DNA of 64,000 nt from Lentimicrobium saccharophilum (GTDB taxonomy: Bacteria; Bacteroidota; Bacteroidia; Bacteroidales; Lentimicrobiaceae): NCBI RefSeq assembly GCF_001192835.1, contig NZ_DF968183.1, positions 744,001 through 808,000 on the forward strand, given 5' to 3'. Positions 1-64,000 of this stretch are shown piece after piece (position 1 is the first letter of the stretch; each line of letters starts with the position of its first letter). The translations under genes were made by a program, and so were the position numbers. Below the pieces are notes generated by a model. That model did no database searches and was not told where the DNA came from. It saw only the letters and a list, made by a program, of their open reading frames with translations.

Positions 1-49
1 AGTCACTAATAATCCCTGATATTTTTAAATTGTTGCTTATACTACTGAT

Positions 50-150
50 CTCCTCCAACGGCTTCCGTATTTTCTTCCGCCAGGGACAGCCCTCCTGCGG
101 TTAGCCCGGCGCAATCACCAATACGGACATTTTGCCGGCCGGGGAACAGC
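50..150 (-). pseudogene. Nitroreductase C-terminal relic
   Basis: Read on the minus strand this stretch translates to a segment matching the C-terminal part of the intact nitroreductase at 11671-12216: the relic reads PAGK, LVI, PQEG, RKKIRK and LEE where the intact gene reads PAGK, LVI, PQEG, RKKIRK and MEE. The frame is kept, but a TAA stop (plus-strand 101-103) replaces the Tyr codon of GYPQEG. The N-terminal two thirds are missing, since nothing similar lies between 150 and the GNAT gene. It is therefore a decayed paralogue fragment. The rest of 1-271 shows no gene. Confidence 0.75.
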
Positions 151-271
151 GCGCAATGCGCTGAGCAGAGAGAAAGTTGAAATACATCCCGGTTCTTCAG
201 CATTCACTGAAACGCCAGGTCGGACAAAAGCCATTCTTCCGAAAAAAGCAAACAGGTCTCCAAACGGTATT

Positions 272-772
272 TTAAGTATTCAGTTTTTTGATCATCGTAG
301 CAGAAATTCCGTCGGTGCTGACGGTTTCAAATCCCGCCTTCCCATACATACGGAAGGCGTAATTCTCTTCATCCACGCTCAGCGACACCTGCTTAAATCC
401 CCTGCGGGCAAGGCTGTCAAGCATTGTATTCAGCAGCGCAGTTCCTATCCCTTTGTTGCGATAAGACGGGAGCACCGACATGCACACTTCGGGTGTCCGG
501 ACATCCACAAATCCATAACCTTTGCCGCATTCCGGAAACAGACGGATCCAGACAGCACCCACCGGCTCCCCTTTGCTTTCGGCCATCAAGCAGTAGTCGG
601 ACTCTTTTCCGAAATCCTTGTAATAAACCGCCAGTTCAGGACGTAAGATTACTTCTTTGCCCGGCCGCTCCACCCCTTCCGGAATAAAGATTGCCTCATA
701 CAGGAATTCTTCCAGCAGATGGTACTCCTGGGGGTGGATTTCGCGGATTAAAATTGATGGAGTTTTATTCAT
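272..772 (-). CDS. GNAT-family N-acetyltransferase
   Basis: This 166-residue protein has the GNAT fold that transfers an acetyl group from acetyl-CoA to an amine; the substrate cannot be told. Visible family marks are the strand before motif A (EVCMSVLPSYR), the acetyl-CoA pyrophosphate loop RNKGIGTALL (Q/RxxGxG/A type), and the motif B region (VSLSVDEENYAFRMYGKAGF) near the C terminus, where N and the Y/GF pattern are typical. Length is normal for a single-domain GNAT. It stands alone, is GC-richer than the island that follows, and starts at an ATG (770-772). A cytosolic resistance or housekeeping acetyltransferase is the likely role. Confidence 0.85.
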   Translation of the reverse strand: MNKTPSILIREIHPQEYHLLEEFLYEAIFIPEGVERPGKEVILRPELAVYYKDFGKESDYCLMAESKGEPVGAVWIRLFPECGKGYGFVDVRTPEVCMSVLPSYRNKGIGTALLNTMLDSLARRGFKQVSLSVDEENYAFRMYGKAGFETVSTDGISATMIKKLNT

Positions 773-920
773 GATAAGTTCTTAATATGGCGGGTGGTAG
801 GTGCTGCGCGGGATTCAGGGCGCTTACCTGTCGGGTTACAGCATGATTATTAAAGGTGCTGTAAATAAATCAGGCACAACACCCGTATTGCGCATTATCG
901 CTTACTGAGCTTAATGCATT

Positions 921-1268
921 TCAGCATTTTCCATAGGCGTTTTTCCAATTATCTGCAATTGCAATAAATTTTGAGTAACCATGCTCCCTAATAAAGAAAA
1001 TGGCTTGCTTGTATTTCTGATATTTATAACCACTTTTGGAAAACCAACTTCCAATTATTTCACAATTTTCCAATTCTTTGCAATCTGCGCAAGTATCAAG
1101 GTTTTTCTCTCTAAAACAGCAAACCTTGATTTTACATTTTGCTTTATTTATGTCCCGTTCTTTGGTATCGAAGCCAATTTTACATCCTTTGCAAAATCCT
1201 TCAATAAAAGGCTTGCATGTCTTACAATAAGCTCCGCAACAACCAATGTATCTATTTGAACTAATCAT
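921..1268 (-). CDS. DUF3795-like cysteine-rich protein
   Basis: A small protein (115 residues from the ATG at 1266-1268; a TTG two codons upstream is less likely) rich in cysteine: it begins with a CCGAYCKTCKPF block, followed by CKGCK, a CKIKVCC segment and CADCKELENC. This spacing of paired cysteines followed by a helical C terminus is typical of DUF3795 proteins, which are common in anaerobic Bacteroidota and presumed to bind metal; the function is unknown. It is AT-rich like the neighbouring defence operon and is on the same strand, but about 440 bp of repeat-like DNA separates the two, so co-transcription is unlikely. Confidence 0.7.
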   Translation of the reverse strand: MISSNRYIGCCGAYCKTCKPFIEGFCKGCKIGFDTKERDINKAKCKIKVCCFREKNLDTCADCKELENCEIIGSWFSKSGYKYQKYKQAIFFIREHGYSKFIAIADNWKNAYGKC

Positions 1269-1464
1269 TTGCAATCATTGTCGATGTCCATTTTTGCAAT
1301 AAGTCCAACGGTTTGGCGGTATGTTTTTGTTGCCGATTTCGAAGCACTGGCTTGTCAAGTTACACGAAAGTTTATTAGATGCAGAAACGCTGAAATACCC
1401 ACTATCTCGGCAATAAAATATACCGCCTGTTACCAGCTGGCGTTCTGTCTTCTGTCCTTGTAAA

Positions 1465-1690
1465 CCATTGTCATTATTGATTTCTCGTATAATTGTCAAG
1501 TTGCTTATATGTCTTGTGTCGGCTTGTGCGGTTGGGTATTTTTTATTTTCTAAAGGGGAGGAGATTTTTAATTTTTCCACTTGGGTCGGGCAGGCACACT
1601 CTTTGGCAAAGCTTTGGTTTAAGCGTTGGCTTGTGGGGCTTTGACAATGTGTGTGACTGGTGCGTTGGCTCATTTTACTTTTCTCTAAGT
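1465..1690. repeat. Flanking repeat, left copy (core 1599-1650)
   Basis: Non-coding interval of about 440 bp between the DUF3795 gene and the defence operon. Bases 1599-1650 match 11386-11436 almost perfectly in direct orientation (shared words CTTTGG, AAGCTTTGGTTT, AGCGTTGGCTTGTG, CTTGACAATGTG). The adjacent stretch 1535-1585 (poly-T/A with ATTTTTTATTTTC and TTTTTAATTTTTCC) reappears at 11455-11505 but inverted. The open frames across this region on both strands look like by-products of the repeat, not genes. Confidence 0.6.
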
Positions 1691-1712
1691 TTTCTTTCAA
1701 TCTTCACAAAAT

Positions 1713-2375
1713 TCAGATTCTAAAATAATTTCTTATTTTCTCATATGCTGGTTCATAAGCTCTAAACTGTTTGTTTAAAGGAAAACATTTTGCGTGTAAT
1801 ATGGGGATTACTGCTTGTGATCCTTCTTTAACCTTATAGTTATTTCCACAAATCATCAGAAATGAGCTTTTCTCTTTTGGTTCGTAATAGGGTGGTTCAT
1901 TCTGCACTCCTATTGTTCTTGGGGATGACTTTTCCACAAAGCCATCATTTGAATCATACAATCCTAAATTTTGAAGCCAGTAATTTACCTGTAGCGACAT
2001 CGGAAAGAGATATTCGATAGTTGAATTTTCATCGATTATCTTCTTTATATTTTCAACTCCTGTAATTGCTTTTTCTTCCGGGATGTAAACAGTTTTACTT
2101 TTAGGAGCATGTGGCAAAGCCGAATTGCAAAGATTCGTAATGTAAATTTCTTCTGGTTTGATTTTACCGTTTGTGATATCGATTATTTGATTAAAAGCAG
2201 ATGCAGCCAAACCATATTTACTTTTAAATGTCCTGTCCCTGATGGTTTTATCAAAATAGTAATTTGCAAATAAGACATATTCCGCTTGTGTATCAGATTG
2301 CTGCAAACGAGGGTCGTGGCCAATAAGTAAAGCCCTTGGTGTATATTCTTTTGGTTTCCAGTCGAGTGTTTGCAT
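1713..2375 (-). CDS. Uracil-DNA glycosylase superfamily-like protein
   Basis: A 220-residue protein, last gene of the five-gene operon, 11 bp downstream of the ATPase gene. The N terminus carries ALLIGHDPRL, at the position of the glycosylase motif-1 loop (GxxPG type), followed by an aromatic FANYYF. A central EIYITNLCNSALP segment resembles the 'YITN..K..P' stretch of family-4-like uracil-DNA glycosylases, and ILHAKCFPLN near the C terminus could be the motif-2 (HPS-type) loop. No FeS cysteine set is obvious. By analogy it may recognise or excise a base, perhaps a modified phage base; that is inference. The fold assignment rests on weak motifs. Alternatively it is a non-catalytic DNA-binding relative. 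Confidence 0.5.
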   Translation of the reverse strand: MQTLDWKPKEYTPRALLIGHDPRLQQSDTQAEYVLFANYYFDKTIRDRTFKSKYGLAASAFNQIIDITNGKIKPEEIYITNLCNSALPHAPKSKTVYIPEEKAITGVENIKKIIDENSTIEYLFPMSLQVNYWLQNLGLYDSNDGFVEKSSPRTIGVQNEPPYYEPKEKSSFLMICGNNYKVKEGSQAVIPILHAKCFPLNKQFRAYEPAYEKIRNYFRI

Positions 2376-2386
2376 TGTACAATTAA

Positions 2387-3943
2387 TTACTTTGCTTTCA
2401 GTTTTGCTCCTAATTCTCCAATCAGTTTATCTTTTCCAGCCAATTCTGTTTTCAATTTTGCAACTTCTTTTTCAAGTTTATCAATTGACCTGTTCTTCTT
2501 AATATTTTGAATTTCACTTTTCATTTTCTCAACTGCAATAACAGTCGCTTTCAGCTCTGCTTCAAACTCCGGTTTCTCAAGGTCGTAATGGCTGAATGGA
2601 TTCATTACAACTCCACGATGGATTGTAATTTCATGAATTAATGCCGGGTCAAGGTCGGTTTGGGATTCAATGGCTGTCCAAAAGTCTTCGCTTGTTGTTT
2701 CTTTTTGGTTTTTGTGGTAGGATACAGGAATTTTCTGCTTATCACAAATGGTCTTTACAATTCTTTCAAATTCTGTTCTCAGATAAACGGCTGATGCTTT
2801 ATAGTCCTTTTCAGAAAGATAATGTTTAGCCCTTTCCATATAACCGTTTTCATTGAATATTACCGGAATTTCAAAGTCGTTATCCCTTAATGATTTCGTA
2901 TAAATCTCAGTATATTTCCACTTCTCAACTCCGAAATAATTTCGCACCAATTCATACCAAACTTTGTCGTAAGTGGTCATTATTACCTGAAATTGCTTGT
3001 CTTTGTCAACTTCAATGAAGTGTTTTTTCAAAATATCAAGCAAGGGCAAACGATTACTCATATCCAAGCCAATCAACAAATCATCAAGAACAAGGATTTT
3101 TAATGCTCCTGTAAGCGGATTTACTTTTATGGATGCCAAGTACAAACTTATGGCAAGGGCAGATAAACGGGCTTCATTCAGAAATAGCTGATGTTTTGGT
3201 ATTGATTTTTCAAAGAAGTCAATTTTTAAGTTGATGTTGTTACCGGTAAGTTTCCTTCTCCCCTGATATTCCACTTTGTCAAAATCAAGCGAAATCCTAA
3301 CATTTGCACCAAAATATTTCATAAAAGTATTGGTGTCCTGCTCAATGTCTTTGAGCAATTGTTTCAGACCGGGATTGAACTTTTCCGACAGATAATTTTT
3401 TGTGGCTTCCTGCTGCCGCTTGATTTGTCTTTTATTGAAAGTGTCGTTATCGATTGCCTGCCATTCTTTACCAATTTCTTTATTTGAAAAACGGTTGATG
3501 GAATTGTAAAGAATATCCTTTACCAAAATATCAAACAGGTCAACCTTATCCTTATGCCCCATATGAGTTCGCAATAAGCTCCGGTAATCAAAGAAGCCCT
3601 TAATTTTATTGGCATCGGCAATAAGCGTTTTATCTGCACTGATAATTTCCTTATCGGATAATTTCAGTTCAAAAGTGGTGGTCTTAGAGGTTTCAGGAGA
3701 TTCTCTAATGTTAACCTTGATACTGGCTGTGTTTTTTTGCGAAGCTGGTGCAAAGATATTTTCTTCCACATTTATTTTGTCAACCGATGATTTCAGAAAA
3801 TCCAGAAGGGCGGTAAACAATGAACTTTTACCACTGCCGTTTTCACCATAAACCATCAGGTTTTTGCCGTCTTTGTCAAGGCAAATGTGGTGCTCACCAT
3901 AAAAAGCACGGTAGTTCTTTATGTGTATATCAGTTATTCTCAT
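2387..3943 (-). CDS. SMC/RecF-like AAA ATPase of defence operon
   Basis: A 518-residue ABC-type ATPase. It opens with the RecF/SMC signature (ITDIHIKNYRAF), then Walker A GENGSGKS (residues 33-40), a helical insertion, a signature-like LNEARLSALAISLYLA (255-270), and Walker B ILVLDDLLIGLD (283-294) in which the second acidic residue is Asp rather than Glu. After the ATPase comes a separate C-terminal domain (about 365-460) with YLRTEFERIVKTIC and HRGVVMNPFSHYD, which resembles HEPN-like or APEA-type C-terminal modules of defence ATPases. A Lys/Glu-rich coiled coil ends the protein (465-518). Its ATG lies 14 nt inside the end of the methylase gene, so the two are translationally coupled. Confidence 0.8.
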   Translation of the reverse strand: MRITDIHIKNYRAFYGEHHICLDKDGKNLMVYGENGSGKSSLFTALLDFLKSSVDKINVEENIFAPASQKNTASIKVNIRESPETSKTTTFELKLSDKEIISADKTLIADANKIKGFFDYRSLLRTHMGHKDKVDLFDILVKDILYNSINRFSNKEIGKEWQAIDNDTFNKRQIKRQQEATKNYLSEKFNPGLKQLLKDIEQDTNTFMKYFGANVRISLDFDKVEYQGRRKLTGNNINLKIDFFEKSIPKHQLFLNEARLSALAISLYLASIKVNPLTGALKILVLDDLLIGLDMSNRLPLLDILKKHFIEVDKDKQFQVIMTTYDKVWYELVRNYFGVEKWKYTEIYTKSLRDNDFEIPVIFNENGYMERAKHYLSEKDYKASAVYLRTEFERIVKTICDKQKIPVSYHKNQKETTSEDFWTAIESQTDLDPALIHEITIHRGVVMNPFSHYDLEKPEFEAELKATVIAVEKMKSEIQNIKKNRSIDKLEKEVAKLKTELAGKDKLIGELGAKLKAK

Positions 3944-6900
3944 TTTTCCCTTCTATTATGGCAATCTCCGGAATTGAATTCATATAAAACAGGTTAACCC
4001 TTACCGGATGCTCTTTGTCATTCAACCTATTAAATACCTTTTTGCAATTCTTCATTTTCTGCTCATCACTCATACCATCGGTAAACTCCGGTAACTCGCC
4101 CAAATGCTTGATGATTTCACGGTTGTGTTTTTTTAGCAATTCAGGGAAATACAACTCATACACCATGCCGTCTATAATTTGCTCGAAGTATATTGGCATC
4201 AGCTGATCCGTTTTTAATTGACTTTCTACTTCTTTTAGAAATAAAATATAGTCGATTAATCTTTTAAAAGGTATTTGTTCAGAAGTTTGAATTTTCTTAA
4301 TAGGAATGAATTGCAAGGGTTCTAGCGTTAATTCTAACGCTTCTCCTTTTCTTTTCCCCATATAATAAAGCCAGAAATAGGTTAATTTACTTGTAAGAAT
4401 CGATTGGATATATTTTAAGCTATAACCTTGCTTATTAAGCGTAATGTAAAATACATCTGATGCAGCATACCATTCTTCTTTTGAATAACCAAAAGTGTTA
4501 GTATTACTTCTTTGAGGACATAATATTTTTTCTGACTCAAAATTAATGTTTGGGCGATCAGTCGTTAAAGCCCACCATTTACCCTTTTGATATGCTGATT
4601 GTAATACACCATTTATTGAACGTTCTTTCAGAATTGCTTTATACGAAATTAAGTGTTGGTACAAAGACTTGTATTTTTTAAATTCATCTTCCTTTTCGAT
4701 CTTATTAACATAAAGGAAAAAGTGCTTGGGATTTGTTTCTACCCTATATTTTCTAATATCTGAGTTTTTAAAGAAAGGTTTAATAAACTTTTGTTCCTCT
4801 TTGTTTAAAGACAGTTCAGTTACTTCTTCTTTAGTTAAAATAAAAACTCCATTGTTGACATTTTTGCTTTTATCAATGTATCTGTCTTTGCCTGTTACAA
4901 TCCCTTGGTTGATATTACAAATGCCATTTGTAACCTTTTTACCAGATATTACCCCTTTTTTCTTTTCTCCTTCCGATTCATTATCGGAAAGTTTTTCGCA
5001 ATTATTAAAAAGTTGATTTATGATCCCAGATACTTTTGCTGGTAAAAAATGAACATAGCCTGTCCAGTTACTAAAAATCTTTTTTTGATCTGCACTAAAA
5101 TTGAGTTCATTTTGACGATAACTAAAAATATTTTCAGAATATTTGTTTTGATAGATTGTACATTTAATACTTTGATTGGGTGTTGCATTCTTTTTAAGTA
5201 AAAAGATGTTTGTGTGCACTCCCGCCTCAAAAATGGCATTTTCATTGAAGTTAATATATTCAATGATTGAATAGTCCTCAAGTACTCTTTTTCTGAGTTT
5301 TTTTCCCCCTTGAGTGGTTATCCAATAATTAGGCGTTATAAAAGTGTTTACACCATGCTCCTTTGTAAGTGTATAGCTTTTATGAAGAAAGAAGTACCAA
5401 TAATCCATTTTCTTTTCAAAATTCGGATCCTTACTAAGTGGTTCAAAAAGTGATTTATTTCCTTTTTGACCAATATACGGTGGATTTGCAATAACAATAT
5501 CAAAACCTCCGCTCCCATTCACCAAATAGGGATTCAGCACCTCAGGAAAATCAAGTTTCCAATCAAAATGGTTAAAAGGTTCATCAGGGTGTTGAAGTAG
5601 GTTTTTCAGTTTGCCAATTAGTTTATCGAAACCTTTAATTTGCAATTCCCGTTCTGTGTTGTGCTTTATATCGGCAGACGTAGGCATAAACCCACCTTTT
5701 TGTACAGTTTTACTTATGTATAGTTCTTTGTTAAAAGAAAGCTGGTTAATAAGCAGTTCTATTTTCAGGTTGCGGATTTCAGCCTGTAGTTTTTTCTTAT
5801 TCTTGTTGTTCGGGTTAAAGTATTTCCTTTGTTTGTCGGCAACTTCAACCAGCAAACGCTGTACATTCTTTACATATTCATCGGCTTTGCCCACGCTGCT
5901 TTTACGTTCCCAGTCAATCTCCACAATTTCGCCATCAAACTTACTTATCAGCGAGTCGCCCACCACAATTTTATAATCGAGGTTCGGCAGGGCTTTGGGC
6001 TTTTCTTCGTCAACCACCAAACTCAGCCAGAAACGCAAGCGGGCAATATCTACTGCACCTTTCTCAATATCCACCCCATAAATAGAGTTTTGGATAATGT
6101 TTAGTTTGGTTTCGGCAGGTTTCCATTCCTTGCCGGTTTCGTAAGCAATAAGTTCTTTGATACTGAAAATTTCCTGTAATAAGCCCATAGGAAACGCACC
6201 TGAGCCAATTGCGGGGTCGCAGATTTTTACCTTGTCAAGGGCTTTTTCAAGTTCAGTAATTTCAGGTTTTAGAACATCATCAACTATTTTGTTTTTCAGC
6301 AAATGATTTACGGCTTCCCTTTCAGCAACTTCATCTTTTATCTGCAAGGTGGTACACAGGTATTCAGTTAAACTTTCCTGGCACATGTAATGCACAATTT
6401 CCTTGGGAGTATAAAATGCACCTTTGTCTTTGTTGTCCTCCAACAGATTTTCAAAAATATGACCTAACATTTCAGGGTCAACGGCTACGGTGTGGTCATC
6501 GGGGCTGTCTTCGTAAACAGTAAAGTTAAAGGCATCCAGAAAGTCGAGAAAACCACGAGCATTTCCTTTGCTCTTTTCAGTAAGAATATTATCTTCAAAA
6601 TCAGGATGGTGAAAGAGTTTTGATTTGAAAGTCAACAAGTGTTCATCAAATTCTTCTTTATCGAACAACCCCCCATTCAGGAAAGGAACTTTAACGATTT
6701 TACCATCGGGCATTTTAAAGTCTTCATTAGGTCTTTTTACTTCATCAGCATTTAGAGTGTCGAAGAATAGTTTTGTCAACCAATTGCTGTAAAAAGCATC
6801 ATTTCCGTCCGATTTGTTAAAGAGTTGTTTGATGAAATCGCCCAGACCATCAGAGTAATTGGTATCGCTTGCACCCAACCAACCCTTTTTCTGAACGAAG

Positions 6901-7646
6901 TATAGAAACACAATACGCCCAAGCAGTTTCTTTACAAAATCGCGTATGGGTTTGCTGGCTTTATCCTTTTCTTGTTTTGTAGCACCGGCAGGAAAAGTAA
7001 TATTGAAAACTGATTTACGGTAGTTGGATTCCTGCAGATAATCGCAAAAGTTTTGGTAGTGTAGGGTATATTCATCAAAAAATGCCTTACTTAGTTTTTC
7101 AACGGAAAAAGCATTTACCAAGGTTTGAAAAGTAATTTCCTTTTCAGTGCTCAGTACTTCAAAACGTTCAGCAGCAGTTTTACAGGTTTCCGATGGACCT
7201 AACAAAAAAGTGTATCGTTTTGCATTGGTGGTTTTTTCTTTTACTCCTTGGTCGGTCAGCACACTGTCTTTGGCAACCAATGTAAGTCGCCAGACATTTT
7301 TATTTGCAGGTGCAACAAAATTGATTAATGTAGCTTGTCCGGCAGTTAGCAGCTTGCGAACATATTGCTGAATAGCAACCTTGCTTTGTTCAATGCGGAC
7401 TTTGGGTTGCAACAAAACTTCGTAACAGGTTATTTCAGTGCTGTCGTCCAACTGAATTTTTCCGTAAATCCAAACTTTATCAATAGCAGCCGATTCTGAT
7501 TTGTTGGGTGATACCGATGCTGGAACCAAAGAGGAATTAAGCGTAAATCCTGAACCAAAAACCGGACTTAAAACTTCACGGGAAAACAAAACCCTGTCGT
7601 AAGGTTTATGCAATGCGTTTTGTAATTGAATTCTGTTGGCTGCCAT
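3930..7646 (-). CDS. Eco57I-type adenine-N6 DNA methyltransferase (type IIG/ISP-like)
   Basis: A large (1238-residue) adenine methylase. N-terminal domain (1-200) with conserved YEVLLQ, NVWRLTLVA and RYTFLLG strands is the one found ahead of Eco57I-type methylases. The catalytic domain shows GAFYTPKEIV (409-418), SAM-binding motif I DPAIGSGAF (477-485), a motif II-like GVDIEKGAVDIARLR (524-538), and motif IV NPPY (721-724), followed by a putative target-recognition domain to the C terminus. I see no clear PD-(D/E)xK nuclease, so it may only methylate, with cleavage or translocation left to the PLD-helicase. It sits 2 bp after the helicase gene and overlaps the ATPase gene by 14 nt. Confidence 0.88.
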   Translation of the reverse strand: MAANRIQLQNALHKPYDRVLFSREVLSPVFGSGFTLNSSLVPASVSPNKSESAAIDKVWIYGKIQLDDSTEITCYEVLLQPKVRIEQSKVAIQQYVRKLLTAGQATLINFVAPANKNVWRLTLVAKDSVLTDQGVKEKTTNAKRYTFLLGPSETCKTAAERFEVLSTEKEITFQTLVNAFSVEKLSKAFFDEYTLHYQNFCDYLQESNYRKSVFNITFPAGATKQEKDKASKPIRDFVKKLLGRIVFLYFVQKKGWLGASDTNYSDGLGDFIKQLFNKSDGNDAFYSNWLTKLFFDTLNADEVKRPNEDFKMPDGKIVKVPFLNGGLFDKEEFDEHLLTFKSKLFHHPDFEDNILTEKSKGNARGFLDFLDAFNFTVYEDSPDDHTVAVDPEMLGHIFENLLEDNKDKGAFYTPKEIVHYMCQESLTEYLCTTLQIKDEVAEREAVNHLLKNKIVDDVLKPEITELEKALDKVKICDPAIGSGAFPMGLLQEIFSIKELIAYETGKEWKPAETKLNIIQNSIYGVDIEKGAVDIARLRFWLSLVVDEEKPKALPNLDYKIVVGDSLISKFDGEIVEIDWERKSSVGKADEYVKNVQRLLVEVADKQRKYFNPNNKNKKKLQAEIRNLKIELLINQLSFNKELYISKTVQKGGFMPTSADIKHNTERELQIKGFDKLIGKLKNLLQHPDEPFNHFDWKLDFPEVLNPYLVNGSGGFDIVIANPPYIGQKGNKSLFEPLSKDPNFEKKMDYWYFFLHKSYTLTKEHGVNTFITPNYWITTQGGKKLRKRVLEDYSIIEYINFNENAIFEAGVHTNIFLLKKNATPNQSIKCTIYQNKYSENIFSYRQNELNFSADQKKIFSNWTGYVHFLPAKVSGIINQLFNNCEKLSDNESEGEKKKGVISGKKVTNGICNINQGIVTGKDRYIDKSKNVNNGVFILTKEEVTELSLNKEEQKFIKPFFKNSDIRKYRVETNPKHFFLYVNKIEKEDEFKKYKSLYQHLISYKAILKERSINGVLQSAYQKGKWWALTTDRPNINFESEKILCPQRSNTNTFGYSKEEWYAASDVFYITLNKQGYSLKYIQSILTSKLTYFWLYYMGKRKGEALELTLEPLQFIPIKKIQTSEQIPFKRLIDYILFLKEVESQLKTDQLMPIYFEQIIDGMVYELYFPELLKKHNREIIKHLGELPEFTDGMSDEQKMKNCKKVFNRLNDKEHPVRVNLFYMNSIPEIAIIEGKNENN

Positions 7647-7648
7647 AT

Positions 7649-10600
7649 TTAACTGAAACTTTGAGTTAATACAATTTGAGGATTTACTATACCTCTGTTA
7701 GCTTTTTCGTAATATTGACCTTCCTCAATATTCGAAGATAAATCGTACCTATCGAGAACCGTAATAAAAAGCTTATCAATAAATTTGTCAGGTTCCTTAA
7801 TCAATGTGGCATTTGAAGTGAAATAGTCGTTTATTGATTTAGGTAAACCCTTTGATGCAAATGTTCCTTTTTTTATGATATCCAAAACCCGAATCAAAGA
7901 CATTCTTTTTTGTTCGGTCGGAGCAACTTTTATAATTGCGTTGATATTTGAAATTGCTTTATTTTCAGCAGGACTTAAATTTTTCCTTGAAACAGCCTGA
8001 ACATTTTCCTGATTCTTTTCTGATTTGAAATATTCCAATCCAGCTAAAGTTTGTTTATGATGAAGGTCGTGCAGTTCAATTGCTTTTTCATTTTCGGGAG
8101 CTTTGAAAATTTTAACTGCCTGTAGAAAATTCATTTCTATAATGTTCATTTCAGGAGTTATCAAACAAAAGATTCCGGGGTGGTTTTCACTTTTTAGATA
8201 AGTGAAAGATGTGTTTTGCAAGGGATAATTGACTTCTCCTGTCTCTGTGTCGAGCAAAGTCAATTGTTTGCTTTCCGGTAATTTTCTGCCGCATCGTGCC
8301 TTATTTGGAATTTTAGAAATGTCATTAAAAATTTTCGGATGCTTCTTTCTGAAATCTCTTAATTCATTCAAATACTTCAAAATTTCGCTTTCTTCTTTTT
8401 GAATTTTATTCCCGAACAATGCACCTTCTCCTTTTTCTTCCAGAATGGAGAATACCTTGTTATCTTCACCAAAGGCAGTATGAAATGCCTGAAGCTTGCG
8501 TAGGGCGTTGTTTACCAAATGAATTTGAGCATCGCCATGAGCTGAAGGATAATAGTTGTACACATAAATTTTGTCGGCTCTTGAGCCGATACGGTTAACA
8601 CGACCGATGCGTTGCATTAAACGGGTAGAGTTCCAGGGAACATCATAGTTAACTATTACATTACTTCGGTGTAGGTTTATGCCTTCTGCAAGTACTTCCG
8701 TTGTAATGATAATATCGTAATCAGTTTGCCATTTATCTTCTTCAAGGTTCGCATCAAAATTGTCACGGATAGTATTTTCAACATATTTTCTATTCTCTGC
8801 ACTAACAGTAAGAACGTTTTTCTTAGTAATCTTCGAAAGTTTTAATGTAAGTTCTTCTGCCGTTTCTTTTGATTCCGAAAAGATAATCAGTTTACCACTA
8901 ATATTCTGGTTTGGTTTAAAAAATTCCTCCTGAATTTGTTTTGCAAACTCAATCAGTTTTGGGTCTTTTTTTACTTTGCTCCAGCGTTCAATTAAATCAT
9001 CCACTTTTTCTTTATCCTGCTTGAGCAAGGCAACAAATTTTTTATCAAAAGCATCCTTTTTATACTCTTTGTTATTCCCCCCCCTTTCATTGATTTTAGC
9101 TTCAATCTCATCATAACTTAAACCTTCTTCAAGCAATTTATTGATGTCCAAATCAGGTGCGATAAATACCCTGTTATCATCAAACATTGCCAGCATATTA
9201 TCAATGGCTTTCTGAAATCTTGACAATGATTGAGTAAAAGCATAAAAACTGCTTTCAAGTCGTTTAACCAAAAGCGTTTTCATAATTGCGGATAACCTGC
9301 CCGAAATGGATTCCACATTACCATACATTTTCTTGTCTTCCTCTTTAGAAAGAAACTCAATGGCACGGTAACGGTAATATCCTAAACCATCAATTTTGTT
9401 GCCTTCTTCGTCAAGGTTAGTTATCAGAGAAACGGTATCGAAAAACAATTCACTTAACTTTCCATCCAATTCATAGTAAAGTGCAATGGGGTCGCCAACT
9501 TTGGGGAATTTAATTCCCTGCACCTCTAAATCTTCTAAATATTCTTTGCTGCTCTCAATATCTGTTCTTGTTCTGCGTATTACAAGCGGTTCCACTACAT
9601 CATCACGCAATTTCTGGAATAAGGCTTTCAGTTTTTTGATATTCAGTTTTTTCTCGTAAGCCAGTTTTTTATATTGCTCATTTATTGGTTTGAAATATTC
9701 CTGTAAGTTTCTGATGTTTTCAAGCGTGCTGTTCCTTCTGTCCTGAAAAAGATAAAGTTGGTTTTCAATATCCTGTGGCCGGTTATTCAATGGCGTTGCA
9801 GAAATTAAAATTACTTTCTTTCGTGAATCTCCATTTTCGGCAGCTCTTGAACGTGGCATTTTACATATTTCCTGCAAAGCCAAATACATTTCGGTATAAT
9901 CATTTCTGAATTTATGTGATTCATCAACTGCAATTAAATCAATCTCCTCAGGATTCGGATAAGAATAATTGTTTCTGTCTAGAATCTTATGTAAGCTTCC
10001 AAGAGTTATGAAGGTAAAATGATTATCCAGTTCAAAATCTTTTACAGTCCGTCTCCAGCTATCTTCAATTGCAGGAGGTACAACTACTAAAACCTTTGTA
10101 TGAGTGCCATTTTCATAAATGAACTTTTTAATAATCATACAGGCAATAATTGTTTTCCCTAGACCAACCACATCAGCCAAAACAAAACCATTATGCTTCA
10201 TCATAATTGCGTAACCCTGATTGGCAGCATCCGACTGATACTTTAATCGAATGTACTTTGGAGGTAAAAGAAGGTCAATATTGTATGGGTCGTAATCTAC
10301 TCGTTTACCAAAATATTCAATTAACATTTTGATATACAACTCAAACGGAGTAAAGTCATCACGCAAATAAGTCTGGTTCTTGATTCTTTCTGCTTCTGCC
10401 TGTAAAATGGGAACAGATTCTGCCCAAAGCCTTTCAAATTCTTCAGTTGCGAATTTTACATCTTCATACTCACGCAAACTGACATTAAACTCATAATTTG
10501 ATTCAGGATTTGCACCAAGTCCGGCATCTGTCAAATTTGACGAACCTGTAATAACTTCACATGGCGCATATTCGTTGAATGTTGCTGGCCTGAATATATA

Positions 10601-11008
10601 AACCTTAGCATGGATTTTCTTTTTGGGGTGTGCTCTAAGTTCAATTTTACCACTAACCAAATCATCGATGAATTGCAGGATTCCTTTTTCTGTAACTTCA
10701 TCGTAGTTGGCTTCCTGGATATTTTTTATGATTTCATCAAGGAAGTCCGCTTTTGTTTCATCCGGATTTTCAAGATAAAGTTGACCTTTGTCGTGATATT
10801 TCTTAATTAGTTGGTCAACATTGATACCTACAAGAATTCTGATTTTAGGAATTTTGTCAAGAAAAGCACGAACTTTAAAATAACCAGAAGTCCTGAAATA
10901 GCCAACCAGAGCATCAAAATGTCGGATACTTTCAATATTTGTAAATACACCCTCAAACTTTTTAAGTAAGCTATTATCGTTTTGATTTGTAAAAAATTTA
11001 GTTGGCAT
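7649..11008 (-). CDS. PLD-nuclease/SF2 (SNF2-like) helicase of defence operon
   Basis: A 1119-residue fusion. The N terminus is a phospholipase-D-like nuclease with one HKD-type site: HAK (133-135) and GSSN (155-158) followed by GLGANPESNYEFN. The helicase core follows: Walker A VVGLGKTI (280-287), DESH (362-365), SATP (403-406), motif V TTEVLAEGIN (770-779) and motif VI QRIGRVNRIG (800-809), which is the RapA/SNF2 arrangement with a long insertion between the lobes. One HKD per chain implies dimerisation for nuclease action. The ATG overlaps the XRE stop codon by one base (TAATG), and the methylase follows after 2 bp. Eight consecutive C (9077-9084; G in the message) within an AT-rich gene are notable. 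Confidence 0.9.
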   Translation of the reverse strand: MPTKFFTNQNDNSLLKKFEGVFTNIESIRHFDALVGYFRTSGYFKVRAFLDKIPKIRILVGINVDQLIKKYHDKGQLYLENPDETKADFLDEIIKNIQEANYDEVTEKGILQFIDDLVSGKIELRAHPKKKIHAKVYIFRPATFNEYAPCEVITGSSNLTDAGLGANPESNYEFNVSLREYEDVKFATEEFERLWAESVPILQAEAERIKNQTYLRDDFTPFELYIKMLIEYFGKRVDYDPYNIDLLLPPKYIRLKYQSDAANQGYAIMMKHNGFVLADVVGLGKTIIACMIIKKFIYENGTHTKVLVVVPPAIEDSWRRTVKDFELDNHFTFITLGSLHKILDRNNYSYPNPEEIDLIAVDESHKFRNDYTEMYLALQEICKMPRSRAAENGDSRKKVILISATPLNNRPQDIENQLYLFQDRRNSTLENIRNLQEYFKPINEQYKKLAYEKKLNIKKLKALFQKLRDDVVEPLVIRRTRTDIESSKEYLEDLEVQGIKFPKVGDPIALYYELDGKLSELFFDTVSLITNLDEEGNKIDGLGYYRYRAIEFLSKEEDKKMYGNVESISGRLSAIMKTLLVKRLESSFYAFTQSLSRFQKAIDNMLAMFDDNRVFIAPDLDINKLLEEGLSYDEIEAKINERGGNNKEYKKDAFDKKFVALLKQDKEKVDDLIERWSKVKKDPKLIEFAKQIQEEFFKPNQNISGKLIIFSESKETAEELTLKLSKITKKNVLTVSAENRKYVENTIRDNFDANLEEDKWQTDYDIIITTEVLAEGINLHRSNVIVNYDVPWNSTRLMQRIGRVNRIGSRADKIYVYNYYPSAHGDAQIHLVNNALRKLQAFHTAFGEDNKVFSILEEKGEGALFGNKIQKEESEILKYLNELRDFRKKHPKIFNDISKIPNKARCGRKLPESKQLTLLDTETGEVNYPLQNTSFTYLKSENHPGIFCLITPEMNIIEMNFLQAVKIFKAPENEKAIELHDLHHKQTLAGLEYFKSEKNQENVQAVSRKNLSPAENKAISNINAIIKVAPTEQKRMSLIRVLDIIKKGTFASKGLPKSINDYFTSNATLIKEPDKFIDKLFITVLDRYDLSSNIEEGQYYEKANRGIVNPQIVLTQSFS
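9077..9084 (-). repeat. Homopolymeric G8 tract inside the helicase gene
   Basis: Eight C on the plus strand, thus G8 in the coding strand, encode part of ERGGNN around helicase residue 645, in the insertion between the helicase lobes. The frame is open here. Gain or loss of one G would truncate the protein at about 645 residues, leaving the PLD domain and first helicase lobe. Confidence 0.8.
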
Positions 11009-11307
11009 TACTTCTTGTTCTTTTTTATTTGGTTAATGACTTCACCCAGCCCATCTTCTAAATACTCTAATTTTCCATAATTTGCATTTATACTGTCAGC
11101 TATGAACCGAACTTGGAGTTCATTGTAATTGGTTTTCAGAATTTGGCTTAATGGCTTCAAATAGTCAATTGACATTGGTCTTTCTCCGCGTTCAACCTTG
11201 CTAAGAGTAGAAGTATCAACGTCAAGTTGGGCTGCAACTTTTCTAAGTGGAAGATTTCTTTCTTCTCTTAATCGTCTGATATATTCACCAAAAGTTTCTT
11301 TTGTCAT
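11008..11307 (-). CDS. XRE-family transcriptional regulator
   Basis: A helix-turn-helix protein of the Cro/C1 type: FGEYIRRLREERNLPLRKVAAQLD then STLSKVERGERP covers the HTH, followed by a short C-terminal tail that may mediate dimerisation. I chose the ATG at 11305-11307 (99 residues) over the ATG at 11337, because a Bacteroidota -7 box on the minus strand (TATCTTTG, 11342-11335) overlaps the upstream start. It is the first gene of the operon and overlaps the helicase ATG by one base, which suits an autoregulator of a restriction-like system. It could act like a C protein that delays nuclease expression; that is inferred from position. Confidence 0.85.
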   Translation of the reverse strand: MTKETFGEYIRRLREERNLPLRKVAAQLDVDTSTLSKVERGERPMSIDYLKPLSQILKTNYNELQVRFIADSINANYGKLEYLEDGLGEVINQIKKNKK

Positions 11308-11320
11308 TTGACTAATCTGT

Positions 11321-11342
11321 TTGGACAATTTTGTCAAAGATA
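11321..11342 (-). promoter_or_regulatory. Candidate promoter and operator of the defence operon
   Basis: On the minus strand, TATCTTTG (11342-11335) fits the Bacteroidota -7 element. Directly overlapping it is a near-palindrome, TTGGACAA-TT-TTGTCAA (11321-11337), the kind of site an XRE dimer would bind. No good -33 TTG is seen at the right distance, so the promoter call is tentative. Confidence 0.4.
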
Positions 11343-11380
11343 CAAATAATTTTGTTTCCGGTTTTATGCGCGAAGGAAAA

Positions 11381-11540
11381 TTTGGCTCTTTGGCAAGCTT
11401 TGGTTTCAGCGTTGGCTTGTGCGGCTTGACAATGTGCCAAATGCGGGTTAGCAGAAAAATTAAAAATGTGCGGTGGGGAAAATAAAAAATAAAGAAGGGT
11501 CGGCAAAGGGTGTCGGCTGATTCTATGTCTTGTCAATATT
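11381..11540. repeat. Flanking repeat, right copy (core 11386-11436)
   Basis: Non-coding interval of about 330 bp between the XRE and nitroreductase genes. Its core is a direct copy of 1599-1650 with few differences; downstream, the A/T-rich arm is inverted relative to the left copy. It marks the right edge of the AT-rich island. Confidence 0.6.
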
Positions 11541-11670
11541 TCATTTCTTTCCTGTCTTTTCACAATGGTTTACTTTCAATTTTAGCTGTCTGGTCTGTCG
11601 TTTTACGCTTGCTGGTAACTCGTTAATATCATAACAAACTTACCACTTTTCCCTTCTTATTCCAACACCG

Positions 11671-12216
11671 CTAGTACCTGTTAAAGGTCACCACTTCCTC
11701 CATGGACTTCCGTATTTTTTTGCGCAAGGGATAGCCTTCCTGCGGATAACCCAGCGTAATCACCAATCCGACCTGCTTGCCGGCCGGGATATGCAGCAGC
11801 TTCTGCAGTTTTTTCTCGTCAAACCACCCGATCATGCAGGTGCCCAGGCCCAGTTCGGCGGCCTGAAGGCAGAAATGTTCAGCGGCGATGCCTATATCGA
11901 TCAGTGGCCACTCCTTTTTCTTGACCTGCATGGCCAGGCGGGTAAACCAGCGCGCCTTTTCGATGACGATCACCACCATCACCGGCGCCTGAACGGTGAA
12001 TTTATTGATAAGCTGTATGTCGGTAAATGTTGCTTTGGCCACCTCGGTGCGCAACGGGTCCTGATCAACCACGATAAAACGCCAGGGCTGGGAGTTGCTG
12101 GCAGAGGGCGACAGCCGGGCGGCCTCCAGACACAGGCTGATTTTCTCCGTTTCCACGGGGCGTGCATCATAACGGCGAACGCTTTGCCTTTGTATAATTA
12201 ATTCCTTAAATGTCAT
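11671..12216 (-). CDS. Nitroreductase-family FMN oxidoreductase
   Basis: 181 residues, the normal length for the nitroreductase family, which uses FMN and NAD(P)H to reduce nitro compounds, quinones or related substrates in the cytosol. Visible marks: the FMN-phosphate contact RxSVRRYDxRPV at the N terminus, SPSASNSQPWRFIVV (the SxxNxQPW loop), GIAAEHFCLQAAELGLGTCMIG in the dimer helix, and LGYPQEGYPLRKK at the C terminus. The substrate cannot be assigned. It lies in GC-rich DNA just outside the defence island, and a fragment of a paralogue is found at the opposite side (50-150). Confidence 0.9.
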   Translation of the reverse strand: MTFKELIIQRQSVRRYDARPVETEKISLCLEAARLSPSASNSQPWRFIVVDQDPLRTEVAKATFTDIQLINKFTVQAPVMVVIVIEKARWFTRLAMQVKKKEWPLIDIGIAAEHFCLQAAELGLGTCMIGWFDEKKLQKLLHIPAGKQVGLVITLGYPQEGYPLRKKIRKSMEEVVTFNRY

Positions 12217-12386
12217 TGTTTTAAGATCAGTTTCATCAATAAGTTAACCATCAGGCAAAGTTTCCAAAAAAAAGCTTACAATCAGCACAATCTGCGACCT
12301 TAATCTCCGTTTGGCATTCCGGCAAGCCAGGTACTGAGGCAGAAATCATTAAATTTGCCGGAACAGTTTAACCGTAAAGTCTTACC

Positions 12387-12932
12387 ATGCCATCCCTGAC
12401 CGAGGAAAATTTTGAAGCTATATTTCGCAGCGAATTCAAAGGGCTGTGCTTTTTCGCCATGAAATACGTGAAGGATTATGAAGCATCGCGCGAAATTGTT
12501 CAGGATGCCTTTATACAGCTCTGGGAAAAACGCGCCACCATCGATACCGGCAGGCCGGTAAAATCCTACCTCACCACTACCGTTCAGAACAGGTGTCTCA
12601 ATTACCTGCGCGACAACAGGAAATTTGACCGGAACCTGCTGGAGATCGAACAGCTGAACGTGACAGACTATGAGACGGCAGCTGATTTTCTGGTGGAAAA
12701 AGAACTTCATTACCGGATTGAAAATGCCCTGGCTGAACTTCCCGAAAAATGCCGCGAGGTGTTTTTACTGAACCGCAATGAGCAACTCAGGTACCGCGAG
12801 ATTGCCGAAAAGCTGGGTATTTCATTGAAAACAGTTGAAACCCGGATGTCGAAAGCCTTGAATCATCTGCGTAAAAGGCTGCTGGAATTCACGGGTGTGC
12901 TCGCTCTTTTAATCAGGTTATTTCAGGGTTGA
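12387..12932 (+). CDS. ECF sigma factor (FecI/sigma-70 type)
   Basis: 181 residues with region 2 (FRSEFKGLCFFAMKYVKDYEASREIVQDAFIQLWEKR) and region 4 (LAELPEKCREVFLLNRNEQLRYREIAEKLGISLKTVETRMSKALNHLRKRL), separated by a short linker, as in extracytoplasmic-function sigma factors. It is followed after 63 bp by an anti-sigma FecR gene and then a TonB receptor with an STN domain. That order is the standard cell-surface signalling cassette of Bacteroidota, in which ligand uptake releases the sigma factor. It presumably drives the 12.4-17.6 kb cluster. Start at ATG 12387. Confidence 0.92.
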   Translation: MPSLTEENFEAIFRSEFKGLCFFAMKYVKDYEASREIVQDAFIQLWEKRATIDTGRPVKSYLTTTVQNRCLNYLRDNRKFDRNLLEIEQLNVTDYETAADFLVEKELHYRIENALAELPEKCREVFLLNRNEQLRYREIAEKLGISLKTVETRMSKALNHLRKRLLEFTGVLALLIRLFQG

Positions 12933-12995
12933 GAAAAAAGGCCTTCTGAATCAGGGTAAATCCTTTCAGCGGTGTATTATTGACAGGAGAAAAAG

Positions 12996-14000
12996 ATGAA
13001 AAAAGAAACTACGAATCATGAAATTCTGATCAGCAGGTATTTTTCAGGAGAAAGTACACCTGAAGAAGTCAGGGAATTATCGGAATGGCTTTCCGGTAAT
13101 CCGGACCATCTTACCATCTTTGAGGAATACCATAAAACCTGGCTGCTGAGTACATCGGATGCCATTGAAACCGGCACGGATACCGGCAGGGAGTGGGAAA
13201 TCATTTCCGGAAAGATCCGGAATACAACCATCAAACCCAGATCAGGCAAACTCGTAAAGTTGCCGGCACGCAACACGATCTGGAAGGCCATCGCCGCTGC
13301 TGTTGTGGTGTTCATGGTCGCGGGCGCGGTTATGTTGCTGCTCCCCCGGAATCAGCGGGTGATTACGGCAGGTACGGAAACCCTGACCCACACCCTCCCC
13401 GATGGCTCCTTCATCACCCTGAATGCGGGTGCGGAAATTCGTTATGACCCTGATTTCGGATCAGAAAACCGTTCCGTCAGCCTTAAAGGCGAAGCGCTTT
13501 TCGAAGTTCAGAAAGATGCCGGAAAACCTTTCGTGGTATCCGACGGCAAGGCACGCATCGAAGTGCTGGGAACCGTTTTCAGCGTGGATGCTCCGGGCGA
13601 AGGCCAGACCAGCATTGCACTTGCGGAAGGCAAAGTGGCGCTCTATTTTTCCAATGCGCAGCAGGATAAAAAATACCTTGAACCCGGCGAAGCTGCGATT
13701 ATGTCGTCCGGCAGCAGGGAAATAACCGTAAAACCCAATGACGACCCGAACTATCTGGCATGGAAGACCCGGGTAATCAATTTCGAAAACACCTCCATGG
13801 AAAGGGTTGCCCAAACCCTGAATAAGGTCTATCATATAAAAATCAGATTTGAGGACCCATCCATTGCCGGGTGCAGGCTTACTGCATCATTCAGCAATCA
13901 ACCCCTTGAATCTGTACTCAATGTGATCACCACCACACTCGACCTCAGCTATAAGATAAACAAGGACGCAGTATTGATTTCAGGTACAGGTTGTAATTGA
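12996..14000 (+). CDS. FecR-family anti-sigma factor
   Basis: 334 residues. The cytoplasmic N terminus (about 1-95, with ISRYFSGESTPEEVRELSEWL, the usual sigma-binding segment) is followed by one membrane span (about 97-116), then a periplasmic FecR domain (DGSFITLNAGAEIRYDPDF, GEALFEVQKDAGKPFVV, VLGTVFSV) and a C-terminal DUF4974-like segment (NFENTSMERVAQTLNKVYHIKIRF) that contacts the receptor STN domain. It transmits the state of the downstream receptor across the inner membrane to the ECF sigma factor. Confidence 0.92.
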   Translation: MKKETTNHEILISRYFSGESTPEEVRELSEWLSGNPDHLTIFEEYHKTWLLSTSDAIETGTDTGREWEIISGKIRNTTIKPRSGKLVKLPARNTIWKAIAAAVVVFMVAGAVMLLLPRNQRVITAGTETLTHTLPDGSFITLNAGAEIRYDPDFGSENRSVSLKGEALFEVQKDAGKPFVVSDGKARIEVLGTVFSVDAPGEGQTSIALAEGKVALYFSNAQQDKKYLEPGEAAIMSSGSREITVKPNDDPNYLAWKTRVINFENTSMERVAQTLNKVYHIKIRFEDPSIAGCRLTASFSNQPLESVLNVITTTLDLSYKINKDAVLISGTGCN

Positions 14001-14023
14001 TGCGGCATTACATTCCGGTTAAT

Positions 14024-14056
14024 ATGGAATTAAATCAAGTGTATACGGCAAATTGA
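14024..14056 (+). other. Possible leader ORF overlapping the receptor start
   Basis: A ten-codon frame (MELNQVYTAN) begins at ATG 14024 and ends with a TGA that overlaps the TTG start of the receptor gene (TTGA at 14053-14056). It may couple translation of the receptor, which lacks any in-frame ATG. No clear Shine-Dalgarno sequence precedes it, so it may be chance. Confidence 0.3.
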
Positions 14057-16719
14057 AAACCTGCACCCTGACATACCTCCGCATCATCCTGGTCGTTATA
14101 CTGATGACGGGAATAACTGTGCTTAATGCCCAGCAGCAGGAAAGGAAACTTTCGATGCATCTTGAAAACGTAAGCCTGAAGTCAGCCCTGAAAGAGATTG
14201 AAAAAACCTGCAAAATCCGTTTCTCATACAATCCCGATAAACTCCCGCTTGAAAAGAGCGTAAGCATTTCTGTAAAGGAAGAAAGTCTTCATACGCTGCT
14301 CAGCAGGCTGTTGCAACCCCTGGAAATTTCATTTCAATTTACTGAGGACCAGGTAATTCTGAAACCTGCAACAAAAAGTATATCAAAAGAAAAGCGGGTT
14401 GCGGAAAATCAAAGGTTTACCCTGAGCGGAACCGTCAGGGATACGGTGACCGGCGAGGTCATCATCGGTGCAAATATATACGACAAAGCAACCTTCCGGG
14501 GGACCACCTCCAATGCTTTTGGCTTCTACTCGCTTACCCTGCCGGAAGGAAAATATAATCTGGCAGTTTCCATGGTCGGTTACAAATCTGAAAACCTTGA
14601 AATTGCCCTGACGAAAAATCAATCAATTGATTTTAAAATAAGAGAATCGGCGATTGATATTCAGGAGGTTGTTGTTATCTCTGACGGGGAAACCGCAGCC
14701 ATTGATCCGGCGGCACCGGGATCGGTGAGGCTTACAGGGACCGATCTCAGGCGGATGGCAGGTTTTGCGGGCAATGCGGATGTGCTGAAATCCCTGCAGT
14801 CGGTGCCGGGATTCAGCGCTTTTGGTGACGGATCGTCCTTTTACTATGTCAGGGGAGGTAACCATGATCAGAATCTTTTGCTGATTGATGATGCACCGGT
14901 CTTCAACCCGGCCCATCTGTTCGGGTTCTTTACGGCCATTGCACCGGACGCGATAAAAGATGTGAAGGCTTACAAGGGCGATTTCCCCGCGAATTATGGA
15001 GGCAGGCTCTCTTCCGTTATCGACATCAGGGCCAGGGATGGGAATATGAACAATATTGGTTTTTCAGGCAACCTGGGTATTTTCACTTCAGACCTCACCC
15101 TGGAAGGACCCATTGTGAAGGAAACAGGTTCATTTATCCTTTCGGGCCGGAAGTCAAACCTTAACTGGCTTAATAATAACGAACTGAACGGCAGGAGCTT
15201 TACCATTGATTTCTACGATCTGAATGCAAAAACCAATATCCGCATCAACAGGAACAACAGGCTTTTCCTGACGGCTTTTTATGGCCGTGACGATTTCAGC
15301 AGGCTGACCAATGCCTCGGTGAATACCTTCGGGATAAGCTGGGACAACACAGCGGCTACCCTCCGGTGGAACCATATCTTCAGCAGCAAGCTCTTCTCCA
15401 ATACCACTGCGGTTGCCAGCCAATACAACTATTACCTTTATATATCGCGGCAGCAGGATGATTACTGGAAATCTTCCATCCGCACCCGTATCCTGAAAAG
15501 TGACTTCAGCTGGTTTCCGGCCGCGGGCATTACCCTGAAGTTCGGAGCCGAGCTGGCCGCATATCATTCAAATCCGGGCAACGTGCATTTTACTGATGAA
15601 GAAACCCGGCGAAACGCGCCGGTTATCCCGGAATACAACTCACTGGCCATCAACGGCTACATCAGCAATGAGCACAAGATCAGCGAAAAGCTGGCTGTGC
15701 GTTACGGCCTCAGGCTGAGCAGTTGGCGGAATCCGGGACCGGGTACAGTTTATCTGTTTGATGCCACCCATGAGGTTTATGATACGCTTGAAGTAGAAAA
15801 AGGGACCTACCATTCGCCCTACTTCAACCTGGAACCCCGCCTGAACGCGACCTGGACACCCATAAAATGGATCTCATTTACAGCAGGTTACAGCAGAACC
15901 GTGCAGTATATCCAGATGCTTTCCAATTCAACCAGCCCCTTTACTTCACTGGAAGTATGGGCGCCCTCAGGTCCGGTCATCAGGCCGCAGAAAGCCGATC
16001 TGGCAACTGCAGGCATATCGGTAAGTATGCCGGGGAACATGATCCTTAGTTTCGAGGGATTCTACAAGCAACTGACTAATCAGACAGATTACAGGGATCA
16101 TGCAAATATGCTCTACAATCCGTTGATCGAAGGAGAATTGAGGTTCGGAGAAGCCCGTGCCTCAGGCCTGGAGGTTATGTTGCGCAAGCTCGAGGGACGT
16201 TTCACGGGCTGGGCTGGTTACACCTATGCCCGGGCCATAAAAAATATTGACGGGATAAACGGAAACAGGGAATTTCCGGCACACTATGACCACCCGCATT
16301 CATTTTCCACCCACCTGATGTTCAGGGCCGGGAAAAAATGGGATTTTGCTGCCCAGTGGAATTATATGACGGGAGGTGCATTCACTTCTCCGGTTGGTTT
16401 TATGCAATACGACGGTTATGTTGTTCCGGTATACGGCGAAAAGCACAACGACCGTTACCCTGCCTACCACCGCCTTGACCTTTCCGTATCATGGATGTTG
16501 AATAAACCTGACCGAAAGTACCGGCACCATATCGTATTTGCAGCTTACAATGTTTATGGCCGTGAAAATCCCTTTTCACTCAGTTTCAACAAAATCATGA
16601 ACGGGAATGGTGACTTTGTGGTACCGGCGGATCTGAACGGAGCCTATGAAATTATCCCGACACAGCTTTCTGTTTCGGGTATCATTCCTTCCATCAATTA
16701 CATCTTTAAATTTCAATGA
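14053..16719 (+). CDS. TonB-dependent receptor with STN signalling domain
   Basis: 888 residues. After a signal peptide (ending near VLNAQ) comes an STN domain (about 40-105: LKSALKEIEKTCKIRFSYN), a carboxypeptidase-regulatory-like domain (TLSGTVRDTVTGEVIIGANIY), a plug (GTDLRRMAGFAGNADVLKSLQSVPG, then FYYVRGG and DFPANYGGRLSSVIDIR), and an outer-membrane beta-barrel to the terminal aromatic residues (IFKFQ). With the upstream sigma and FecR it forms a FecA-type transducer; the ligand is unknown. The start is TTG at 14053, since an in-frame stop lies just upstream and no ATG is available before the signal peptide. It overlaps the next gene by ATGA. Confidence 0.92.
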   Translation: MKTCTLTYLRIILVVILMTGITVLNAQQQERKLSMHLENVSLKSALKEIEKTCKIRFSYNPDKLPLEKSVSISVKEESLHTLLSRLLQPLEISFQFTEDQVILKPATKSISKEKRVAENQRFTLSGTVRDTVTGEVIIGANIYDKATFRGTTSNAFGFYSLTLPEGKYNLAVSMVGYKSENLEIALTKNQSIDFKIRESAIDIQEVVVISDGETAAIDPAAPGSVRLTGTDLRRMAGFAGNADVLKSLQSVPGFSAFGDGSSFYYVRGGNHDQNLLLIDDAPVFNPAHLFGFFTAIAPDAIKDVKAYKGDFPANYGGRLSSVIDIRARDGNMNNIGFSGNLGIFTSDLTLEGPIVKETGSFILSGRKSNLNWLNNNELNGRSFTIDFYDLNAKTNIRINRNNRLFLTAFYGRDDFSRLTNASVNTFGISWDNTAATLRWNHIFSSKLFSNTTAVASQYNYYLYISRQQDDYWKSSIRTRILKSDFSWFPAAGITLKFGAELAAYHSNPGNVHFTDEETRRNAPVIPEYNSLAINGYISNEHKISEKLAVRYGLRLSSWRNPGPGTVYLFDATHEVYDTLEVEKGTYHSPYFNLEPRLNATWTPIKWISFTAGYSRTVQYIQMLSNSTSPFTSLEVWAPSGPVIRPQKADLATAGISVSMPGNMILSFEGFYKQLTNQTDYRDHANMLYNPLIEGELRFGEARASGLEVMLRKLEGRFTGWAGYTYARAIKNIDGINGNREFPAHYDHPHSFSTHLMFRAGKKWDFAAQWNYMTGGAFTSPVGFMQYDGYVVPVYGEKHNDRYPAYHRLDLSVSWMLNKPDRKYRHHIVFAAYNVYGRENPFSLSFNKIMNGNGDFVVPADLNGAYEIIPTQLSVSGIIPSINYIFKFQ

Positions 16720-17582
16720 AGATGAAACATATTCTGCGCATCCGGGCTTCAGCTTTCTTCCTGATTTTTCTGCTCGCTTCCTGCGAAAAGGCGGTTGACT
16801 GGCCATTGGATGGCATGATGCAGGACAGGATCATTGTGGAAGGCATTATCACAAATGAAAATAAAACTCAGGAAATAAAACTTTCACTGCCATTTAAGAA
16901 CCCGAATGAACCAGCGCCGGTGGTAAGTGGCGCCGGAATTCAGGTCAGCTCGGCAGATGGAGTATTCCTTTTCAGTGAAGACCCGGATCAGCCGGGGTTA
17001 TACAGGTCGGAACAGCCGTTCAGGGGGCTGCCCGGCCGCACGTATACATTGCTCATCAGTTACGGGGGTGAAATCATAACGGCCAAAGCGCCGATGACTA
17101 CGGGTCAGGATTTTGTTTTTCTTAAGTACGCCGGGGACCCTGAAACCAAACTATTCAGGATATACTGGGTTGCAAACACCTACAACGCAAAACGGGCCGC
17201 GATGTATGAGATCCTGCTTGACTGGTCAGAGGTGGCAGGCTATGAGCACCTTGAAGCCCATGAAACCCGGGCCAGACTGATTTACTACACCCTTCCGACC
17301 CTTGACGTCAGCCAGATTTTTGCGCCGCCGGCCGAAACGGTGTTGTTTCCGTCAGGCACAAAAATCACCGAGCGGAGGTACTCACTGGCTCCGGAACACG
17401 CGGAATATATCCGGGCATTATTGCTCGAAACCAGCTGGCAGGGAGGGTATTTCAGTTCCGCTTCCGCCAATCTTCCCACTAATCTGAGCAGTAAAGGAGC
17501 CGGATTTTTCGGCGCCTGCGCAGTGACAATAAAAACCGGAACAGTACGACTGACAGGGCTTTCGGATCCAACCGGAAATTAA
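16716..17582 (+). CDS. DUF4249 outer-membrane lipoprotein
   Basis: 288 residues with a lipoprotein signal (LIFLLASC, Cys23) and the DUF4249 pattern: IIVEGIITNENKTQEIKLS near the N terminus, then YRSEQPFRGLPGRTYTLLI. DUF4249 proteins typically accompany STN-containing TonB receptors, probably as surface lipoprotein partners in ligand capture. The ATG overlaps the receptor stop codon (ATGA at 16716-16719), so the pair is translationally coupled. The C terminus includes FSSASANLPTNLSSKGAGFFGA, which resembles the end of this family. Confidence 0.85.
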   Translation: MKMKHILRIRASAFFLIFLLASCEKAVDWPLDGMMQDRIIVEGIITNENKTQEIKLSLPFKNPNEPAPVVSGAGIQVSSADGVFLFSEDPDQPGLYRSEQPFRGLPGRTYTLLISYGGEIITAKAPMTTGQDFVFLKYAGDPETKLFRIYWVANTYNAKRAAMYEILLDWSEVAGYEHLEAHETRARLIYYTLPTLDVSQIFAPPAETVLFPSGTKITERRYSLAPEHAEYIRALLLETSWQGGYFSSASANLPTNLSSKGAGFFGACAVTIKTGTVRLTGLSDPTGN

Positions 17583-17725
17583 ACCGTTTTATTTTTTCTA
17601 CTGATTTTTTATTAACTACTAAAAAATATTGATTTTCTATCAGGGTAAACGGGGCAACCGGTGTAATCTTAATGTAAACGCCGTTTGAAAATAAACTGAC
17701 AAACAAATCTCAAAAACGCAAAAAA

Positions 17726-18667
17726 ATGAAAAGCATCATCTGTCTGAAGACGCCGGTTCTCATTATGACCATCCTGGCCCTCGCCCTCACATCATGTACG
17801 AAAGACGATCTTGAAAAAGGCCGGAACGACCCCTCCACCCTCACCCAGTTAACTACAGACGAAGCCACTGTTGAAGATATTTCCAACGAAGCCCTGCAGG
17901 ATGTGGAAGGTGTTTTAAGCTATCAGGGCAATGGCCTGAAATCGACCATGGAAATTCCCTGCAATGCTACCATCGACTCCACCTCGGTGATCAATGACAC
18001 CATTACCATTTACATAACCTATGACGGACTTTCATGCAACGGCAGACGTTTCAGAACCGGGCAGGTGGAGATCAGGAAACGCGTTGGCACCCGTTGGGGA
18101 ATGCAGGGCGCCAGCGTAAATGTCCGTTACCGCAATTTCAGTGTAACCAGGGTGGCATCCGGTCATACAATTGTGATCAACAGCAATAAAACCTTTACAA
18201 ATGTGAGCGGAGGCTTTATTTATATGCTGGGCCACAATGGCTTCACAAGGCTTATTCACCGGGTGGAAGGCGCTATGCAAGTAACCTTCGGCGACAGCAC
18301 TTCCCGCACCTGGAATGTTGCCCGTCAGCGCACCTACACCGGCACAAGGGGTGAACTGATCATGACCACGGATGGTTTCGGAACTTCGGGCAGCTACGAC
18401 AACCTGGTGGTATGGGGAACAAACCGGAACAGCGAAGTATTCTACACACAGATAGTACAGCCAGTAGTTTATAAGGCAGCCTGCGACTGGAATCCCGTTT
18501 CAGGCATCAAGGTCCATCAGATCCCCGAAGCCTCAAAAAGCGCCACCATAACATACGGTTTCGACAGCAATTACCAGCCGGTTACCGGCGACGATTGCCC
18601 GACCCATTACAAGGTTGACTGGGTTAACGGAACTTATACCGGAAGCAGTTTCCTTCCGCTAAGGTAA
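17726..18667 (+). CDS. Hypothetical lipoprotein
   Basis: A 313-residue protein with a lipobox (LALTSC, Cys24) and acidic linker, then a beta-rich region with many Thr/Asn and paired cysteines (IPCNATID, LSCNGRRFRTG, ACDWNPVSG, DDCPTHYKV). Similar secreted lipoproteins exist in Bacteroidota but I do not recognise a named domain. It follows the DUF4249 gene by 143 bp on the same strand and is closed by a hairpin terminator, so it is either a separate transcript or the tail of the cluster. Probably anchored in the outer membrane. Confidence 0.75.
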   Translation: MKSIICLKTPVLIMTILALALTSCTKDDLEKGRNDPSTLTQLTTDEATVEDISNEALQDVEGVLSYQGNGLKSTMEIPCNATIDSTSVINDTITIYITYDGLSCNGRRFRTGQVEIRKRVGTRWGMQGASVNVRYRNFSVTRVASGHTIVINSNKTFTNVSGGFIYMLGHNGFTRLIHRVEGAMQVTFGDSTSRTWNVARQRTYTGTRGELIMTTDGFGTSGSYDNLVVWGTNRNSEVFYTQIVQPVVYKAACDWNPVSGIKVHQIPEASKSATITYGFDSNYQPVTGDDCPTHYKVDWVNGTYTGSSFLPLR

Positions 18668-18684
18668 AAAATAATAATCTGTTA

Positions 18685-18726
18685 CAGCAGCACTCCGTAA
18701 ACCGGTCGTGCTGCTTTCTTTTTTTA
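18685..18726 (+). terminator. Rho-independent terminator after the lipoprotein gene
   Basis: AGCAGCAC (18686-18693) pairs with GTGCTGCT (18708-18715) and is followed by TTCTTTTTTT, 18 bp after the stop codon. Confidence 0.85.
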
Positions 18727-18822
18727 ACAACATAACCAAGTGATGAATTTCACTGGACAATTCAAAACAAGGCATCATTTATGACGTTAAATCTTTTACT
18801 TTGCAGTTGTAATTGAAAATAC

Positions 18823-19788
18823 ATGAAAAGATTCTTCCTGATTCTTATATCTACCGTCATGCTGAGTGGCAGCTGCTCTGCAGATAAACAAGAGAAAACC
18901 AACAACGGGATTCCGGCTTCAGAAATTATTAAAAGCCTGAACAAAGGGAAGCCGGTTTTATTAAAAGACAAAATCATCACCGGCGACCTTGATTTTACCA
19001 CCATCAAAAAACAGGGCATATTCAGCTCTTCCATACAGATAACCAGCGTTGAACAGTCTGTTACTTTTCTGAACTGCATTTTTATGGGGAAAGTGGTTAC
19101 TAACGGGATGCAGTCGCAACGCCAGGTAAGGGTACACTTTGGAAGCAATCTTACTTTTGAAGCCTGCGATTTCAGGGCCGATGCCGATTTCGACAACATC
19201 ACCGTGGATGGGATGATCAATTTCACCGGCGCCATATTCAGGGAGCGGGCACTGTTTAATAATGTAACCTTAAACGGACGTTACAATTACTTCACAGCCA
19301 TTTCTTCGGAAAAGCATTTCAGTATGCAGGAATCACTGGTTAATGGTGCACTGGATTTTTTCAAAGCGAAAACCAGGGGTAAACTTAGCTTCCAGAGCAC
19401 GGAATTCAGGGGAATTGCGCGGTTTCACAACCTGGATTGCGACGGAAAGAGCGAATTCTCCCTTACCCGTTTCCGGGATGATGCGCTGTTTACCTATGCC
19501 AATTTTACCGGGCATTTTAACTTTTCAGACGCGATCGTTTATGGCAGACTCGACATGAACAATGTGGAATTTCAGTCTTTGGCAACCCTGATTTCAACGG
19601 TTTTTTTCAGGCCTGTTACTTTTGAAAAAGCTTCAGTCAAAGGTAAATTTGATGTCAGCCGGTCCGTTTTTTATTCCGGAAAACCAGCCATGCAGGAATT
19701 CCGGACCCTTAAACCCGATGATTTTGTATCAGAAGGCACGAAATTTGCCCTGCTTGATGATCTGAATGCAGACCAATCACCTGAATAA
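18823..19788 (+). CDS. Pentapeptide-repeat-like lipoprotein
   Basis: 321 residues. A lipobox (MLSGSC, Cys18) is followed by repeated five-residue turns of the pentapeptide type with a central aromatic or hydrophobic residue (for example VTFLNCIFMG, LTFEACDFRADADFDN, MINFTGAIFRERALFNN, FTYANFTGHFNFSDA). This predicts a right-handed quadrilateral beta helix in the periplasm or on the surface. Pentapeptide proteins have many roles, and none can be assigned. It is followed 22 bp later by a papain-fold peptidase, which suggests co-expression. A -7-like TACTTTG lies at 18797-18803. Confidence 0.78.
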   Translation: MKRFFLILISTVMLSGSCSADKQEKTNNGIPASEIIKSLNKGKPVLLKDKIITGDLDFTTIKKQGIFSSSIQITSVEQSVTFLNCIFMGKVVTNGMQSQRQVRVHFGSNLTFEACDFRADADFDNITVDGMINFTGAIFRERALFNNVTLNGRYNYFTAISSEKHFSMQESLVNGALDFFKAKTRGKLSFQSTEFRGIARFHNLDCDGKSEFSLTRFRDDALFTYANFTGHFNFSDAIVYGRLDMNNVEFQSLATLISTVFFRPVTFEKASVKGKFDVSRSVFYSGKPAMQEFRTLKPDDFVSEGTKFALLDDLNADQSPE

Positions 19789-19809
19789 TTACCTGAATAA
19801 ACATCTACA

Positions 19810-21510
19810 ATGAAAAGAAAAATCAACAGCATGCTGGCAGGTGGTGTTATAGTTCCGTTGCTGGCTGTAACCATTTCATCTGCAACCCTCACTTCGTGCA
19901 CCAAGGAAGAAGTGGTTGACTTCCTGAGTGAATTGCTGGTACAGGCTATGGCCAGCTGGAATGCGGAAGAAGAAAATCTGGATGAAATCCCCCAGGATCT
20001 CGATATCAACGACAATACTACCGGACTGCCTGCCAGTGTGGACCTCTCAGGAAAATTCCCGCCCATCGGCGATCAGGGTGAATATGGCACCTGTGTGACC
20101 TGGGCGGTGGGTTATAACCTGAAAACCGCGCTCAACGGCATCGACAATCAGTGGAGTGCCACACAGCTGGCACAGACATCCAACCAGACAAGCCCGATTG
20201 ACCTTTTCCTGGCCATTCCCGCTTCTCAGAAAGGCAGCGATTGCAACGGCACCCAGTTTGAATCCGCCATGGATCAACTGATTACGCGCGGCGGAGCTTC
20301 GCTCGCCACCGCCCCCTATACCGGACTGGGCGATTGCAGCCAGTCTCCGGCAGGGTCATGGACACAGGAAGCCGCTGACAATAAGCTGGTAAATTACCGC
20401 AAGATCGCCGACAAAAACAATGCTGCTTCCATGACGGTTGACAATTTCAAAGCATACCTTGCCGAAGGCAGGCCTATTGCCATAGGTGCCCGGTTGGGCG
20501 ACCGCTTTATGCGCTGGAACAGCAGTGCGGTGATTGACTATGACACCTATCAGAATCCGGGTATGCAGCATGCCTACCACGCGATGGTACTCGCCGGCTA
20601 CGACGACAACCGCCAGGCTTTCAAAATCATCAATACCTGGGGAAATTCATGGGGAAATACCGGAACAATCTGGGTAGATTATGATTTCTTTATCAACAGT
20701 TTCTGTTTTGCCGCGTTTGTCGCCCAGAATAAAACCGATGTAAATATTACCGGCGGACAGGTGGGCAGCGGAAACATCATTTCAGGGCTTGATGTGCTGG
20801 CCTGGAACCTCCGGGATGAAGACAATCCCGAATCAACCGCCCCGCTCGACAGGCAAATAACCTACAATGTCTATAATTCAGGAACCGAAACCGTGAGGGC
20901 TTTTTCAAGGTGGAGCATCCTGTATATGTATTACAATGCCTACGATGTGAATGATTATGACATCATCATTCACGACTACTATACGGATGAATTCAGCAAC
21001 ATTCCGGGCGATAACCAATACTGGGAAGACGGCTACGGCATCGCCGGAAGCTGGTGGAATTACATTGATGTTCCTTCCGGCAAAAGTGTTGCCGCCGCAT
21101 TGTACAACGATCCTGAGGCGGACTTCCTCTTCACTTACACCATGCCGTCCACGCTTAACGGAAAGTATTATCTAGTGCTGCTTGCCGATGGTTTTAACGA
21201 CCTTGAAGAAGCCAATGAAGACAACAATTTCTTTTTCTACAGTAAGGATGATGGTAAGCCATTCGACTTTGTGAACGGCGTAATGCAGGGCGGCAGTTCA
21301 AAAAAGAGCATGCTTTCCGGTAAAGAACCCGCCAGATTTGCCAATACTGCAACGCAGACCGTTGTGAGTAAAAGCAACCCGAACGCCTATGCACCGGATG
21401 AAATCATGAAACTGATCAAACACCGTAAGGGCAGCGGAGAACTTGAGCGCAAGGCTTTGCAGCACAAATTTAAAAACGGGATTCTGCGTCAACTAAAAAG
21501 AAAAGCCTAA
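19810..21510 (+). CDS. Papain-family (C1) cysteine peptidase lipoprotein
   Basis: 566 residues: lipobox TLTSC (Cys30), then a C1 peptidase domain. PPIGDQGEYGTCVTWAVGYN places the catalytic Cys at about 95, with Gln in GDQG forming the oxyanion hole; His257 (AYHAMVLAGYDD) and Asn275 (INTWGNSWG) complete the triad. No long inhibitory prodomain precedes it. Behind the catalytic domain comes a beta-rich region (about 320-500, NVYNSGTETV and LADGFNDLEEANEDNNFF, a CARDB-like fold), then a Lys-rich tail. Probably a surface-anchored protease. It follows the pentapeptide-like lipoprotein by 22 bp and ends at a terminator. Confidence 0.88.
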   Translation: MKRKINSMLAGGVIVPLLAVTISSATLTSCTKEEVVDFLSELLVQAMASWNAEEENLDEIPQDLDINDNTTGLPASVDLSGKFPPIGDQGEYGTCVTWAVGYNLKTALNGIDNQWSATQLAQTSNQTSPIDLFLAIPASQKGSDCNGTQFESAMDQLITRGGASLATAPYTGLGDCSQSPAGSWTQEAADNKLVNYRKIADKNNAASMTVDNFKAYLAEGRPIAIGARLGDRFMRWNSSAVIDYDTYQNPGMQHAYHAMVLAGYDDNRQAFKIINTWGNSWGNTGTIWVDYDFFINSFCFAAFVAQNKTDVNITGGQVGSGNIISGLDVLAWNLRDEDNPESTAPLDRQITYNVYNSGTETVRAFSRWSILYMYYNAYDVNDYDIIIHDYYTDEFSNIPGDNQYWEDGYGIAGSWWNYIDVPSGKSVAAALYNDPEADFLFTYTMPSTLNGKYYLVLLADGFNDLEEANEDNNFFFYSKDDGKPFDFVNGVMQGGSSKKSMLSGKEPARFANTATQTVVSKSNPNAYAPDEIMKLIKHRKGSGELERKALQHKFKNGILRQLKRKA

Positions 21511-21522
21511 GCTGAACTATGA

Positions 21523-21550
21523 AAAGGTCATCTCCGGATGGCCTTTTTTT
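21523..21550 (+). terminator. Terminator after the C1 peptidase gene
   Basis: AAGGTCATC pairs with GGATGGCCTT around a short loop and is followed by a run of seven T. Confidence 0.85.
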
Positions 21551-21657
21551 ATTGCCGCCCTGTTGACAAGTGCCATTAATCATAAACAGGTCCTCATCTG
21601 AACATATTTGTCCAGACAGGGTTAATTTTGTATAAAAGTTCAATAAAAACAAAACTT

Positions 21658-22062
21658 ATGGCATCAATTAAAGACATCGAAGGCATTGGCCCGGTTTTTC
21701 AGGAAAAACTTGCGAAGGCAGGAATAACAACCGTTGAGGGTCTCCTGAAAGAGGGAGCTTCCAAAAAAGGCCGTGCTGCGATTGCAGCAGGCAGCGACAT
21801 TGACGAAGGAAAAATTCTGGATTGGGTAAACATGGCTGATCTGTTCAGGATCAAAGGCATAGCCAGTCAGTTTGCCGAACTTCTGAAAGCTTCCGGAGTT
21901 GATACAGTCAAAGAGCTCAGAAACCGCAATGCCGAAAACCTGCATGCGAAACTTGAGGAGGTAAATGCCGCCAAAAACCTCACCAGGGTTGTTCCTTCGC
22001 TTGATAAAATCGCCGATTTCATTGAGCAGGCCAAAAACCTGGAACCTGTTGTAACTCACTAA
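21658..22062 (+). CDS. DUF4332 helix-hairpin-helix protein
   Basis: 134 residues starting at ATG 21658 (a TTG-initiated extension to 21628 is unlikely). Two helix-hairpin-helix units are visible, IEGIGPVFQEKLAKAGITTVEGLL and IKGIASQFAELLKASGVDTVKEL, which define DUF4332. Such small proteins are thought to bind DNA or nucleic acid through the HhH motifs; the role is unknown. It appears monocistronic. A short hairpin-rich gap follows before the TetR gene. Confidence 0.85.
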   Translation: MASIKDIEGIGPVFQEKLAKAGITTVEGLLKEGASKKGRAAIAAGSDIDEGKILDWVNMADLFRIKGIASQFAELLKASGVDTVKELRNRNAENLHAKLEEVNAAKNLTRVVPSLDKIADFIEQAKNLEPVVTH

Positions 22063-22159
22063 ATCCCTGACAGACAGGCATCTCTGATAACTTCAATTTA
22101 CTACTCTCTCTGGAGAATACCTTTACCGGGGTGTGATAAGTGGTCAGGAGAGGGAGTTG

Positions 22160-22184
22160 TTAAGCCCGGCAAAGCCGGGCTTAA
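22160..22184. terminator. Perfect 11-bp hairpin, probable bidirectional terminator
   Basis: TTAAGCCCGGC, loop AAA, GCCGGGCTTAA. It lies between the DUF4332 gene and the TetR gene; A/T-rich flanks are present on both sides. Confidence 0.65.
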
Positions 22185-22258
22185 TTTTGAAGAAAAATTT
22201 AACATTGTTCATTATTTTTAATAAGGTTTATTATATTTGCATCGCTAAAACTATCACT

Positions 22259-22879
22259 ATGGTCAGCAACAAAGAGCTTCAGGAAAAAAGAATGCGCGGA
22301 TACTTTATTGACGCTGCAAAGGAGACGCTGAAAGGAGAAGGGTTAAAGGCGGTGAATGTCAGGACTGTCGCCGAAAGGGCAGGCTATTCGTTTGCCACGA
22401 TGTACAACTACTTTAAAGATCTGAATGAACTGATCTTTATCTGTGTCAAAGACTTTATGTCGGAATGCGAAGCATTTGCAGACGAGCAGTCGGATCAGCA
22501 AACACCCGGGTCAGTGCGCCTACGGGTAAGAATAAGGGCGATGATACAATACTTTACGCAATATCCCGGAATTTTTGAGCTATTCTACCTTGAACGCATG
22601 AACGATATCGGGGCCCGGCAACCCACGGCGGAGATGATCTACCTGTTTACTGACAGGATTATTCAGAATGACATTGAACAAATGATCAGCAGTGGGGAAA
22701 TATCAGCGCAGGATGCGGAAATGCTCAAAATCAGCCTGAGAAACGGAGTCGCCGGGATGCTGGTTTTCTACAACAATCGTCTGCAACCAGTAGACTACAG
22801 GAAATTTATGGAAACTACTGAAAACCAGCTCGATTTTCTGATTCAAAGAATATATCCCGGAAATTTTAAGAAGAAATAG
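22259..22879 (+). CDS. TetR-family transcriptional regulator
   Basis: 206 residues from ATG 22259; the longer GTG-initiated frame from 22133 would read through the hairpin at 22160-22184. The N-terminal HTH is typical of TetR (IDAAKETLKGEGLKAVNVRTVAERAGYSFATMYNYFKDLNELIF). The C-terminal ligand domain is all-helical and its ligand unknown. A -7-like TATATTTG (22232-22239) with a TTG 24 bp upstream is a plausible though long-spaced promoter. No divergently oriented target gene is adjacent; the beta-barrel protein downstream at 23206 is a possible target. Confidence 0.88.
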   Translation: MVSNKELQEKRMRGYFIDAAKETLKGEGLKAVNVRTVAERAGYSFATMYNYFKDLNELIFICVKDFMSECEAFADEQSDQQTPGSVRLRVRIRAMIQYFTQYPGIFELFYLERMNDIGARQPTAEMIYLFTDRIIQNDIEQMISSGEISAQDAEMLKISLRNGVAGMLVFYNNRLQPVDYRKFMETTENQLDFLIQRIYPGNFKKK

Positions 22880-23205
22880 ATTTCCACACAGATTTGCCCT
22901 TTAAGGGCAGCATTAAAGCTCAATTATACATGCAAATTCATTCGCCTGAACTTTATTTATATTGCAGCACACGCAAATAATCCGGTCAGTCAGCGGCTCC
23001 ACCTGGCATATAGGCTAATGAATTACAACAGGAGAAGCGTTAGCTAAATCATATCATTTTTATTGTCTTGTACTTTCCGGCTATTACTGGCAGAAACCAG
23101 CAAGTTCATGAATTGAATTCAGTAACCTGCAATTATTTGAAAATGAAACGATAGTATTTGTTTTCCTGCCGGGAATTCCCTATCTTTATGTAAAAGATAT
23201 GAGAT
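22880..23205. other. Intergenic, no gene seen
   Basis: About 330 bp without a supported frame or a clear repeat between the TetR gene and the beta-barrel gene. Nothing specific was recognised. Confidence 0.6.
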
Positions 23206-24105
23206 ATGAAAACTCAACATCTGATAACAGTTTTTACCCTGTTTCTGTTATTCGGAACGGTGCCGGTTTCTGCCCAACAACAGGATACATTAAAGATATA
23301 TCTGATAGAAACCTCGGACGGTAATCAGTTTTCAGGAAGGATAATTTCTGAAAACCAGGAGAAACTTGAGTTATTAACTGAGAAGTTCGGCAAACTGGTT
23401 ATTGCAAAAGAAGATATAGTCAAGATAACTGAACTTACCCCTGAAAAGATAGTTCAGGGTAAGTTATGGCTTGAAAATACCCAATCGTCCAGGTATTTCT
23501 GGTCGCCGAACGGGTATGGTTTAAAAAAAGGTGAGGGTTATTACCAAAACATCTGGATACTATGGAATCAGGCAAGTTTTGGAATTACCGATTATTTTTC
23601 TCTCGGCTTCGGACTGATCCCCCTTTTTCTATTCGGAGCAGACGCAATTGAATATTCTCCTGTTTGGGTGGTTCCCAAATTTTCATTACCGGTAATAAAA
23701 GACAAATTCAATATCGGCGCCGGATTGCTTGCGGGCAATGTTGGTCTTCAGAAGGATGCAGGTTTCGGAATTGCCTATGGTTTAGGAACGCTGGGAAACA
23801 GAAACAGCAATATTACACTGGGCCTGGGCTATGGCTTTGCAGCGGGGAACTGGGCAAAATCGCCAATGATAAACATTGGCTTTATGGCCAGAACGGGGCC
23901 AAAGGGTTATATACTGTCTGAAAATTATTTTATCAGAATTGAAAATGAAAGTTTATTGCTCTTTTCTTTTGGTGGGCGCACCCTGACCAAAACTGTAGGT
24001 ATAGACTATGGCCTCTTTATTCCAATAATCGAAAGCATGGAGGCTTTAGTCGGACTTCCCTGGTTGGGTCTGACTATTCCATTTAAACAGGGGAAAATGA
24101 AATAG
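23206..24105 (+). CDS. Predicted outer-membrane beta-barrel protein
   Basis: 299 residues with a signal peptide (cleavage after VSAQ). A short LSm-like/beta segment (YLIETSDGNQFSGRIISENQEKLELLTEKFGKLVIAKEDIVKI) precedes a series of alternating glycine/aromatic strands (SFGITDYFSLGFGLIPLFLFG, NIGAGLLAGNVGL, ITLGLGYGFAAGNW) suggesting a small barrel. No named family was recognised beyond this architecture, which occurs in Bacteroidota. It is alone on its strand, with non-coding gaps on both sides. Function unknown; possibly regulated by the TetR protein upstream. Confidence 0.7.
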   Translation: MKTQHLITVFTLFLLFGTVPVSAQQQDTLKIYLIETSDGNQFSGRIISENQEKLELLTEKFGKLVIAKEDIVKITELTPEKIVQGKLWLENTQSSRYFWSPNGYGLKKGEGYYQNIWILWNQASFGITDYFSLGFGLIPLFLFGADAIEYSPVWVVPKFSLPVIKDKFNIGAGLLAGNVGLQKDAGFGIAYGLGTLGNRNSNITLGLGYGFAAGNWAKSPMINIGFMARTGPKGYILSENYFIRIENESLLLFSFGGRTLTKTVGIDYGLFIPIIESMEALVGLPWLGLTIPFKQGKMK

Positions 24106-24339
24106 CAAAATAAGGCAAGAAAAATCAGATAAATAGTAAAAAGGGCAAAGAGCCTGACTAAAAAAAGAAGGGGCCACCTCAGAAGTTGTATTTAAAATTT
24201 GTCATCTTACAGAAATTGTTCTTTTCAGGAATTCTCTGTTCAATATCTGGCAAATCAATACAAAGAAATCTAAAATTATTAAAAAGAGTAATTGAAGCGG
24301 CCTCTTCATTAGTAATGGTTTATAAATCAGGTCACAGAA

Positions 24340-25542
24340 CTACCGGATGAACCCAACCTTTTTGAGGCTTGCCTCAATTCTTTCCCATGTCCGTTCAATA
24401 TCGTTGTCGAGACCTACGCTGTAACGCACCAGTCCTTCACTAAGCCCCATCTTGCGCTGAATATCCTCCGGCACTTCACTTGAAGTGCTTTTCCCCGAAT
24501 TGCTGAAAAGGGTTTTAAAATAGCCAAGACTAACGGCCAGGTAACCTACATCGTTCAGCTCCATATCTTCCATCAGTTCGGCAGCCCTGTCAGCCGTTTC
24601 CATATCAATCGCAATCATCCCGCCAAAACCGAACTGGGGATTCATCATGGATTTCAGCAGGTTGTGTCCGGGATGACCGGGAAGTCCCGGATATATCGTC
24701 CGGATGCCGGCTGCAGTGAATTTTTCGGCAAGAAAAGCCGCATTGTAGCTATGCTGTTTCATGCGGATATGCAGGGTGTGGATATTCTTCAGAATGGATG
24801 AAGAGCGGAAAGGATCGAGTACCGGCCCAAGGAGCATAGCTGTTCCGTCGTTTACATCAATCATTGAATTGATGAACTCATTGGTACCGCAGATGGCTCC
24901 GGCAACACAGTCATTCTTCCCGTTCACAAACTTGGTAAGGCTGTAAACCACGACGTGGGCGCCCAACCTGGCCGGGCTGACAATCATCGGGGTAAAGGTA
25001 TTGTCGACCACCAGCTTGATTCCATGCTTATTGGCTATGGCAGCCAGGGCCGGGATATCAGAAATCTGCAATAGCGGATTGGTCATGGTTTCCGTGTAGA
25101 TCAGCTTTGTGTTGGGGCGGATTGCAGCCTCCACAGCAGCAAGGTCTGTAATATCCACAAAGGAAACTTCCACGTTGAATTTTTTCAGATAGTTTGCCAG
25201 AAAGGCAAATGTTCCGCCATAGGTGGTAATGCTCGAAACGATGTGATCGCCGCATTTGATCAGATGAAGAATCGTTGAAGTGATGGCCCCCATCCCGCTG
25301 CCGGTTACCCAGCCGGCTTCGGTACCTTCCATGGCAGCCATGGCATCGGCCAGATACTTGTTGCTGGGATTCCAGTGACGGGAATAAAGAAAACAGCCTT
25401 CTGCCTCTCCGTGGAAGGTGTCTAACATGGTTTTGGCCTGCATAAAGGTAAAAGTGGCTGAATCGCAGACCGAAGGATTAACATCGCCGAACTCTCCGAA
25501 CTGACGGAGGTCCTGAATCTGGTTGGCAGGATCGAATTTCAT
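24340..25542 (-). CDS. Cys/Met-metabolism PLP lyase (methionine gamma-lyase-like)
   Basis: 400 residues of the Cys/Met metabolism PLP-enzyme family (cystathionine gamma-synthase, methionine gamma-lyase). The PLP lysine is in SLTKFVNGKND (Lys204); YSRHWNPS (53-60), SSITTYGGT (103-111) and VDNTFTPMI (179-187) are the expected cofactor-contacting segments. Cleaving methionine or homocysteine/cysteine C-S bonds is likely, but which substrate cannot be told. It is transcribed divergently from an Lrp/AsnC regulator across a 183 bp gap containing a perfect operator-like palindrome. This parallels the mdeA/mdeR arrangement of pseudomonads and supports a catabolic methionine gamma-lyase. Confidence 0.85.
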   Translation of the reverse strand: MKFDPANQIQDLRQFGEFGDVNPSVCDSATFTFMQAKTMLDTFHGEAEGCFLYSRHWNPSNKYLADAMAAMEGTEAGWVTGSGMGAITSTILHLIKCGDHIVSSITTYGGTFAFLANYLKKFNVEVSFVDITDLAAVEAAIRPNTKLIYTETMTNPLLQISDIPALAAIANKHGIKLVVDNTFTPMIVSPARLGAHVVVYSLTKFVNGKNDCVAGAICGTNEFINSMIDVNDGTAMLLGPVLDPFRSSSILKNIHTLHIRMKQHSYNAAFLAEKFTAAGIRTIYPGLPGHPGHNLLKSMMNPQFGFGGMIAIDMETADRAAELMEDMELNDVGYLAVSLGYFKTLFSNSGKSTSSEVPEDIQRKMGLSEGLVRYSVGLDNDIERTWERIEASLKKVGFIR

Positions 25543-25682
25543 GGTTGTTTATTTTGGTTGGTGAATGTTTATGCAGAACGGGAAAAAATCCTGTGACAAA
25601 AATATCATTATCACACTAAATATCAATCAAATATAATATTTTTTATCAGATTCCGGGATATTTTTTCAATATTCTAATCCAA

Positions 25683-25700
25683 TTATGCATTTTTGCATAA
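25683..25700. promoter_or_regulatory. Operator-like palindrome between the lyase and Lrp genes
   Basis: TTATGCA-TTTT-TGCATAA is a perfect 7-bp inverted repeat with 4-bp spacer, 26 bp before the Lrp start and about 140 bp upstream of the lyase start. AT-rich palindromes of this kind are typical Lrp/AsnC binding sites. Confidence 0.55.
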
Positions 25701-25725
25701 AAATGAAATTTACATAACACAAACC

Positions 25726-26193
25726 ATGGACCATTACTTTCATATTGACAATCTAGACCGTAAAATCATCAATCTGCTGAACACCAATGCACGCATGCCT
25801 TTTGTTGAAGTAGCCAGGCGGTGCAAGGTTTCCGGAGCGGCCATCCATCAGCGTGTAGCCAAAATGGAGGAGGCCGGGGTGATTGCCGGCTCATCACTCC
25901 GGTTGAACCCGAAGGGGGCTGGTTATCAGACCTGCGCTTTTATCGGAATTCAGGTAAACCTGACCACCACCTCCACCCATGATGAGGTATTTAAAAAAAT
26001 CCAGAAAATTCCCGAAATCGTCGAGTGTCATCATATCTCAGGGAAGTATTCGCTGCTGGTCAAGCTTTTCACCCGTAACAACGAGCACCTGAAGCAGGTA
26101 ATCGTGGAACAGATCCAGTCCATACCTGAAATCACCTTTACGGAAACTTTTATTTCGCTTGAAACAGGTTTTGAGCGGGAGCTCGGGATTTAA
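25726..26193 (+). CDS. Lrp/AsnC-family regulator
   Basis: 155 residues from ATG 25726; the open frame extends upstream to a TTG inside the palindrome but that start is unlikely. The N-terminal AsnC HTH (LDRKIINLLNTNARMPFVEVARRCKVSGAAIHQRVAKMEEAGVI) is followed by the RAM ligand domain (GYQTCAFIGIQV, HHISGKYSLLVKL). Members sense amino acids. Position and the palindrome suggest it controls itself and the divergent Met/Cys lyase, perhaps in response to methionine or leucine. Confidence 0.9.
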   Translation: MDHYFHIDNLDRKIINLLNTNARMPFVEVARRCKVSGAAIHQRVAKMEEAGVIAGSSLRLNPKGAGYQTCAFIGIQVNLTTTSTHDEVFKKIQKIPEIVECHHISGKYSLLVKLFTRNNEHLKQVIVEQIQSIPEITFTETFISLETGFERELGI

Positions 26194-26201
26194 GCAGACT
26201 T

Positions 26202-26247
26202 TAAAAAAATTATCCTGATAACCTATAAATAAAGTTATCAGGATAAT
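26202..26247 (-). terminator. Terminator between convergent genes
   Basis: A perfect 14-bp stem (ATTATCCTGATAAC with GTTATCAGGATAAT, 11-nt loop) at 26209-26247. On the minus strand it is followed by a T-rich run (A7 on the plus strand at 26203-26209), so it ends the serine hydrolase transcript; it may also stop the Lrp transcript. Confidence 0.75.
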
Positions 26248-26299
26248 GCCGGCATTAAAAAATGCCTCACGGAAACTCTACATTGTCCGCAATTCAGGA

Positions 26300-27949
26300 T
26301 TATTTCTTTATAGCCCTGATCTCAGCCCCGTTCTGAAAAAGGATCAGCGAATCCACCACGCCGTCTTTGTTCCGCTGAAACTCAATCTGCGCGTCAACCA
26401 CCTTCAGAAAGAACTTCACTTCCGATTCAGGGTAAATTTCAAATTTTGCCTGTCCGGTTGCCTGGGTCATCAGGTGACCGTTTTCAAGTGTCACCACCAG
26501 GCTGAAGCCCGGCTGTATTTCATATTCGCCAGTAAAAGGCTGCATTTGTTCGGGGCTGAGCGTAATCTCCTTTTTCTCTTCAGGTATTTTATCGGTTTTC
26601 CCGCCCCTGATTTCATTGATCCTGTTTTTAAAGACAACCGAATGAATCCCGTTTTCGTTTTTAGCAAATTCCAGCATCGACAGGGAATTTTCGAATGCGA
26701 ACCTGGATTCTGACAGCGGGATCAACCTGAAACGTGAAGAGCCCTTTCGCTGGCTGTAGAGCACACCGTCTTCGTAAATAATATTGCGGAATGAGCCATC
26801 CTCAAATGCATACCAACCCGTCAGGTCAGCTGCAGTCTCCGGCTTCAGCTCAATACCGTCGGCTATTACGGGAAACGGCTTCCCGATGGCCACGGCGGCA
26901 AGCCTTGTCGAAATACCTTCCGGTGCCAAATCGTCCCTGTTGGTAAGCATAATAACATATACATCTTCCCGGGGAAGCCAGATTCCATTTGTGGTATAAC
27001 CAAAAATTCCTCCGCCATGCTCCAGGGTGGGTGAACCGTTGATTTCATTCAACCCCCAGCCGTAACCATAATGAAAAGGCTTATTGTCATTGGTTGAGTA
27101 TCCTTTGAAAGCCAGTTGAATGGTACTTGCCTTTACCAGCTTGTTGCCCCTGATGGCATTCTGCCATTTGAGCATATCATCCACGTTGGACATGATGGAG
27201 CCTGCCGAATATGGCTGTGTGAGGCTCAGGTATTCCGCATTGGTGAATCCGTCCTGATGCTGATAACCGGCGGCCCGGTTTGGAATGATCTTTTTTTGGC
27301 TGCCATAATAGGAATTATTCATCTGCAATGGCTTGAAAATATTATCCTCCAGAAACTGTTCATAGGTAAGTCCGGAAGCTTTTTCAATGATGTACCCCAG
27401 CAAAAAATAGGCTGAATTATTGTAGAGAAATTTTTCTCCCGGCGCGAAATCCATGGGTTGGTTTTTAAAAACATCTATCATTTCGGCCGGACTCATATCC
27501 TTACGCCACAGCGGCTGCCACTCCTGCATGCCGGTATAGCTTTTTATACCGGATGTATGTGTCAGCAGGTGATGAATGGTAATATTGTGTCCCTGAGTGG
27601 GATAATCCGGGATAAACTTTGTAATGTCGTCATTCAGGCTCAGCTTTCCCTGTTCCATCAGCATCAGGATTGAAACGGCCGTAAACTGCTTGGTAATAGA
27701 TCCTATCTCAAAAACCATTTCAGGTTTCATAGGAACACTAAGTTCAAGGTTGGCCATGCCGAACGCTTTGCGGTAAACTACCTTACCGTTCTTTGCCACC
27801 AGTACGGTTGCCCCGGGCTCTCCGGGTTTATAAACATTTTCAATAATCTGATCCATGACCGCTTCTGTATTCTGAGCCATCATACTGTTGCTGAATAAGC
27901 CAATCATTAAAATCAGAAAAACGACGCTGGTAAAAAATCGGGTTCTCAT
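26300..27949 (-). CDS. Serine hydrolase (beta-lactamase/PBP class C fold)
   Basis: 549 residues with a signal peptide (about 1-25). The beta-lactamase-like domain has the SxxK motif SITK (Ser84, Lys87), the YxN motif in FLYNNSAY, and an HGG motif (LEHGGGIFGY) taking the KTG role. A C-terminal region of about 150 residues (ADLTGWYAFEDGSFRNI and so on) forms a lipocalin-like tail common in these class-C family proteins. This family includes esterases, D-aminopeptidases and carboxypeptidases, so the substrate is undefined. Periplasmic. Single gene, closed by the hairpin at 26209-26247. Confidence 0.88.
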   Translation of the reverse strand: MRTRFFTSVVFLILMIGLFSNSMMAQNTEAVMDQIIENVYKPGEPGATVLVAKNGKVVYRKAFGMANLELSVPMKPEMVFEIGSITKQFTAVSILMLMEQGKLSLNDDITKFIPDYPTQGHNITIHHLLTHTSGIKSYTGMQEWQPLWRKDMSPAEMIDVFKNQPMDFAPGEKFLYNNSAYFLLGYIIEKASGLTYEQFLEDNIFKPLQMNNSYYGSQKKIIPNRAAGYQHQDGFTNAEYLSLTQPYSAGSIMSNVDDMLKWQNAIRGNKLVKASTIQLAFKGYSTNDNKPFHYGYGWGLNEINGSPTLEHGGGIFGYTTNGIWLPREDVYVIMLTNRDDLAPEGISTRLAAVAIGKPFPVIADGIELKPETAADLTGWYAFEDGSFRNIIYEDGVLYSQRKGSSRFRLIPLSESRFAFENSLSMLEFAKNENGIHSVVFKNRINEIRGGKTDKIPEEKKEITLSPEQMQPFTGEYEIQPGFSLVVTLENGHLMTQATGQAKFEIYPESEVKFFLKVVDAQIEFQRNKDGVVDSLILFQNGAEIRAIKK

Positions 27950-28098
27950 ACTGCCTGGTTTAGTTAGTAATGAATTTTAGACGTCACCGGCCATCATGAA
28001 GTTACAATGACATAAGGGAATATTAATCCCTGATTACGCTGCCGGTTTTACGGTTAATTGATGTGATTGATTAAACTATAAACAAAACCAATCCCCGC

Positions 28099-28128
28099 TT
28101 GTTGAAGCCGTGTAAATTCTTAATTTTG
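28099..28128 (+). promoter_or_regulatory. Bacteroidota-type promoter of lpd
   Basis: TTG (28099-28101), 19-bp spacer, TAATTTTG (28121-28128), 27 bp before the ATG. This fits the TTG-N19-TAnnTTTG consensus. Confidence 0.6.
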
Positions 28129-28155
28129 CAAATCTGAATAATAAATTCACCAGCT

Positions 28156-29547
28156 ATGAATTATGATGTAATAGTAATCGGTTCAGGCCCCGGCGGTTAC
28201 GTTGCCGCCATAAGGGCATCACAATTGGGTATGAAAGTTGCCGTTGTTGAACGCGCGGAACTTGGCGGAATCTGCCTTAACTGGGGATGTATCCCTACCA
28301 AGGCCCTGCTAAAGAGCGCCCAGGTTTACGGATACCTCTCCCATGCTGCCGATTACGGCGTTTCGGTGAGCGGCGATATCAAGGCAGATTTTGAGGCAAT
28401 GGTAAAACGCAGCCGGGGTGTGGCCGAAGGGATGAGTAAAGGCATTCAGTTCCTATTCAAGAAAAATAAAATAGATCATATTGCCGGCACCGGGAAACTA
28501 AAATCCGGCAAAGTGGTGGAAGTAACAGATGCCGGAGGCAAAAAGACGGATTATCAGGCTAATCACGTCATCCTGGCTACCGGAGCCCGTTCGCGGGAAC
28601 TGCCCAACTTAAAGCAGGACGGTAAGAAAATCATTGGCTACCGGGAAGCGATGACGCTTGACAAACAGCCGAAGAGCATGGTCGTTGTCGGCTCGGGCGC
28701 CATTGGTTCGGAATTTGCCTACTTTTATCATACCATCGGCACCCAGGTGACCCTGGTTGAATTCATGCCCAATGTGGTTCCCGTCGAAGATGAAGAGGTT
28801 TCAAAACAACTGGAGCGCAGTTTTAAAAAGTCCGGTATGAAGGTGATGACTTCCTCCACGGTTGAATCGGTTGACACTTCCGGTGAACTCTGTAAAGTTA
28901 CCGTTAAAACGAAAAAAGGGGAGGAAATCATCGAAGCGGAAATAGTGCTTTCGGCGGTTGGTATTTCCACGAACCTTGAAGGACTCGGGCTTGAAGAAAC
29001 CGGTGTTGCCATTGACAAGGGCAAGGTTGTAGTTGACGATTTCTACAAAACCAGTGTTGACGGGGTATATGCCATTGGTGACATTGTTCATGGCCCTGCC
29101 CTGGCGCATGTCGCCTCGCATGAAGGCATTCTCTGTGTGGAGAAAATTGCCGGAAAGCATGTTGAACCACTCGATTATGGCAACATCCCGGGATGTACCT
29201 ATACCCAGCCCGAAATTGCTTCGGTGGGCATGACCGAGAAAGCAGCCCGGGAAGCAGGATATGAGATCAAGGTCGGGAAATTCCCCTATTCCGCTTCGGG
29301 TAAAGCCAGCGCGGCCGGATCGAAAGAGGGCTTTGTAAAGGTTATTTTCGATGCAAAATACGGTGAATGGCTTGGGGCGCACATGATCGGCGACAATGTA
29401 ACCGAGATGATCGCTGAGGTGGTGGTAGCCCGCAAACTGGAAACCACCGGCGAAGAGATCATCAAAGCAGTCCACCCCCACCCTACCATGTCGGAGGCTG
29501 TGATGGAAGCGGTTGCCGCGGCTTATGATGAAGTAATCCACATTTAA
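28156..29547 (+). CDS. lpdA: Dihydrolipoyl dehydrogenase (E3)
   Basis: 463 residues, normal for dihydrolipoyl dehydrogenase, the FAD/NAD flavoprotein that reoxidises lipoamide of pyruvate, 2-oxoacid or glycine-cleavage complexes. FAD site GSGPGGYVAAIRA (9-21), redox disulphide GGICLNWGCIPTKALL (Cys40, Cys45), NAD site VVVGSGAIGSEFA, the second FAD motif YAIGDI, and the catalytic HPHPTMSE pair near the C terminus are all intact. No E1/E2 genes lie nearby, so the complex it serves is unclear. A hairpin follows the stop. Confidence 0.95.
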   Translation: MNYDVIVIGSGPGGYVAAIRASQLGMKVAVVERAELGGICLNWGCIPTKALLKSAQVYGYLSHAADYGVSVSGDIKADFEAMVKRSRGVAEGMSKGIQFLFKKNKIDHIAGTGKLKSGKVVEVTDAGGKKTDYQANHVILATGARSRELPNLKQDGKKIIGYREAMTLDKQPKSMVVVGSGAIGSEFAYFYHTIGTQVTLVEFMPNVVPVEDEEVSKQLERSFKKSGMKVMTSSTVESVDTSGELCKVTVKTKKGEEIIEAEIVLSAVGISTNLEGLGLEETGVAIDKGKVVVDDFYKTSVDGVYAIGDIVHGPALAHVASHEGILCVEKIAGKHVEPLDYGNIPGCTYTQPEIASVGMTEKAAREAGYEIKVGKFPYSASGKASAAGSKEGFVKVIFDAKYGEWLGAHMIGDNVTEMIAEVVVARKLETTGEEIIKAVHPHPTMSEAVMEAVAAAYDEVIHI

Positions 29548-29560
29548 TAAATATTTCTCC

Positions 29561-29590
29561 GGAACTTCTCCGGTATCCCGGGGAAGTTCC
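29561..29590 (+). terminator. Hairpin between lpdA and rfbC
   Basis: GGAACTTCTCCGG, loop TATC, CCGGGGAAGTTCC: a 13-bp stem with one G-U pair, directly after lpdA. It lacks a T-run; it may attenuate or stabilise the message end. Confidence 0.55.
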
Positions 29591-29598
29591 TATCTGCC

Positions 29599-30141
29599 AT
29601 GGAAATCGTAAAAACCGGAATTCCGGATGTTCTGATCATCAAACCCAGGGTTTATAACGATGACCGCGGGTATTTCTTCGAATCCTATAACCGTAGCGAT
29701 TTTACTGCCGCCGGAATCGGTGCGGATTTTATGCAGGACAATGAAAGCCGGTCGATGAAGGGGGTGCTTCGAGGGCTGCATTTTCAAAAGCCGCCCTATG
29801 CCCAGGGCAAGCTGGTCAGGGTGGTCAGCGGAGCCGTGCTTGATGTGGCCGTTGACCTGAGAAGAAACTCGCCCTGGTTCGGCAAATGGGTTTCCGTAGA
29901 ACTCACGGACCAAAACAAATGGATGTGCTGGATCCCCGCCGGTTTCGCCCACGGATTTATCTCTCTGGAAGACAATACCGTATTCATTTATAAATGCACC
30001 AACGTTTATAACGCTGCCTCCGAAGGCAGTGTACGCTGGAATGATACCGACCTGAATATCAACTGGGGGAATATCATTCCGGTACTCTCGCCCAAAGATC
30101 AGGCTGCGCCGCTTTTCAGGGATCTCGGGAATATTTTCTGA
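29599..30141 (+). CDS. rfbC: dTDP-4-dehydrorhamnose 3,5-epimerase
   Basis: 180 residues of the RmlC cupin. Motifs: DDRGYFFESY near the N terminus, VLRGLHFQ with catalytic His61, VRVVSGAVLDVAVDLR, and IPAGFAHGF. It converts dTDP-4-keto-6-deoxyglucose to the rhamnose configuration in dTDP-rhamnose synthesis. The other rml genes are not adjacent in this window, so it is a scattered pathway member. Start ATG 29599, only 52 bp after lpdA with a hairpin between. Confidence 0.92.
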   Translation: MEIVKTGIPDVLIIKPRVYNDDRGYFFESYNRSDFTAAGIGADFMQDNESRSMKGVLRGLHFQKPPYAQGKLVRVVSGAVLDVAVDLRRNSPWFGKWVSVELTDQNKWMCWIPAGFAHGFISLEDNTVFIYKCTNVYNAASEGSVRWNDTDLNINWGNIIPVLSPKDQAAPLFRDLGNIF

Positions 30142-30282
30142 AATACAAACGGTCCAGCAGCCATGCATGGGGTTGGAGTTATTGCCCGGCAATTCAATAT
30201 ATATACCGGCAACCCGGGTAATAACAGGCTTTTAATTTCGTTTAATTTTAAAAGGCCACTTTTTCGTTTAAGTTGATTCATT

Positions 30283-31311
30283 ATGACTAAAAAAATAACC
30301 ATCACGATCCTCGGCGCGATCGTTCTTATTGCCGCTGTATTTGTATCACTCCGTTTTATACCGGGCGGTCAAAAACACGATGAGCAATACAAAGAGCAAT
30401 TCTCAATTCACAACCGGGCTTATGCGGTACCTTTACCTGAAGAAATTTCTTTTGCCGGCGAGCCTGTCCCGATGGATCTGTATTACGTACGTGAGGGGCT
30501 TGACCGCGAACTCCTGGTAAACACATACTGGCACTCAAACACCATATTATTGCTGAAACGGGCAGCGCGCTATTTCCCGGTGATTGAACCCATACTGAAA
30601 GCAAATGGCATTCCCGATGATTTCAAATATGTCGCTTTGATTGAGAGCGGGCTTATGAACGTGGTATCCCCCTCGAATGCAGCCGGTTTCTGGCAGTTTC
30701 TGGACAAGACGGGTCGCCAGTACGGGCTTGAGGTGACCGAGCAGGTGGATGAAAGATACAATCACAAAAAGTCAACCGAGGCCGCCTGCCGTTACCTGAA
30801 AGAAGCCTACAAGCAGCTGAACACCTGGACCCTAGCCGCTGCTTCCTACAACGCCGGACAGGGCAGGATAACCCGGGAAGTTTCCAGGCAATCTGCAGAC
30901 AATTTTTATGACCTTTACCTCAACCAGGAGACTTCACGGTATATTTTCAGGATACTGGCGCTGAAACTGATCTATGAAGACCCGACAGCTTACGGTTTCT
31001 ATCTGCGCGAGAAGGATTTGTATCCCCCATTTAAAACCATTTCAGTCGTTGTTGATACAAATATTACGGATCTCATTAACTTTGCAGCCCGGCAGAAAGT
31101 AAATTACCGCATCCTCAAGGAGTTTAACCCCTGGCTCAGAACAGACCAGCTGAAGGTAACTCCTGGCAAGAGCTATGTATTTGATTTACCCGAGGATGGA
31201 TACACAAGGTATAGCTGGCTGCAGAAAGGATTGCAGGACGGAGAGGAAATTTTTGGCCGTAAGGCAGACATCTGGCCTGACAAATCCTCATCGGGAGAAG
31301 CAGGGGAATAG
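30283..31311 (+). CDS. Membrane-bound lytic transglycosylase (MltD-like)
   Basis: 342 residues: an N-terminal membrane anchor (IVLIAAVFVSLRFI), then a lytic transglycosylase (SLT/goose-lysozyme fold) domain. The catalytic Glu121 is in ALIESGL, followed by AAGFWQF and SYNAGQGRI, the diagnostic peptidoglycan-binding motifs. A LysM-like terminal segment (KVTPGKSYVFDLP) is weak. It cleaves the glycan between MurNAc and GlcNAc. Six bp separate it from uvrA, so the two may share a transcript. Confidence 0.9.
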   Translation: MTKKITITILGAIVLIAAVFVSLRFIPGGQKHDEQYKEQFSIHNRAYAVPLPEEISFAGEPVPMDLYYVREGLDRELLVNTYWHSNTILLLKRAARYFPVIEPILKANGIPDDFKYVALIESGLMNVVSPSNAAGFWQFLDKTGRQYGLEVTEQVDERYNHKKSTEAACRYLKEAYKQLNTWTLAAASYNAGQGRITREVSRQSADNFYDLYLNQETSRYIFRILALKLIYEDPTAYGFYLREKDLYPPFKTISVVVDTNITDLINFAARQKVNYRILKEFNPWLRTDQLKVTPGKSYVFDLPEDGYTRYSWLQKGLQDGEEIFGRKADIWPDKSSSGEAGE

Positions 31312-31317
31312 ACCATC

Positions 31318-34191
31318 ATGATCAGCAGAGATTTGAATACAGATTATACAGAAATTGCCGCAGAAGAAACCACGGATCCGAGGCTTGAGATTTTCGGGGC
31401 AAGGGTTCATAACCTGCAGAACATTGACCTGAGCATCCCGCGAAATAAGCTTGTTGTCATTACCGGTCTGAGCGGAAGCGGAAAATCGTCCCTGGCGTTT
31501 GATACCATTTATGCCGAAGGTCAGCGCAGGTATATGGAAACCTTTTCGGCATACGCCCGGCAGTTTATCGGCAATCTTGAGCGGCCTGATGTGGATGAAA
31601 TTACCGGACTTAGCCCGGTTATTTCCATTGAGCAGAAATCGACTTCACGAAACCCCCGGTCTACGGTCGGAACCATCACTGAAATTTACGATTTTCTGCG
31701 GTTGCTCTTTGCCAGGGCTTCTGATGCCGTTTCTCCGGTTACCGGGCTGCCCCTGGTGAAATATACAGAACAGCAGATCATAGAGCTGATACGCGGCGAT
31801 TATGCCGAAAAAGACGTTCTATTGCTGGCCCCATTGATCAAAGGCCGCAAGGGCCATTACCGAGAGCTGTTCGAACAGATGCGGAGGCAGGGGTTCCTGA
31901 GGGCGCGCATCGACGGTGAATTGCGCGAGATCAGTTTCGGGCTGCAGCTTGATCGTTACAAAACCCATGATATCGAACTGGTTGTCGACAAGATCAGTTT
32001 AAAAGGCAGATCGACCGAACGGCTTCAGGCATCCGTGCAAACGGCCATGCGTCACGGCAAAGGCAGCATGTTGTTGATCGATCTTCAGGATTCAAAGGAG
32101 CGGTATTTCAGCAAAAAACTGATGGATCCGGCTACAGGCCTTTCGTTCGATGAGCCTGAGCCCAACTCGTTTTCCTTCAACTCACCTTACGGCGCCTGTC
32201 CTCACTGCAACGGACTGGGCACAATAACCGAAATTGACATAAAGAAGATAATTCCTGACCCCGGCAGGAATATCCGTAAGGGCGGAATCGCACCCATGGG
32301 AGAGGCCAAAGGAACGTGGATATTCAGACAGATCGAGGCCCTGGGCGAAAAATACGGATTTACCCTCGACACACCCATCAATGAAATTCCTGAAGCGGCC
32401 ATCAATGCCATTCTTTACGGAACGGATGAGGTACTCAGGGTAAAGAACGAGTACCTTGGTGTAACTTCTTCCTATTCGCTGAATTTTGAAGGCATCGTTA
32501 CCTATATCACCAATCAGGCTGCTGAAAGCAGTTCGGGAGCGGTAAAAAAGTGGGCCGGAAACTTTATGAACCTCAGACAGTGTCCCGAATGCGAGGGCGC
32601 CAGGCTGAAGAAAGAGTCGCTGAATTTCAAAATCAACGGAAAGACCATTGCCGAGCTTTCATCCCTTGACCTTACGTTGCTTGACGAGTGGTTTGAAAAT
32701 GAGCACACCTTTCCTGACCCAAAAAAGCGGGCGGTGGCCCATGAAATTGTCAGGGAAATCCGGACCCGTATTCGTTTTCTGCTCGATGTCGGCCTCGATT
32801 ATCTGACTTTAAACAGGAAAGCCGGCAGCCTGTCGGGCGGTGAAGCCCAGCGTATCAGGCTGGCTACACAGATCGGCTCACAACTGGTCGGCGTTCTGTA
32901 TATTCTTGACGAGCCCAGCATAGGCCTGCATCAGCGTGACAATCAGCGGTTGATCAAAGCATTGCAGGACCTGCGCGACATAGGCAATTCCGTGATTGTG
33001 GTGGAACATGACAAGGATATGATCCTCTCATCGGATTTCATCGTGGATATCGGCCCCGGCGCAGGCCGGCACGGCGGAAAGATTGTCGCGACAGGCACGC
33101 CTGAAGAGATGCTGCAATGCAGGTCCATCACCTGTTGTTACCTGAACGGGAAAAAGCAGATCAGCATTCCACCGGTCAGGCGCGGGGGCAATGGCCATCG
33201 GATTGTACTGAAAGGGGCCACAGGCAATAATCTTCAGCATGTTAACCTTACACTGCCCCTGGGCCTGTTTATCTGTGTTACCGGGGTATCCGGAAGCGGA
33301 AAATCAACGCTGATCAATGAGACGCTCTATCCCATCCTGAGCCGGCATTTCTATCGTTCCGACAAGAAACCGCTACCTTACGAAAGTATCAAAGGGCTGG
33401 AGCATCTTGACAAAGTCATTGAGATAGATCAATCGCCGATCGGAAGAACGCCCAGGTCCAATCCGGCGACCTACACGGGGGTGTTTGATGAAATCAGAAA
33501 ATTGTTTGCCTCGCTTCCGGAGTCAAAGATCCGGGGATATCAGGCCGGCAGGTTTTCATTCAATGTAAAGGGTGGACGTTGCGAAACCTGCAAGGGCGCA
33601 GGGGTCAGGGTAATAGAAATGAACTTCCTCCCGGATGTTCAGGTTCCATGCGAATCATGCGGGGGCAAACGTTACAACCGCGAAACGCTGGAAGTGAGGT
33701 ACAAAGGGAAATCGATCAATGACGTGTTAAACCTGACCATCAATCAGGCCGTGGAATTTTTTGAAAACATACCGTTTATTCTTCAGAAAATCAGAACGCT
33801 CAAGGAAGTCGGACTTGGTTACATCACCCTGGGACAGCAATCCACCACATTGTCCGGTGGTGAAGCGCAAAGGGTGAAACTGGCCACTGAACTTTCGAAA
33901 AAGGACACCGGAAAAACCCTCTACATCCTGGACGAGCCAACAACCGGACTGCATTTCGAAGATGTGAATGTACTGCTGGGCGTACTTAACCGTCTGGTTG
34001 ACAGGGGCAATACGGTTCTGGTCATCGAACACAATATGGAAGTGATCAAAGTAGCCGATCACATTGTTGACCTGGGGCCTGGCGGAGGAAAACGCGGCGG
34101 GCTGATTGTAGCGGAAGGGACGCCTGAAAAAATCGCCCTGAATTCAAAAAGTATTACAAGTCAATATATTAAAGAGGAACTGAGTAGATAA
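31318..34191 (+). CDS. uvrA: Excinuclease ABC subunit A
   Basis: 957 residues of UvrA. Two ABC domains: Walker A GLSGSGKSSLAF and GVSGSGKSTLIN, each with an ABC signature (LSGGEAQRIRLA; LSGGEAQRVKLA) and Walker B (LDEPSIGLH; LDEPTTGLH). The C-terminal zinc module is intact (CETCKGAG ... CESCGGKRYN). The first zinc module is half missing: CPHCNGLG is present but the preceding CPxC of E. coli UvrA is replaced by MDPATG. It recognises bulky DNA damage in nucleotide excision repair with UvrB. Confidence 0.95.
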   Translation: MISRDLNTDYTEIAAEETTDPRLEIFGARVHNLQNIDLSIPRNKLVVITGLSGSGKSSLAFDTIYAEGQRRYMETFSAYARQFIGNLERPDVDEITGLSPVISIEQKSTSRNPRSTVGTITEIYDFLRLLFARASDAVSPVTGLPLVKYTEQQIIELIRGDYAEKDVLLLAPLIKGRKGHYRELFEQMRRQGFLRARIDGELREISFGLQLDRYKTHDIELVVDKISLKGRSTERLQASVQTAMRHGKGSMLLIDLQDSKERYFSKKLMDPATGLSFDEPEPNSFSFNSPYGACPHCNGLGTITEIDIKKIIPDPGRNIRKGGIAPMGEAKGTWIFRQIEALGEKYGFTLDTPINEIPEAAINAILYGTDEVLRVKNEYLGVTSSYSLNFEGIVTYITNQAAESSSGAVKKWAGNFMNLRQCPECEGARLKKESLNFKINGKTIAELSSLDLTLLDEWFENEHTFPDPKKRAVAHEIVREIRTRIRFLLDVGLDYLTLNRKAGSLSGGEAQRIRLATQIGSQLVGVLYILDEPSIGLHQRDNQRLIKALQDLRDIGNSVIVVEHDKDMILSSDFIVDIGPGAGRHGGKIVATGTPEEMLQCRSITCCYLNGKKQISIPPVRRGGNGHRIVLKGATGNNLQHVNLTLPLGLFICVTGVSGSGKSTLINETLYPILSRHFYRSDKKPLPYESIKGLEHLDKVIEIDQSPIGRTPRSNPATYTGVFDEIRKLFASLPESKIRGYQAGRFSFNVKGGRCETCKGAGVRVIEMNFLPDVQVPCESCGGKRYNRETLEVRYKGKSINDVLNLTINQAVEFFENIPFILQKIRTLKEVGLGYITLGQQSTTLSGGEAQRVKLATELSKKDTGKTLYILDEPTTGLHFEDVNVLLGVLNRLVDRGNTVLVIEHNMEVIKVADHIVDLGPGGGKRGGLIVAEGTPEKIALNSKSITSQYIKEELSR

Positions 34192-34302
34192 CATTATTCC
34201 ATATTAATCTTTGTCATTTTTTTTTGATAATTAGTCAGGTTAGCACTATATTTACAGCCTTTTTAAATCTCTGAACAGATTTTTAATCATTATAATTTTA
34301 CT

Positions 34303-35022
34303 ATGTACGCTGAAGGAATTGACGAAGAGGAAAGGATCAGGGAAGCTATAACGCCGAAGAGCTGGAATGAGATCATGACCAGCGATTCGTGGGCTGTTTT
34401 TAAAATAATGGCTGAATTGGTCGACGGCTTTGAAAAAATGGGCAGGATTGGCCCCTGTGTCACGATTTTTGGTTCGGCGCGCACAAAAAGCAATCAGAAA
34501 TACTACAAACTGGCAGAAGAGATCGCTTACCTCCTCACTAAAAAAGGATTTGGTATCATTTCCGGCGGTGGCCCCGGCATCATGGAAGCCGCCAATAAAG
34601 GCGCCCATTTCGGCGGAGGCAAATCAGTGGGACTCAACATAGAATTGCCCTTTGAGCAAAGCGCCAACCCTTTTATCGATCCTGATAAGCTCATCACTTT
34701 TGATTATTTCTTTGTCAGAAAAGTGATGTTCATGAAGTATTCTCAGGGATATATCGTATTACCGGGCGGATTTGGCACGCTTGATGAACTTTTTGAAGCA
34801 ATTACTTTGATCCAGACGCATAAAACCGTCAGATTTCCTATCGTCCTGGTTTCTACGGATTACTGGAAAGGCCTGATTGACTGGATTCACCACAATATGC
34901 TGGCAGAAAAAAATATCAGCATCACCGACCTTGATATCTTTACCCTGGTGGACACTGCCGAAGAAGCAACTGCAATAATTGAAGAGTATTACAATAAATA
35001 CGCGCTCAAGCCCAACTTCTGA
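34303..35022 (+). CDS. LOG-family (TIGR00730) nucleotide phosphoribohydrolase-like protein
   Basis: 239 residues. GGGPGIMEAANKGAHFGGGKSVGLNIELPFEQ and the nucleotide-binding PGGFGTLDE loop are those of the LOG/TIGR00730 family, whose members hydrolyse the N-glycosidic bond of nucleoside 5'-monophosphates (cytokinin-activating enzyme in plants; often misnamed lysine decarboxylase). Bacterial housekeeping members are widespread. It follows uvrA by 111 bp and precedes a retropepsin-like gene by 56 bp. Confidence 0.9.
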   Translation: MYAEGIDEEERIREAITPKSWNEIMTSDSWAVFKIMAELVDGFEKMGRIGPCVTIFGSARTKSNQKYYKLAEEIAYLLTKKGFGIISGGGPGIMEAANKGAHFGGGKSVGLNIELPFEQSANPFIDPDKLITFDYFFVRKVMFMKYSQGYIVLPGGFGTLDELFEAITLIQTHKTVRFPIVLVSTDYWKGLIDWIHHNMLAEKNISITDLDIFTLVDTAEEATAIIEEYYNKYALKPNF

Positions 35023-35078
35023 GACTTGCCGGGAATCAGGTCTTTTTTACGGATAATTAATCACAAAAAACAAACGAC

Positions 35079-35543
35079 ATGACCTCATTAAATCTGATTC
35101 AGCTGAATTTTGAAACCGGCGGATATAATCTGCTGGCCAGGGTGATCATCAATGGCAAACCTGCATTATTTATGGTTGATACAGGTGCGGCCAAAACCGT
35201 GCTTGACACCGATCATTTGCAGAAATTTGTCAGCCAGACCGAGCTGAAACGTAACCCCCGGAAAAACCTCGCACCGGGAGCTACCAGCGTCTACAGCTAT
35301 ATTGCCAATATAGACACCCTGGAAATCGGATCTGTTGTGATAAAGGATTACAAAGCAACAGCTGTTGATCTGAGTGCGCTGAACCGCTCCTTCCGCGGCA
35401 TGGGTAATCCCCAGATCGACGGATTGCTTGGTTGCGACCTGCTCCGTCATTGCAAAGCCACTTTAAAATTTGAAGAGCGGGTGCTGGAACTCGGGGCTTT
35501 GGAAGAGCCGACAGAAGAGCCAAAAAACGCCGTTATCGAATAA
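35079..35543 (+). CDS. Retropepsin-like aspartic protease
   Basis: 154 residues of a clan-AA (retropepsin-like) domain. The active-site motif is FMVDTGAAKTVLD with the D-T-G triad, and the hydrophobic strand near IDGLLGCDLL with its G/LL turn matches the second half of the fold. Active forms are dimeric because a single D-T-G is supplied per chain. No signal peptide, so probably cytosolic. Its last 11 bases overlap the 3' end of the convergent T9SS gene at 35533. Confidence 0.85.
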   Translation: MTSLNLIQLNFETGGYNLLARVIINGKPALFMVDTGAAKTVLDTDHLQKFVSQTELKRNPRKNLAPGATSVYSYIANIDTLEIGSVVIKDYKATAVDLSALNRSFRGMGNPQIDGLLGCDLLRHCKATLKFEERVLELGALEEPTEEPKNAVIE

Positions 35544-37785
35544 CCACCAGTTTAACAGCGGTCTTCGCATGGGGGCTTCCCGCCTTCGTGCAGACTATGC
35601 TGTAAATTCCGGCAGGGAAATCATCCAATCCAAGCTGTATCATCTGATGGCCAACGGCTGAGATTGTCTTTACCAGGGCGCCGTACACATTTGTAATATC
35701 AACTGACCAGTTCCCGTCAGAGAGAATGGTTACCCTTGTCATATTCATAGCCGGATTGGGTGCAACCAAAACCCTGGTACCGATTTCTCCGTATGAATCA
35801 GGAATTCCGGCAGGTCCGGGATTTTTTCCTTTAAAAAGCGCGATTCCGCCGCCATAATTGCCAACAGCCAGGTCGGGATAACCGTCGGCATTCAGATCTG
35901 CTGTCGCAGGAGACGTACGGATACCTTCCGAAATATACATAAAATGATGTTCTGCCTTATTAAACAAGGCGCCCGTCTCCGTTGAGAGATTATTATAACG
36001 TGAGATGATACCGGTTTCCGATCCTACCAGCAGGTTTATTTCTCCCGATCCGTCGCGGATAAAAGCGGGCACACTGTATCCGGTATAAGAAAGCTGATAG
36101 TCGGTAACGTCCACCCCACCCCAGAAATCGGTTACCAAACCGAATACAGGCTGCCCGGCGCTTCCCTCATTTCTGTAGAATGAAAGACGGCCCTTGCTGC
36201 CGCCCGTTATCAGATCGGCATCCCCATCTTCGTCAAAGTCAAACAAAACCGGTGTCGAGTAACTTTCCACCGCTATCTGCTGATAATTAAATTCAGGCTC
36301 AGCAAAAACCGGAACAGCCCCTGCACCGGCAGTATTTTCGAAAAAAATAATCTTCCCCGAATCGCTCCCCAGCAGCATATCCATATCTCCATCACCATCC
36401 AGGTCGGCAAAAGCGGGGTAAGCGCCCTGTATTGAAAGCGCAGTGATACCGGCAAAGTCATCATCAGCAAGAGTAAATTCCGGACTTTCAGCAGTACCAA
36501 TATTAATAAACAAAGATAATCTGCTGTAATAGTAGCATTTTAGCTGCCCTGCATTATTCATAAAACAGGTATCATAAAGGCCATAATTACCGGCAACCAT
36601 ATCCGTAAGGCCATCACCGTTGACATCCGCAAAAACAGGGTAAGCGCCAAGCCCCAGATCGATCATGGTATTCTGAAGGAACGATTTCTCCACGAGCTCA
36701 AATTCGGGCGCCGGCCCTGAAGACACATCCTCATACAGCCATACACAATCAGACCCCCGCGACTTAACCAGACTCGGATCAAACGGAGAGACTAAGAGGT
36801 CCTTTCGCCCGGAGTTGGTGATGTCGATATGCTGAACAAGGGGAAACGACCAGAGGTATACCGGATCGTTTAAAGGATATTGCGGAAGCTGCTCCGTCAT
36901 CAAAGCTTCAATATTACTGCCGGCGTTTATCAGCGGGGCAGGATCAGGATAATCGACATCGCCAAGCAATAAATCGAGCACCTCATCACCATTGAAATCA
37001 AGCAGGCAAAAGGTGGAACCCGTATGCTTGGGGTCGTTGGCAGGAATCCTGAATCCTCCGCCGGCATAACACGTATCAAGGTAAATGATATTCGACTCCG
37101 GGTTTTCGGCAAAACGCCCCCAGCAGCCGGTTTCTTTATGAAAAAGCAATGAATCGGCCGATCCTGTTTCCTCCACCGACCTGTTTCGGTGCAATTCCAC
37201 CCATGAACCAAGTCCCCAGAAAGTCAGGATATCCAGATCTCCGTCCCCATCGAGATCAGCAATTACCGGATAATCGACATAGGTTACCAGCAGATTTGTG
37301 TAAATGCTTCCCTGCAATGAAGTAATATAAGGATCAACGGCTTTTTCAAACTGCGGGGTTTGATCTCCCGTATTTTTATATACCATAATGCCTCCGGGCG
37401 TATAGGTAAAAATATCAGGCTTCCCGTCACCGTTGTAATCTGCAACCTGAAACCAATGGTTCAACGCGGGGAAAAAACGGCGATAGTAAGGCGCATAGGT
37501 ATATACCACTTCCTGATCCTGTCTGCTGAAAACAAAAGGCAGCAAACGGTCCCCATGTCGGTCAAAAACAAGCAGGTCGTCCAAACCGTCTCCATCAAGG
37601 TCGAACTTCCCAAATTGAACATTATTCAAACCCCCTGTCCAGGCATTACGCATTTGCACTCCCTGCATGTTTACCGGCAGGTCTGACCATTGTTCAAATC
37701 CGAAATCATTCAGCGCCTGCCCCCGGGCGTCCGGATGCAATAATAACAGGCTAAGGCAGGAAAGGAAGGTTAAAAATTGTTTCAT
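35533..37785 (-). CDS. FG-GAP/VCBS-repeat protein with T9SS sorting domain
   Basis: 750 residues: signal peptide (SLLLLHPDARGQ), then many integrin-alpha-like FG-GAP repeats with Ca2+-binding loops (for example DLDGDGLDDLLVFD, DYNGDGKPDIF, DVNGDGLTDM, DLNADGYPDL), forming a beta-propeller. It ends with a type IX secretion C-terminal domain (LVAPNPAMNMTRVTIL to AGIYSIVCT...AVKLVVIR), so it should be exported by T9SS and anchored to the surface. No enzyme domain is seen; probably adhesive or structural. Confidence 0.9.
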   Translation of the reverse strand: MKQFLTFLSCLSLLLLHPDARGQALNDFGFEQWSDLPVNMQGVQMRNAWTGGLNNVQFGKFDLDGDGLDDLLVFDRHGDRLLPFVFSRQDQEVVYTYAPYYRRFFPALNHWFQVADYNGDGKPDIFTYTPGGIMVYKNTGDQTPQFEKAVDPYITSLQGSIYTNLLVTYVDYPVIADLDGDGDLDILTFWGLGSWVELHRNRSVEETGSADSLLFHKETGCWGRFAENPESNIIYLDTCYAGGGFRIPANDPKHTGSTFCLLDFNGDEVLDLLLGDVDYPDPAPLINAGSNIEALMTEQLPQYPLNDPVYLWSFPLVQHIDITNSGRKDLLVSPFDPSLVKSRGSDCVWLYEDVSSGPAPEFELVEKSFLQNTMIDLGLGAYPVFADVNGDGLTDMVAGNYGLYDTCFMNNAGQLKCYYYSRLSLFINIGTAESPEFTLADDDFAGITALSIQGAYPAFADLDGDGDMDMLLGSDSGKIIFFENTAGAGAVPVFAEPEFNYQQIAVESYSTPVLFDFDEDGDADLITGGSKGRLSFYRNEGSAGQPVFGLVTDFWGGVDVTDYQLSYTGYSVPAFIRDGSGEINLLVGSETGIISRYNNLSTETGALFNKAEHHFMYISEGIRTSPATADLNADGYPDLAVGNYGGGIALFKGKNPGPAGIPDSYGEIGTRVLVAPNPAMNMTRVTILSDGNWSVDITNVYGALVKTISAVGHQMIQLGLDDFPAGIYSIVCTKAGSPHAKTAVKLVVIR

Positions 37786-37967
37786 TTCAGGTCAATGCTG
37801 GTAATTTCAGAACGTAAAAGTAGGGAAAATGAATCACCCTATGATAAGGAAAAACCATCAAGATTGATAAATCCCGGGAATAAAGACATGGGTATTGAAA
37901 GTTTGATGGCATTAACCGGCAAGCTTTCCGGAGGTTTACTATGCGAAAAATTCATAAAATAAGCAGG

Positions 37968-37998
37968 TTGGTAAATTCCAATAGAAGTTCTATATTTG
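37968..37998 (+). promoter_or_regulatory. Bacteroidota-type promoter of secDF
   Basis: TTG (37968-37970), 20-bp spacer, TATATTTG (37991-37998), 44 bp before the ATG. Confidence 0.65.
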
Positions 37999-38042
37999 CA
38001 GGCTCAAAAAATTAATCTAATTCAATCAAATAACTAACACAC

Positions 38043-41000
38043 ATGCAGAATAAAGGTGCTATTAAATTCTTCGCGATTGCATTGGCAATTGTGTGCCTTT
38101 TTCAGCTTTCGTTCACCTTTTTCACAAAAAGGGTTGAGAAAAAAGCCAGGGAGTATTCCAGGAATGAAGCTGCTATAAGTCAGGCGAAAGAGCTGGCCGG
38201 GGGAAACACATTGCTCGAACAGAAACTGATGGATTCTATCAGTAAGTCAAGGGAACGCTATTATCTTGACTCTATGTCGGGCCAGCCGGTATTCAACATC
38301 CTGGTTCGCAAATATACTTATCAGGAGTGCAAGGAACGCGAGCTGAACCTGGGACTTGACCTCAAGGGAGGTATGAACGTAACCCTCGAAGTCTCGGTTG
38401 TAGATATCGTAAGGGCGCTGTCAGGTTATAGCACCAATCCCGTATTCACCCAGGCCGTAGATATGGCCCTGCAAAAACAGAAAAACAGTCAGAGTGATTT
38501 TGTGACGCTGTTCGGAGAATCATTTCAGGAAATTGACCCCAATGCGAGCCTTGCCGCTATTTTCAACACGGTGGAGCTCAAGGACAGAATTTCATACAAT
38601 TCAACCAACAGTGAGGTACTGGATGTGATCCGTCAGGAGACAAAAGGAGCCATCGACCGCACCTTTAATATCCTGCGTACCCGTATCGACCGCTTCGGGG
38701 TAGCCCAGCCCAATATTCAGCAGCTTCAGACTGCCGGCCGTATCCTGGTTGAGCTTCCTGGTATCAAAGAACCTGAGCGTGTGCGTAAGCTCCTCCAGGG
38801 AACAGCACAGCTGGAATTCTGGGAAACCTATCAGTTTGCAGAGCTTGTTCCTTACTTTGAAGAGGCCAATAAACGACTGGCGTCCATCACCTCCGAAGGT
38901 GCAATGGCTGATTCCACCGTTGCTGACACTACAACCACTGCTGCCGGAGAGGTACCACAGACGGAACAGACAACTCCTGCCGATACCACGGCCACTGCGC
39001 AGGCTGACACTGCCCAGTCGACTTTGCTAGACAAGATCAGCGATACCACCGCCGCAGATCAACAGAAGGAATCTTTTGAAAAATATGCCAAAGAAAATCC
39101 GCTTTTTGCTTACCTCAACCCGGCTATTTTCCCCAATGCCCAGGGGCAGTATTTCCCGGGCGAGGGCGCTACTGTAGGTTTTGCAACGATAAAGGATACC
39201 GCACGGGTTAACCGCATGCTGCGTCAGACCGCCAGCATTTTCCCCAGAGACCTGAAAATGGCCTGGACCGTAAAACCTGAAAAAGATCGCCCGGAAATTC
39301 TTGAACTGATCGCCCTTAAGGTGACCAGCCGTGACGGCCTTGCTCCCCTTGGCGGTGATGCTGTAGTGGATGCCCGCCAGGATTACGACCAGAACGGCAG
39401 GGTGGAGATTACCATGCTGATGAATGCCGAAGGCGCCAAAACCTGGAAAAGGCTTACCGCCGATAACATCGGCAACCAGATTGCCATTGTTCTCGATGAT
39501 TATGTTTATTCAGCACCCCGAGTAAACAGCGAAATTCCCAACGGACGTTCATCCATTACCGGAAACTTCAGCATTGAAGAAGCTCAGGACCTTGCAAACA
39601 TTCTCAAAGCAGGTAAGCTGCCTGCCCCTGCCCGCATTGTACAGGAAGAAGTGGTCGGACCATCACTCGGACGCGAATCCATCAACTCCGGTTTGACTTC
39701 GTTCGTCATTGCATTTGTCCTGGTACTTATCTACATGGTGCTTTATTACAACCGTGCCGGATGGGTTGCCGACCTTGCCCTGGTTACCAATATCTTCTTT
39801 ATCTTCGGGGTACTCACATCGTTAGGGGCAGTGCTGACCCTGCCGGGTATCGCGGGTATCGTGCTTACCCTTGGTATGGCTGTTGACTCCAACGTAATTA
39901 TCTATGAACGCGTCAGGGAAGAGCTAAGAGCAGGAAAAGGGCTCCGGCTTGCAATTACCGACGGGTATAACAATGCCTACTCTGCCATTATCGACGGTAA
40001 CGTTACCACGCTGCTCACCGGTATTGTGCTGAATATATTCGGATCAGGCCCCGTTCAGGGGTTCGCAACCACGCTGATCATCGGTATCATCACATCATTG
40101 TTCACTTCAATTTTTATCTCAAGGATAATTTTTGAATGGCAGCTGCGCAAAAACAGAAACATTCCGTTTGACAACCAATACACCCGCTACGCATTTACAA
40201 AGGTCAATTTTGACTTTATCGGCTTGCGTAAGAAGATGTACATTGCTTCAGGGATTGTCATTCTGATCGGAATTATTTCTCTGGCAACCAAAGGGCTCAA
40301 TTTCGGAGTTGACTTCTCGGGAGGCCGGACTTATGTAATCCGGTTTGACAAAGAAGTAGGTACCAATGAGGTGAGAAGCCTGCTGGCTGATGAGTTTGGG
40401 GAAGCTCCTGAAGTAAAAACCTTTGGCTCCTCCAATCAGGTAAAGATCACCACCAAATACATGATTGAAGAGGATACACAGGCCGCCGACTCCATCGTAG
40501 AAGCCAAAATCTTCAACGGTGTTAAAGGACTCTACGACACCCCGATGAATTTCAATGACTTCACTGCGGATGATGAGACCAAAGTGCTGGGCAGGCTGAG
40601 TTCACAGAAAGTCGGACCGACCATTGCCGACGATATCAAACAAGGCGCTGTACTGGCTGTCTTCTTCGCTCTGCTGATCATCTTTATCTATATCGCTATC
40701 AGGTTTAAGAAATGGCAGTATGGTATGGGAGGTCTGGTTGCTTTGGCGCATGACACCATGATCACCATCTCTCTGTATTCGATTTTCTCAGGGATATTAC
40801 CGTTTAACCTCGAAGTGGATCAGGCATTTATCGCCGCCCTGCTTACGATCATCGGATATTCAATCAATGACACCGTGATTATTTTCGACCGTATCAGGGA
40901 ATATGTCGGACTTTATCCCAAACGGGTTATCTCCGATAATATGAACCACGCCATGAACAGCACACTCGGACGTACATTTAACACCGCCGGTACAACCCTC

Positions 41001-41189
41001 GTTGTGTTGATCGCCATCTTTATCTTTGGTGGTGAGGTTATCCGTGGATTTGTCTTCGCCCTTATGGTCGGTATTGCCATCGGTACCTATTCGTCCATCT
41101 TCGTTGCTTCTCCCATCGCTTATGACTTTATTACGAATTCGCAGAAGCGCAGGAAAAGAAAAGAAGAGGCTAAAAAACTTCAGAAATAA
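38043..41189 (+). CDS. secDF: Fused protein translocase subunit SecDF
   Basis: 1048 residues joining SecD and SecF, both RND-type subunits that use the proton gradient to complete protein export. SecD part: N-terminal membrane segment, GLDLKGGMNVTLEV, a Thr/Ala/Pro-rich low-complexity insertion (about 290-345), the TILREL-type P1 region, and GMAVDSNVIIYERVREEL. SecF part (from about 730): FGVDFSGGRTYVIRF and SINDTVIIFDRIREY. Fused SecDF is common in Bacteroidota. The insert is species-variable. Monocistronic with its own promoter and terminator. Confidence 0.95.
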   Translation: MQNKGAIKFFAIALAIVCLFQLSFTFFTKRVEKKAREYSRNEAAISQAKELAGGNTLLEQKLMDSISKSRERYYLDSMSGQPVFNILVRKYTYQECKERELNLGLDLKGGMNVTLEVSVVDIVRALSGYSTNPVFTQAVDMALQKQKNSQSDFVTLFGESFQEIDPNASLAAIFNTVELKDRISYNSTNSEVLDVIRQETKGAIDRTFNILRTRIDRFGVAQPNIQQLQTAGRILVELPGIKEPERVRKLLQGTAQLEFWETYQFAELVPYFEEANKRLASITSEGAMADSTVADTTTTAAGEVPQTEQTTPADTTATAQADTAQSTLLDKISDTTAADQQKESFEKYAKENPLFAYLNPAIFPNAQGQYFPGEGATVGFATIKDTARVNRMLRQTASIFPRDLKMAWTVKPEKDRPEILELIALKVTSRDGLAPLGGDAVVDARQDYDQNGRVEITMLMNAEGAKTWKRLTADNIGNQIAIVLDDYVYSAPRVNSEIPNGRSSITGNFSIEEAQDLANILKAGKLPAPARIVQEEVVGPSLGRESINSGLTSFVIAFVLVLIYMVLYYNRAGWVADLALVTNIFFIFGVLTSLGAVLTLPGIAGIVLTLGMAVDSNVIIYERVREELRAGKGLRLAITDGYNNAYSAIIDGNVTTLLTGIVLNIFGSGPVQGFATTLIIGIITSLFTSIFISRIIFEWQLRKNRNIPFDNQYTRYAFTKVNFDFIGLRKKMYIASGIVILIGIISLATKGLNFGVDFSGGRTYVIRFDKEVGTNEVRSLLADEFGEAPEVKTFGSSNQVKITTKYMIEEDTQAADSIVEAKIFNGVKGLYDTPMNFNDFTADDETKVLGRLSSQKVGPTIADDIKQGAVLAVFFALLIIFIYIAIRFKKWQYGMGGLVALAHDTMITISLYSIFSGILPFNLEVDQAFIAALLTIIGYSINDTVIIFDRIREYVGLYPKRVISDNMNHAMNSTLGRTFNTAGTTLVVLIAIFIFGGEVIRGFVFALMVGIAIGTYSSIFVASPIAYDFITNSQKRRKRKEEAKKLQK

Positions 41190-41210
41190 TAAACTGAAAT
41201 AAACAGAAAT

Positions 41211-41248
41211 AGTCCCGTCAGCCAATTGCTGGCGGGGCTTTTTTTTTG
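41211..41248 (+). terminator. Terminator after secDF
   Basis: AGTCCCGTCAGC and GCTGGCGGGGCT form a long stem around CAATT, followed by nine T. Confidence 0.9.
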
Positions 41249-41422
41249 GATTGTTTTCCGGGTGCCGTAATGAGATGCAATCTTACGAATCATTATTTTC
41301 CGGTAAACTTTTATAAATAGTTACATTGTTGTCCGGGGAAATTATTATAATTTGACCGGAATGCTTCATAGGTGTTGGTTTCAGAAGATTGTAACAGCAT
41401 ACAACTTACTTTTGAATATTTC

Positions 41423-41504
41423 GCCACTAAGGCACAAAGGCACCAAGATGCACAAATTTATTTTTCTCATTTAGTGATACTTAGTGTCTTCGTGTCTTTG
41501 TGGC
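41423..41504. repeat. Imperfect inverted repeat of CAC-AAG words
   Basis: The 503-bp gap between secDF and the TatA gene holds no gene. Left arm 41423-41449 (GCCACTAAGGCACAAAGGCA...) and right arm 41478-41504 are complementary at 20 of 27 positions. The arms consist of a repeating 5-6 nt theme (CAC/AAG), as in interspersed repeats common in this phylum; related words occur at 57874 and 57994. Confidence 0.6.
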
Positions 41505-41691
41505 AAATTCTTTCTTCATTTTATCCGGACAATGGTGAAATAGTTATAAGATTACCTTCGTTGCGCTCATAATTAAAACGGACAGCATTTTGTCACTAAT
41601 CAGCTAAACAAGGTAAGTTATCCGGCATATAATAATCTTATCCGGAATGAAGAAGGTTTTTTGTAATTTTACCACATCAAGCAATTAACCA

Positions 41692-42144
41692 ATGTACATC
41701 CAGCCACTCCTGTTTCTTGATATCAGCGGAGGAGAGTTTCTGATCATTATCCTGGCTGTTTTCCTGATTTTCGGGCCAAAAAGAATGCCCGAGATCGCAA
41801 GGAAAATCGGGCGCACCATGAATGAATTAAAAAAAGCATCAAGTGACATCACGCGTGAATTCCGGGAAGAGACCAGCGGCATAGCCAGGGAATTAAACAC
41901 TGCAAGGGAAACATTACGGCATGGAAGCGATATAATCAGGGATGAACTGGTAAATACCGGTAATAAAATTGAAAAAGAGATTACTCCGGCCGGGAAGGAG
42001 GATGTCACTCCTGAACCCGGGCCTGTTCCGGACCCATATGGACTGGAGTCAGAAAACAATGAGCCGGATCATTTAAATCCGGCTGAGATGCATAAGAATC
42101 CGGATAAAACTGATCAAAAGGATACTGAATCTCTCATTAAATGA
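41692..42144 (+). CDS. TatA/TatB-like twin-arginine translocase subunit
   Basis: 150 residues. An N-terminal membrane helix (GGEFLIIILAVFLIF) then the hinge GPKRMPEIARKIGRTMNELKKA, an amphipathic helix, and a long charged, Pro-rich, presumably disordered tail. This is the TatA/TatB/TatE (MttA_Hcf106) architecture, and the G-P hinge is intact. TatC is not in the window. The tail of about 90 residues is longer than in most TatA proteins, closer to TatB; the assignment between A and B is undecided. Confidence 0.85.
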   Translation: MYIQPLLFLDISGGEFLIIILAVFLIFGPKRMPEIARKIGRTMNELKKASSDITREFREETSGIARELNTARETLRHGSDIIRDELVNTGNKIEKEITPAGKEDVTPEPGPVPDPYGLESENNEPDHLNPAEMHKNPDKTDQKDTESLIK

Positions 42145-42320
42145 CCGGAATCTTTCCGGCTACTGAAAAGGAATACCGGCATATAAAGTCCAGCCGGTTC
42201 AGGGCACAATTTTAAACCATTAAATCCGTTTAATCATCAGTCATTTTCGTTCAGATGTACAGTTGATCAGGCATAAAAGCGAAAAATGTCTAATTTAGCA
42301 GTCAAATCAGCATCAAAACA

Positions 42321-44804
42321 ATGGTTTTTCCTGAAACATCCAGAAAGTATTCCATATCCGGCACCCTGCTGAGCCTGGGAATTTTTATAATGGTTTCTTT
42401 TGTCAGTCCATCGGTCAGCTATGGCCAGAGCAGAAGGATAGCCGCTGCCGAAGAAGCTTTCAACAATTTCCAGTACAATGTTGCGGTTAACCGTTACAAG
42501 AAAGCATATTCCAAGACCAAAAGCCGGCCCGAAAAGGACAGGATTTCTTTTCAGATGGCTGAGTGTTACCGCATGATGAACAATACCAAACGGGCCGAAG
42601 TCACCTACCGCAGGATCATTAAAAGTGATTTTGCCAGGCGGAACCCCTTGGTATACCTGCATTATGCCAATATGCTGAGGGCCAATGAAAAATACGAAGA
42701 TGCAAAGGACTATTACAGCCTGTATATCGAAAATGCACCGGATGACCCAAGGGGCACCAATGGACTGAGATCCTGCGAGCTGGCTTCAGAATGGATCGAA
42801 AATCCTACCAAATTTACGGTTACCAACGTAAAAAAAATCAATTCAAAGAGTGATGATTTCGCGGCCACCTATGCCGATAAATTTTTCAATGCACTGATTT
42901 TCACTTCTACCAGAGAGGGAAGTACCGGCAAAGGACTGGATGACTGGACGGGACAAAATTTCAGTGATCTGTTCCTTACCCGCCAGGACAGGAAAGGCGA
43001 ATGGAGTGAACCGGCACTAGCCGATGCCGAAGGCAGAATAAATACCTCAGGCAACGAAGGAGCGCCGGCCTTTAATGACAATTTCACCACGCTTTACTAT
43101 ACCCGTTGCGGAAACGCCGAAGATTCTGCCTCAAACTGTCAGATTCTTGTCGTGAAAAGATCCGGAAGAGGCTGGGGTGAACCTCAGGTGCTGAACCTGG
43201 GCAAAGACACGGCGGTTACGAATGGTCACCCCGCCATCAGTTCGGATGAGCTTACACTGATTTTCTCCAGTGACAGAAAAAACGGACAAGGCGGGAAAGA
43301 CCTGTGGATTGCCACCAGGAAAAGTACTTCCGATGAATTCAACAAACCGCTCAACCTGGGTGCTGTGGTGAATACGCCTGGGGATGAAGTTTTTCCCTTT
43401 CTGAAAAATGACACCGTACTCTATTTTTCCTCCAACGGCCATCCCGGACTCGGGGGGCTTGATATTTTTAAAAGCGTGAGACGCGGAGACGAATGGACAG
43501 TCCCGGTAAATATGGAAGTTCCTGTAAATTCAAGCGCCGATGATTTTGCGATGATCTTCCAGCCGGGCGAAGAACAGGGGTTTATGACTTCGAACCGCAA
43601 AGGCGGACGCGGGGGAGATGATATTTATTCATTTATCAATCCGCCGCTGGTCTTTACCCTTCAGGGAACCGTGAAAGATGACCGGACCCTTCAGTTTGTC
43701 CCTCTGGCGACTGTCAGGCTGGTAGGCTCCGACGGGTCTTCAGTTGACGCCAAAACCGATCCAAAAGGATTTTATTCCTTCAGCAAATCGCAGATAAAGC
43801 CCAATGTCACCTATGAGCTTACCGTGCTGAAAGACAATTATTTCAACAAAAAGGCAAGGGAAACCACTGTTGGTCTTGAAAAGAACAAGGATTTCGTGAT
43901 CGACTTCCTGCTGGAACCCATTCCTGAAAAGCCCGTTGTGCTGCCCGACATTCTGTACGATCTGGCAAAATGGGATCTTAAACCTCAATACCAGGATTCG
44001 CTGCAGGGCCTGATCAAAACCCTGCTCGAAAACGAAACCGTGGTCGTTGAGCTGGCCTCACATACCGATGCCCGCGATACCGAGGAGCGCAACGACATCC
44101 TTTCGCAGCGCCGAGCAGAGTCAGTCGTTAATTATCTGATCGACAGGGGTATTGACCCGGAGCGTTTGGTTGCCAAAGGTTATGGCGAACGTGTTCCCAG
44201 GGTCCTTGCAAAAGATGTGCGCAAAGATGGTTTTCTGTTTAAGACCGGCATCAGGCTTACCGAAACATTTATTGATTCATTAGGCACAACTGCAGAAAAA
44301 GAGGCCGCCCACGCCCTGAACCGCCGGACAGAATTCAGGGTACTCAGCAAAGATTTTGTTCCCAAGCCCAAAAACAAGGAGATTACCCAGAAAGTCGAGA
44401 TTAAGATCAACCCCGAAGACAACATCGTGGCCATTGAAGTCGGCAGGGGTAATGCGGTGACCATACCGGTTATTGTGAACGGATACAATGTAAAAATCAT
44501 GCTCGACCGGGATGACCGCGGACTGATTTTCTCCCTGCCTGAAGCACAGAAATTATTGCAGTCGGGAGCCATCACCAAAGATGATTTCGTCGGGGATGCC
44601 AATGTAATCCTTGCCGAAGGGTCCATTGCCGACCGCGCGGTGTTTAAAATCAGGGAATTTAAGATCGGGCCGAAAACCGTATCCAATGTCGAGGCAAGCG
44701 TTTCACACAAGATTACCGAAGGCGTGATTATGGGCGAAAGCACCATCAATATGCTGGGCAGGTTTAAAATTGATGAAGCGAACAAACAACTGATTTTCAA
44801 TTAA
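42321..44804 (+). CDS. PorE-like OmpA protein with TPR, PD40, CRD and retropepsin-like tail
   Basis: 827 residues. Signal peptide (to VSYGQ), TPR-like helices (about 35-145), PD40/WD40-like beta-propeller repeats (LIFSSDRKNGQGGKDLW; YFSSNGHPGLGGLDIF), a carboxypeptidase-regulatory-like domain (FTLQGTVKDDRTLQFVPLATVRL), and an OmpA C-terminal peptidoglycan-binding domain (VVELASHTDARDTEERNDILSQRRAESVVNYL). This order matches PorE of Porphyromonas T9SS. After OmpA there is an extra domain of about 150 residues resembling a clan-AA protease (VTIPVIVNGYNVKIMLDRDDRG), but the catalytic D-T/S-G reads D-R-D, so it should be inactive. A UUCG-loop hairpin follows. Confidence 0.85.
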   Translation: MVFPETSRKYSISGTLLSLGIFIMVSFVSPSVSYGQSRRIAAAEEAFNNFQYNVAVNRYKKAYSKTKSRPEKDRISFQMAECYRMMNNTKRAEVTYRRIIKSDFARRNPLVYLHYANMLRANEKYEDAKDYYSLYIENAPDDPRGTNGLRSCELASEWIENPTKFTVTNVKKINSKSDDFAATYADKFFNALIFTSTREGSTGKGLDDWTGQNFSDLFLTRQDRKGEWSEPALADAEGRINTSGNEGAPAFNDNFTTLYYTRCGNAEDSASNCQILVVKRSGRGWGEPQVLNLGKDTAVTNGHPAISSDELTLIFSSDRKNGQGGKDLWIATRKSTSDEFNKPLNLGAVVNTPGDEVFPFLKNDTVLYFSSNGHPGLGGLDIFKSVRRGDEWTVPVNMEVPVNSSADDFAMIFQPGEEQGFMTSNRKGGRGGDDIYSFINPPLVFTLQGTVKDDRTLQFVPLATVRLVGSDGSSVDAKTDPKGFYSFSKSQIKPNVTYELTVLKDNYFNKKARETTVGLEKNKDFVIDFLLEPIPEKPVVLPDILYDLAKWDLKPQYQDSLQGLIKTLLENETVVVELASHTDARDTEERNDILSQRRAESVVNYLIDRGIDPERLVAKGYGERVPRVLAKDVRKDGFLFKTGIRLTETFIDSLGTTAEKEAAHALNRRTEFRVLSKDFVPKPKNKEITQKVEIKINPEDNIVAIEVGRGNAVTIPVIVNGYNVKIMLDRDDRGLIFSLPEAQKLLQSGAITKDDFVGDANVILAEGSIADRAVFKIREFKIGPKTVSNVEASVSHKITEGVIMGESTINMLGRFKIDEANKQLIFN

Positions 44805-44811
44805 CATTTTC

Positions 44812-44837
44812 AAACCGGCTGCTTCGGCAGCCGGTTT
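44812..44837 (+). terminator. UUCG-tetraloop hairpin after the OmpA gene
   Basis: AAACCGGCTGC, TTCG, GCAGCCGGTTT: perfect 11-bp stem with a stable TTCG loop. No long T-run follows. Confidence 0.75.
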
Positions 44838-44858
44838 GCTTTGGTTAATATTACAACT

Positions 44859-46028
44859 ATGTCGCAGGAATCGAGATATATCCAAAGAGGCGTTTCCGCC
44901 GGGAAAGAGGATGTGCACAATGCCATCGCCAATATCGACAAGGGGCTGTATCCGAAAGCTTTCTGTAAAATCATTCCCGACATTCTCGGAAATGATCCGG
45001 ATTGGTGCAACATCATGCATGCCGACGGGGCAGGTACCAAGTCATCGCTGGCATACCTTTACTGGAAAGAGACCGGTGACCTCAGCGTATGGAAAGGGAT
45101 CGCGCAGGACGCCGTGGTGATGAACACCGACGACCTGCTCTGCGTGGGCGCTACCGACAACATTCTTTTATCCTCCACCATTGGAAGAAATAAAAATAAA
45201 ATCCCCGGAGAGGTGATTGCCGCCATCATCAACGGCACGGAGGAATTCCTGGAAGAGATGCGCAGCTATGGCGTCGGCATCTGGTCAACCGGCGGTGAAA
45301 CGGCCGATGTGGGCGATCTTGTCAGGACTATTATCGTTGATTCCACAGTTACGGCCCGTATGCCGCGCAACCGGGTTATATCAAACCACCGCATACAGGC
45401 GGGCGATGTCATTGTCGGACTTGCGTCCTTCGGACAAGCCAAATATGAAAGCGCATACAACGGAGGCATGGGCAGCAACGGGCTGACTTCGGCCAGGCAT
45501 GATGTATTTAACAAAGTATATGCATCGCTCTTCCCTGAAAGTTTCGATCCGGAGATTCCCGAAGCACTTGCTTACAGCGGCAGTCTGAAACTGACGGATC
45601 CGTCGCCTGTGCCGGGCATCGACATGGGTAAACTGGTCCTCTCCCCTACCCGCACCTACGCCCCGGTCATTAAACAGATACTGGATCAGTATCATGACCA
45701 GATACACGGCATGGTGCACTGCTCAGGCGGCGCGCAAACCAAGGTGTTGCATTTTGTGGAAAACCTTCATGTGATTAAGGATAACCTTTTTGAGATTCCG
45801 CCGCTTTTCAGCATCATTCAGGAGCAATCGGGCACCTCATGGCCCGAAATGTATAAGGTCTTCAATATGGGGCACCGGATGGAACTGTATGTGCCTGAAG
45901 AAATCACCGCAGCGCTTATCGGTATTTCAGAAAGTTTCGGAATTGAAGCAAAGGTGGTGGGCAGGTGTGAAGCGGCGCAGCAATCCAAACTGACAATTTC
46001 TACCGGAACATCCATTTTTCAGTATTGA
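44859..46028 (+). CDS. purM: Phosphoribosylformylglycinamidine cyclo-ligase (AIR synthase)
   Basis: 389 residues from ATG 44859 (a TTG at 44841 extends into the hairpin). RGVSAGKEDVHNAI, the catalytic-site segment HADGAGTKSSLAY, NTDDLLCVGA, the signature GGETADVGDLVRTIIVDS and GLASFGQAKYESAYNGGMGSNGLTSARHD mark the longer Bacteroidota form of PurM. It makes AIR from FGAM in purine synthesis. The neighbours prfA and pyrF are its usual partners in Bacteroides-like genomes, but here a 0.9 kb repeat cluster lies between purM and prfA. Confidence 0.92.
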   Translation: MSQESRYIQRGVSAGKEDVHNAIANIDKGLYPKAFCKIIPDILGNDPDWCNIMHADGAGTKSSLAYLYWKETGDLSVWKGIAQDAVVMNTDDLLCVGATDNILLSSTIGRNKNKIPGEVIAAIINGTEEFLEEMRSYGVGIWSTGGETADVGDLVRTIIVDSTVTARMPRNRVISNHRIQAGDVIVGLASFGQAKYESAYNGGMGSNGLTSARHDVFNKVYASLFPESFDPEIPEALAYSGSLKLTDPSPVPGIDMGKLVLSPTRTYAPVIKQILDQYHDQIHGMVHCSGGAQTKVLHFVENLHVIKDNLFEIPPLFSIIQEQSGTSWPEMYKVFNMGHRMELYVPEEITAALIGISESFGIEAKVVGRCEAAQQSKLTISTGTSIFQY

Positions 46029-46099
46029 ATATTCAGGTTCTGGTAGATTTATGAATTAAGGTCCAATCTCCGTAATGCTTGCTTTGGTTACCTCAATTC

Positions 46100-46990
46100 C
46101 TGATTGAGACATCATAATGTATAATAATTCTGCTTGCTTTACTCCGGGCTTCAGCCCGGGGCAAAAGCAGATCCCCATACCAACCGGCTTTAGCCGAAAA
46201 GCCGGGAGAAGACAAACCAAAGGAATTTCCGTGCTTGCCGGTTTTTACCAATGACTGGCTATAAATAAACTTTCGCCGACTTTTGGGCTAAAGCCCCTGT
46301 GTTTGTTAGCCGCTGATTACCCCCGGCTAAAGCCAGGGGTAATAATCCGGAATTGAGCATCTTAAGAAACTACGGGATATAGATAACAATTGCTTGAATT
46401 GATGGAGCTGAAGTCCGGATTCAGTCATCATACTTCCGATGAAAAGACAGAAAATTCTGTTTGCTTTACCCCGGGCTTCAGCCCGGGGTAAAAGCAAGCC
46501 CCTGAAACAACCGGCTTTAGCCGAAATACCGGGATAAGTCAAGCCTGGGGGACATTCATGCTTGCCGGTATTACTAATGCCGGGCCGCGTATAAACTTTC
46601 GCCGACTTTTGGGCTGAAGCCCCTGTGTTTGTTAGCCGCTGATTGCCTCCGGCTCAAGCCGGGGGTAAGAAACCGGAATAGGAAGCTTCAGAAACTGCAG
46701 AAAATCAAAAGAAATTGTGTGAAGCTATTTAACCTATGTATACGTTGGTTGAGCCAAAGTCCGGATTTGGACGTCAGCATTCTGATTAACAGTACGATAA
46801 TTACGTTTGCCTTACTCCGGGCTTCAGCCCGGGGTAACAGCAAGCCCCTGAACCAACCGGCTTTAGCCGAAAAGCCGGGAGAAGTCAAGCCTGGGCGAAC
46901 TTTTTAACCTGCCGGTTTTTGCCAATGACTGGTTGCGAATAAACTTGTGCAACTTTTTGGGCTAAAGCCCCTGCGTTGGTCAGCAGTTAA
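46100..46990. repeat. Three tandem copies of a palindrome-rich repeat
   Basis: Non-coding interval between purM and prfA. Three copies start near 46133, 46458 and 46804 (periods 325 and 346 bp). Each contains CCGGGCTTCAGCCCGG, then CCGGCTTTAGCCG...GCCGGGA and, after about 70 bp, CTTTTGGGCTAAAGCCCCTG, with GTTAGCCGCTGATT and a CCCCGGCTAAAGCC-type hairpin in copies 1 and 2; copy 3 ends earlier. The spacers are also related (GTCCGGATT). No transposase is seen. Confidence 0.85.
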
Positions 46991-47096
46991 AATAACAAAT
47001 TACCCCACAGCCTCACCCTCTTTTTGCAATGACTTGATCACCACGCAATGATGAAACCCGGAATTCCGTATCTTTGCACCCCAAAAACCAAACACC

Positions 47097-48167
47097 ATGC
47101 TCGATAAGCTTCAGGCCATATATAAACGTTACCTGGATATTGAAAAACAGATGAATGAACCGGCCGTTATGGCCGATATGAAGGCGTATATTAAACTCAG
47201 CAAAGATTACAAGGAGTTGCAGCCGATTATCGTCGCGTATAAGGAATACGAAACGGTACTGGCCAATATCGAATCGGCAAAGGAAATCCTCTACAACGAG
47301 AAAGACGAGGAATTCAGGGCGATGGCCAAGGAGGAGCTGAATACGCTGACCGAAACCCGCGACACGATGGAAGAAGACATCCGCCTGATGCTGATTCCTT
47401 CCGATCCGCAGGACGGTAAGAATGCCGTGGTGGAAATCCGTGCCGGCACCGGCGGTGACGAAGCAAGTATCTTTGCCGGAGACCTTTACAGAATGTACAC
47501 CAAATACTGTGAAACCAAGGGCTGGAAAATCGAACTGGTAGACTTCACTGATGGAACGGCCGGAGGATATAAGGAGATTATCGTGAATATTTCCGGGGAA
47601 AACGTTTACGGTCAGATGAAATATGAATCCGGGGTCCACCGTGTGCAGCGCGTACCGCAAACTGAAACACAGGGAAGGGTGCATACCTCCGCGGCATCGG
47701 TGGTGGTGCTTCCGGAAGCCGACGAGTTCGACATTGACCTTAAACCCAGCGATATCCGCAAGGATCTTTACTGCTCTTCGGGACCCGGCGGACAATCTGT
47801 CAATACCACTTACTCTGCCGTAAGGCTTACCCACATCCCCACCGGAATCACCGTTGCCATTCAGGATCAGAAATCGCAGCTCAAGAATTACGACAAAGCC
47901 CTGACGATCCTCAGGACCCGGCTTTTCGAACTTGAGTACCAGAAGTACCTCGACGAGATTTCCAAAAAGAGGAAGACCATGGTTTCCACCGGAGACCGTT
48001 CTGCTAAAATCAGAACCTATAATTATCCCCAGAGCCGCATTACCGACCACCGGATCAACATGACCGTGTACAATCTGCCCACCTTTATGGACGGCGATAT
48101 CCAGGACATGATCGATGCGCTGCAACTGGCCGAAAATGCTGAACGCCTGAAGGAAGCGGTGGGTTAA
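47097..48167 (+). CDS. prfA: Peptide chain release factor 1
   Basis: 356 residues, full length for RF1. The GGQ peptidyl-hydrolysis motif is at about 231-233 (GPGGQSVN), and the codon-recognition site is PQT (in RVPQTETQG), which is common in Bacteroidota in place of PAT/PVT. GTGGDEASIFAGDLYRMY is the conserved domain-2 segment. It terminates translation at UAA and UAG. A -7-like TATCTTTG lies at 47069-47076. Confidence 0.94.
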   Translation: MLDKLQAIYKRYLDIEKQMNEPAVMADMKAYIKLSKDYKELQPIIVAYKEYETVLANIESAKEILYNEKDEEFRAMAKEELNTLTETRDTMEEDIRLMLIPSDPQDGKNAVVEIRAGTGGDEASIFAGDLYRMYTKYCETKGWKIELVDFTDGTAGGYKEIIVNISGENVYGQMKYESGVHRVQRVPQTETQGRVHTSAASVVVLPEADEFDIDLKPSDIRKDLYCSSGPGGQSVNTTYSAVRLTHIPTGITVAIQDQKSQLKNYDKALTILRTRLFELEYQKYLDEISKKRKTMVSTGDRSAKIRTYNYPQSRITDHRINMTVYNLPTFMDGDIQDMIDALQLAENAERLKEAVG

Positions 48168-48338
48168 TCCCGTCTGCACTTCCATTCCAGTGCTTGCATC
48201 TCTGACCGTTTCTTTCCTATTCGAATTCAGTCAATTGACTCACCGAAACACGGGATTACTCTATATTTCCACGCGGGCAGACCTGTAATTCAGCGCTTTT
48301 TTCTAATTTTGCGGCTGACTCCATTCAATCCCCGTACT

Positions 48339-49166
48339 ATGAACCGCGAACAACTTATCAACCTGATCCGGCAAAAACAATCCTTTCTGTGTGTCGGACT
48401 CGACAGCGACATGGACAAAATTCCTGCTCACCTTAGGAATACAGCTGACCCCATCTACGAATTTAACCGGCAGATCATCGATGCGACCCTGCCCTACGCG
48501 GTTGCATACAAACCTAACCTTGCCTTTTATGAGTCGCGCGGTATTCCGGGGCTCAACAGCCTTTACAAAACCATGGCTTACCTGGAATCCTTCAGGGACC
48601 AGTGTTTCACCATCGCCGACGCCAAAAGGGGCGATATCGGGAACACCTCGACCCAGTATGCCAAAGCGTTTTTCGGCAAACAGGACTCAGGACTTGATTT
48701 TGACGCGGTGACCGTCGCTCCCTACATGGGCGAAGATTCCGTCAAACCCTTTCTGGCATTTGAAAACAAATGGGTGATTCTGCTGGCACTTACCTCCAAC
48801 AAGGGAGCTTCAGATTTTCAGCTTACGGAAGACAGGCAGGGAGAAAAACTGTTCTCCAGGGTGCTTTCCACATCAGCAGGCTGGGGAAATGCGGGCAATA
48901 TGATGTTTGTGGTTGGCGCCACCCGCGCTGAGATGCTGGCAGAAGTAAGAAAAATTGTTCCGGAGCACTTTCTGCTGGTGCCCGGTGTCGGCGCCCAGGG
49001 CGGCAGCCTTCAGGAGGTGGCAAAATACGGACTCAACAAAGATTGCGGATTGCTGGTAAATGCCTCACGGAGCATTATTTATGCCTCCGGAAGCACCGAT
49101 TTTGCCTCCAAAGCCGCTGAGGAGGCCAAAGCCATGCAGAAAGAAATGGCCGGCTTGCTGGTATAA
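48339..49166 (+). CDS. pyrF: Orotidine 5'-phosphate decarboxylase (type 2)
   Basis: 275 residues from ATG 48339 (TTG at 48309 rejected; a -7-like TAATTTTG overlaps it at 48304-48311). The catalytic [11 protein letters not shown] motif supplies the Lys and Asp of OMP decarboxylase, and [21 protein letters not shown] and VPGVGAQGG complete the type 2 (PyrF2) pattern. It makes UMP, the last step of pyrimidine synthesis. It lies 171 bp after prfA, as in related genomes, and ends at a bidirectional terminator. Confidence 0.93.
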
Positions 49167-49185
49167 AATCATTTACGGTTATGAT

Positions 49186-49215
49186 AAAAAAAGCCCGCTT
49201 TCACGGGCTTTTTTA
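49186..49215. terminator. Bidirectional terminator between pyrF and ilvE
   Basis: A-run, GCCCG, loop CTTTCA, CGGGC, T-run: symmetric, 20 bp after pyrF and 17 bp before the 3' end of the convergent ilvE. Confidence 0.9.
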
Positions 49216-49231
49216 TTTCGGTATACGTTAG

Positions 49232-50251
49232 CTATTCAACAATATAATTCCATCCGAAGATATCCGGCTCATCGCCGTACTGAATTCCCTGGAGGCGCTT
49301 GTAAAGTTTGGTGGAAACCGGTCCGGCCTGTCCGTCGTTACAGTATTTGTAAACATGTCCGGTAAGGTGGTCATCGATTTTACAAACGGGTGAGATCACG
49401 GCAGCGGTCCCGCAGGCGCCCACTTCGTCAAACTCGGCAAGTTCTTCCACAGGAACAGGCCTTACCTCAACTTCCATACCCATATCGCGGGCAAGGTCCA
49501 TGAGGCTCTTGTTGGTGATGGAAGGAAGAATGGACTCAGATTTCGGGGTGATATATTTATTTCCCTTGATGGCAAAGAAGTTTGCCGGTCCCGCTTCGTC
49601 AATATATTTCTTCTCCTTTGCATCGAGGAAGAGTGCAGCGGCATATCCGGAGGCATGGGCTTCCTCACCGGCGCTGAGGCTGGCGGCATAATTTCCGCCC
49701 ACTTTGAAACGGCCGGTTCCTTTGGGGGCAGCACGGTCGTGATCGCGGGCAATCTGAAGGGCCACCGGTTTAAAACCTTCCTTAAAGTAAGGCCCTACCG
49801 GGGTAACAAATACCAGGAAGAGATACTCATCGGCGGGCTTTACCCCAACGCGCGCACCGGTTCCTATCAGCAACGGCCTCAGATACAGCGAAGCACCGGT
49901 TCCGTAAGGCGGAATAAAGCGCTCATTGAGCCTGATGGCCGTAGTGATGGCCTTCAGGAACAGTTCATGCGGAACAACAGCCATCATAACACCGTTGGCC
50001 GAACTTTCCATGCGTTTGGCATTTTCTTCCCAGCGGAAAATACGGATCTTACCGTCTTTTCCCCTGAAAGCCTTCATCCCTTCAAAAGCTTCCTGCCCAT
50101 AGTGCAGCGAAGAGGCAGCAATGTGCATACTTACATATTCGGAGGAGGAAATCTCCAGCTCTCCCCATTTCCCGTTTCTGTAATAACTACGGACATTGTA
50201 GTCGGTTTTAACATACCCGAAGGGTAAGTGTGTCCAGTCAAGTTCTAACAT
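49232..50251 (-). CDS. ilvE: Branched-chain amino acid aminotransferase
   Basis: 339 residues of the class IV PLP transaminase family. The family features include LHYGQEAFEGMKAFRG, KVGGNYAASLSAGEEAHASGY (the Lys in KVGGNYA binds PLP), and EVGACGTAAVISPV. It interconverts Leu/Ile/Val with their keto acids in biosynthesis or catabolism. Convergent with pyrF; start ATG at 50249-50251. Confidence 0.92.
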   Translation of the reverse strand: MLELDWTHLPFGYVKTDYNVRSYYRNGKWGELEISSSEYVSMHIAASSLHYGQEAFEGMKAFRGKDGKIRIFRWEENAKRMESSANGVMMAVVPHELFLKAITTAIRLNERFIPPYGTGASLYLRPLLIGTGARVGVKPADEYLFLVFVTPVGPYFKEGFKPVALQIARDHDRAAPKGTGRFKVGGNYAASLSAGEEAHASGYAAALFLDAKEKKYIDEAGPANFFAIKGNKYITPKSESILPSITNKSLMDLARDMGMEVEVRPVPVEELAEFDEVGACGTAAVISPVCKIDDHLTGHVYKYCNDGQAGPVSTKLYKRLQGIQYGDEPDIFGWNYIVE

Positions 50252-50665
50252 AAAACTATATTTTAGTTGGTTTTTAAATCCGGTGTTAGTGCGGGCTAAA
50301 TTAGAAACTTTCCCCCGATTGGCAAAGGGAAATGGAGTTTTTATTCCCGCTTGCTGATTATTGCATTAAACTTATTATCAAATAATTAATATGCATCCGC
50401 ATAACCGGTGCAGCATCCGTCCAGGTTCCGACTGCCTGAACTGTCAAAATAAAATACAGATTTCAGACATTGGCCATCACTTCCGGATAAACAGGATAAA
50501 AGAGATAGTTGGAGTTAGTGTAAAAGTTACATTAATTCATCATTCATTCGTTGCATCCACTGAAACAGTCTCAAAATAGAACCCAAATCCATGCGCTTTC
50601 GTTAAATTTGTATATGATTCGCCGGTCAGGAAACGCACCTGAACCAACCGGAGGGTGATTGATCT
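50252..50665. other. Intergenic, no gene seen
   Basis: About 410 bp. A 62-codon frame at 50391 has no recognisable content. A -7-like TAAATTTG (50603-50610) and a strong Shine-Dalgarno-like GGAGGG (50650-50655), unusual in this phylum, precede the RuvC-fold gene. Confidence 0.5.
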
Positions 50666-51151
50666 ATGAATACATCAAATACATCTGATCATTTCCTGCT
50701 TTCCGTGGATGCCGGTATTCGCACGGGACTTGCGTTGTTTAACAATCACGGGCAACTGGTCTGGTACCGTTCGCACAATATGAGCTCCATTTCAGGGCTT
50801 CGTAAAGCCGTTTACCCCTTGCTGAAATCCATTGATGGTCTTGAATATCTGATTATTGAAGGCGGAGGACCGGTTGCCGAAACGTGGATTCATACCGCCG
50901 GTAAACTGGGGATTACCGCCATAAAAACCGATGCCGGCGAATGGAGGCGCGACATGCTCTACGACCGACAGCAGAGATCGGGTACGAAAGCCAAACAAAC
51001 GGCGATAAAGATGGCTCTGCAGTTTATTAGAAGTTCAGATGCCCCGGGGGTGAATATCCCGACCCATGATGCAGCGGAGGCAATACTGACAGGGATTTGG
51101 GGATGTTATAAAGCCGGGTGGATAGCGCGTTTGCCCGATCTTAACAAATAG
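50666..51151 (+). CDS. RuvC/RNase H-fold protein, orphan
   Basis: 161 residues with an RNase H-like (RuvC-type) outline: first strand LSVDAGIRTGLAL with Asp15, a central strand YLIIEGGGP with Glu65, and C-terminal THDAAEAILTG (Asp135, Glu138), the spacing expected for a RuvC-like active site. It could be a Holliday-junction-type resolvase or nuclease, or a non-catalytic relative; no named subfamily was recognised. It is not adjacent to ruvA/ruvB, and is followed by 1.36 kb of repeat-rich DNA. Confidence 0.6.
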   Translation: MNTSNTSDHFLLSVDAGIRTGLALFNNHGQLVWYRSHNMSSISGLRKAVYPLLKSIDGLEYLIIEGGGPVAETWIHTAGKLGITAIKTDAGEWRRDMLYDRQQRSGTKAKQTAIKMALQFIRSSDAPGVNIPTHDAAEAILTGIWGCYKAGWIARLPDLNK

Positions 51152-51199
51152 AGGAGGTCCCGGACCTATACCAGGGCAACTCCCCTGTTACGAAAGTGA

Positions 51200-51302
51200 G
51201 GCCCCGCTGGCTGAGCGGATAAAAAGATGAAAATCAACAGTTTGTCCCGACATCACTAAGCATTGATTGGAACATCAGTAGAAAGAAGACCTGACAAGTT
51301 GA
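51200..51302. repeat. Direct repeat, copy A
   Basis: About 103 bp nearly repeated at 52127-52230 (about 87% identical by eye), including GAGCGGATAAAAAG and CATCACTAAGCATTGATTGG. The copies are 927 bp apart and flank a stretch without genes. Confidence 0.8.
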
Positions 51303-51359
51303 AGCGTATCCGCACGGAAAATCACACATTCCCAACAGATTACTCTTCTTTGCTTTCTG

Positions 51360-51431
51360 TACTTTTGGCTTGATGCTTCGACTTGGTTCGGCTTCGCTCA
51401 CCATTAGTCGCTCAGCACAAGTCCAAAAGTA
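51360..51431. repeat. Inverted repeat GTACTTTTGG/CCAAAAGTAC
   Basis: GTACTTTTGG (51360-51369) is exactly complementary to CCAAAAGTAC (51422-51431), 52 bp apart. This sequence type is frequent between genes in Bacteroidota. Confidence 0.6.
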
Positions 51432-51583
51432 CCAAAAGATCAAGGCTTACCAAAAATGGCTGAAAACAGGCGAGCGTTTTGGCTGGAATCCTGAAAATAC
51501 ACCGCGCTTCGCTTGGTGTATTCGCAAAAGAGGCTGTAATCATTCTGTTTGCACATAATGAAACAGCCTCTATGCGGGATTAT

Positions 51584-51652
51584 CCCGACTAAATCAATAG
51601 GAATATGTCCAATATTATTAGCTGGTTCCAATAACCTATTGATTAAGTCGGG
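51584..51652. repeat. Large stem-loop with 18-bp stem
   Basis: CCCGACTAAATCAATAGG (51584-51601) pairs with CCTATTGATTAAGTCGGG (51635-51652) at 17 of 18 positions; the loop is 33 nt. It lies between the two direct repeats. Confidence 0.7.
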
Positions 51653-52126
51653 CTTAAGAAACGAAGGTTGTTACAATCTCCCTCTACTTAAAACCGATGT
51701 ACAAAAATCACTCGTGCATCACCCACCTTTTTCACACACGTTTCTTCTATATTTTTCCCGCAGTAGCGGGATTAACGTTAGTAACCAACCAGTTCGCCTC
51801 TGGCTCCTGATTGATAACTACCGTTTAATTTGCTGCCTGTTTTCTTAACGCCATTTTTGGAAGGCCGGTCCTTTTGCAATTATTATTCTATGATAAAAGT
51901 AAAACACTTCATACCTCCTGTATCACAAATCGGAATGGAATTACGCGACTTGTTATAAAATTCAATTTCCTTTTTCTTTGTAATCCCAGTAATGTATGGC
52001 AGCGTTGAAAATTTTCAGCATTCGCATAAGCGGCCTTCTGGTTTTCGTACGCTATAACATCCAAAAGAAACTAAAACATCTAACCTTGGTACTACAGAAA
52101 AACAGGCAGCCGTGTTGCGAATGCGC

Positions 52127-52256
52127 GGCCCCGCGGCCTGAGCGGATAAAAAGTTAGAAGCCAACAGTTTGTGCTGACATCACTAAGCATTGATTGGAAC
52201 ATCAGTGAAAAGAAGACCTAACAAGTTGGAAGAAAACTTGTCAGGTCAGGTCGTTG
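52127..52256. repeat. Direct repeat, copy B, with extra hairpin
   Basis: Partner of 51200-51302. It continues into an inverted repeat (GACCTAACAAGTT with AACTTGTCAGGTC) that copy A lacks. The remaining DNA of 51152-52510 contains no supported gene. Confidence 0.75.
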
Positions 52257-52510
52257 ATTATTGCGGACAGGTCCTGTGGGGGAATCAAAAGTTACGGGTT
52301 CGCAAAATAATCCTGTGATTTTACAGGCAGCAGATGATATATATTATTTCAGAATCAATATGATAACAATAATTTAACATATTAGAATCTATCTAAATAT
52401 CAACATAATAGGCTAACTATCTATTACTTTTCATTCTAAATTAGATAAATGGAATATAATTTTCAATATTTTGGTTTACTTTTGAACTATTAAACCGGAA
52501 CTGCAACCTT

Positions 52511-53629
52511 ATGAGCAACCATATAAATACCTTACTCGCTGATTCTAAGCCGGATAAAAAACTACTCGAAGACTACAAATTAATCAGTGCGAACTCCCTG
52601 GCAGTTTCAATCCTGAATGGTATTCCGACCGGCACCATCATCCTTAATCCGGAAAGGGAACTTGTTTTCGCCAACAATGCTTTTCTGAAACTTTACGAAA
52701 TAAGGGATATCAGACAATTCCTGGGATTCAGACCGGGCGATCTGCTAGGTTGCCAGAATCTTAAAACAGCCAAAAACGGATGCGGCACTTCAGACAAATG
52801 CAAGGTATGTGCCGCGCTTAAGTCGATCAGTTCCGCCATTGAAACAGGAACCGGCGCGGAAGAGGGGATTTTCAACACCCAGAACGGAATGCTGAATTTA
52901 CAGGTCGACACGGAAAAAATAACCATCAACGACCGGGAGTTTATCCTGATGAGCCTGCAGGATATCAGCAGTGAGAAAAAACGCCTGCTGCTGGAGAGAA
53001 TCTTCTACCACGACATCCTGAACACCGCCCATAATATCAGCGGAATGGTGGAATTACTCGCCTCGGGCGATTTTGAAGACAGTAGGGAAGAATTTCTTGG
53101 CATGCTGCTAAAATCCTCATCCAGACTGATCGATGAAATCAACACCCACCGCCTGATTTCGTATGACCAGTTTATCGAGCAGATCAATCCGCCCGAAACC
53201 GTCAATTCCATGCAGTTCATCGATGAAATGTTCGCGGAATTCAAGCCTTACACCACCGGACAGTATGATCTTAAACTGGACAAGAGAAGCGAGGATTTTA
53301 ACTTTTCCACCCAGAAAGTTATCCTCAAAAGGGTGATCACCAATATGATCAAAAATGCTTTTGAAGCAGAAGACGATCATGGCCCGGTAACCACCGGCAT
53401 CATCCCCCTGCGCGAAAAGGGAGCCATGCTCTGGGTGCACAACCCCTCTTACATGAATGAAGACGTCCAGCTTCAGATATTTAACCGTTCTTTCTCGACA
53501 AAGGGAAATGACAGGGGGCTGGGAACCTACAGCATGAAACTGCTCACCGAAAAATACCTGAAGGGAAAAATTTACTTCACCAGCACCCCCTCCTCGGGCA
53601 CAACCTTTATGGTTGAAATTCCCGGATAA
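52511..53629 (+). CDS. PAS sensor histidine kinase with four-Cys motif
   Basis: 372 residues, no membrane span. A PAS domain (about 30-150) contains Cys81, Cys91, Cys97 and Cys100 (LGCQNLKTAKNGCG...KCKVC), a spacing that could bind a metal or FeS group. The phosphoacceptor is probably His167 in FYHDILNTAHNISGM. The ATPase domain shows NMIKNAFEA (N box), IFNRSFSTKG (F box) and RGLGTY (G2); the G1 box reads VHNPSYM rather than DxGxG. No response regulator gene is adjacent, so the output is unknown. A -7-like TACTTTTG is at 52477-52484. Confidence 0.85.
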   Translation: MSNHINTLLADSKPDKKLLEDYKLISANSLAVSILNGIPTGTIILNPERELVFANNAFLKLYEIRDIRQFLGFRPGDLLGCQNLKTAKNGCGTSDKCKVCAALKSISSAIETGTGAEEGIFNTQNGMLNLQVDTEKITINDREFILMSLQDISSEKKRLLLERIFYHDILNTAHNISGMVELLASGDFEDSREEFLGMLLKSSSRLIDEINTHRLISYDQFIEQINPPETVNSMQFIDEMFAEFKPYTTGQYDLKLDKRSEDFNFSTQKVILKRVITNMIKNAFEAEDDHGPVTTGIIPLREKGAMLWVHNPSYMNEDVQLQIFNRSFSTKGNDRGLGTYSMKLLTEKYLKGKIYFTSTPSSGTTFMVEIPG

Positions 53630-53842
53630 TCCTGGTTTTCACCATTCCTTCCGGCTTCTGTACCCTTATGCCCGGGTCTGTAAGTATTTACCGGGTTATT
53701 TCCGGCCTTTTCTGACAGGGTTACTGCCAACCTTTACCATTCATTGCAAGATGAAGAGTAAGGACAATTTGTCAGCATTTTCCGCATGGCACATGCTTTG
53801 ATATTGCAGAGATCAAAAAAATCTAACTTAAAATATCAAGCC

Positions 53843-55744
53843 ATGCAAACGGGAAAAATTAACGTTCAAACGGAAAACATTTTTCCGATCATTAAGAAAT
53901 TCCTGTATTCCGATCACGAGATTTTCCTCAGGGAACTGATATCCAACGCCGTGGATGCCACGCAAAAACTAAGGGCATTGTCATCAATGGGTAATATTAA
54001 GGAAGATCTCGGCGATCTCACCATTGAAGTTATCCTTGATAAAGAAAAAGGCACCCTGACTGTCAGGGACAACGGAATCGGGATGACAGCCGAAGAGGTG
54101 GATAAATACATCAACCAGATCGCCTTCTCCGGCGCCGAAGAGTTCATCAAAAAGTACAAAGGAAAATCCGAAGCGGATGCCGCCCAGCTGATCGGCCATT
54201 TCGGGCTTGGGTTCTATTCTTCGTTTATGGTATCTTCGAAAGTAGAGATCTTTACCAAAACATACAAGAAAGGACCTGGTTCAAAAGCGGTTAAATGGGA
54301 GTGCGACGGCAGCCCTGAATATACCCTCACCGAAACCGAGAAAGCCGGCCGGGGCACCGATATTGTGCTGCACATTGCGGATGATTCCAAAGAATTCCTC
54401 GAAGAATCCAGGATTCTTGGGTTGCTTAAAAAATACTGCAAGTTCCTGCCCGTTCCGATCCGGTTTGGCAATGAGAAAACCTGGGAGAAAGTTGAAGGCG
54501 AAAAAGATGAGAAAGGCAACGACAAATACAATGAAATTGAGAAACCCAGGTTCATCAACAACACCAATCCTGCCTGGAAACGCAAGCCGGTTGAACTGAC
54601 CGACGAAGACTACAACAGCTTTTACCACGAGCTTTACCCTTCCACCTTCGAAGAACCGCTTTTCAACATCCACCTGAATGTGGATTACCCCTTTAACCTC
54701 ACCGGAATTCTCTATTTCCCGAAAGTAAAACGAAATATTGAAGTTCAGAAGGAGAAAATCCAGCTTTATTCCAACCAGGTGTTCGTCACCGATTCGGTGG
54801 AAGGCATTGTACCTGATTTCCTTACCCTGATGCACGGGGTGCTTGATTCACCGGATATCCCGCTGAATGTATCGCGCTCCTACCTGCAAAGTGACGCCAA
54901 CGTGAAGAAGATATCCAACCACATCATGAAGAAGGTGGCAGACAAGCTGGAGGATATTTTCAAAAATAACCGCGAAGAATTCGAGAAAAAATGGGATGAT
55001 ATCAGGGTCTTTATCGAATACGGCATCATCACGGAGCCAAAATTCTATGAAAGGGCCGAGAAATTCTGCCTGTTCAAAAACACCAGCGGCAAATACTTTA
55101 CGTTTGAAGAGTATAAGAACCATATCAGTGCCGCCCAGACCGACAAGGACAAGAAACTGGTCTATCTTTACACCTCCGACGCGGATGAACAGCATGGCTT
55201 TATCGATGCGGCCACCGGCAGGGGTTACGACGTGCTGATGATGGACGGCCCGCTTGACAACCACTTTATCAACACCCTGGAGCAGAAATTTGAAAACTCC
55301 TCGTTTGTCAGGGTAGATGCGGATGTGATTGACAAGCTTATCAAAAAGGAAGAGGCGTTGCCATCGAAGCTGAACGAAGAGGAGAAGAACAAGCTGAAGC
55401 CCGTTTTTGAGGATGTTGCCGGCAAAGAGCAATATACTGTGGTTTTCGAGAGCATGAGCGAAACCGAGATGCCGGTTCAGATCACACGCCCCGAATTTAT
55501 GCGCAGGATGAAAGATATGTCGATGCTTGGCGGCGCGTCATATATGGGCAATTTCCCGGATTCGTTCAACCTGGTGGTCAACAGCAATCATCCGCTGATT
55601 GCGAAAATGAATGACGAAAAAGACGAAAACAGCCGCAAAGCCCTGGCCAGACAATTGACAGACCTGGCTAAACTAGCCCAGAATCTGCTGAAAGGCGAAG
55701 AGCTCACAGGCTTTATCAAAAGAAGTGTTGAAATCATCAAATAG
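53843..55744 (+). CDS. htpG: Chaperone protein HtpG (Hsp90)
   Basis: 633 residues from ATG 53843 (MQTGKINVQ); an upstream TTG frame from 53786 is not supported. GHKL ATPase marks: FLRELISNAVDA (N box), VRDNGIGMTAEEVDKYI (G1) and LIGHFGLGFYSSFMVS (G2); Hsp90 middle and dimerisation domains follow (NVSRSYLQSD). It assists protein folding in the cytosol with ATP. A short linker with acidic charges lies around 215-240. Ends at a hairpin. Confidence 0.95.
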   Translation: MQTGKINVQTENIFPIIKKFLYSDHEIFLRELISNAVDATQKLRALSSMGNIKEDLGDLTIEVILDKEKGTLTVRDNGIGMTAEEVDKYINQIAFSGAEEFIKKYKGKSEADAAQLIGHFGLGFYSSFMVSSKVEIFTKTYKKGPGSKAVKWECDGSPEYTLTETEKAGRGTDIVLHIADDSKEFLEESRILGLLKKYCKFLPVPIRFGNEKTWEKVEGEKDEKGNDKYNEIEKPRFINNTNPAWKRKPVELTDEDYNSFYHELYPSTFEEPLFNIHLNVDYPFNLTGILYFPKVKRNIEVQKEKIQLYSNQVFVTDSVEGIVPDFLTLMHGVLDSPDIPLNVSRSYLQSDANVKKISNHIMKKVADKLEDIFKNNREEFEKKWDDIRVFIEYGIITEPKFYERAEKFCLFKNTSGKYFTFEEYKNHISAAQTDKDKKLVYLYTSDADEQHGFIDAATGRGYDVLMMDGPLDNHFINTLEQKFENSSFVRVDADVIDKLIKKEEALPSKLNEEEKNKLKPVFEDVAGKEQYTVVFESMSETEMPVQITRPEFMRRMKDMSMLGGASYMGNFPDSFNLVVNSNHPLIAKMNDEKDENSRKALARQLTDLAKLAQNLLKGEELTGFIKRSVEIIK

Positions 55745-55749
55745 GGATT

Positions 55750-55772
55750 CAGGCCGGTTCAACGCCGGCCTG
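55750..55772 (+). terminator. Terminator after htpG
   Basis: CAGGCCGG, loop TTCAACG, CCGGCCTG, then ATTTTC. Confidence 0.8.
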
Positions 55773-55854
55773 ATTTTCAACAAGGCAGGTGCCCGCCCCT
55801 TATTAATTCAATTTTTCCTGTTACTTTTACAAAACAAAACCTAATCGCTAAACC

Positions 55855-56445
55855 ATGAAAAAATCATTAGTAACCCTGTTGGTGGTTGCCGGAGCCATTC
55901 TGCTGATCGTTGTTTCGCTTACCGGCCGTTACAACCGCCTCATCACCCTCGAAGAAGGCGTAACCGCAGCCTGGTCGCAGGTTGAAAATGTGTATCAGCG
56001 TCGTGCCGACCTGATCCCCAACCTGGTAAATACCGTGAAAGGCTATGCAGATTTTGAGCAGAAAACCCTGACCCAGGTGATCGAAGCAAGGGCCAAAGCT
56101 ACCAGCGTAACCATAGACCCCACCAACATGACAGAAGCCAGTATGCAGCAGTTTCAGCAGGCCCAGGACGGTCTGGGATCGGCCTTGTCGAGGCTGATGG
56201 TGGTGATTGAGCGTTACCCGGATCTGAAAGCAAATCAGAACTTTATGGACCTGCAGGCTCAGCTTGAAGGCACCGAAAACCGCATTACCGTGGAACGTCG
56301 CGCTTTCAACGAAACCGCCCAGGCTTACAACACCCAGATCAGGAGATTCCCGAACAACATCCTGGCCGGCATTTTCGGTTTTGACAAGAAAGCTTATTTC
56401 CAGGCTGAAAGCGGAGCAGAGCAGGCTCCTGAAGTACAGTTCTGA
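55855..56445 (+). CDS. LemA-family membrane protein
   Basis: 196 residues. N-terminal membrane helix (LLVVAGAILLIVVSL), then the LemA helical domain with the family motifs NRLITLEEGVTAAWSQVENVYQRRADLIPNLVNTVKGYA and FMDLQAQLEGTENRITVERRAFNETAQAYNTQIR. LemA proteins often sit with TPM-domain proteins, as here, and form a presumed envelope complex; the biochemical role is unknown. First of three genes in a tight group. Confidence 0.9.
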   Translation: MKKSLVTLLVVAGAILLIVVSLTGRYNRLITLEEGVTAAWSQVENVYQRRADLIPNLVNTVKGYADFEQKTLTQVIEARAKATSVTIDPTNMTEASMQQFQQAQDGLGSALSRLMVVIERYPDLKANQNFMDLQAQLEGTENRITVERRAFNETAQAYNTQIRRFPNNILAGIFGFDKKAYFQAESGAEQAPEVQF

Positions 56446-56480
56446 GAACGGTTTCCCAGTGTTAACAGTAAATAACTGAC

Positions 56481-56927
56481 ATGCCTACAAGCGCCAAAAA
56501 CTTCTTCACCCGCGAAGAGCAGGAGGATATCAAGCAGGCCATCCTGGATGCGGAACTCGATACCTCCGGGGAAATAAGGGTTCATATCGAGAACAAATTC
56601 AAAGGGGATATCCTGAAAAGGGCGGCCTCCATCTTTCAGTTGCTCGAAATGGATAAAACCGATCAGCGGAACGGGGTACTGTTTTATCTTTCCATACAGA
56701 ACCGCTCCTTTGCCATTATCGGCGATGAGGGCATCAATACCGTGGTGCCCGAAGATTTCTGGGAGAACACCAAGCAGATCCTGATCAACCATTTCCGCGA
56801 AGGACAATTTGCCGATGGGATTATTGAAGGAATTCATGAGGCCGGCAAACAACTCAAGAAACATTTTCCATATACATCCAGCGATGTCAATGAGTTATCA
56901 GACGAAATCTCTTTCGGGAATAATTAA
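56481..56927 (+). CDS. TPM-domain protein, cytosolic type
   Basis: 148 residues with a TPM (TLP18.3/Psb32/MOLO-1) fold: FTREEQEDIKQAILDAELDTSGEIRVHIEN, FYLSIQNRSFAIIGDEGINTVVPEDFWENT and IIEGIHEAGKQL. No signal peptide or membrane span. It follows LemA by 35 bp and precedes a second TPM gene by 10 bp. In related operons this small TPM protein pairs with the membrane-anchored one. Confidence 0.88.
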   Translation: MPTSAKNFFTREEQEDIKQAILDAELDTSGEIRVHIENKFKGDILKRAASIFQLLEMDKTDQRNGVLFYLSIQNRSFAIIGDEGINTVVPEDFWENTKQILINHFREGQFADGIIEGIHEAGKQLKKHFPYTSSDVNELSDEISFGNN

Positions 56928-56937
56928 TAAACAGATC

Positions 56938-57738
56938 ATGAAATTATCCCGCACTAAAAGCTGCTTCTTACTGCTTGCGCTGATCGTTTTCACCTTCAGT
57001 GTTTCGGCCGGAATCCCTGAAAAGCCGGTACCTCCGAGGCTGGTGAACGACCTGGCCGGACTTCTCAGTGCAGAAGAGGTGGCACGGCTTGAGCAAAAAC
57101 TCGTTGAATACAACGACAGCACCTCCACGCAGATTACCGTTGTTACGTTGAAAAGCCTCGACGGATACGACATCGACGACCTGGCGCAGCGCATCGGGCA
57201 ATCCTGGGGCGCAGGCCAGCAGCAGTATGACAACGGGATTGTTATCCTCATAATACCAAAAGTCGGCAATGAGCGTGGACAGGCGGCCATCGCCACAGGA
57301 TACGGGATGGAGGAGATTATCCCGGATGCCTTCGCCCGCAGGATTGTGGACAATGAAATGATCCCCTTTTTCAGAAATAACGATTATTTCGGCGGCATCA
57401 ACGCCGGCACGGATATCATCATCGACCTGGCTTCGGGGCGGTTCAAGGCTGAAGATTACGAATCCAAAGAAGGCGCCCTGGCGGTGATCATCCCCATTGT
57501 GATCATTGTGCTGATTATCATCCTGCTGGGCAGGAATTCCGGCAATAAGCGCCACAACATCGGTTCTTCCAATCTGCCTTTCTGGATTCTGCTGTCGATG
57601 CTGAATAACAGCGGCAGAAGTTCCGGAGGCAGCTGGGGCGGTGGCGGCGGTGGCGGCTTCGGCGGAGGCGGAGGGGGCGGTTTCGGCGGCTTCGGCGGCG
57701 GCGGTTTCGGCGGCGGCGGCGCCAGCGGCAGTTGGTAG
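56938..57738 (+). CDS. TPM-domain membrane protein with Gly-rich tail
   Basis: 266 residues from ATG 56938. Signal peptide (LIVFTFSVSAG), TPM domain (RLVNDLAGLLSAEEVARLEQKL to VIPDAFARRIVDNEMIPFFRNNDYFGGINAG), one membrane span (LAVIIPIVIIVLIIILLG), and a C-terminal tail very rich in Gly with scattered Phe and Trp (from about 225). This is the YgcG-type protein that accompanies LemA. The tail is encoded by GGC-rich repeats and may be flexible or an assembly tag. Same operon as LemA. Confidence 0.9.
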   Translation: MKLSRTKSCFLLLALIVFTFSVSAGIPEKPVPPRLVNDLAGLLSAEEVARLEQKLVEYNDSTSTQITVVTLKSLDGYDIDDLAQRIGQSWGAGQQQYDNGIVILIIPKVGNERGQAAIATGYGMEEIIPDAFARRIVDNEMIPFFRNNDYFGGINAGTDIIIDLASGRFKAEDYESKEGALAVIIPIVIIVLIIILLGRNSGNKRHNIGSSNLPFWILLSMLNNSGRSSGGSWGGGGGGGFGGGGGGGFGGFGGGGFGGGGASGSW

Positions 57739-57798
57739 TCAGCCGGGGAGCCGTATTTTTGCCCCTCCTTCAGATAAAAATAATTTTTGAGATAAGCG

Positions 57799-57828
57799 CC
57801 CCGCTGTTGCGGGGTTTTGCTTTTTTGA
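57799..57828 (+). terminator. Terminator after the TPM operon
   Basis: CCCCGC, TGTT, GCGGGG, then TTTTGCTTTTTT. Confidence 0.85.
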
Positions 57829-57873
57829 CTTCCGCTGAGTACCGGGGCGTTCGGTTGATAGAGGCTTTTTTTT

Positions 57874-58058
57874 ACCACGGAAACACAGAAGCACTAAAAG
57901 CCACAAAACTTTTAAAAAATTAATGATTAATGCGCACTACCACTTAGGATTTAATTAACAGATTTCTTGCATAATTTTGAAGCACGTGTATTATGCCACG
58001 GAAACACAAAAGCACAAAAAAACACCTAAATATTTTTAAAGAATTAATGTTTAATGCG
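57874..58058. repeat. Two direct repeats beginning CCACGGAAACAC
   Basis: 57874-57955 and 57994-58058 share CCACGGAAACACA, AAGCAC, TTTTAAA and ATTAATG-TTAATGCG, about 120 bp apart. They belong to the CAC-rich theme seen at 41423. Confidence 0.7.
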
Positions 58059-58102
58059 TAACATATTGGCGGATTTAGCAAATGGATTTTAAACAATATT
58101 CT

Positions 58103-58169
58103 GACTCCGGAGGAGTCATATGTTTATAGAAAAGGATCATACCAGAAAAGCACGACCCCGGAGGGGTCG
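58103..58169. repeat. Palindromes GACTCCGGAGGAGTC and CGACCCCGGAGGGGTCG
   Basis: Two perfect short palindromes of related sequence (58103-58117 and 58153-58169), a theme frequent in Bacteroidota intergenic DNA. The interval 57829-58341 otherwise contains no gene. Confidence 0.75.
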
Positions 58170-58341
58170 AATACATATACCATCGCTTTACGAATAATCT
58201 GCAAAAATATTAACCAACTAAGAATCAAAGATCTCACAGCAAGCATTGGTGCTTTGCCACAATTCTGATAGACCGGATTCTATCCGGAAGGAGTTTTAGC
58301 GGCATTTTACACAAGGTCAGGTAAAGGATCCCCGCGCTACC

Positions 58342-59358
58342 CTACTTTTCTATGCTGCTGCCACCGGCAAAGGTGGCAAACCTCCCTTTTGCCGGGGGAT
58401 GCACGGGATCGGTCCGGTGCCAGGGCCAGCCGCCGAACTGTGTTTCCCTGAAATCGGCGAAGGCCTGGTAGATCTCCTGTTCCGTATTCATTACGAAGGG
58501 CCCGTACTGAACCACCGGCTCATGGATGGGGCGGCCCTGCAGCATCAGCAATTTCGCGGGTGCGCTTCCGTTTTCGATCGTGGTGGTCTGGCCCGGGAAC
58601 AATTCAATGGCATGATAAGGTTGCACCTCCACCCCTGAAACTTTCAGCGATGCACCGGTGTTGAAATAGAGGGTTCTGTTTACAGGATTTACGGCCGGCG
58701 GCAGCGCCCATTTTGCCCCGGCTTCCATATTGATGGTCCAGATGGCGACCTCGTTGCCGGGACCGGCTGCCCACGAATCGGGGGCCGGAGGCGGCGGAAC
58801 AACCCCGTTCAGCGCTCCGGCAATCAGCCTGACGGTGGTCACACGGCCCTCCTCATCCACAACGGACACTTCCGGGATCTCTTCATTCCACAGCATGGTA
58901 TAATAGGGGTCGGCCATTTTCTTTGATTGCGGAAGATTGATCCATATCTGGTAAAGTTCCAGCTGATTGCGCTCCTCCCCTTTCAGCAGGGGGAACATCT
59001 CGGCATGCTGAAGTCCGCTGCCGGCGGTCATCCACTGCACATCGCCGTTTCCGTAGCGACCGGCGGCTCCGTGAGAATCGGAATGATCCACAAATCCCTT
59101 TAAAACCACCGTCACCGTTTCGAAGCCCCGGTGCGGATGGGCCGGAAATCCCGGCACCTTCTGCCCGTGATACATACGCCAGCCGTCTTTCAGGGTAAAA
59201 TCCTGACCCAGGTTACGGCCTGCCAGCGATGCTGCCGGCCCCAGTTCCGCATTCCCGGCCGGGTAATCGTCGAGGTGATGCAGACAAAAGAGAAAAGGAT
59301 CGCTGGTTTCCCACTGAAATCCCAGTGGCCGGATACGGATGATGGAAGTGTTATACAT
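58342..59358 (-). CDS. Pirin-family bicupin
   Basis: 338 residues with two cupin domains. The N-terminal cupin bears the metal ligands (HPHRGFETVTVVLKGFVDHSDSHG with two His, then His in GSGLQHAEMFP), matching the iron-binding site of pirin. It ends in the C-terminal cupin (GRPIHEPVVQYGPFVMNTEQEI). Pirins act as quercetinase-like dioxygenases or redox-linked regulators. Alone on its strand; ATG at 59356-59358. Confidence 0.9.
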   Translation of the reverse strand: MYNTSIIRIRPLGFQWETSDPFLFCLHHLDDYPAGNAELGPAASLAGRNLGQDFTLKDGWRMYHGQKVPGFPAHPHRGFETVTVVLKGFVDHSDSHGAAGRYGNGDVQWMTAGSGLQHAEMFPLLKGEERNQLELYQIWINLPQSKKMADPYYTMLWNEEIPEVSVVDEEGRVTTVRLIAGALNGVVPPPPAPDSWAAGPGNEVAIWTINMEAGAKWALPPAVNPVNRTLYFNTGASLKVSGVEVQPYHAIELFPGQTTTIENGSAPAKLLMLQGRPIHEPVVQYGPFVMNTEQEIYQAFADFRETQFGGWPWHRTDPVHPPAKGRFATFAGGSSIEK

Positions 59359-59633
59359 AGCTTAGCTCTTTAAAGAGGGAATGGCACCTTCAGGTTATTC
59401 TCCCGTAAAGTTAATGAAATCTTCAGCAATCCGGCGCTTTTTAATTCAGGATAATCAACCCTGTAAATGAACCCGGTCACTATGCCTGGAATACTATTTT
59501 ATCATAATATAGTGTCAGGTTTTTTTGCAGATTCCTCTCCCGGAAATCCGGGATCGGAATGACGAGGCCTTCGGGTGGATGGACAAGTACAAAGCATAGG
59601 TGTCGGCCGTGCCTTACCGCAAGAAATAAAAAA

Positions 59634-59663
59634 TTTGCGGAATCAAAAAAAGTTGTAATTTTG
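59634..59663 (+). promoter_or_regulatory. Promoter of tRNA-Ser
   Basis: TTTG (59634-59637), 18-bp spacer, TAATTTTG (59656-59663), 5 bp before the mature 5' end. The 59359-59633 gap otherwise contains no gene. Confidence 0.65.
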
Positions 59664-59668
59664 CCCCC

Positions 59669-59756
59669 GGAAAGATGGCAGAGTGGTCGATTGCGGCGGT
59701 CTTGAAAACCGTTGACCTGCAAGGGTCCGGGGGTTCGAATCCCTCTCTTTCCGCCA
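59669..59756 (+). tRNA. tRNA-Ser (TGA)
   Basis: 88 nt including an encoded CCA. Acceptor stem GGAAAGA (59669-59675) pairs with TCTTTCC (59746-59752); discriminator G then CCA (59754-59756). The anticodon loop CTTGAAA between CGGT and ACCG gives anticodon TGA (59703-59705), which reads UCN (A). A long variable arm (TTGACCTGCAAGGGTC) and GGTTCGAATCC TPsiC loop fit a class II serine tRNA. Confidence 0.95.
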
Positions 59757-59767
59757 GACACTCCCGG

Positions 59768-59796
59768 TGCCCCGCGAAGCGGGGCATTTTTATTTT
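59768..59796 (+). terminator. Terminator of tRNA-Ser
   Basis: TGCCCCGC, loop GAA, GCGGGGCA, then TTTTTATTTT. A copy of the same stem type (GCCCCGC...GCGGGGC) is found inside the repeat array near 60707-60723. Confidence 0.85.
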
Positions 59797-61645
59797 CCGG
59801 GAAATCCGGCGAATTCTTTAATTCGGCCGGAGAGACCGGAAAATAAAAACGCGGGCGACAGCCGGCGCCGGGAGTGTCTGAAGCCCCCCCCTCAAAGGGA
59901 TCACCGAAGGTAATCCCGAACCTTTCACCAAAGAATTACACCTTTTCCGGGAAATCCGGCGAATTCTTTAATTCGGCCGGAGAGACCGGAAAATAAAAAC
60001 GCGGGCGACAGCCGGCGCCGGGAGTGTCTGAAGCCCCCCCCCTCAAGGGATCACCGAAGGTAATCCTGCACCTTTTTACCAAAGATTTGCATCTTTTTCC
60101 GGGAAATCCGGCGAATTCTTTAATTCGACCGGAGAGACCGGAAAATAAAAACGCGGGCGACAGCCGGCGCCGGGAGTGTCTGAAGCCCCCCCCCTCAAGG
60201 GATCACCGAAGGTAATCCTGCACCTTTTTACCAAAGATTTGCATCTTTTTCCGGGAAATCCGGCGAATTCTTTAATTCAGCCGGAGAGACCGGAAAATAA
60301 AAACGCGGGCGACAGCCGGCGCCGGGAGTGTCTGAAGCCCCCCCTCAAAGGGATCACCGAAGGTAATCCCGCACCTTTTATCAAAGAATTGCACCTTTTC
60401 CGGGAAATCCGGCGAATTCTTTAATTCGGCCGGAGAAACCGGAAAATAAAAACGCAGGCGACAGCCGGCGCCGGGAGTGTCTGAAGCCCCCCCTCAAAGG
60501 GATCACCGAAGGTAATCCCGAACCTGTCACCAAAGAATTGCACCTTTTCCCGGAAAAAAGAAAGACAGCCGGCGCCGGGAGTGTCTGAAGCCCCCCCTCA
60601 AGGGATCACCGAAGGTAATCCCAAAAATTCTATAAAAGAATTGCATCTTTTGCCAGGAAATCCAACGAAGGGCAACCTTCGGCCGGAGAGACCGGAAAAT
60701 AAAAACGCCCCGCTCAGCGGGGCGCCGGGAGTGTCTGAAGCCCCCCCCTCAAAGGGATCACCGAAGGTAATCCCGAACCTTTCACCAAAGAATTACACCT
60801 TTTCCGGGAAATCCGGCGAATTCTTTAATTCGGCCGGAGAGACCGGAAAATAAAAACGCAGGCGACAGCCGGCGCCGGGAGTGTCTGAAGCCCCCCCTCA
60901 AAGGGATAACCGAAGGTAATCCCGAACCTTTTATCAAAGAATTGCACCTTTCCCCGGAAAAACGAACGCCAGCCGGCGCCGGGAGTGTCTGAAGCCCCCC
61001 CTCAAGGGATCACCGAAGGTAATCCCGCACCTTTCACCAAAGAATTGCAACTTTTCCCGGAAAAACGAACGACAGCCGGCGCCGGGAGTGTCTGAAGCCC
61101 CCCCTCAAATGGATCACCGAAGGTAATCCCGCACCTTTTACCAAAGATTTGCATCTTTTTCCGGGAAATCCGGCGAATTCTTTAATTCGGCCGGAGAGAC
61201 CGGAAAATAAAAACGGAGGCGACAGCCGGCGCCGGGAGTGTCTGAAGCCCCCCCTCAAAGGGATCACCGAAGGTAATCCCGCACCTTTCACCAAAGAATT
61301 GCAACTTTTCCCGGAAAAACGAACGACAGCCGGCGCCGGGAGTGTCTGAAGCCCCCCCCTCAAGGGATCACCGAAGGTAATCCTGCACCTTTTTACCAAA
61401 GATTTGCATCTTTTTCCGGGAAATCCGGCGAAGGGCAACCTTCGACCGGAGAGACCGGAAAATAAAAACGCGGGCGACAGCCGGCGCCGGGAGTGTCTGA
61501 AGCCCCCCTCAAGGGATCATCGAAGGTAATCCCGCACCTTTCACCAAAGAATTGCACCTTTTCCGGGAAATCCGGCGAATTCTTTAATTCGGCCGGAGAG
61601 ACCGGAAAATAAAAACGCGGGCGACAGCCGGCGCCGGGAGTGTGT
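59797..61645. repeat. Tandem repeat array downstream of tRNA-Ser
   Basis: Thirteen successive intervals between the sequence GGAGTGTCTG measure about 150, 152, 152, 149, 104, 150, 150, 104, 103, 150, 104, 151 and 147 bp, so units are either about 150 or about 104 bp. The long units carry an extra ~46 bp with the hairpin CCGGCGAATT-CTTT-AATTC...GCCGG and a GGAAAATAAAAACG tail. All units share GGGATCACC-GAA-GGTAATCCC (a hairpin with one mismatch) and a C-rich run. The tRNA 3' end is followed by AGACACTCCCGG, the inverse of the repeat's CCGGGAGTGTCT. The last unit is truncated at about 61645. Short open frames inside are by-products. Confidence 0.92.
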
Positions 61646-62124
61646 CACTTAAAAAACAAGTTTCAGTCCAAATGCTTATAACATGATTATCACGAAATTC
61701 AGAAAATTCTAACGCTGTCAAACCCAATCTTCAAATTCCGCCGGGAAGCCGGTTACAGGAAAGCAGATATAGTATTTATATACGTTATATGTAAAGTACA
61801 ACCCGGATTCGCTTATTCCACGTGCATTATGGCTTTTTCATATCTCAAATAATTCTTTATCAGAAACTCCTGATTCACTTTAAAAATATTTCTTTTTATT
61901 AATTAAGCAGAACTATAAAATATTTTACATTTGCGCTCCGGAGGCGGATAATCATTTTACTTAATTCCACATTATCATGCACCACGATAGGAATATATCA
62001 TGTCTTTAAGCATGGAAAATAAATTAACTTAATGAAACTGAATAAATTGAAGATCAAAAGCTGATCACATAAACCAGCGGATTCCGAAAAGCTTTACGAG
62101 TAGGAAAACCAAAAAAAAATATCC
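61646..62124. other. Intergenic, no gene seen
   Basis: About 480 bp of AT-rich DNA between the array and the metallophosphoesterase gene. A -7-like TACATTTG is at 61926-61933 but without a good -33; nothing else was recognised. Confidence 0.5.
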
Positions 62125-63453
62125 ATGAAACCCTTTCTGAGATTATTGAGTGCATTTTCCGTGCTGCTGTCCTTATGTTTAGTTGCATCATGCGATAAGT
62201 CAGATCCCAAAGATGCTGAAATCAACCCATTCAGCAATGGGGGAAATGAGCGGAATATGATTGTGGTAATCAGTGATTTGCACCTGGGCGCGGACCTTGC
62301 ATATGCCGAATGCAAAAATAACCTGCCATCGCTTGAAAAACTGCTTAAACAGATCAAAGCATCTCAGAATGTCAAAGAACTGGTAATTGCCGGAGACCTG
62401 CTGGACGAATGGTTTGTTCCGGCTCCGGTTGATACTTATCAGGGAAAGGATCAGGAAGATTTTGTCCGGCGCATTGCCGCAGCCAACAAAGGCGTGATGG
62501 ATATGCTGAACAGCATTATTCAGGATGAGAAAATCCTGGTAACCTATGTCCCGGGAAATCATGACCTTACCATAACAGAGGCAAGCGTTGAGCTGATCTT
62601 ACCGGGGATTAACCAGGAACGGGATCCGGAATTGGGTTTAGGCACTTACTCACCGGCCGGTTATCCCGGAATAGCCATAGAGCATGGGCACCGCTACAAT
62701 TTCTTCTGCGCACCCGACCCGATATCAAATCAGGATATCGCGCCGGGAACAATCCTGCCTCCGGGATACTTTTTCACAAGAATAGCCGCGCTTCACGTAT
62801 CGCAAGGGACACCGGCCACAGCCGTGGAAACCCCTCCGGTGGTTACGGAAAATACCACAGGCGGTGAAAGCCAAAGCCTGCTTTTCGAATACTGGAAATT
62901 GTGGAACTGGACCCTGAACACTTTTAAAATAGAAAATACATTTGAGGAGAAAATCATTGCGACGAATCTGAATGGATTCACAGGATCGTATTCTGTAAAC
63001 GATGTGCTGCCTTACCAGACTACCCCGGAGGGCCCTATCAATGTCAATCTGTATAATGGAATACAAGACAGCTGGATAGAAAGGCAGGCCCGCAACAACG
63101 TCGCTGTTATGATTCCTGCACAGCAAGCCATCGCGAACGCAGCAGCCGGAAGCGAGACGGATATTCAGGCGACAACCCAGTACTTTTTAAATCCGGAATC
63201 AGAAGTCAGAATCGTCGTTTTCGGGCATACCCATATCCCTAAAATTGAAGCGTCGGTTGACCACCGGGGACTGAAAACAATTTATGCAAACTCGGGTACA
63301 TGGATTGATCATAATAAACTGCACCCTTCGGCAATGAACTTTGTAGTGATCACCCCGCAGAGCGATGACGCCTCCTCCCAGACCCTCGTTAAACTCTATG
63401 GTTTTAAAGATGAAATCGTTGCCGAACTGGCTACGGATTCCTTGAGACTCTAA
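62125..63453 (+). CDS. Metallophosphoesterase lipoprotein
   Basis: 442 residues with a lipobox (LCLVASC, Cys23). The calcineurin-like phosphoesterase metal motifs are in order: SDLHLG (about 51-56), AGDLLDEW (about 90-97), PGNHD (about 146-150), EHGHRY, and GHTHIPK near 370, followed by ANSGTW. It should bind two metal ions and cleave phosphoesters; the substrate is unknown. An insertion of about 140 residues lies between EHGHRY and GHTH. Probably outer-membrane anchored. Confidence 0.88.
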   Translation: MKPFLRLLSAFSVLLSLCLVASCDKSDPKDAEINPFSNGGNERNMIVVISDLHLGADLAYAECKNNLPSLEKLLKQIKASQNVKELVIAGDLLDEWFVPAPVDTYQGKDQEDFVRRIAAANKGVMDMLNSIIQDEKILVTYVPGNHDLTITEASVELILPGINQERDPELGLGTYSPAGYPGIAIEHGHRYNFFCAPDPISNQDIAPGTILPPGYFFTRIAALHVSQGTPATAVETPPVVTENTTGGESQSLLFEYWKLWNWTLNTFKIENTFEEKIIATNLNGFTGSYSVNDVLPYQTTPEGPINVNLYNGIQDSWIERQARNNVAVMIPAQQAIANAAAGSETDIQATTQYFLNPESEVRIVVFGHTHIPKIEASVDHRGLKTIYANSGTWIDHNKLHPSAMNFVVITPQSDDASSQTLVKLYGFKDEIVAELATDSLRL

Positions 63454-64000
63454 GCACTGTCATCAGGGAAAACGCCGGGATTAACTTCCACCGCCGTTGG
63501 CGGGGTAAACTGCCGGGCCCTCCTCCCCTTTCGGACCCGTTCGCCGGTAAGGCTCAGTAACACCCGGACCGCATGGTTTAAAATAAAGCAGGCCTGGCAG
63601 TGGTGATAACCCCGCCGGGCCTGCCTGTTACATCACCGGCAAATCCCCGTTCTGAAAGGAATGCATTGAAGTGCGAAACCTCACAACCCCTTCCATAGCT
63701 TTACCGGTCAGTCGTGAAACTATAAACATTAAACCCGGTATCCGGAACGGCTGATAACCCCGAAAGTTCCTTCAATTGCGCAATCTGCCCCGTAAAATGC
63801 CACCGGAATCTCCCGGGCACGGCTATAAATCTACCTGAAACAGCCTAACAGAATTGCAGAAAAACCACACTCCAGCCTGAACCCACCCTGAAACAAAGAA
63901 ATTATAGATAGAAAAATATTCTATAATTAACTTGCATAATTAAAAGAGGTTGCTGAAATTTACGGCGGATAATACCAATTCAGTGAATTGAGGATCTTAA
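63454..64000. other. Intergenic tail of window, no gene seen
   Basis: About 547 bp without a supported gene. An 11-bp stem (GCAGGCCTGGC 63588-63598 with GCCGGGCCTGC 63614-63624) is present, with a T-rich run on the minus-strand side, possibly a terminator for a gene beyond or an interspersed repeat. Confidence 0.5.

Follow-up and report, generated by a model that had tools for sequence, protein, structure and literature searches.

A tandem array behind tRNA-Ser(UGA) in Lentimicrobium saccharophilum as the probable amplified copy of a non-coding element inserting at tRNA and tmRNA 3' ends

In Escherichia coli, the tRNA gene tyrT is followed by 178-bp repeats (rtT RNA), and a role in regulation or in tRNA 3' processing has been proposed for this RNA. 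Casposons, the nearest known tRNA-3'-end inserters, enter at the very 3' end of tRNA genes and give target duplications of 14-15 bp (PMC6977970). The GIY-YIG homing elements, of which SegB of T-even phages is one (PMC13096335), form a further system for comparison. The locus considered here lies in a window of 64,000 nucleotides from Lentimicrobium saccharophilum (contig NZ_DF968183.1, positions 744,001 to 808,000), in which a tandem array stands directly behind tRNA-Ser(UGA). This array probably arose by amplification of a small non-coding element of mobile type, which in Bacteroidota and their relatives inserts where tRNA and tmRNA genes end (3'), and the copy seen here is partly decayed.

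The tRNA-Ser(UGA) gene, the putative insertion target, occupies positions 59669-59756 of the plus strand (ARAGORN; Rfam tRNA, 57.5 bits), and by employing TRF an array with scores of 323-1406 was placed at 59793-61643. A preliminary description of the locus had counted thirteen units directly behind the tRNA. Explicit parsing gave the same number, i.e. 13 complete units of the element's 3' half on the plus strand (59868-61633), each with a core hairpin, followed at 61634-61643 by a truncated last unit which consists of the outer strand only and ends after CCGGGAGTGT. The unit spacings are 150, 152, 152, 149, 104, 150, 150, 104, 103, 150, 104, 151 and 147, giving nine long units of 147-152 bp (80-99% identical among themselves) and four short ones of 103-104 bp (92-99%). 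The 12-base sequence after the tRNA had been called the inverse of the repeat boundary, and indeed AGACACTCCCGG (59756-59767) and the boundary CCGGGAGTGTCT, present 13 times, are exact reverse complements. Chance is excluded as a source of the array by the TRF score, the identity of the units and the fold (DNA z -9.3). A protein-coding reading was rejected, the ORFs inside the array being short overlapping repeat frames. Elsewhere in the window, a GGC-rich tandem repeat at 57637-57728 corresponds to the glycine-rich C-terminus of the ORF at 56809-57738.

The first, complete element, a four-way-junction insertion element at 59756-59917 on the plus strand, scored 79.6 bits (E 4e-19) with a covariance model, R1, and it is to this element that the above z value belongs. 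Its outer stem is made up of the 5' strand at 59756-59767 and the 3' strand at 59868-59879, the latter being the boundary that parsing found repeated in all units. Between the two strands follow, on the plus strand, hairpin 1 with a T-run (TTTTTATTTT, 59768-59796), which according to sequence and fold is the tRNA's intrinsic terminator, supplied by the element; arm 2 (59787-59849), running from TTTTTATTTTCCGG to CCGGAAAATAAAAA with an inner hairpin, as indicated by the fold and by covariation in relatives; and hairpin 3 (CGCGGGCGACAGCCGGCG, 59850-59867), as indicated by the fold. The outer stem forms an inverted repeat beyond which the element continues on its 3' side, over a linker recognized by sequence (GAAGCCCCCCCCTCAAA, 59880-59896) to the core hairpin (GGGATCACCGAAGGTAATCCC, 59897-59917). 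In comparison with relatives, this core hairpin is a pseudo-T-arm, ending in the T-arm vestige AATCCC. The order outer stem, terminator hairpin, long arm, third hairpin, linker and pseudo-T-arm hairpin (GGGATCACCGNAGGTAATCCC on Ser targets) is that of the element in general, which measures ~130-175 bp, lacks an ORF of its own and has many tRNA hosts, features that it has in common with MITEs.

The exact core hairpin was found in 103 stretches when 84,980 GTDB species genomes were searched, and the 80 titles listed for core-bearing stretches name Bacteroidota, Chlorobiota or Ignavibacteria groups. A same-strand tRNA or tmRNA gene lies upstream in 82 of the 103, within about 480 bp and mostly at 130-155 bp; many of the others are contig ends or stand behind tRNA 3'-end fragments. 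The hosts of the exact core comprise all four Ser isoacceptors, Val, Arg, Phe, Lys and tmRNA. This first survey required a Ser-type core, a weakness covered by the matches of R1 at other tRNAs, including Cys, Pro, Val(GAC) and Arg, although Ser-type copies were also the basis of R1. R1 has matches in 14 genomes, the present one among them, out of 99 from the order. In the other genomes 22 matches were inspected, and every one of the 22 starts no more than a few bases from a tRNA or tmRNA end or in a tandem copy behind one. In a phylum-wide survey that allowed up to one mismatch, the core was met in 2 of 392 evenly drawn genomes, and the Ser-type core is thus uncommon in that sample. A plasmid search yielded no match to the element. 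The viral contigs yielded one, behind a tRNA-Ser 3'-end fragment (L254, an IMG/VR contig, positions 4950-5500), perhaps at the edge of a provirus inserted in tRNA-Ser. When Rfam was searched at gathering and permissive thresholds, only tRNA reached threshold, the remainder being at chance level or antisense to tRNA, and no earlier description of the element was found in the literature on tRNA-end repeats and on GIY-YIG at tRNAs outside subscription journals.

Copies of at least 90 nt were compared with 30 dinucleotide shuffles each, and 71 of 71 folded below their shuffles (z -3.5 to -14.7, median -7.4). The common fold is a four-way junction of outer stem, hairpin 1, a long arm 2 with an apex that is mostly CTTG, and hairpin 3, followed by linker and core hairpin; copies at tRNA-Arg are shorter and have fewer arms. 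In two sequence-only alignments, covariation amounted to 0.372 vs 0.145 and 0.330 vs 0.119, above both shuffles and slid controls, and the outer stem is 98% paired, both partners having changed in most of its pairs. Since palindromes can be kept perfect or homogenised by template switching, covariation alone is no proof of selection. Unit 6 of the window array, where hairpin 3 is replaced by an inverted copy of hairpin 1 (CGCCCCGCTCAGCGGGGCG), looks like such a template-switching event.

The strong fold and the covariation, together with an orientation that is co-directional with the tRNA in nearly all cases, would also suit a functional RNA, in which read-through from the tRNA yields a structured trailer, or transcription of the minus strand a series of terminated RNAs, selected for regulation or for tRNA 3' processing. 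We consider this improbable, as it has to be reconciled with a sporadic distribution (14 of 99 genomes), with many different tRNA hosts and target duplications, and with a terminator that separates the tRNA from the remainder of the element.

Target duplications are seen in relatives. At least 17 nt of the 3' end of the element's own tRNA are repeated after the core in 17 of 80 copies; the duplicated 17 nt are made up of AATCCC and the 11 nt with which the annotated tRNA ends. A match of at least 6 nt after the core occurs with the own tRNA in 18 of 80 cases vs 34 of 5904 with other tRNAs, and the original tRNA terminator can stand behind the duplicated tRNA end (L088, L096, L132). The core arms also vary with the target, being GGGAT/ATCCC on Ser, TGGAT/ATCCA on Val, CGGAT/ATCCG on Cys and CAAGATT/AATCTTG on Pro, in agreement with the T-stem, and this fits a duplicated T-arm with a replaced loop. 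At three loci (L066, L087, L135), a different palindromic sequence has taken the place of the core's apex, with most of the stem GGGAT.AC/GT.ATCCC preserved. Tandem copies of whole units including the tRNA 3' end occur at L140 and, at tRNA-Val, at L241/L229/L246. The mode of repetition in the window, i.e. of the 3' half alone from near the apex of arm 2, is shared by L076 and L046; in the window array the tRNA-end duplication has decayed to AATCC(C/T), a T-arm remnant kept by every unit. The preliminary statement that no tRNA 3' end is repeated thus holds for the complete 3' end, but neither for this remnant nor for the relatives, which repeat the full 17 nt.

We infer that insertion would leave the tRNA intact: the element begins directly after its end, brings its own terminator hairpin and folds into the four-way junction. 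Behind the element would stand a 17-bp copy of the T-arm 3' strand and acceptor end of the tRNA, and the core hairpin would have arisen from this second T-arm by replacement of its loop TTCGA with about ATCACCGNAGGTA, an alteration that may serve to escape re-cutting. In this genome, one such element is located behind tRNA-Ser(UGA) and another behind tRNA-Ser(CGA). Each array would then have expanded locally, the 3' half between the vicinity of the arm 2 apex and the core being duplicated in tandem, probably by unequal exchange or slippage.

A link between the repeat unit and tRNA, as put forward in the preliminary description, is upheld by the rest of the genome (two contigs, 4.5 Mb), where the only other strong copies form an array behind tRNA-Ser(CGA) on contig 1, with a period of ~116 bp and about 7.4 copies. 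The two arrays have little in common beyond the core hairpin (GGGATCACCGAAGGTAATCCC at UGA, GGGATCACCGCAGGTAATCCC at CGA), the remainder of each unit being an inverted copy of the 3' flank of its own tRNA, including a terminator-like hairpin and T-run. When the tRNA-Ser flank was compared in relatives, some genomes of the same genus had the same architecture with different arm sequences, and in others a plain terminator stands behind tRNA-Ser(UGA) (L053, L054). Downstream of the tRNA-Ser element in two same-genus genomes (L044, L048) lie ORFs that, judged by eye, are similar to antitoxins of the Xre/ParS type.

That the arms of each array copy their own tRNA flank, and that the terminator hairpin is found again, inverted, in unit 6, is what one would expect from a purely local origin, as suggested earlier, with the tRNA terminator as the starting point of fold-back copying and slippage. 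However, the first unit fits a lineage-wide model with a conserved core that a local process would not produce, and this reading is accordingly very hard to sustain. Since the first unit belongs to a widespread family of structured insertions that has its own terminator and duplicates its target, the local terminator is not the sole origin of the array. From the proposed growth out of the terminator region there remains the local tandem growth, as a later step.

Weak matches to the core elsewhere in the genome are pieces of 15-18 bases and one of 33 bases at 79% identity. Eleven such loci were read: ten belong to dispersed repeats of palindromic or intergenic kind, the eleventh matches coding-like sequence by chance, and no tRNA is present at any of them. 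The dispersed palindromic repeats of this genome (L030, L033, L034, L036-L039 and similar ones), located away from tRNAs, share TCACCGAAGGTAATC with the core.

Y1/RAYT, Cas1 and stand-alone GIY-YIG enzymes were considered as general mobilisers and rejected, each being absent from some carrier genomes and none of them present in every one. In favour of a hairpin element of the REP kind, with a Y1 (RAYT/IS200-type) transposase as its mobiliser, one can point to the C-GNA-G apices that the core and hairpin 3 often show, and which are typical of very stable DNA hairpins, to the Y1 proteins encoded by 18 of 20 carriers, and to the occurrence of the core stem-loop sequence TCACCGAAGGTAATC in dispersed palindromes. 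The two remaining carriers (G055, G483) nevertheless lack a Y1 protein, the Y1 loci of this genome are not flanked by the core, and the element family has a target duplication, whereas Y1 elements are not known to make one. Transposition by Y1 is therefore quite unlikely.

Another reading refines the insertion of a mobile-type element by naming an enzyme: the mini-elements would be non-autonomous derivatives of GIY-YIG homing elements at tRNA 3' ends. An empty tRNA gene would be cut in its T-arm by the nuclease, the element would be copied in during repair, and the altered second T-arm would be immune. GIY-YIG ORFs, searched by tblastn and with the domain confirmed by Pfam, were found 71-459 bp downstream of tRNA-Ser and tRNA-Leu, the 3' end of the tRNA reappearing beyond the ORF (L202, L220, L223, L224), as well as behind tRNA-Val (in tandem) and tRNA-Asp in this genome. 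Two tmRNA loci (L112; L198/L200) moreover consist of tmRNA, GIY-YIG ORF, linker TTTGCAGG and core hairpin. With ORFs at the same sites and with the same duplications, and with two tmRNA loci in which the core follows the ORF, a homing origin of the element is plausible. Against this stands the finding of an ORF inside only two core-bearing elements; among ~100 core loci it is inside L112 only, and just upstream of the tRNA in two more. The GIY-YIG copies at tRNA-Val and tRNA-Asp are without the core, four carriers (G025, G055, G483, G492) have only UvrC-sized GIY-YIG, and an intact tRNA stands just upstream in only 4 of the 22 small GIY-YIG loci inspected in carriers. As a specific account, derivation from GIY-YIG elements is thus possible, though rather doubtful. 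In this genome, on contig 2 (~958.8-959.6 kb; L191, 1390-2200), tRNA-Val(UAC) is followed by tandem 348-bp units of tRNA 3' half, terminator and GIY-YIG ORF, and on contig 1 (~959.8 kb; L189, 1400-1820), tRNA-Asp precedes a GIY-YIG ORF, behind which comes a second, degenerate 3' half resembling that of tRNA-Asp.

Returning to the inserted element with later local amplification, we tentatively propose, as a suggestion that may well need revision, a new class of selfish non-coding element. In it, a DNA (or RNA) four-way junction would target the T-arm of tRNA and tmRNA genes, rebuild the tRNA end by a 17-bp duplication, protect the duplicate from re-insertion by altering its T-loop, and be able to expand into rtT-like arrays, being moved in trans by a putative enzyme. 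What was an isolated tandem repeat can now be placed in a family that spans the lineage and has exact boundaries, a rule for its targets and a model of its structure, and the question of how a ~150-bp non-coding element finds tRNA T-arms becomes testable. For tandem arrays next to tRNA genes, tyrT/rtT among them, the element provides a possible origin. It may also explain assembly breaks in relatives, where contigs end right behind tRNA-Ser (L041, L043, L049).

Compared with known systems, the element differs from casposons in having neither coding capacity nor casposon-type terminal inverted repeats, in the absence of Cas1 from 11 of 20 carrier genomes and from the element itself, and in its duplication of 17 bp, almost wholly within the tRNA. 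With REP/BIME sequences (RAYT transposases) it has in common that these are small palindromic non-coding repeats, but it is restricted to tRNA and tmRNA 3' ends, has a target duplication and occurs in some carriers without Y1. GIY-YIG ORFs share with it both the sites and the type of 3'-end duplication, whereas the window array and nearly all core elements encode no nuclease. As in MITEs, there is a target site duplication, 17 nt in relatives and decayed in the window. In comparison with tyrT/rtT, the window units are without the full tRNA end, having only AATCC(C/T), no Rfam family except tRNA reaches threshold, and the element is a lineage-wide four-way junction with a conserved, target-matched core. 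The likeness to tyrT/rtT is nevertheless closer than the preliminary description could know, as tandem units stand directly behind a tRNA gene in the window, and in relatives (L140, L241/L229/L246) each of the tandem units carries the tRNA 3' end.
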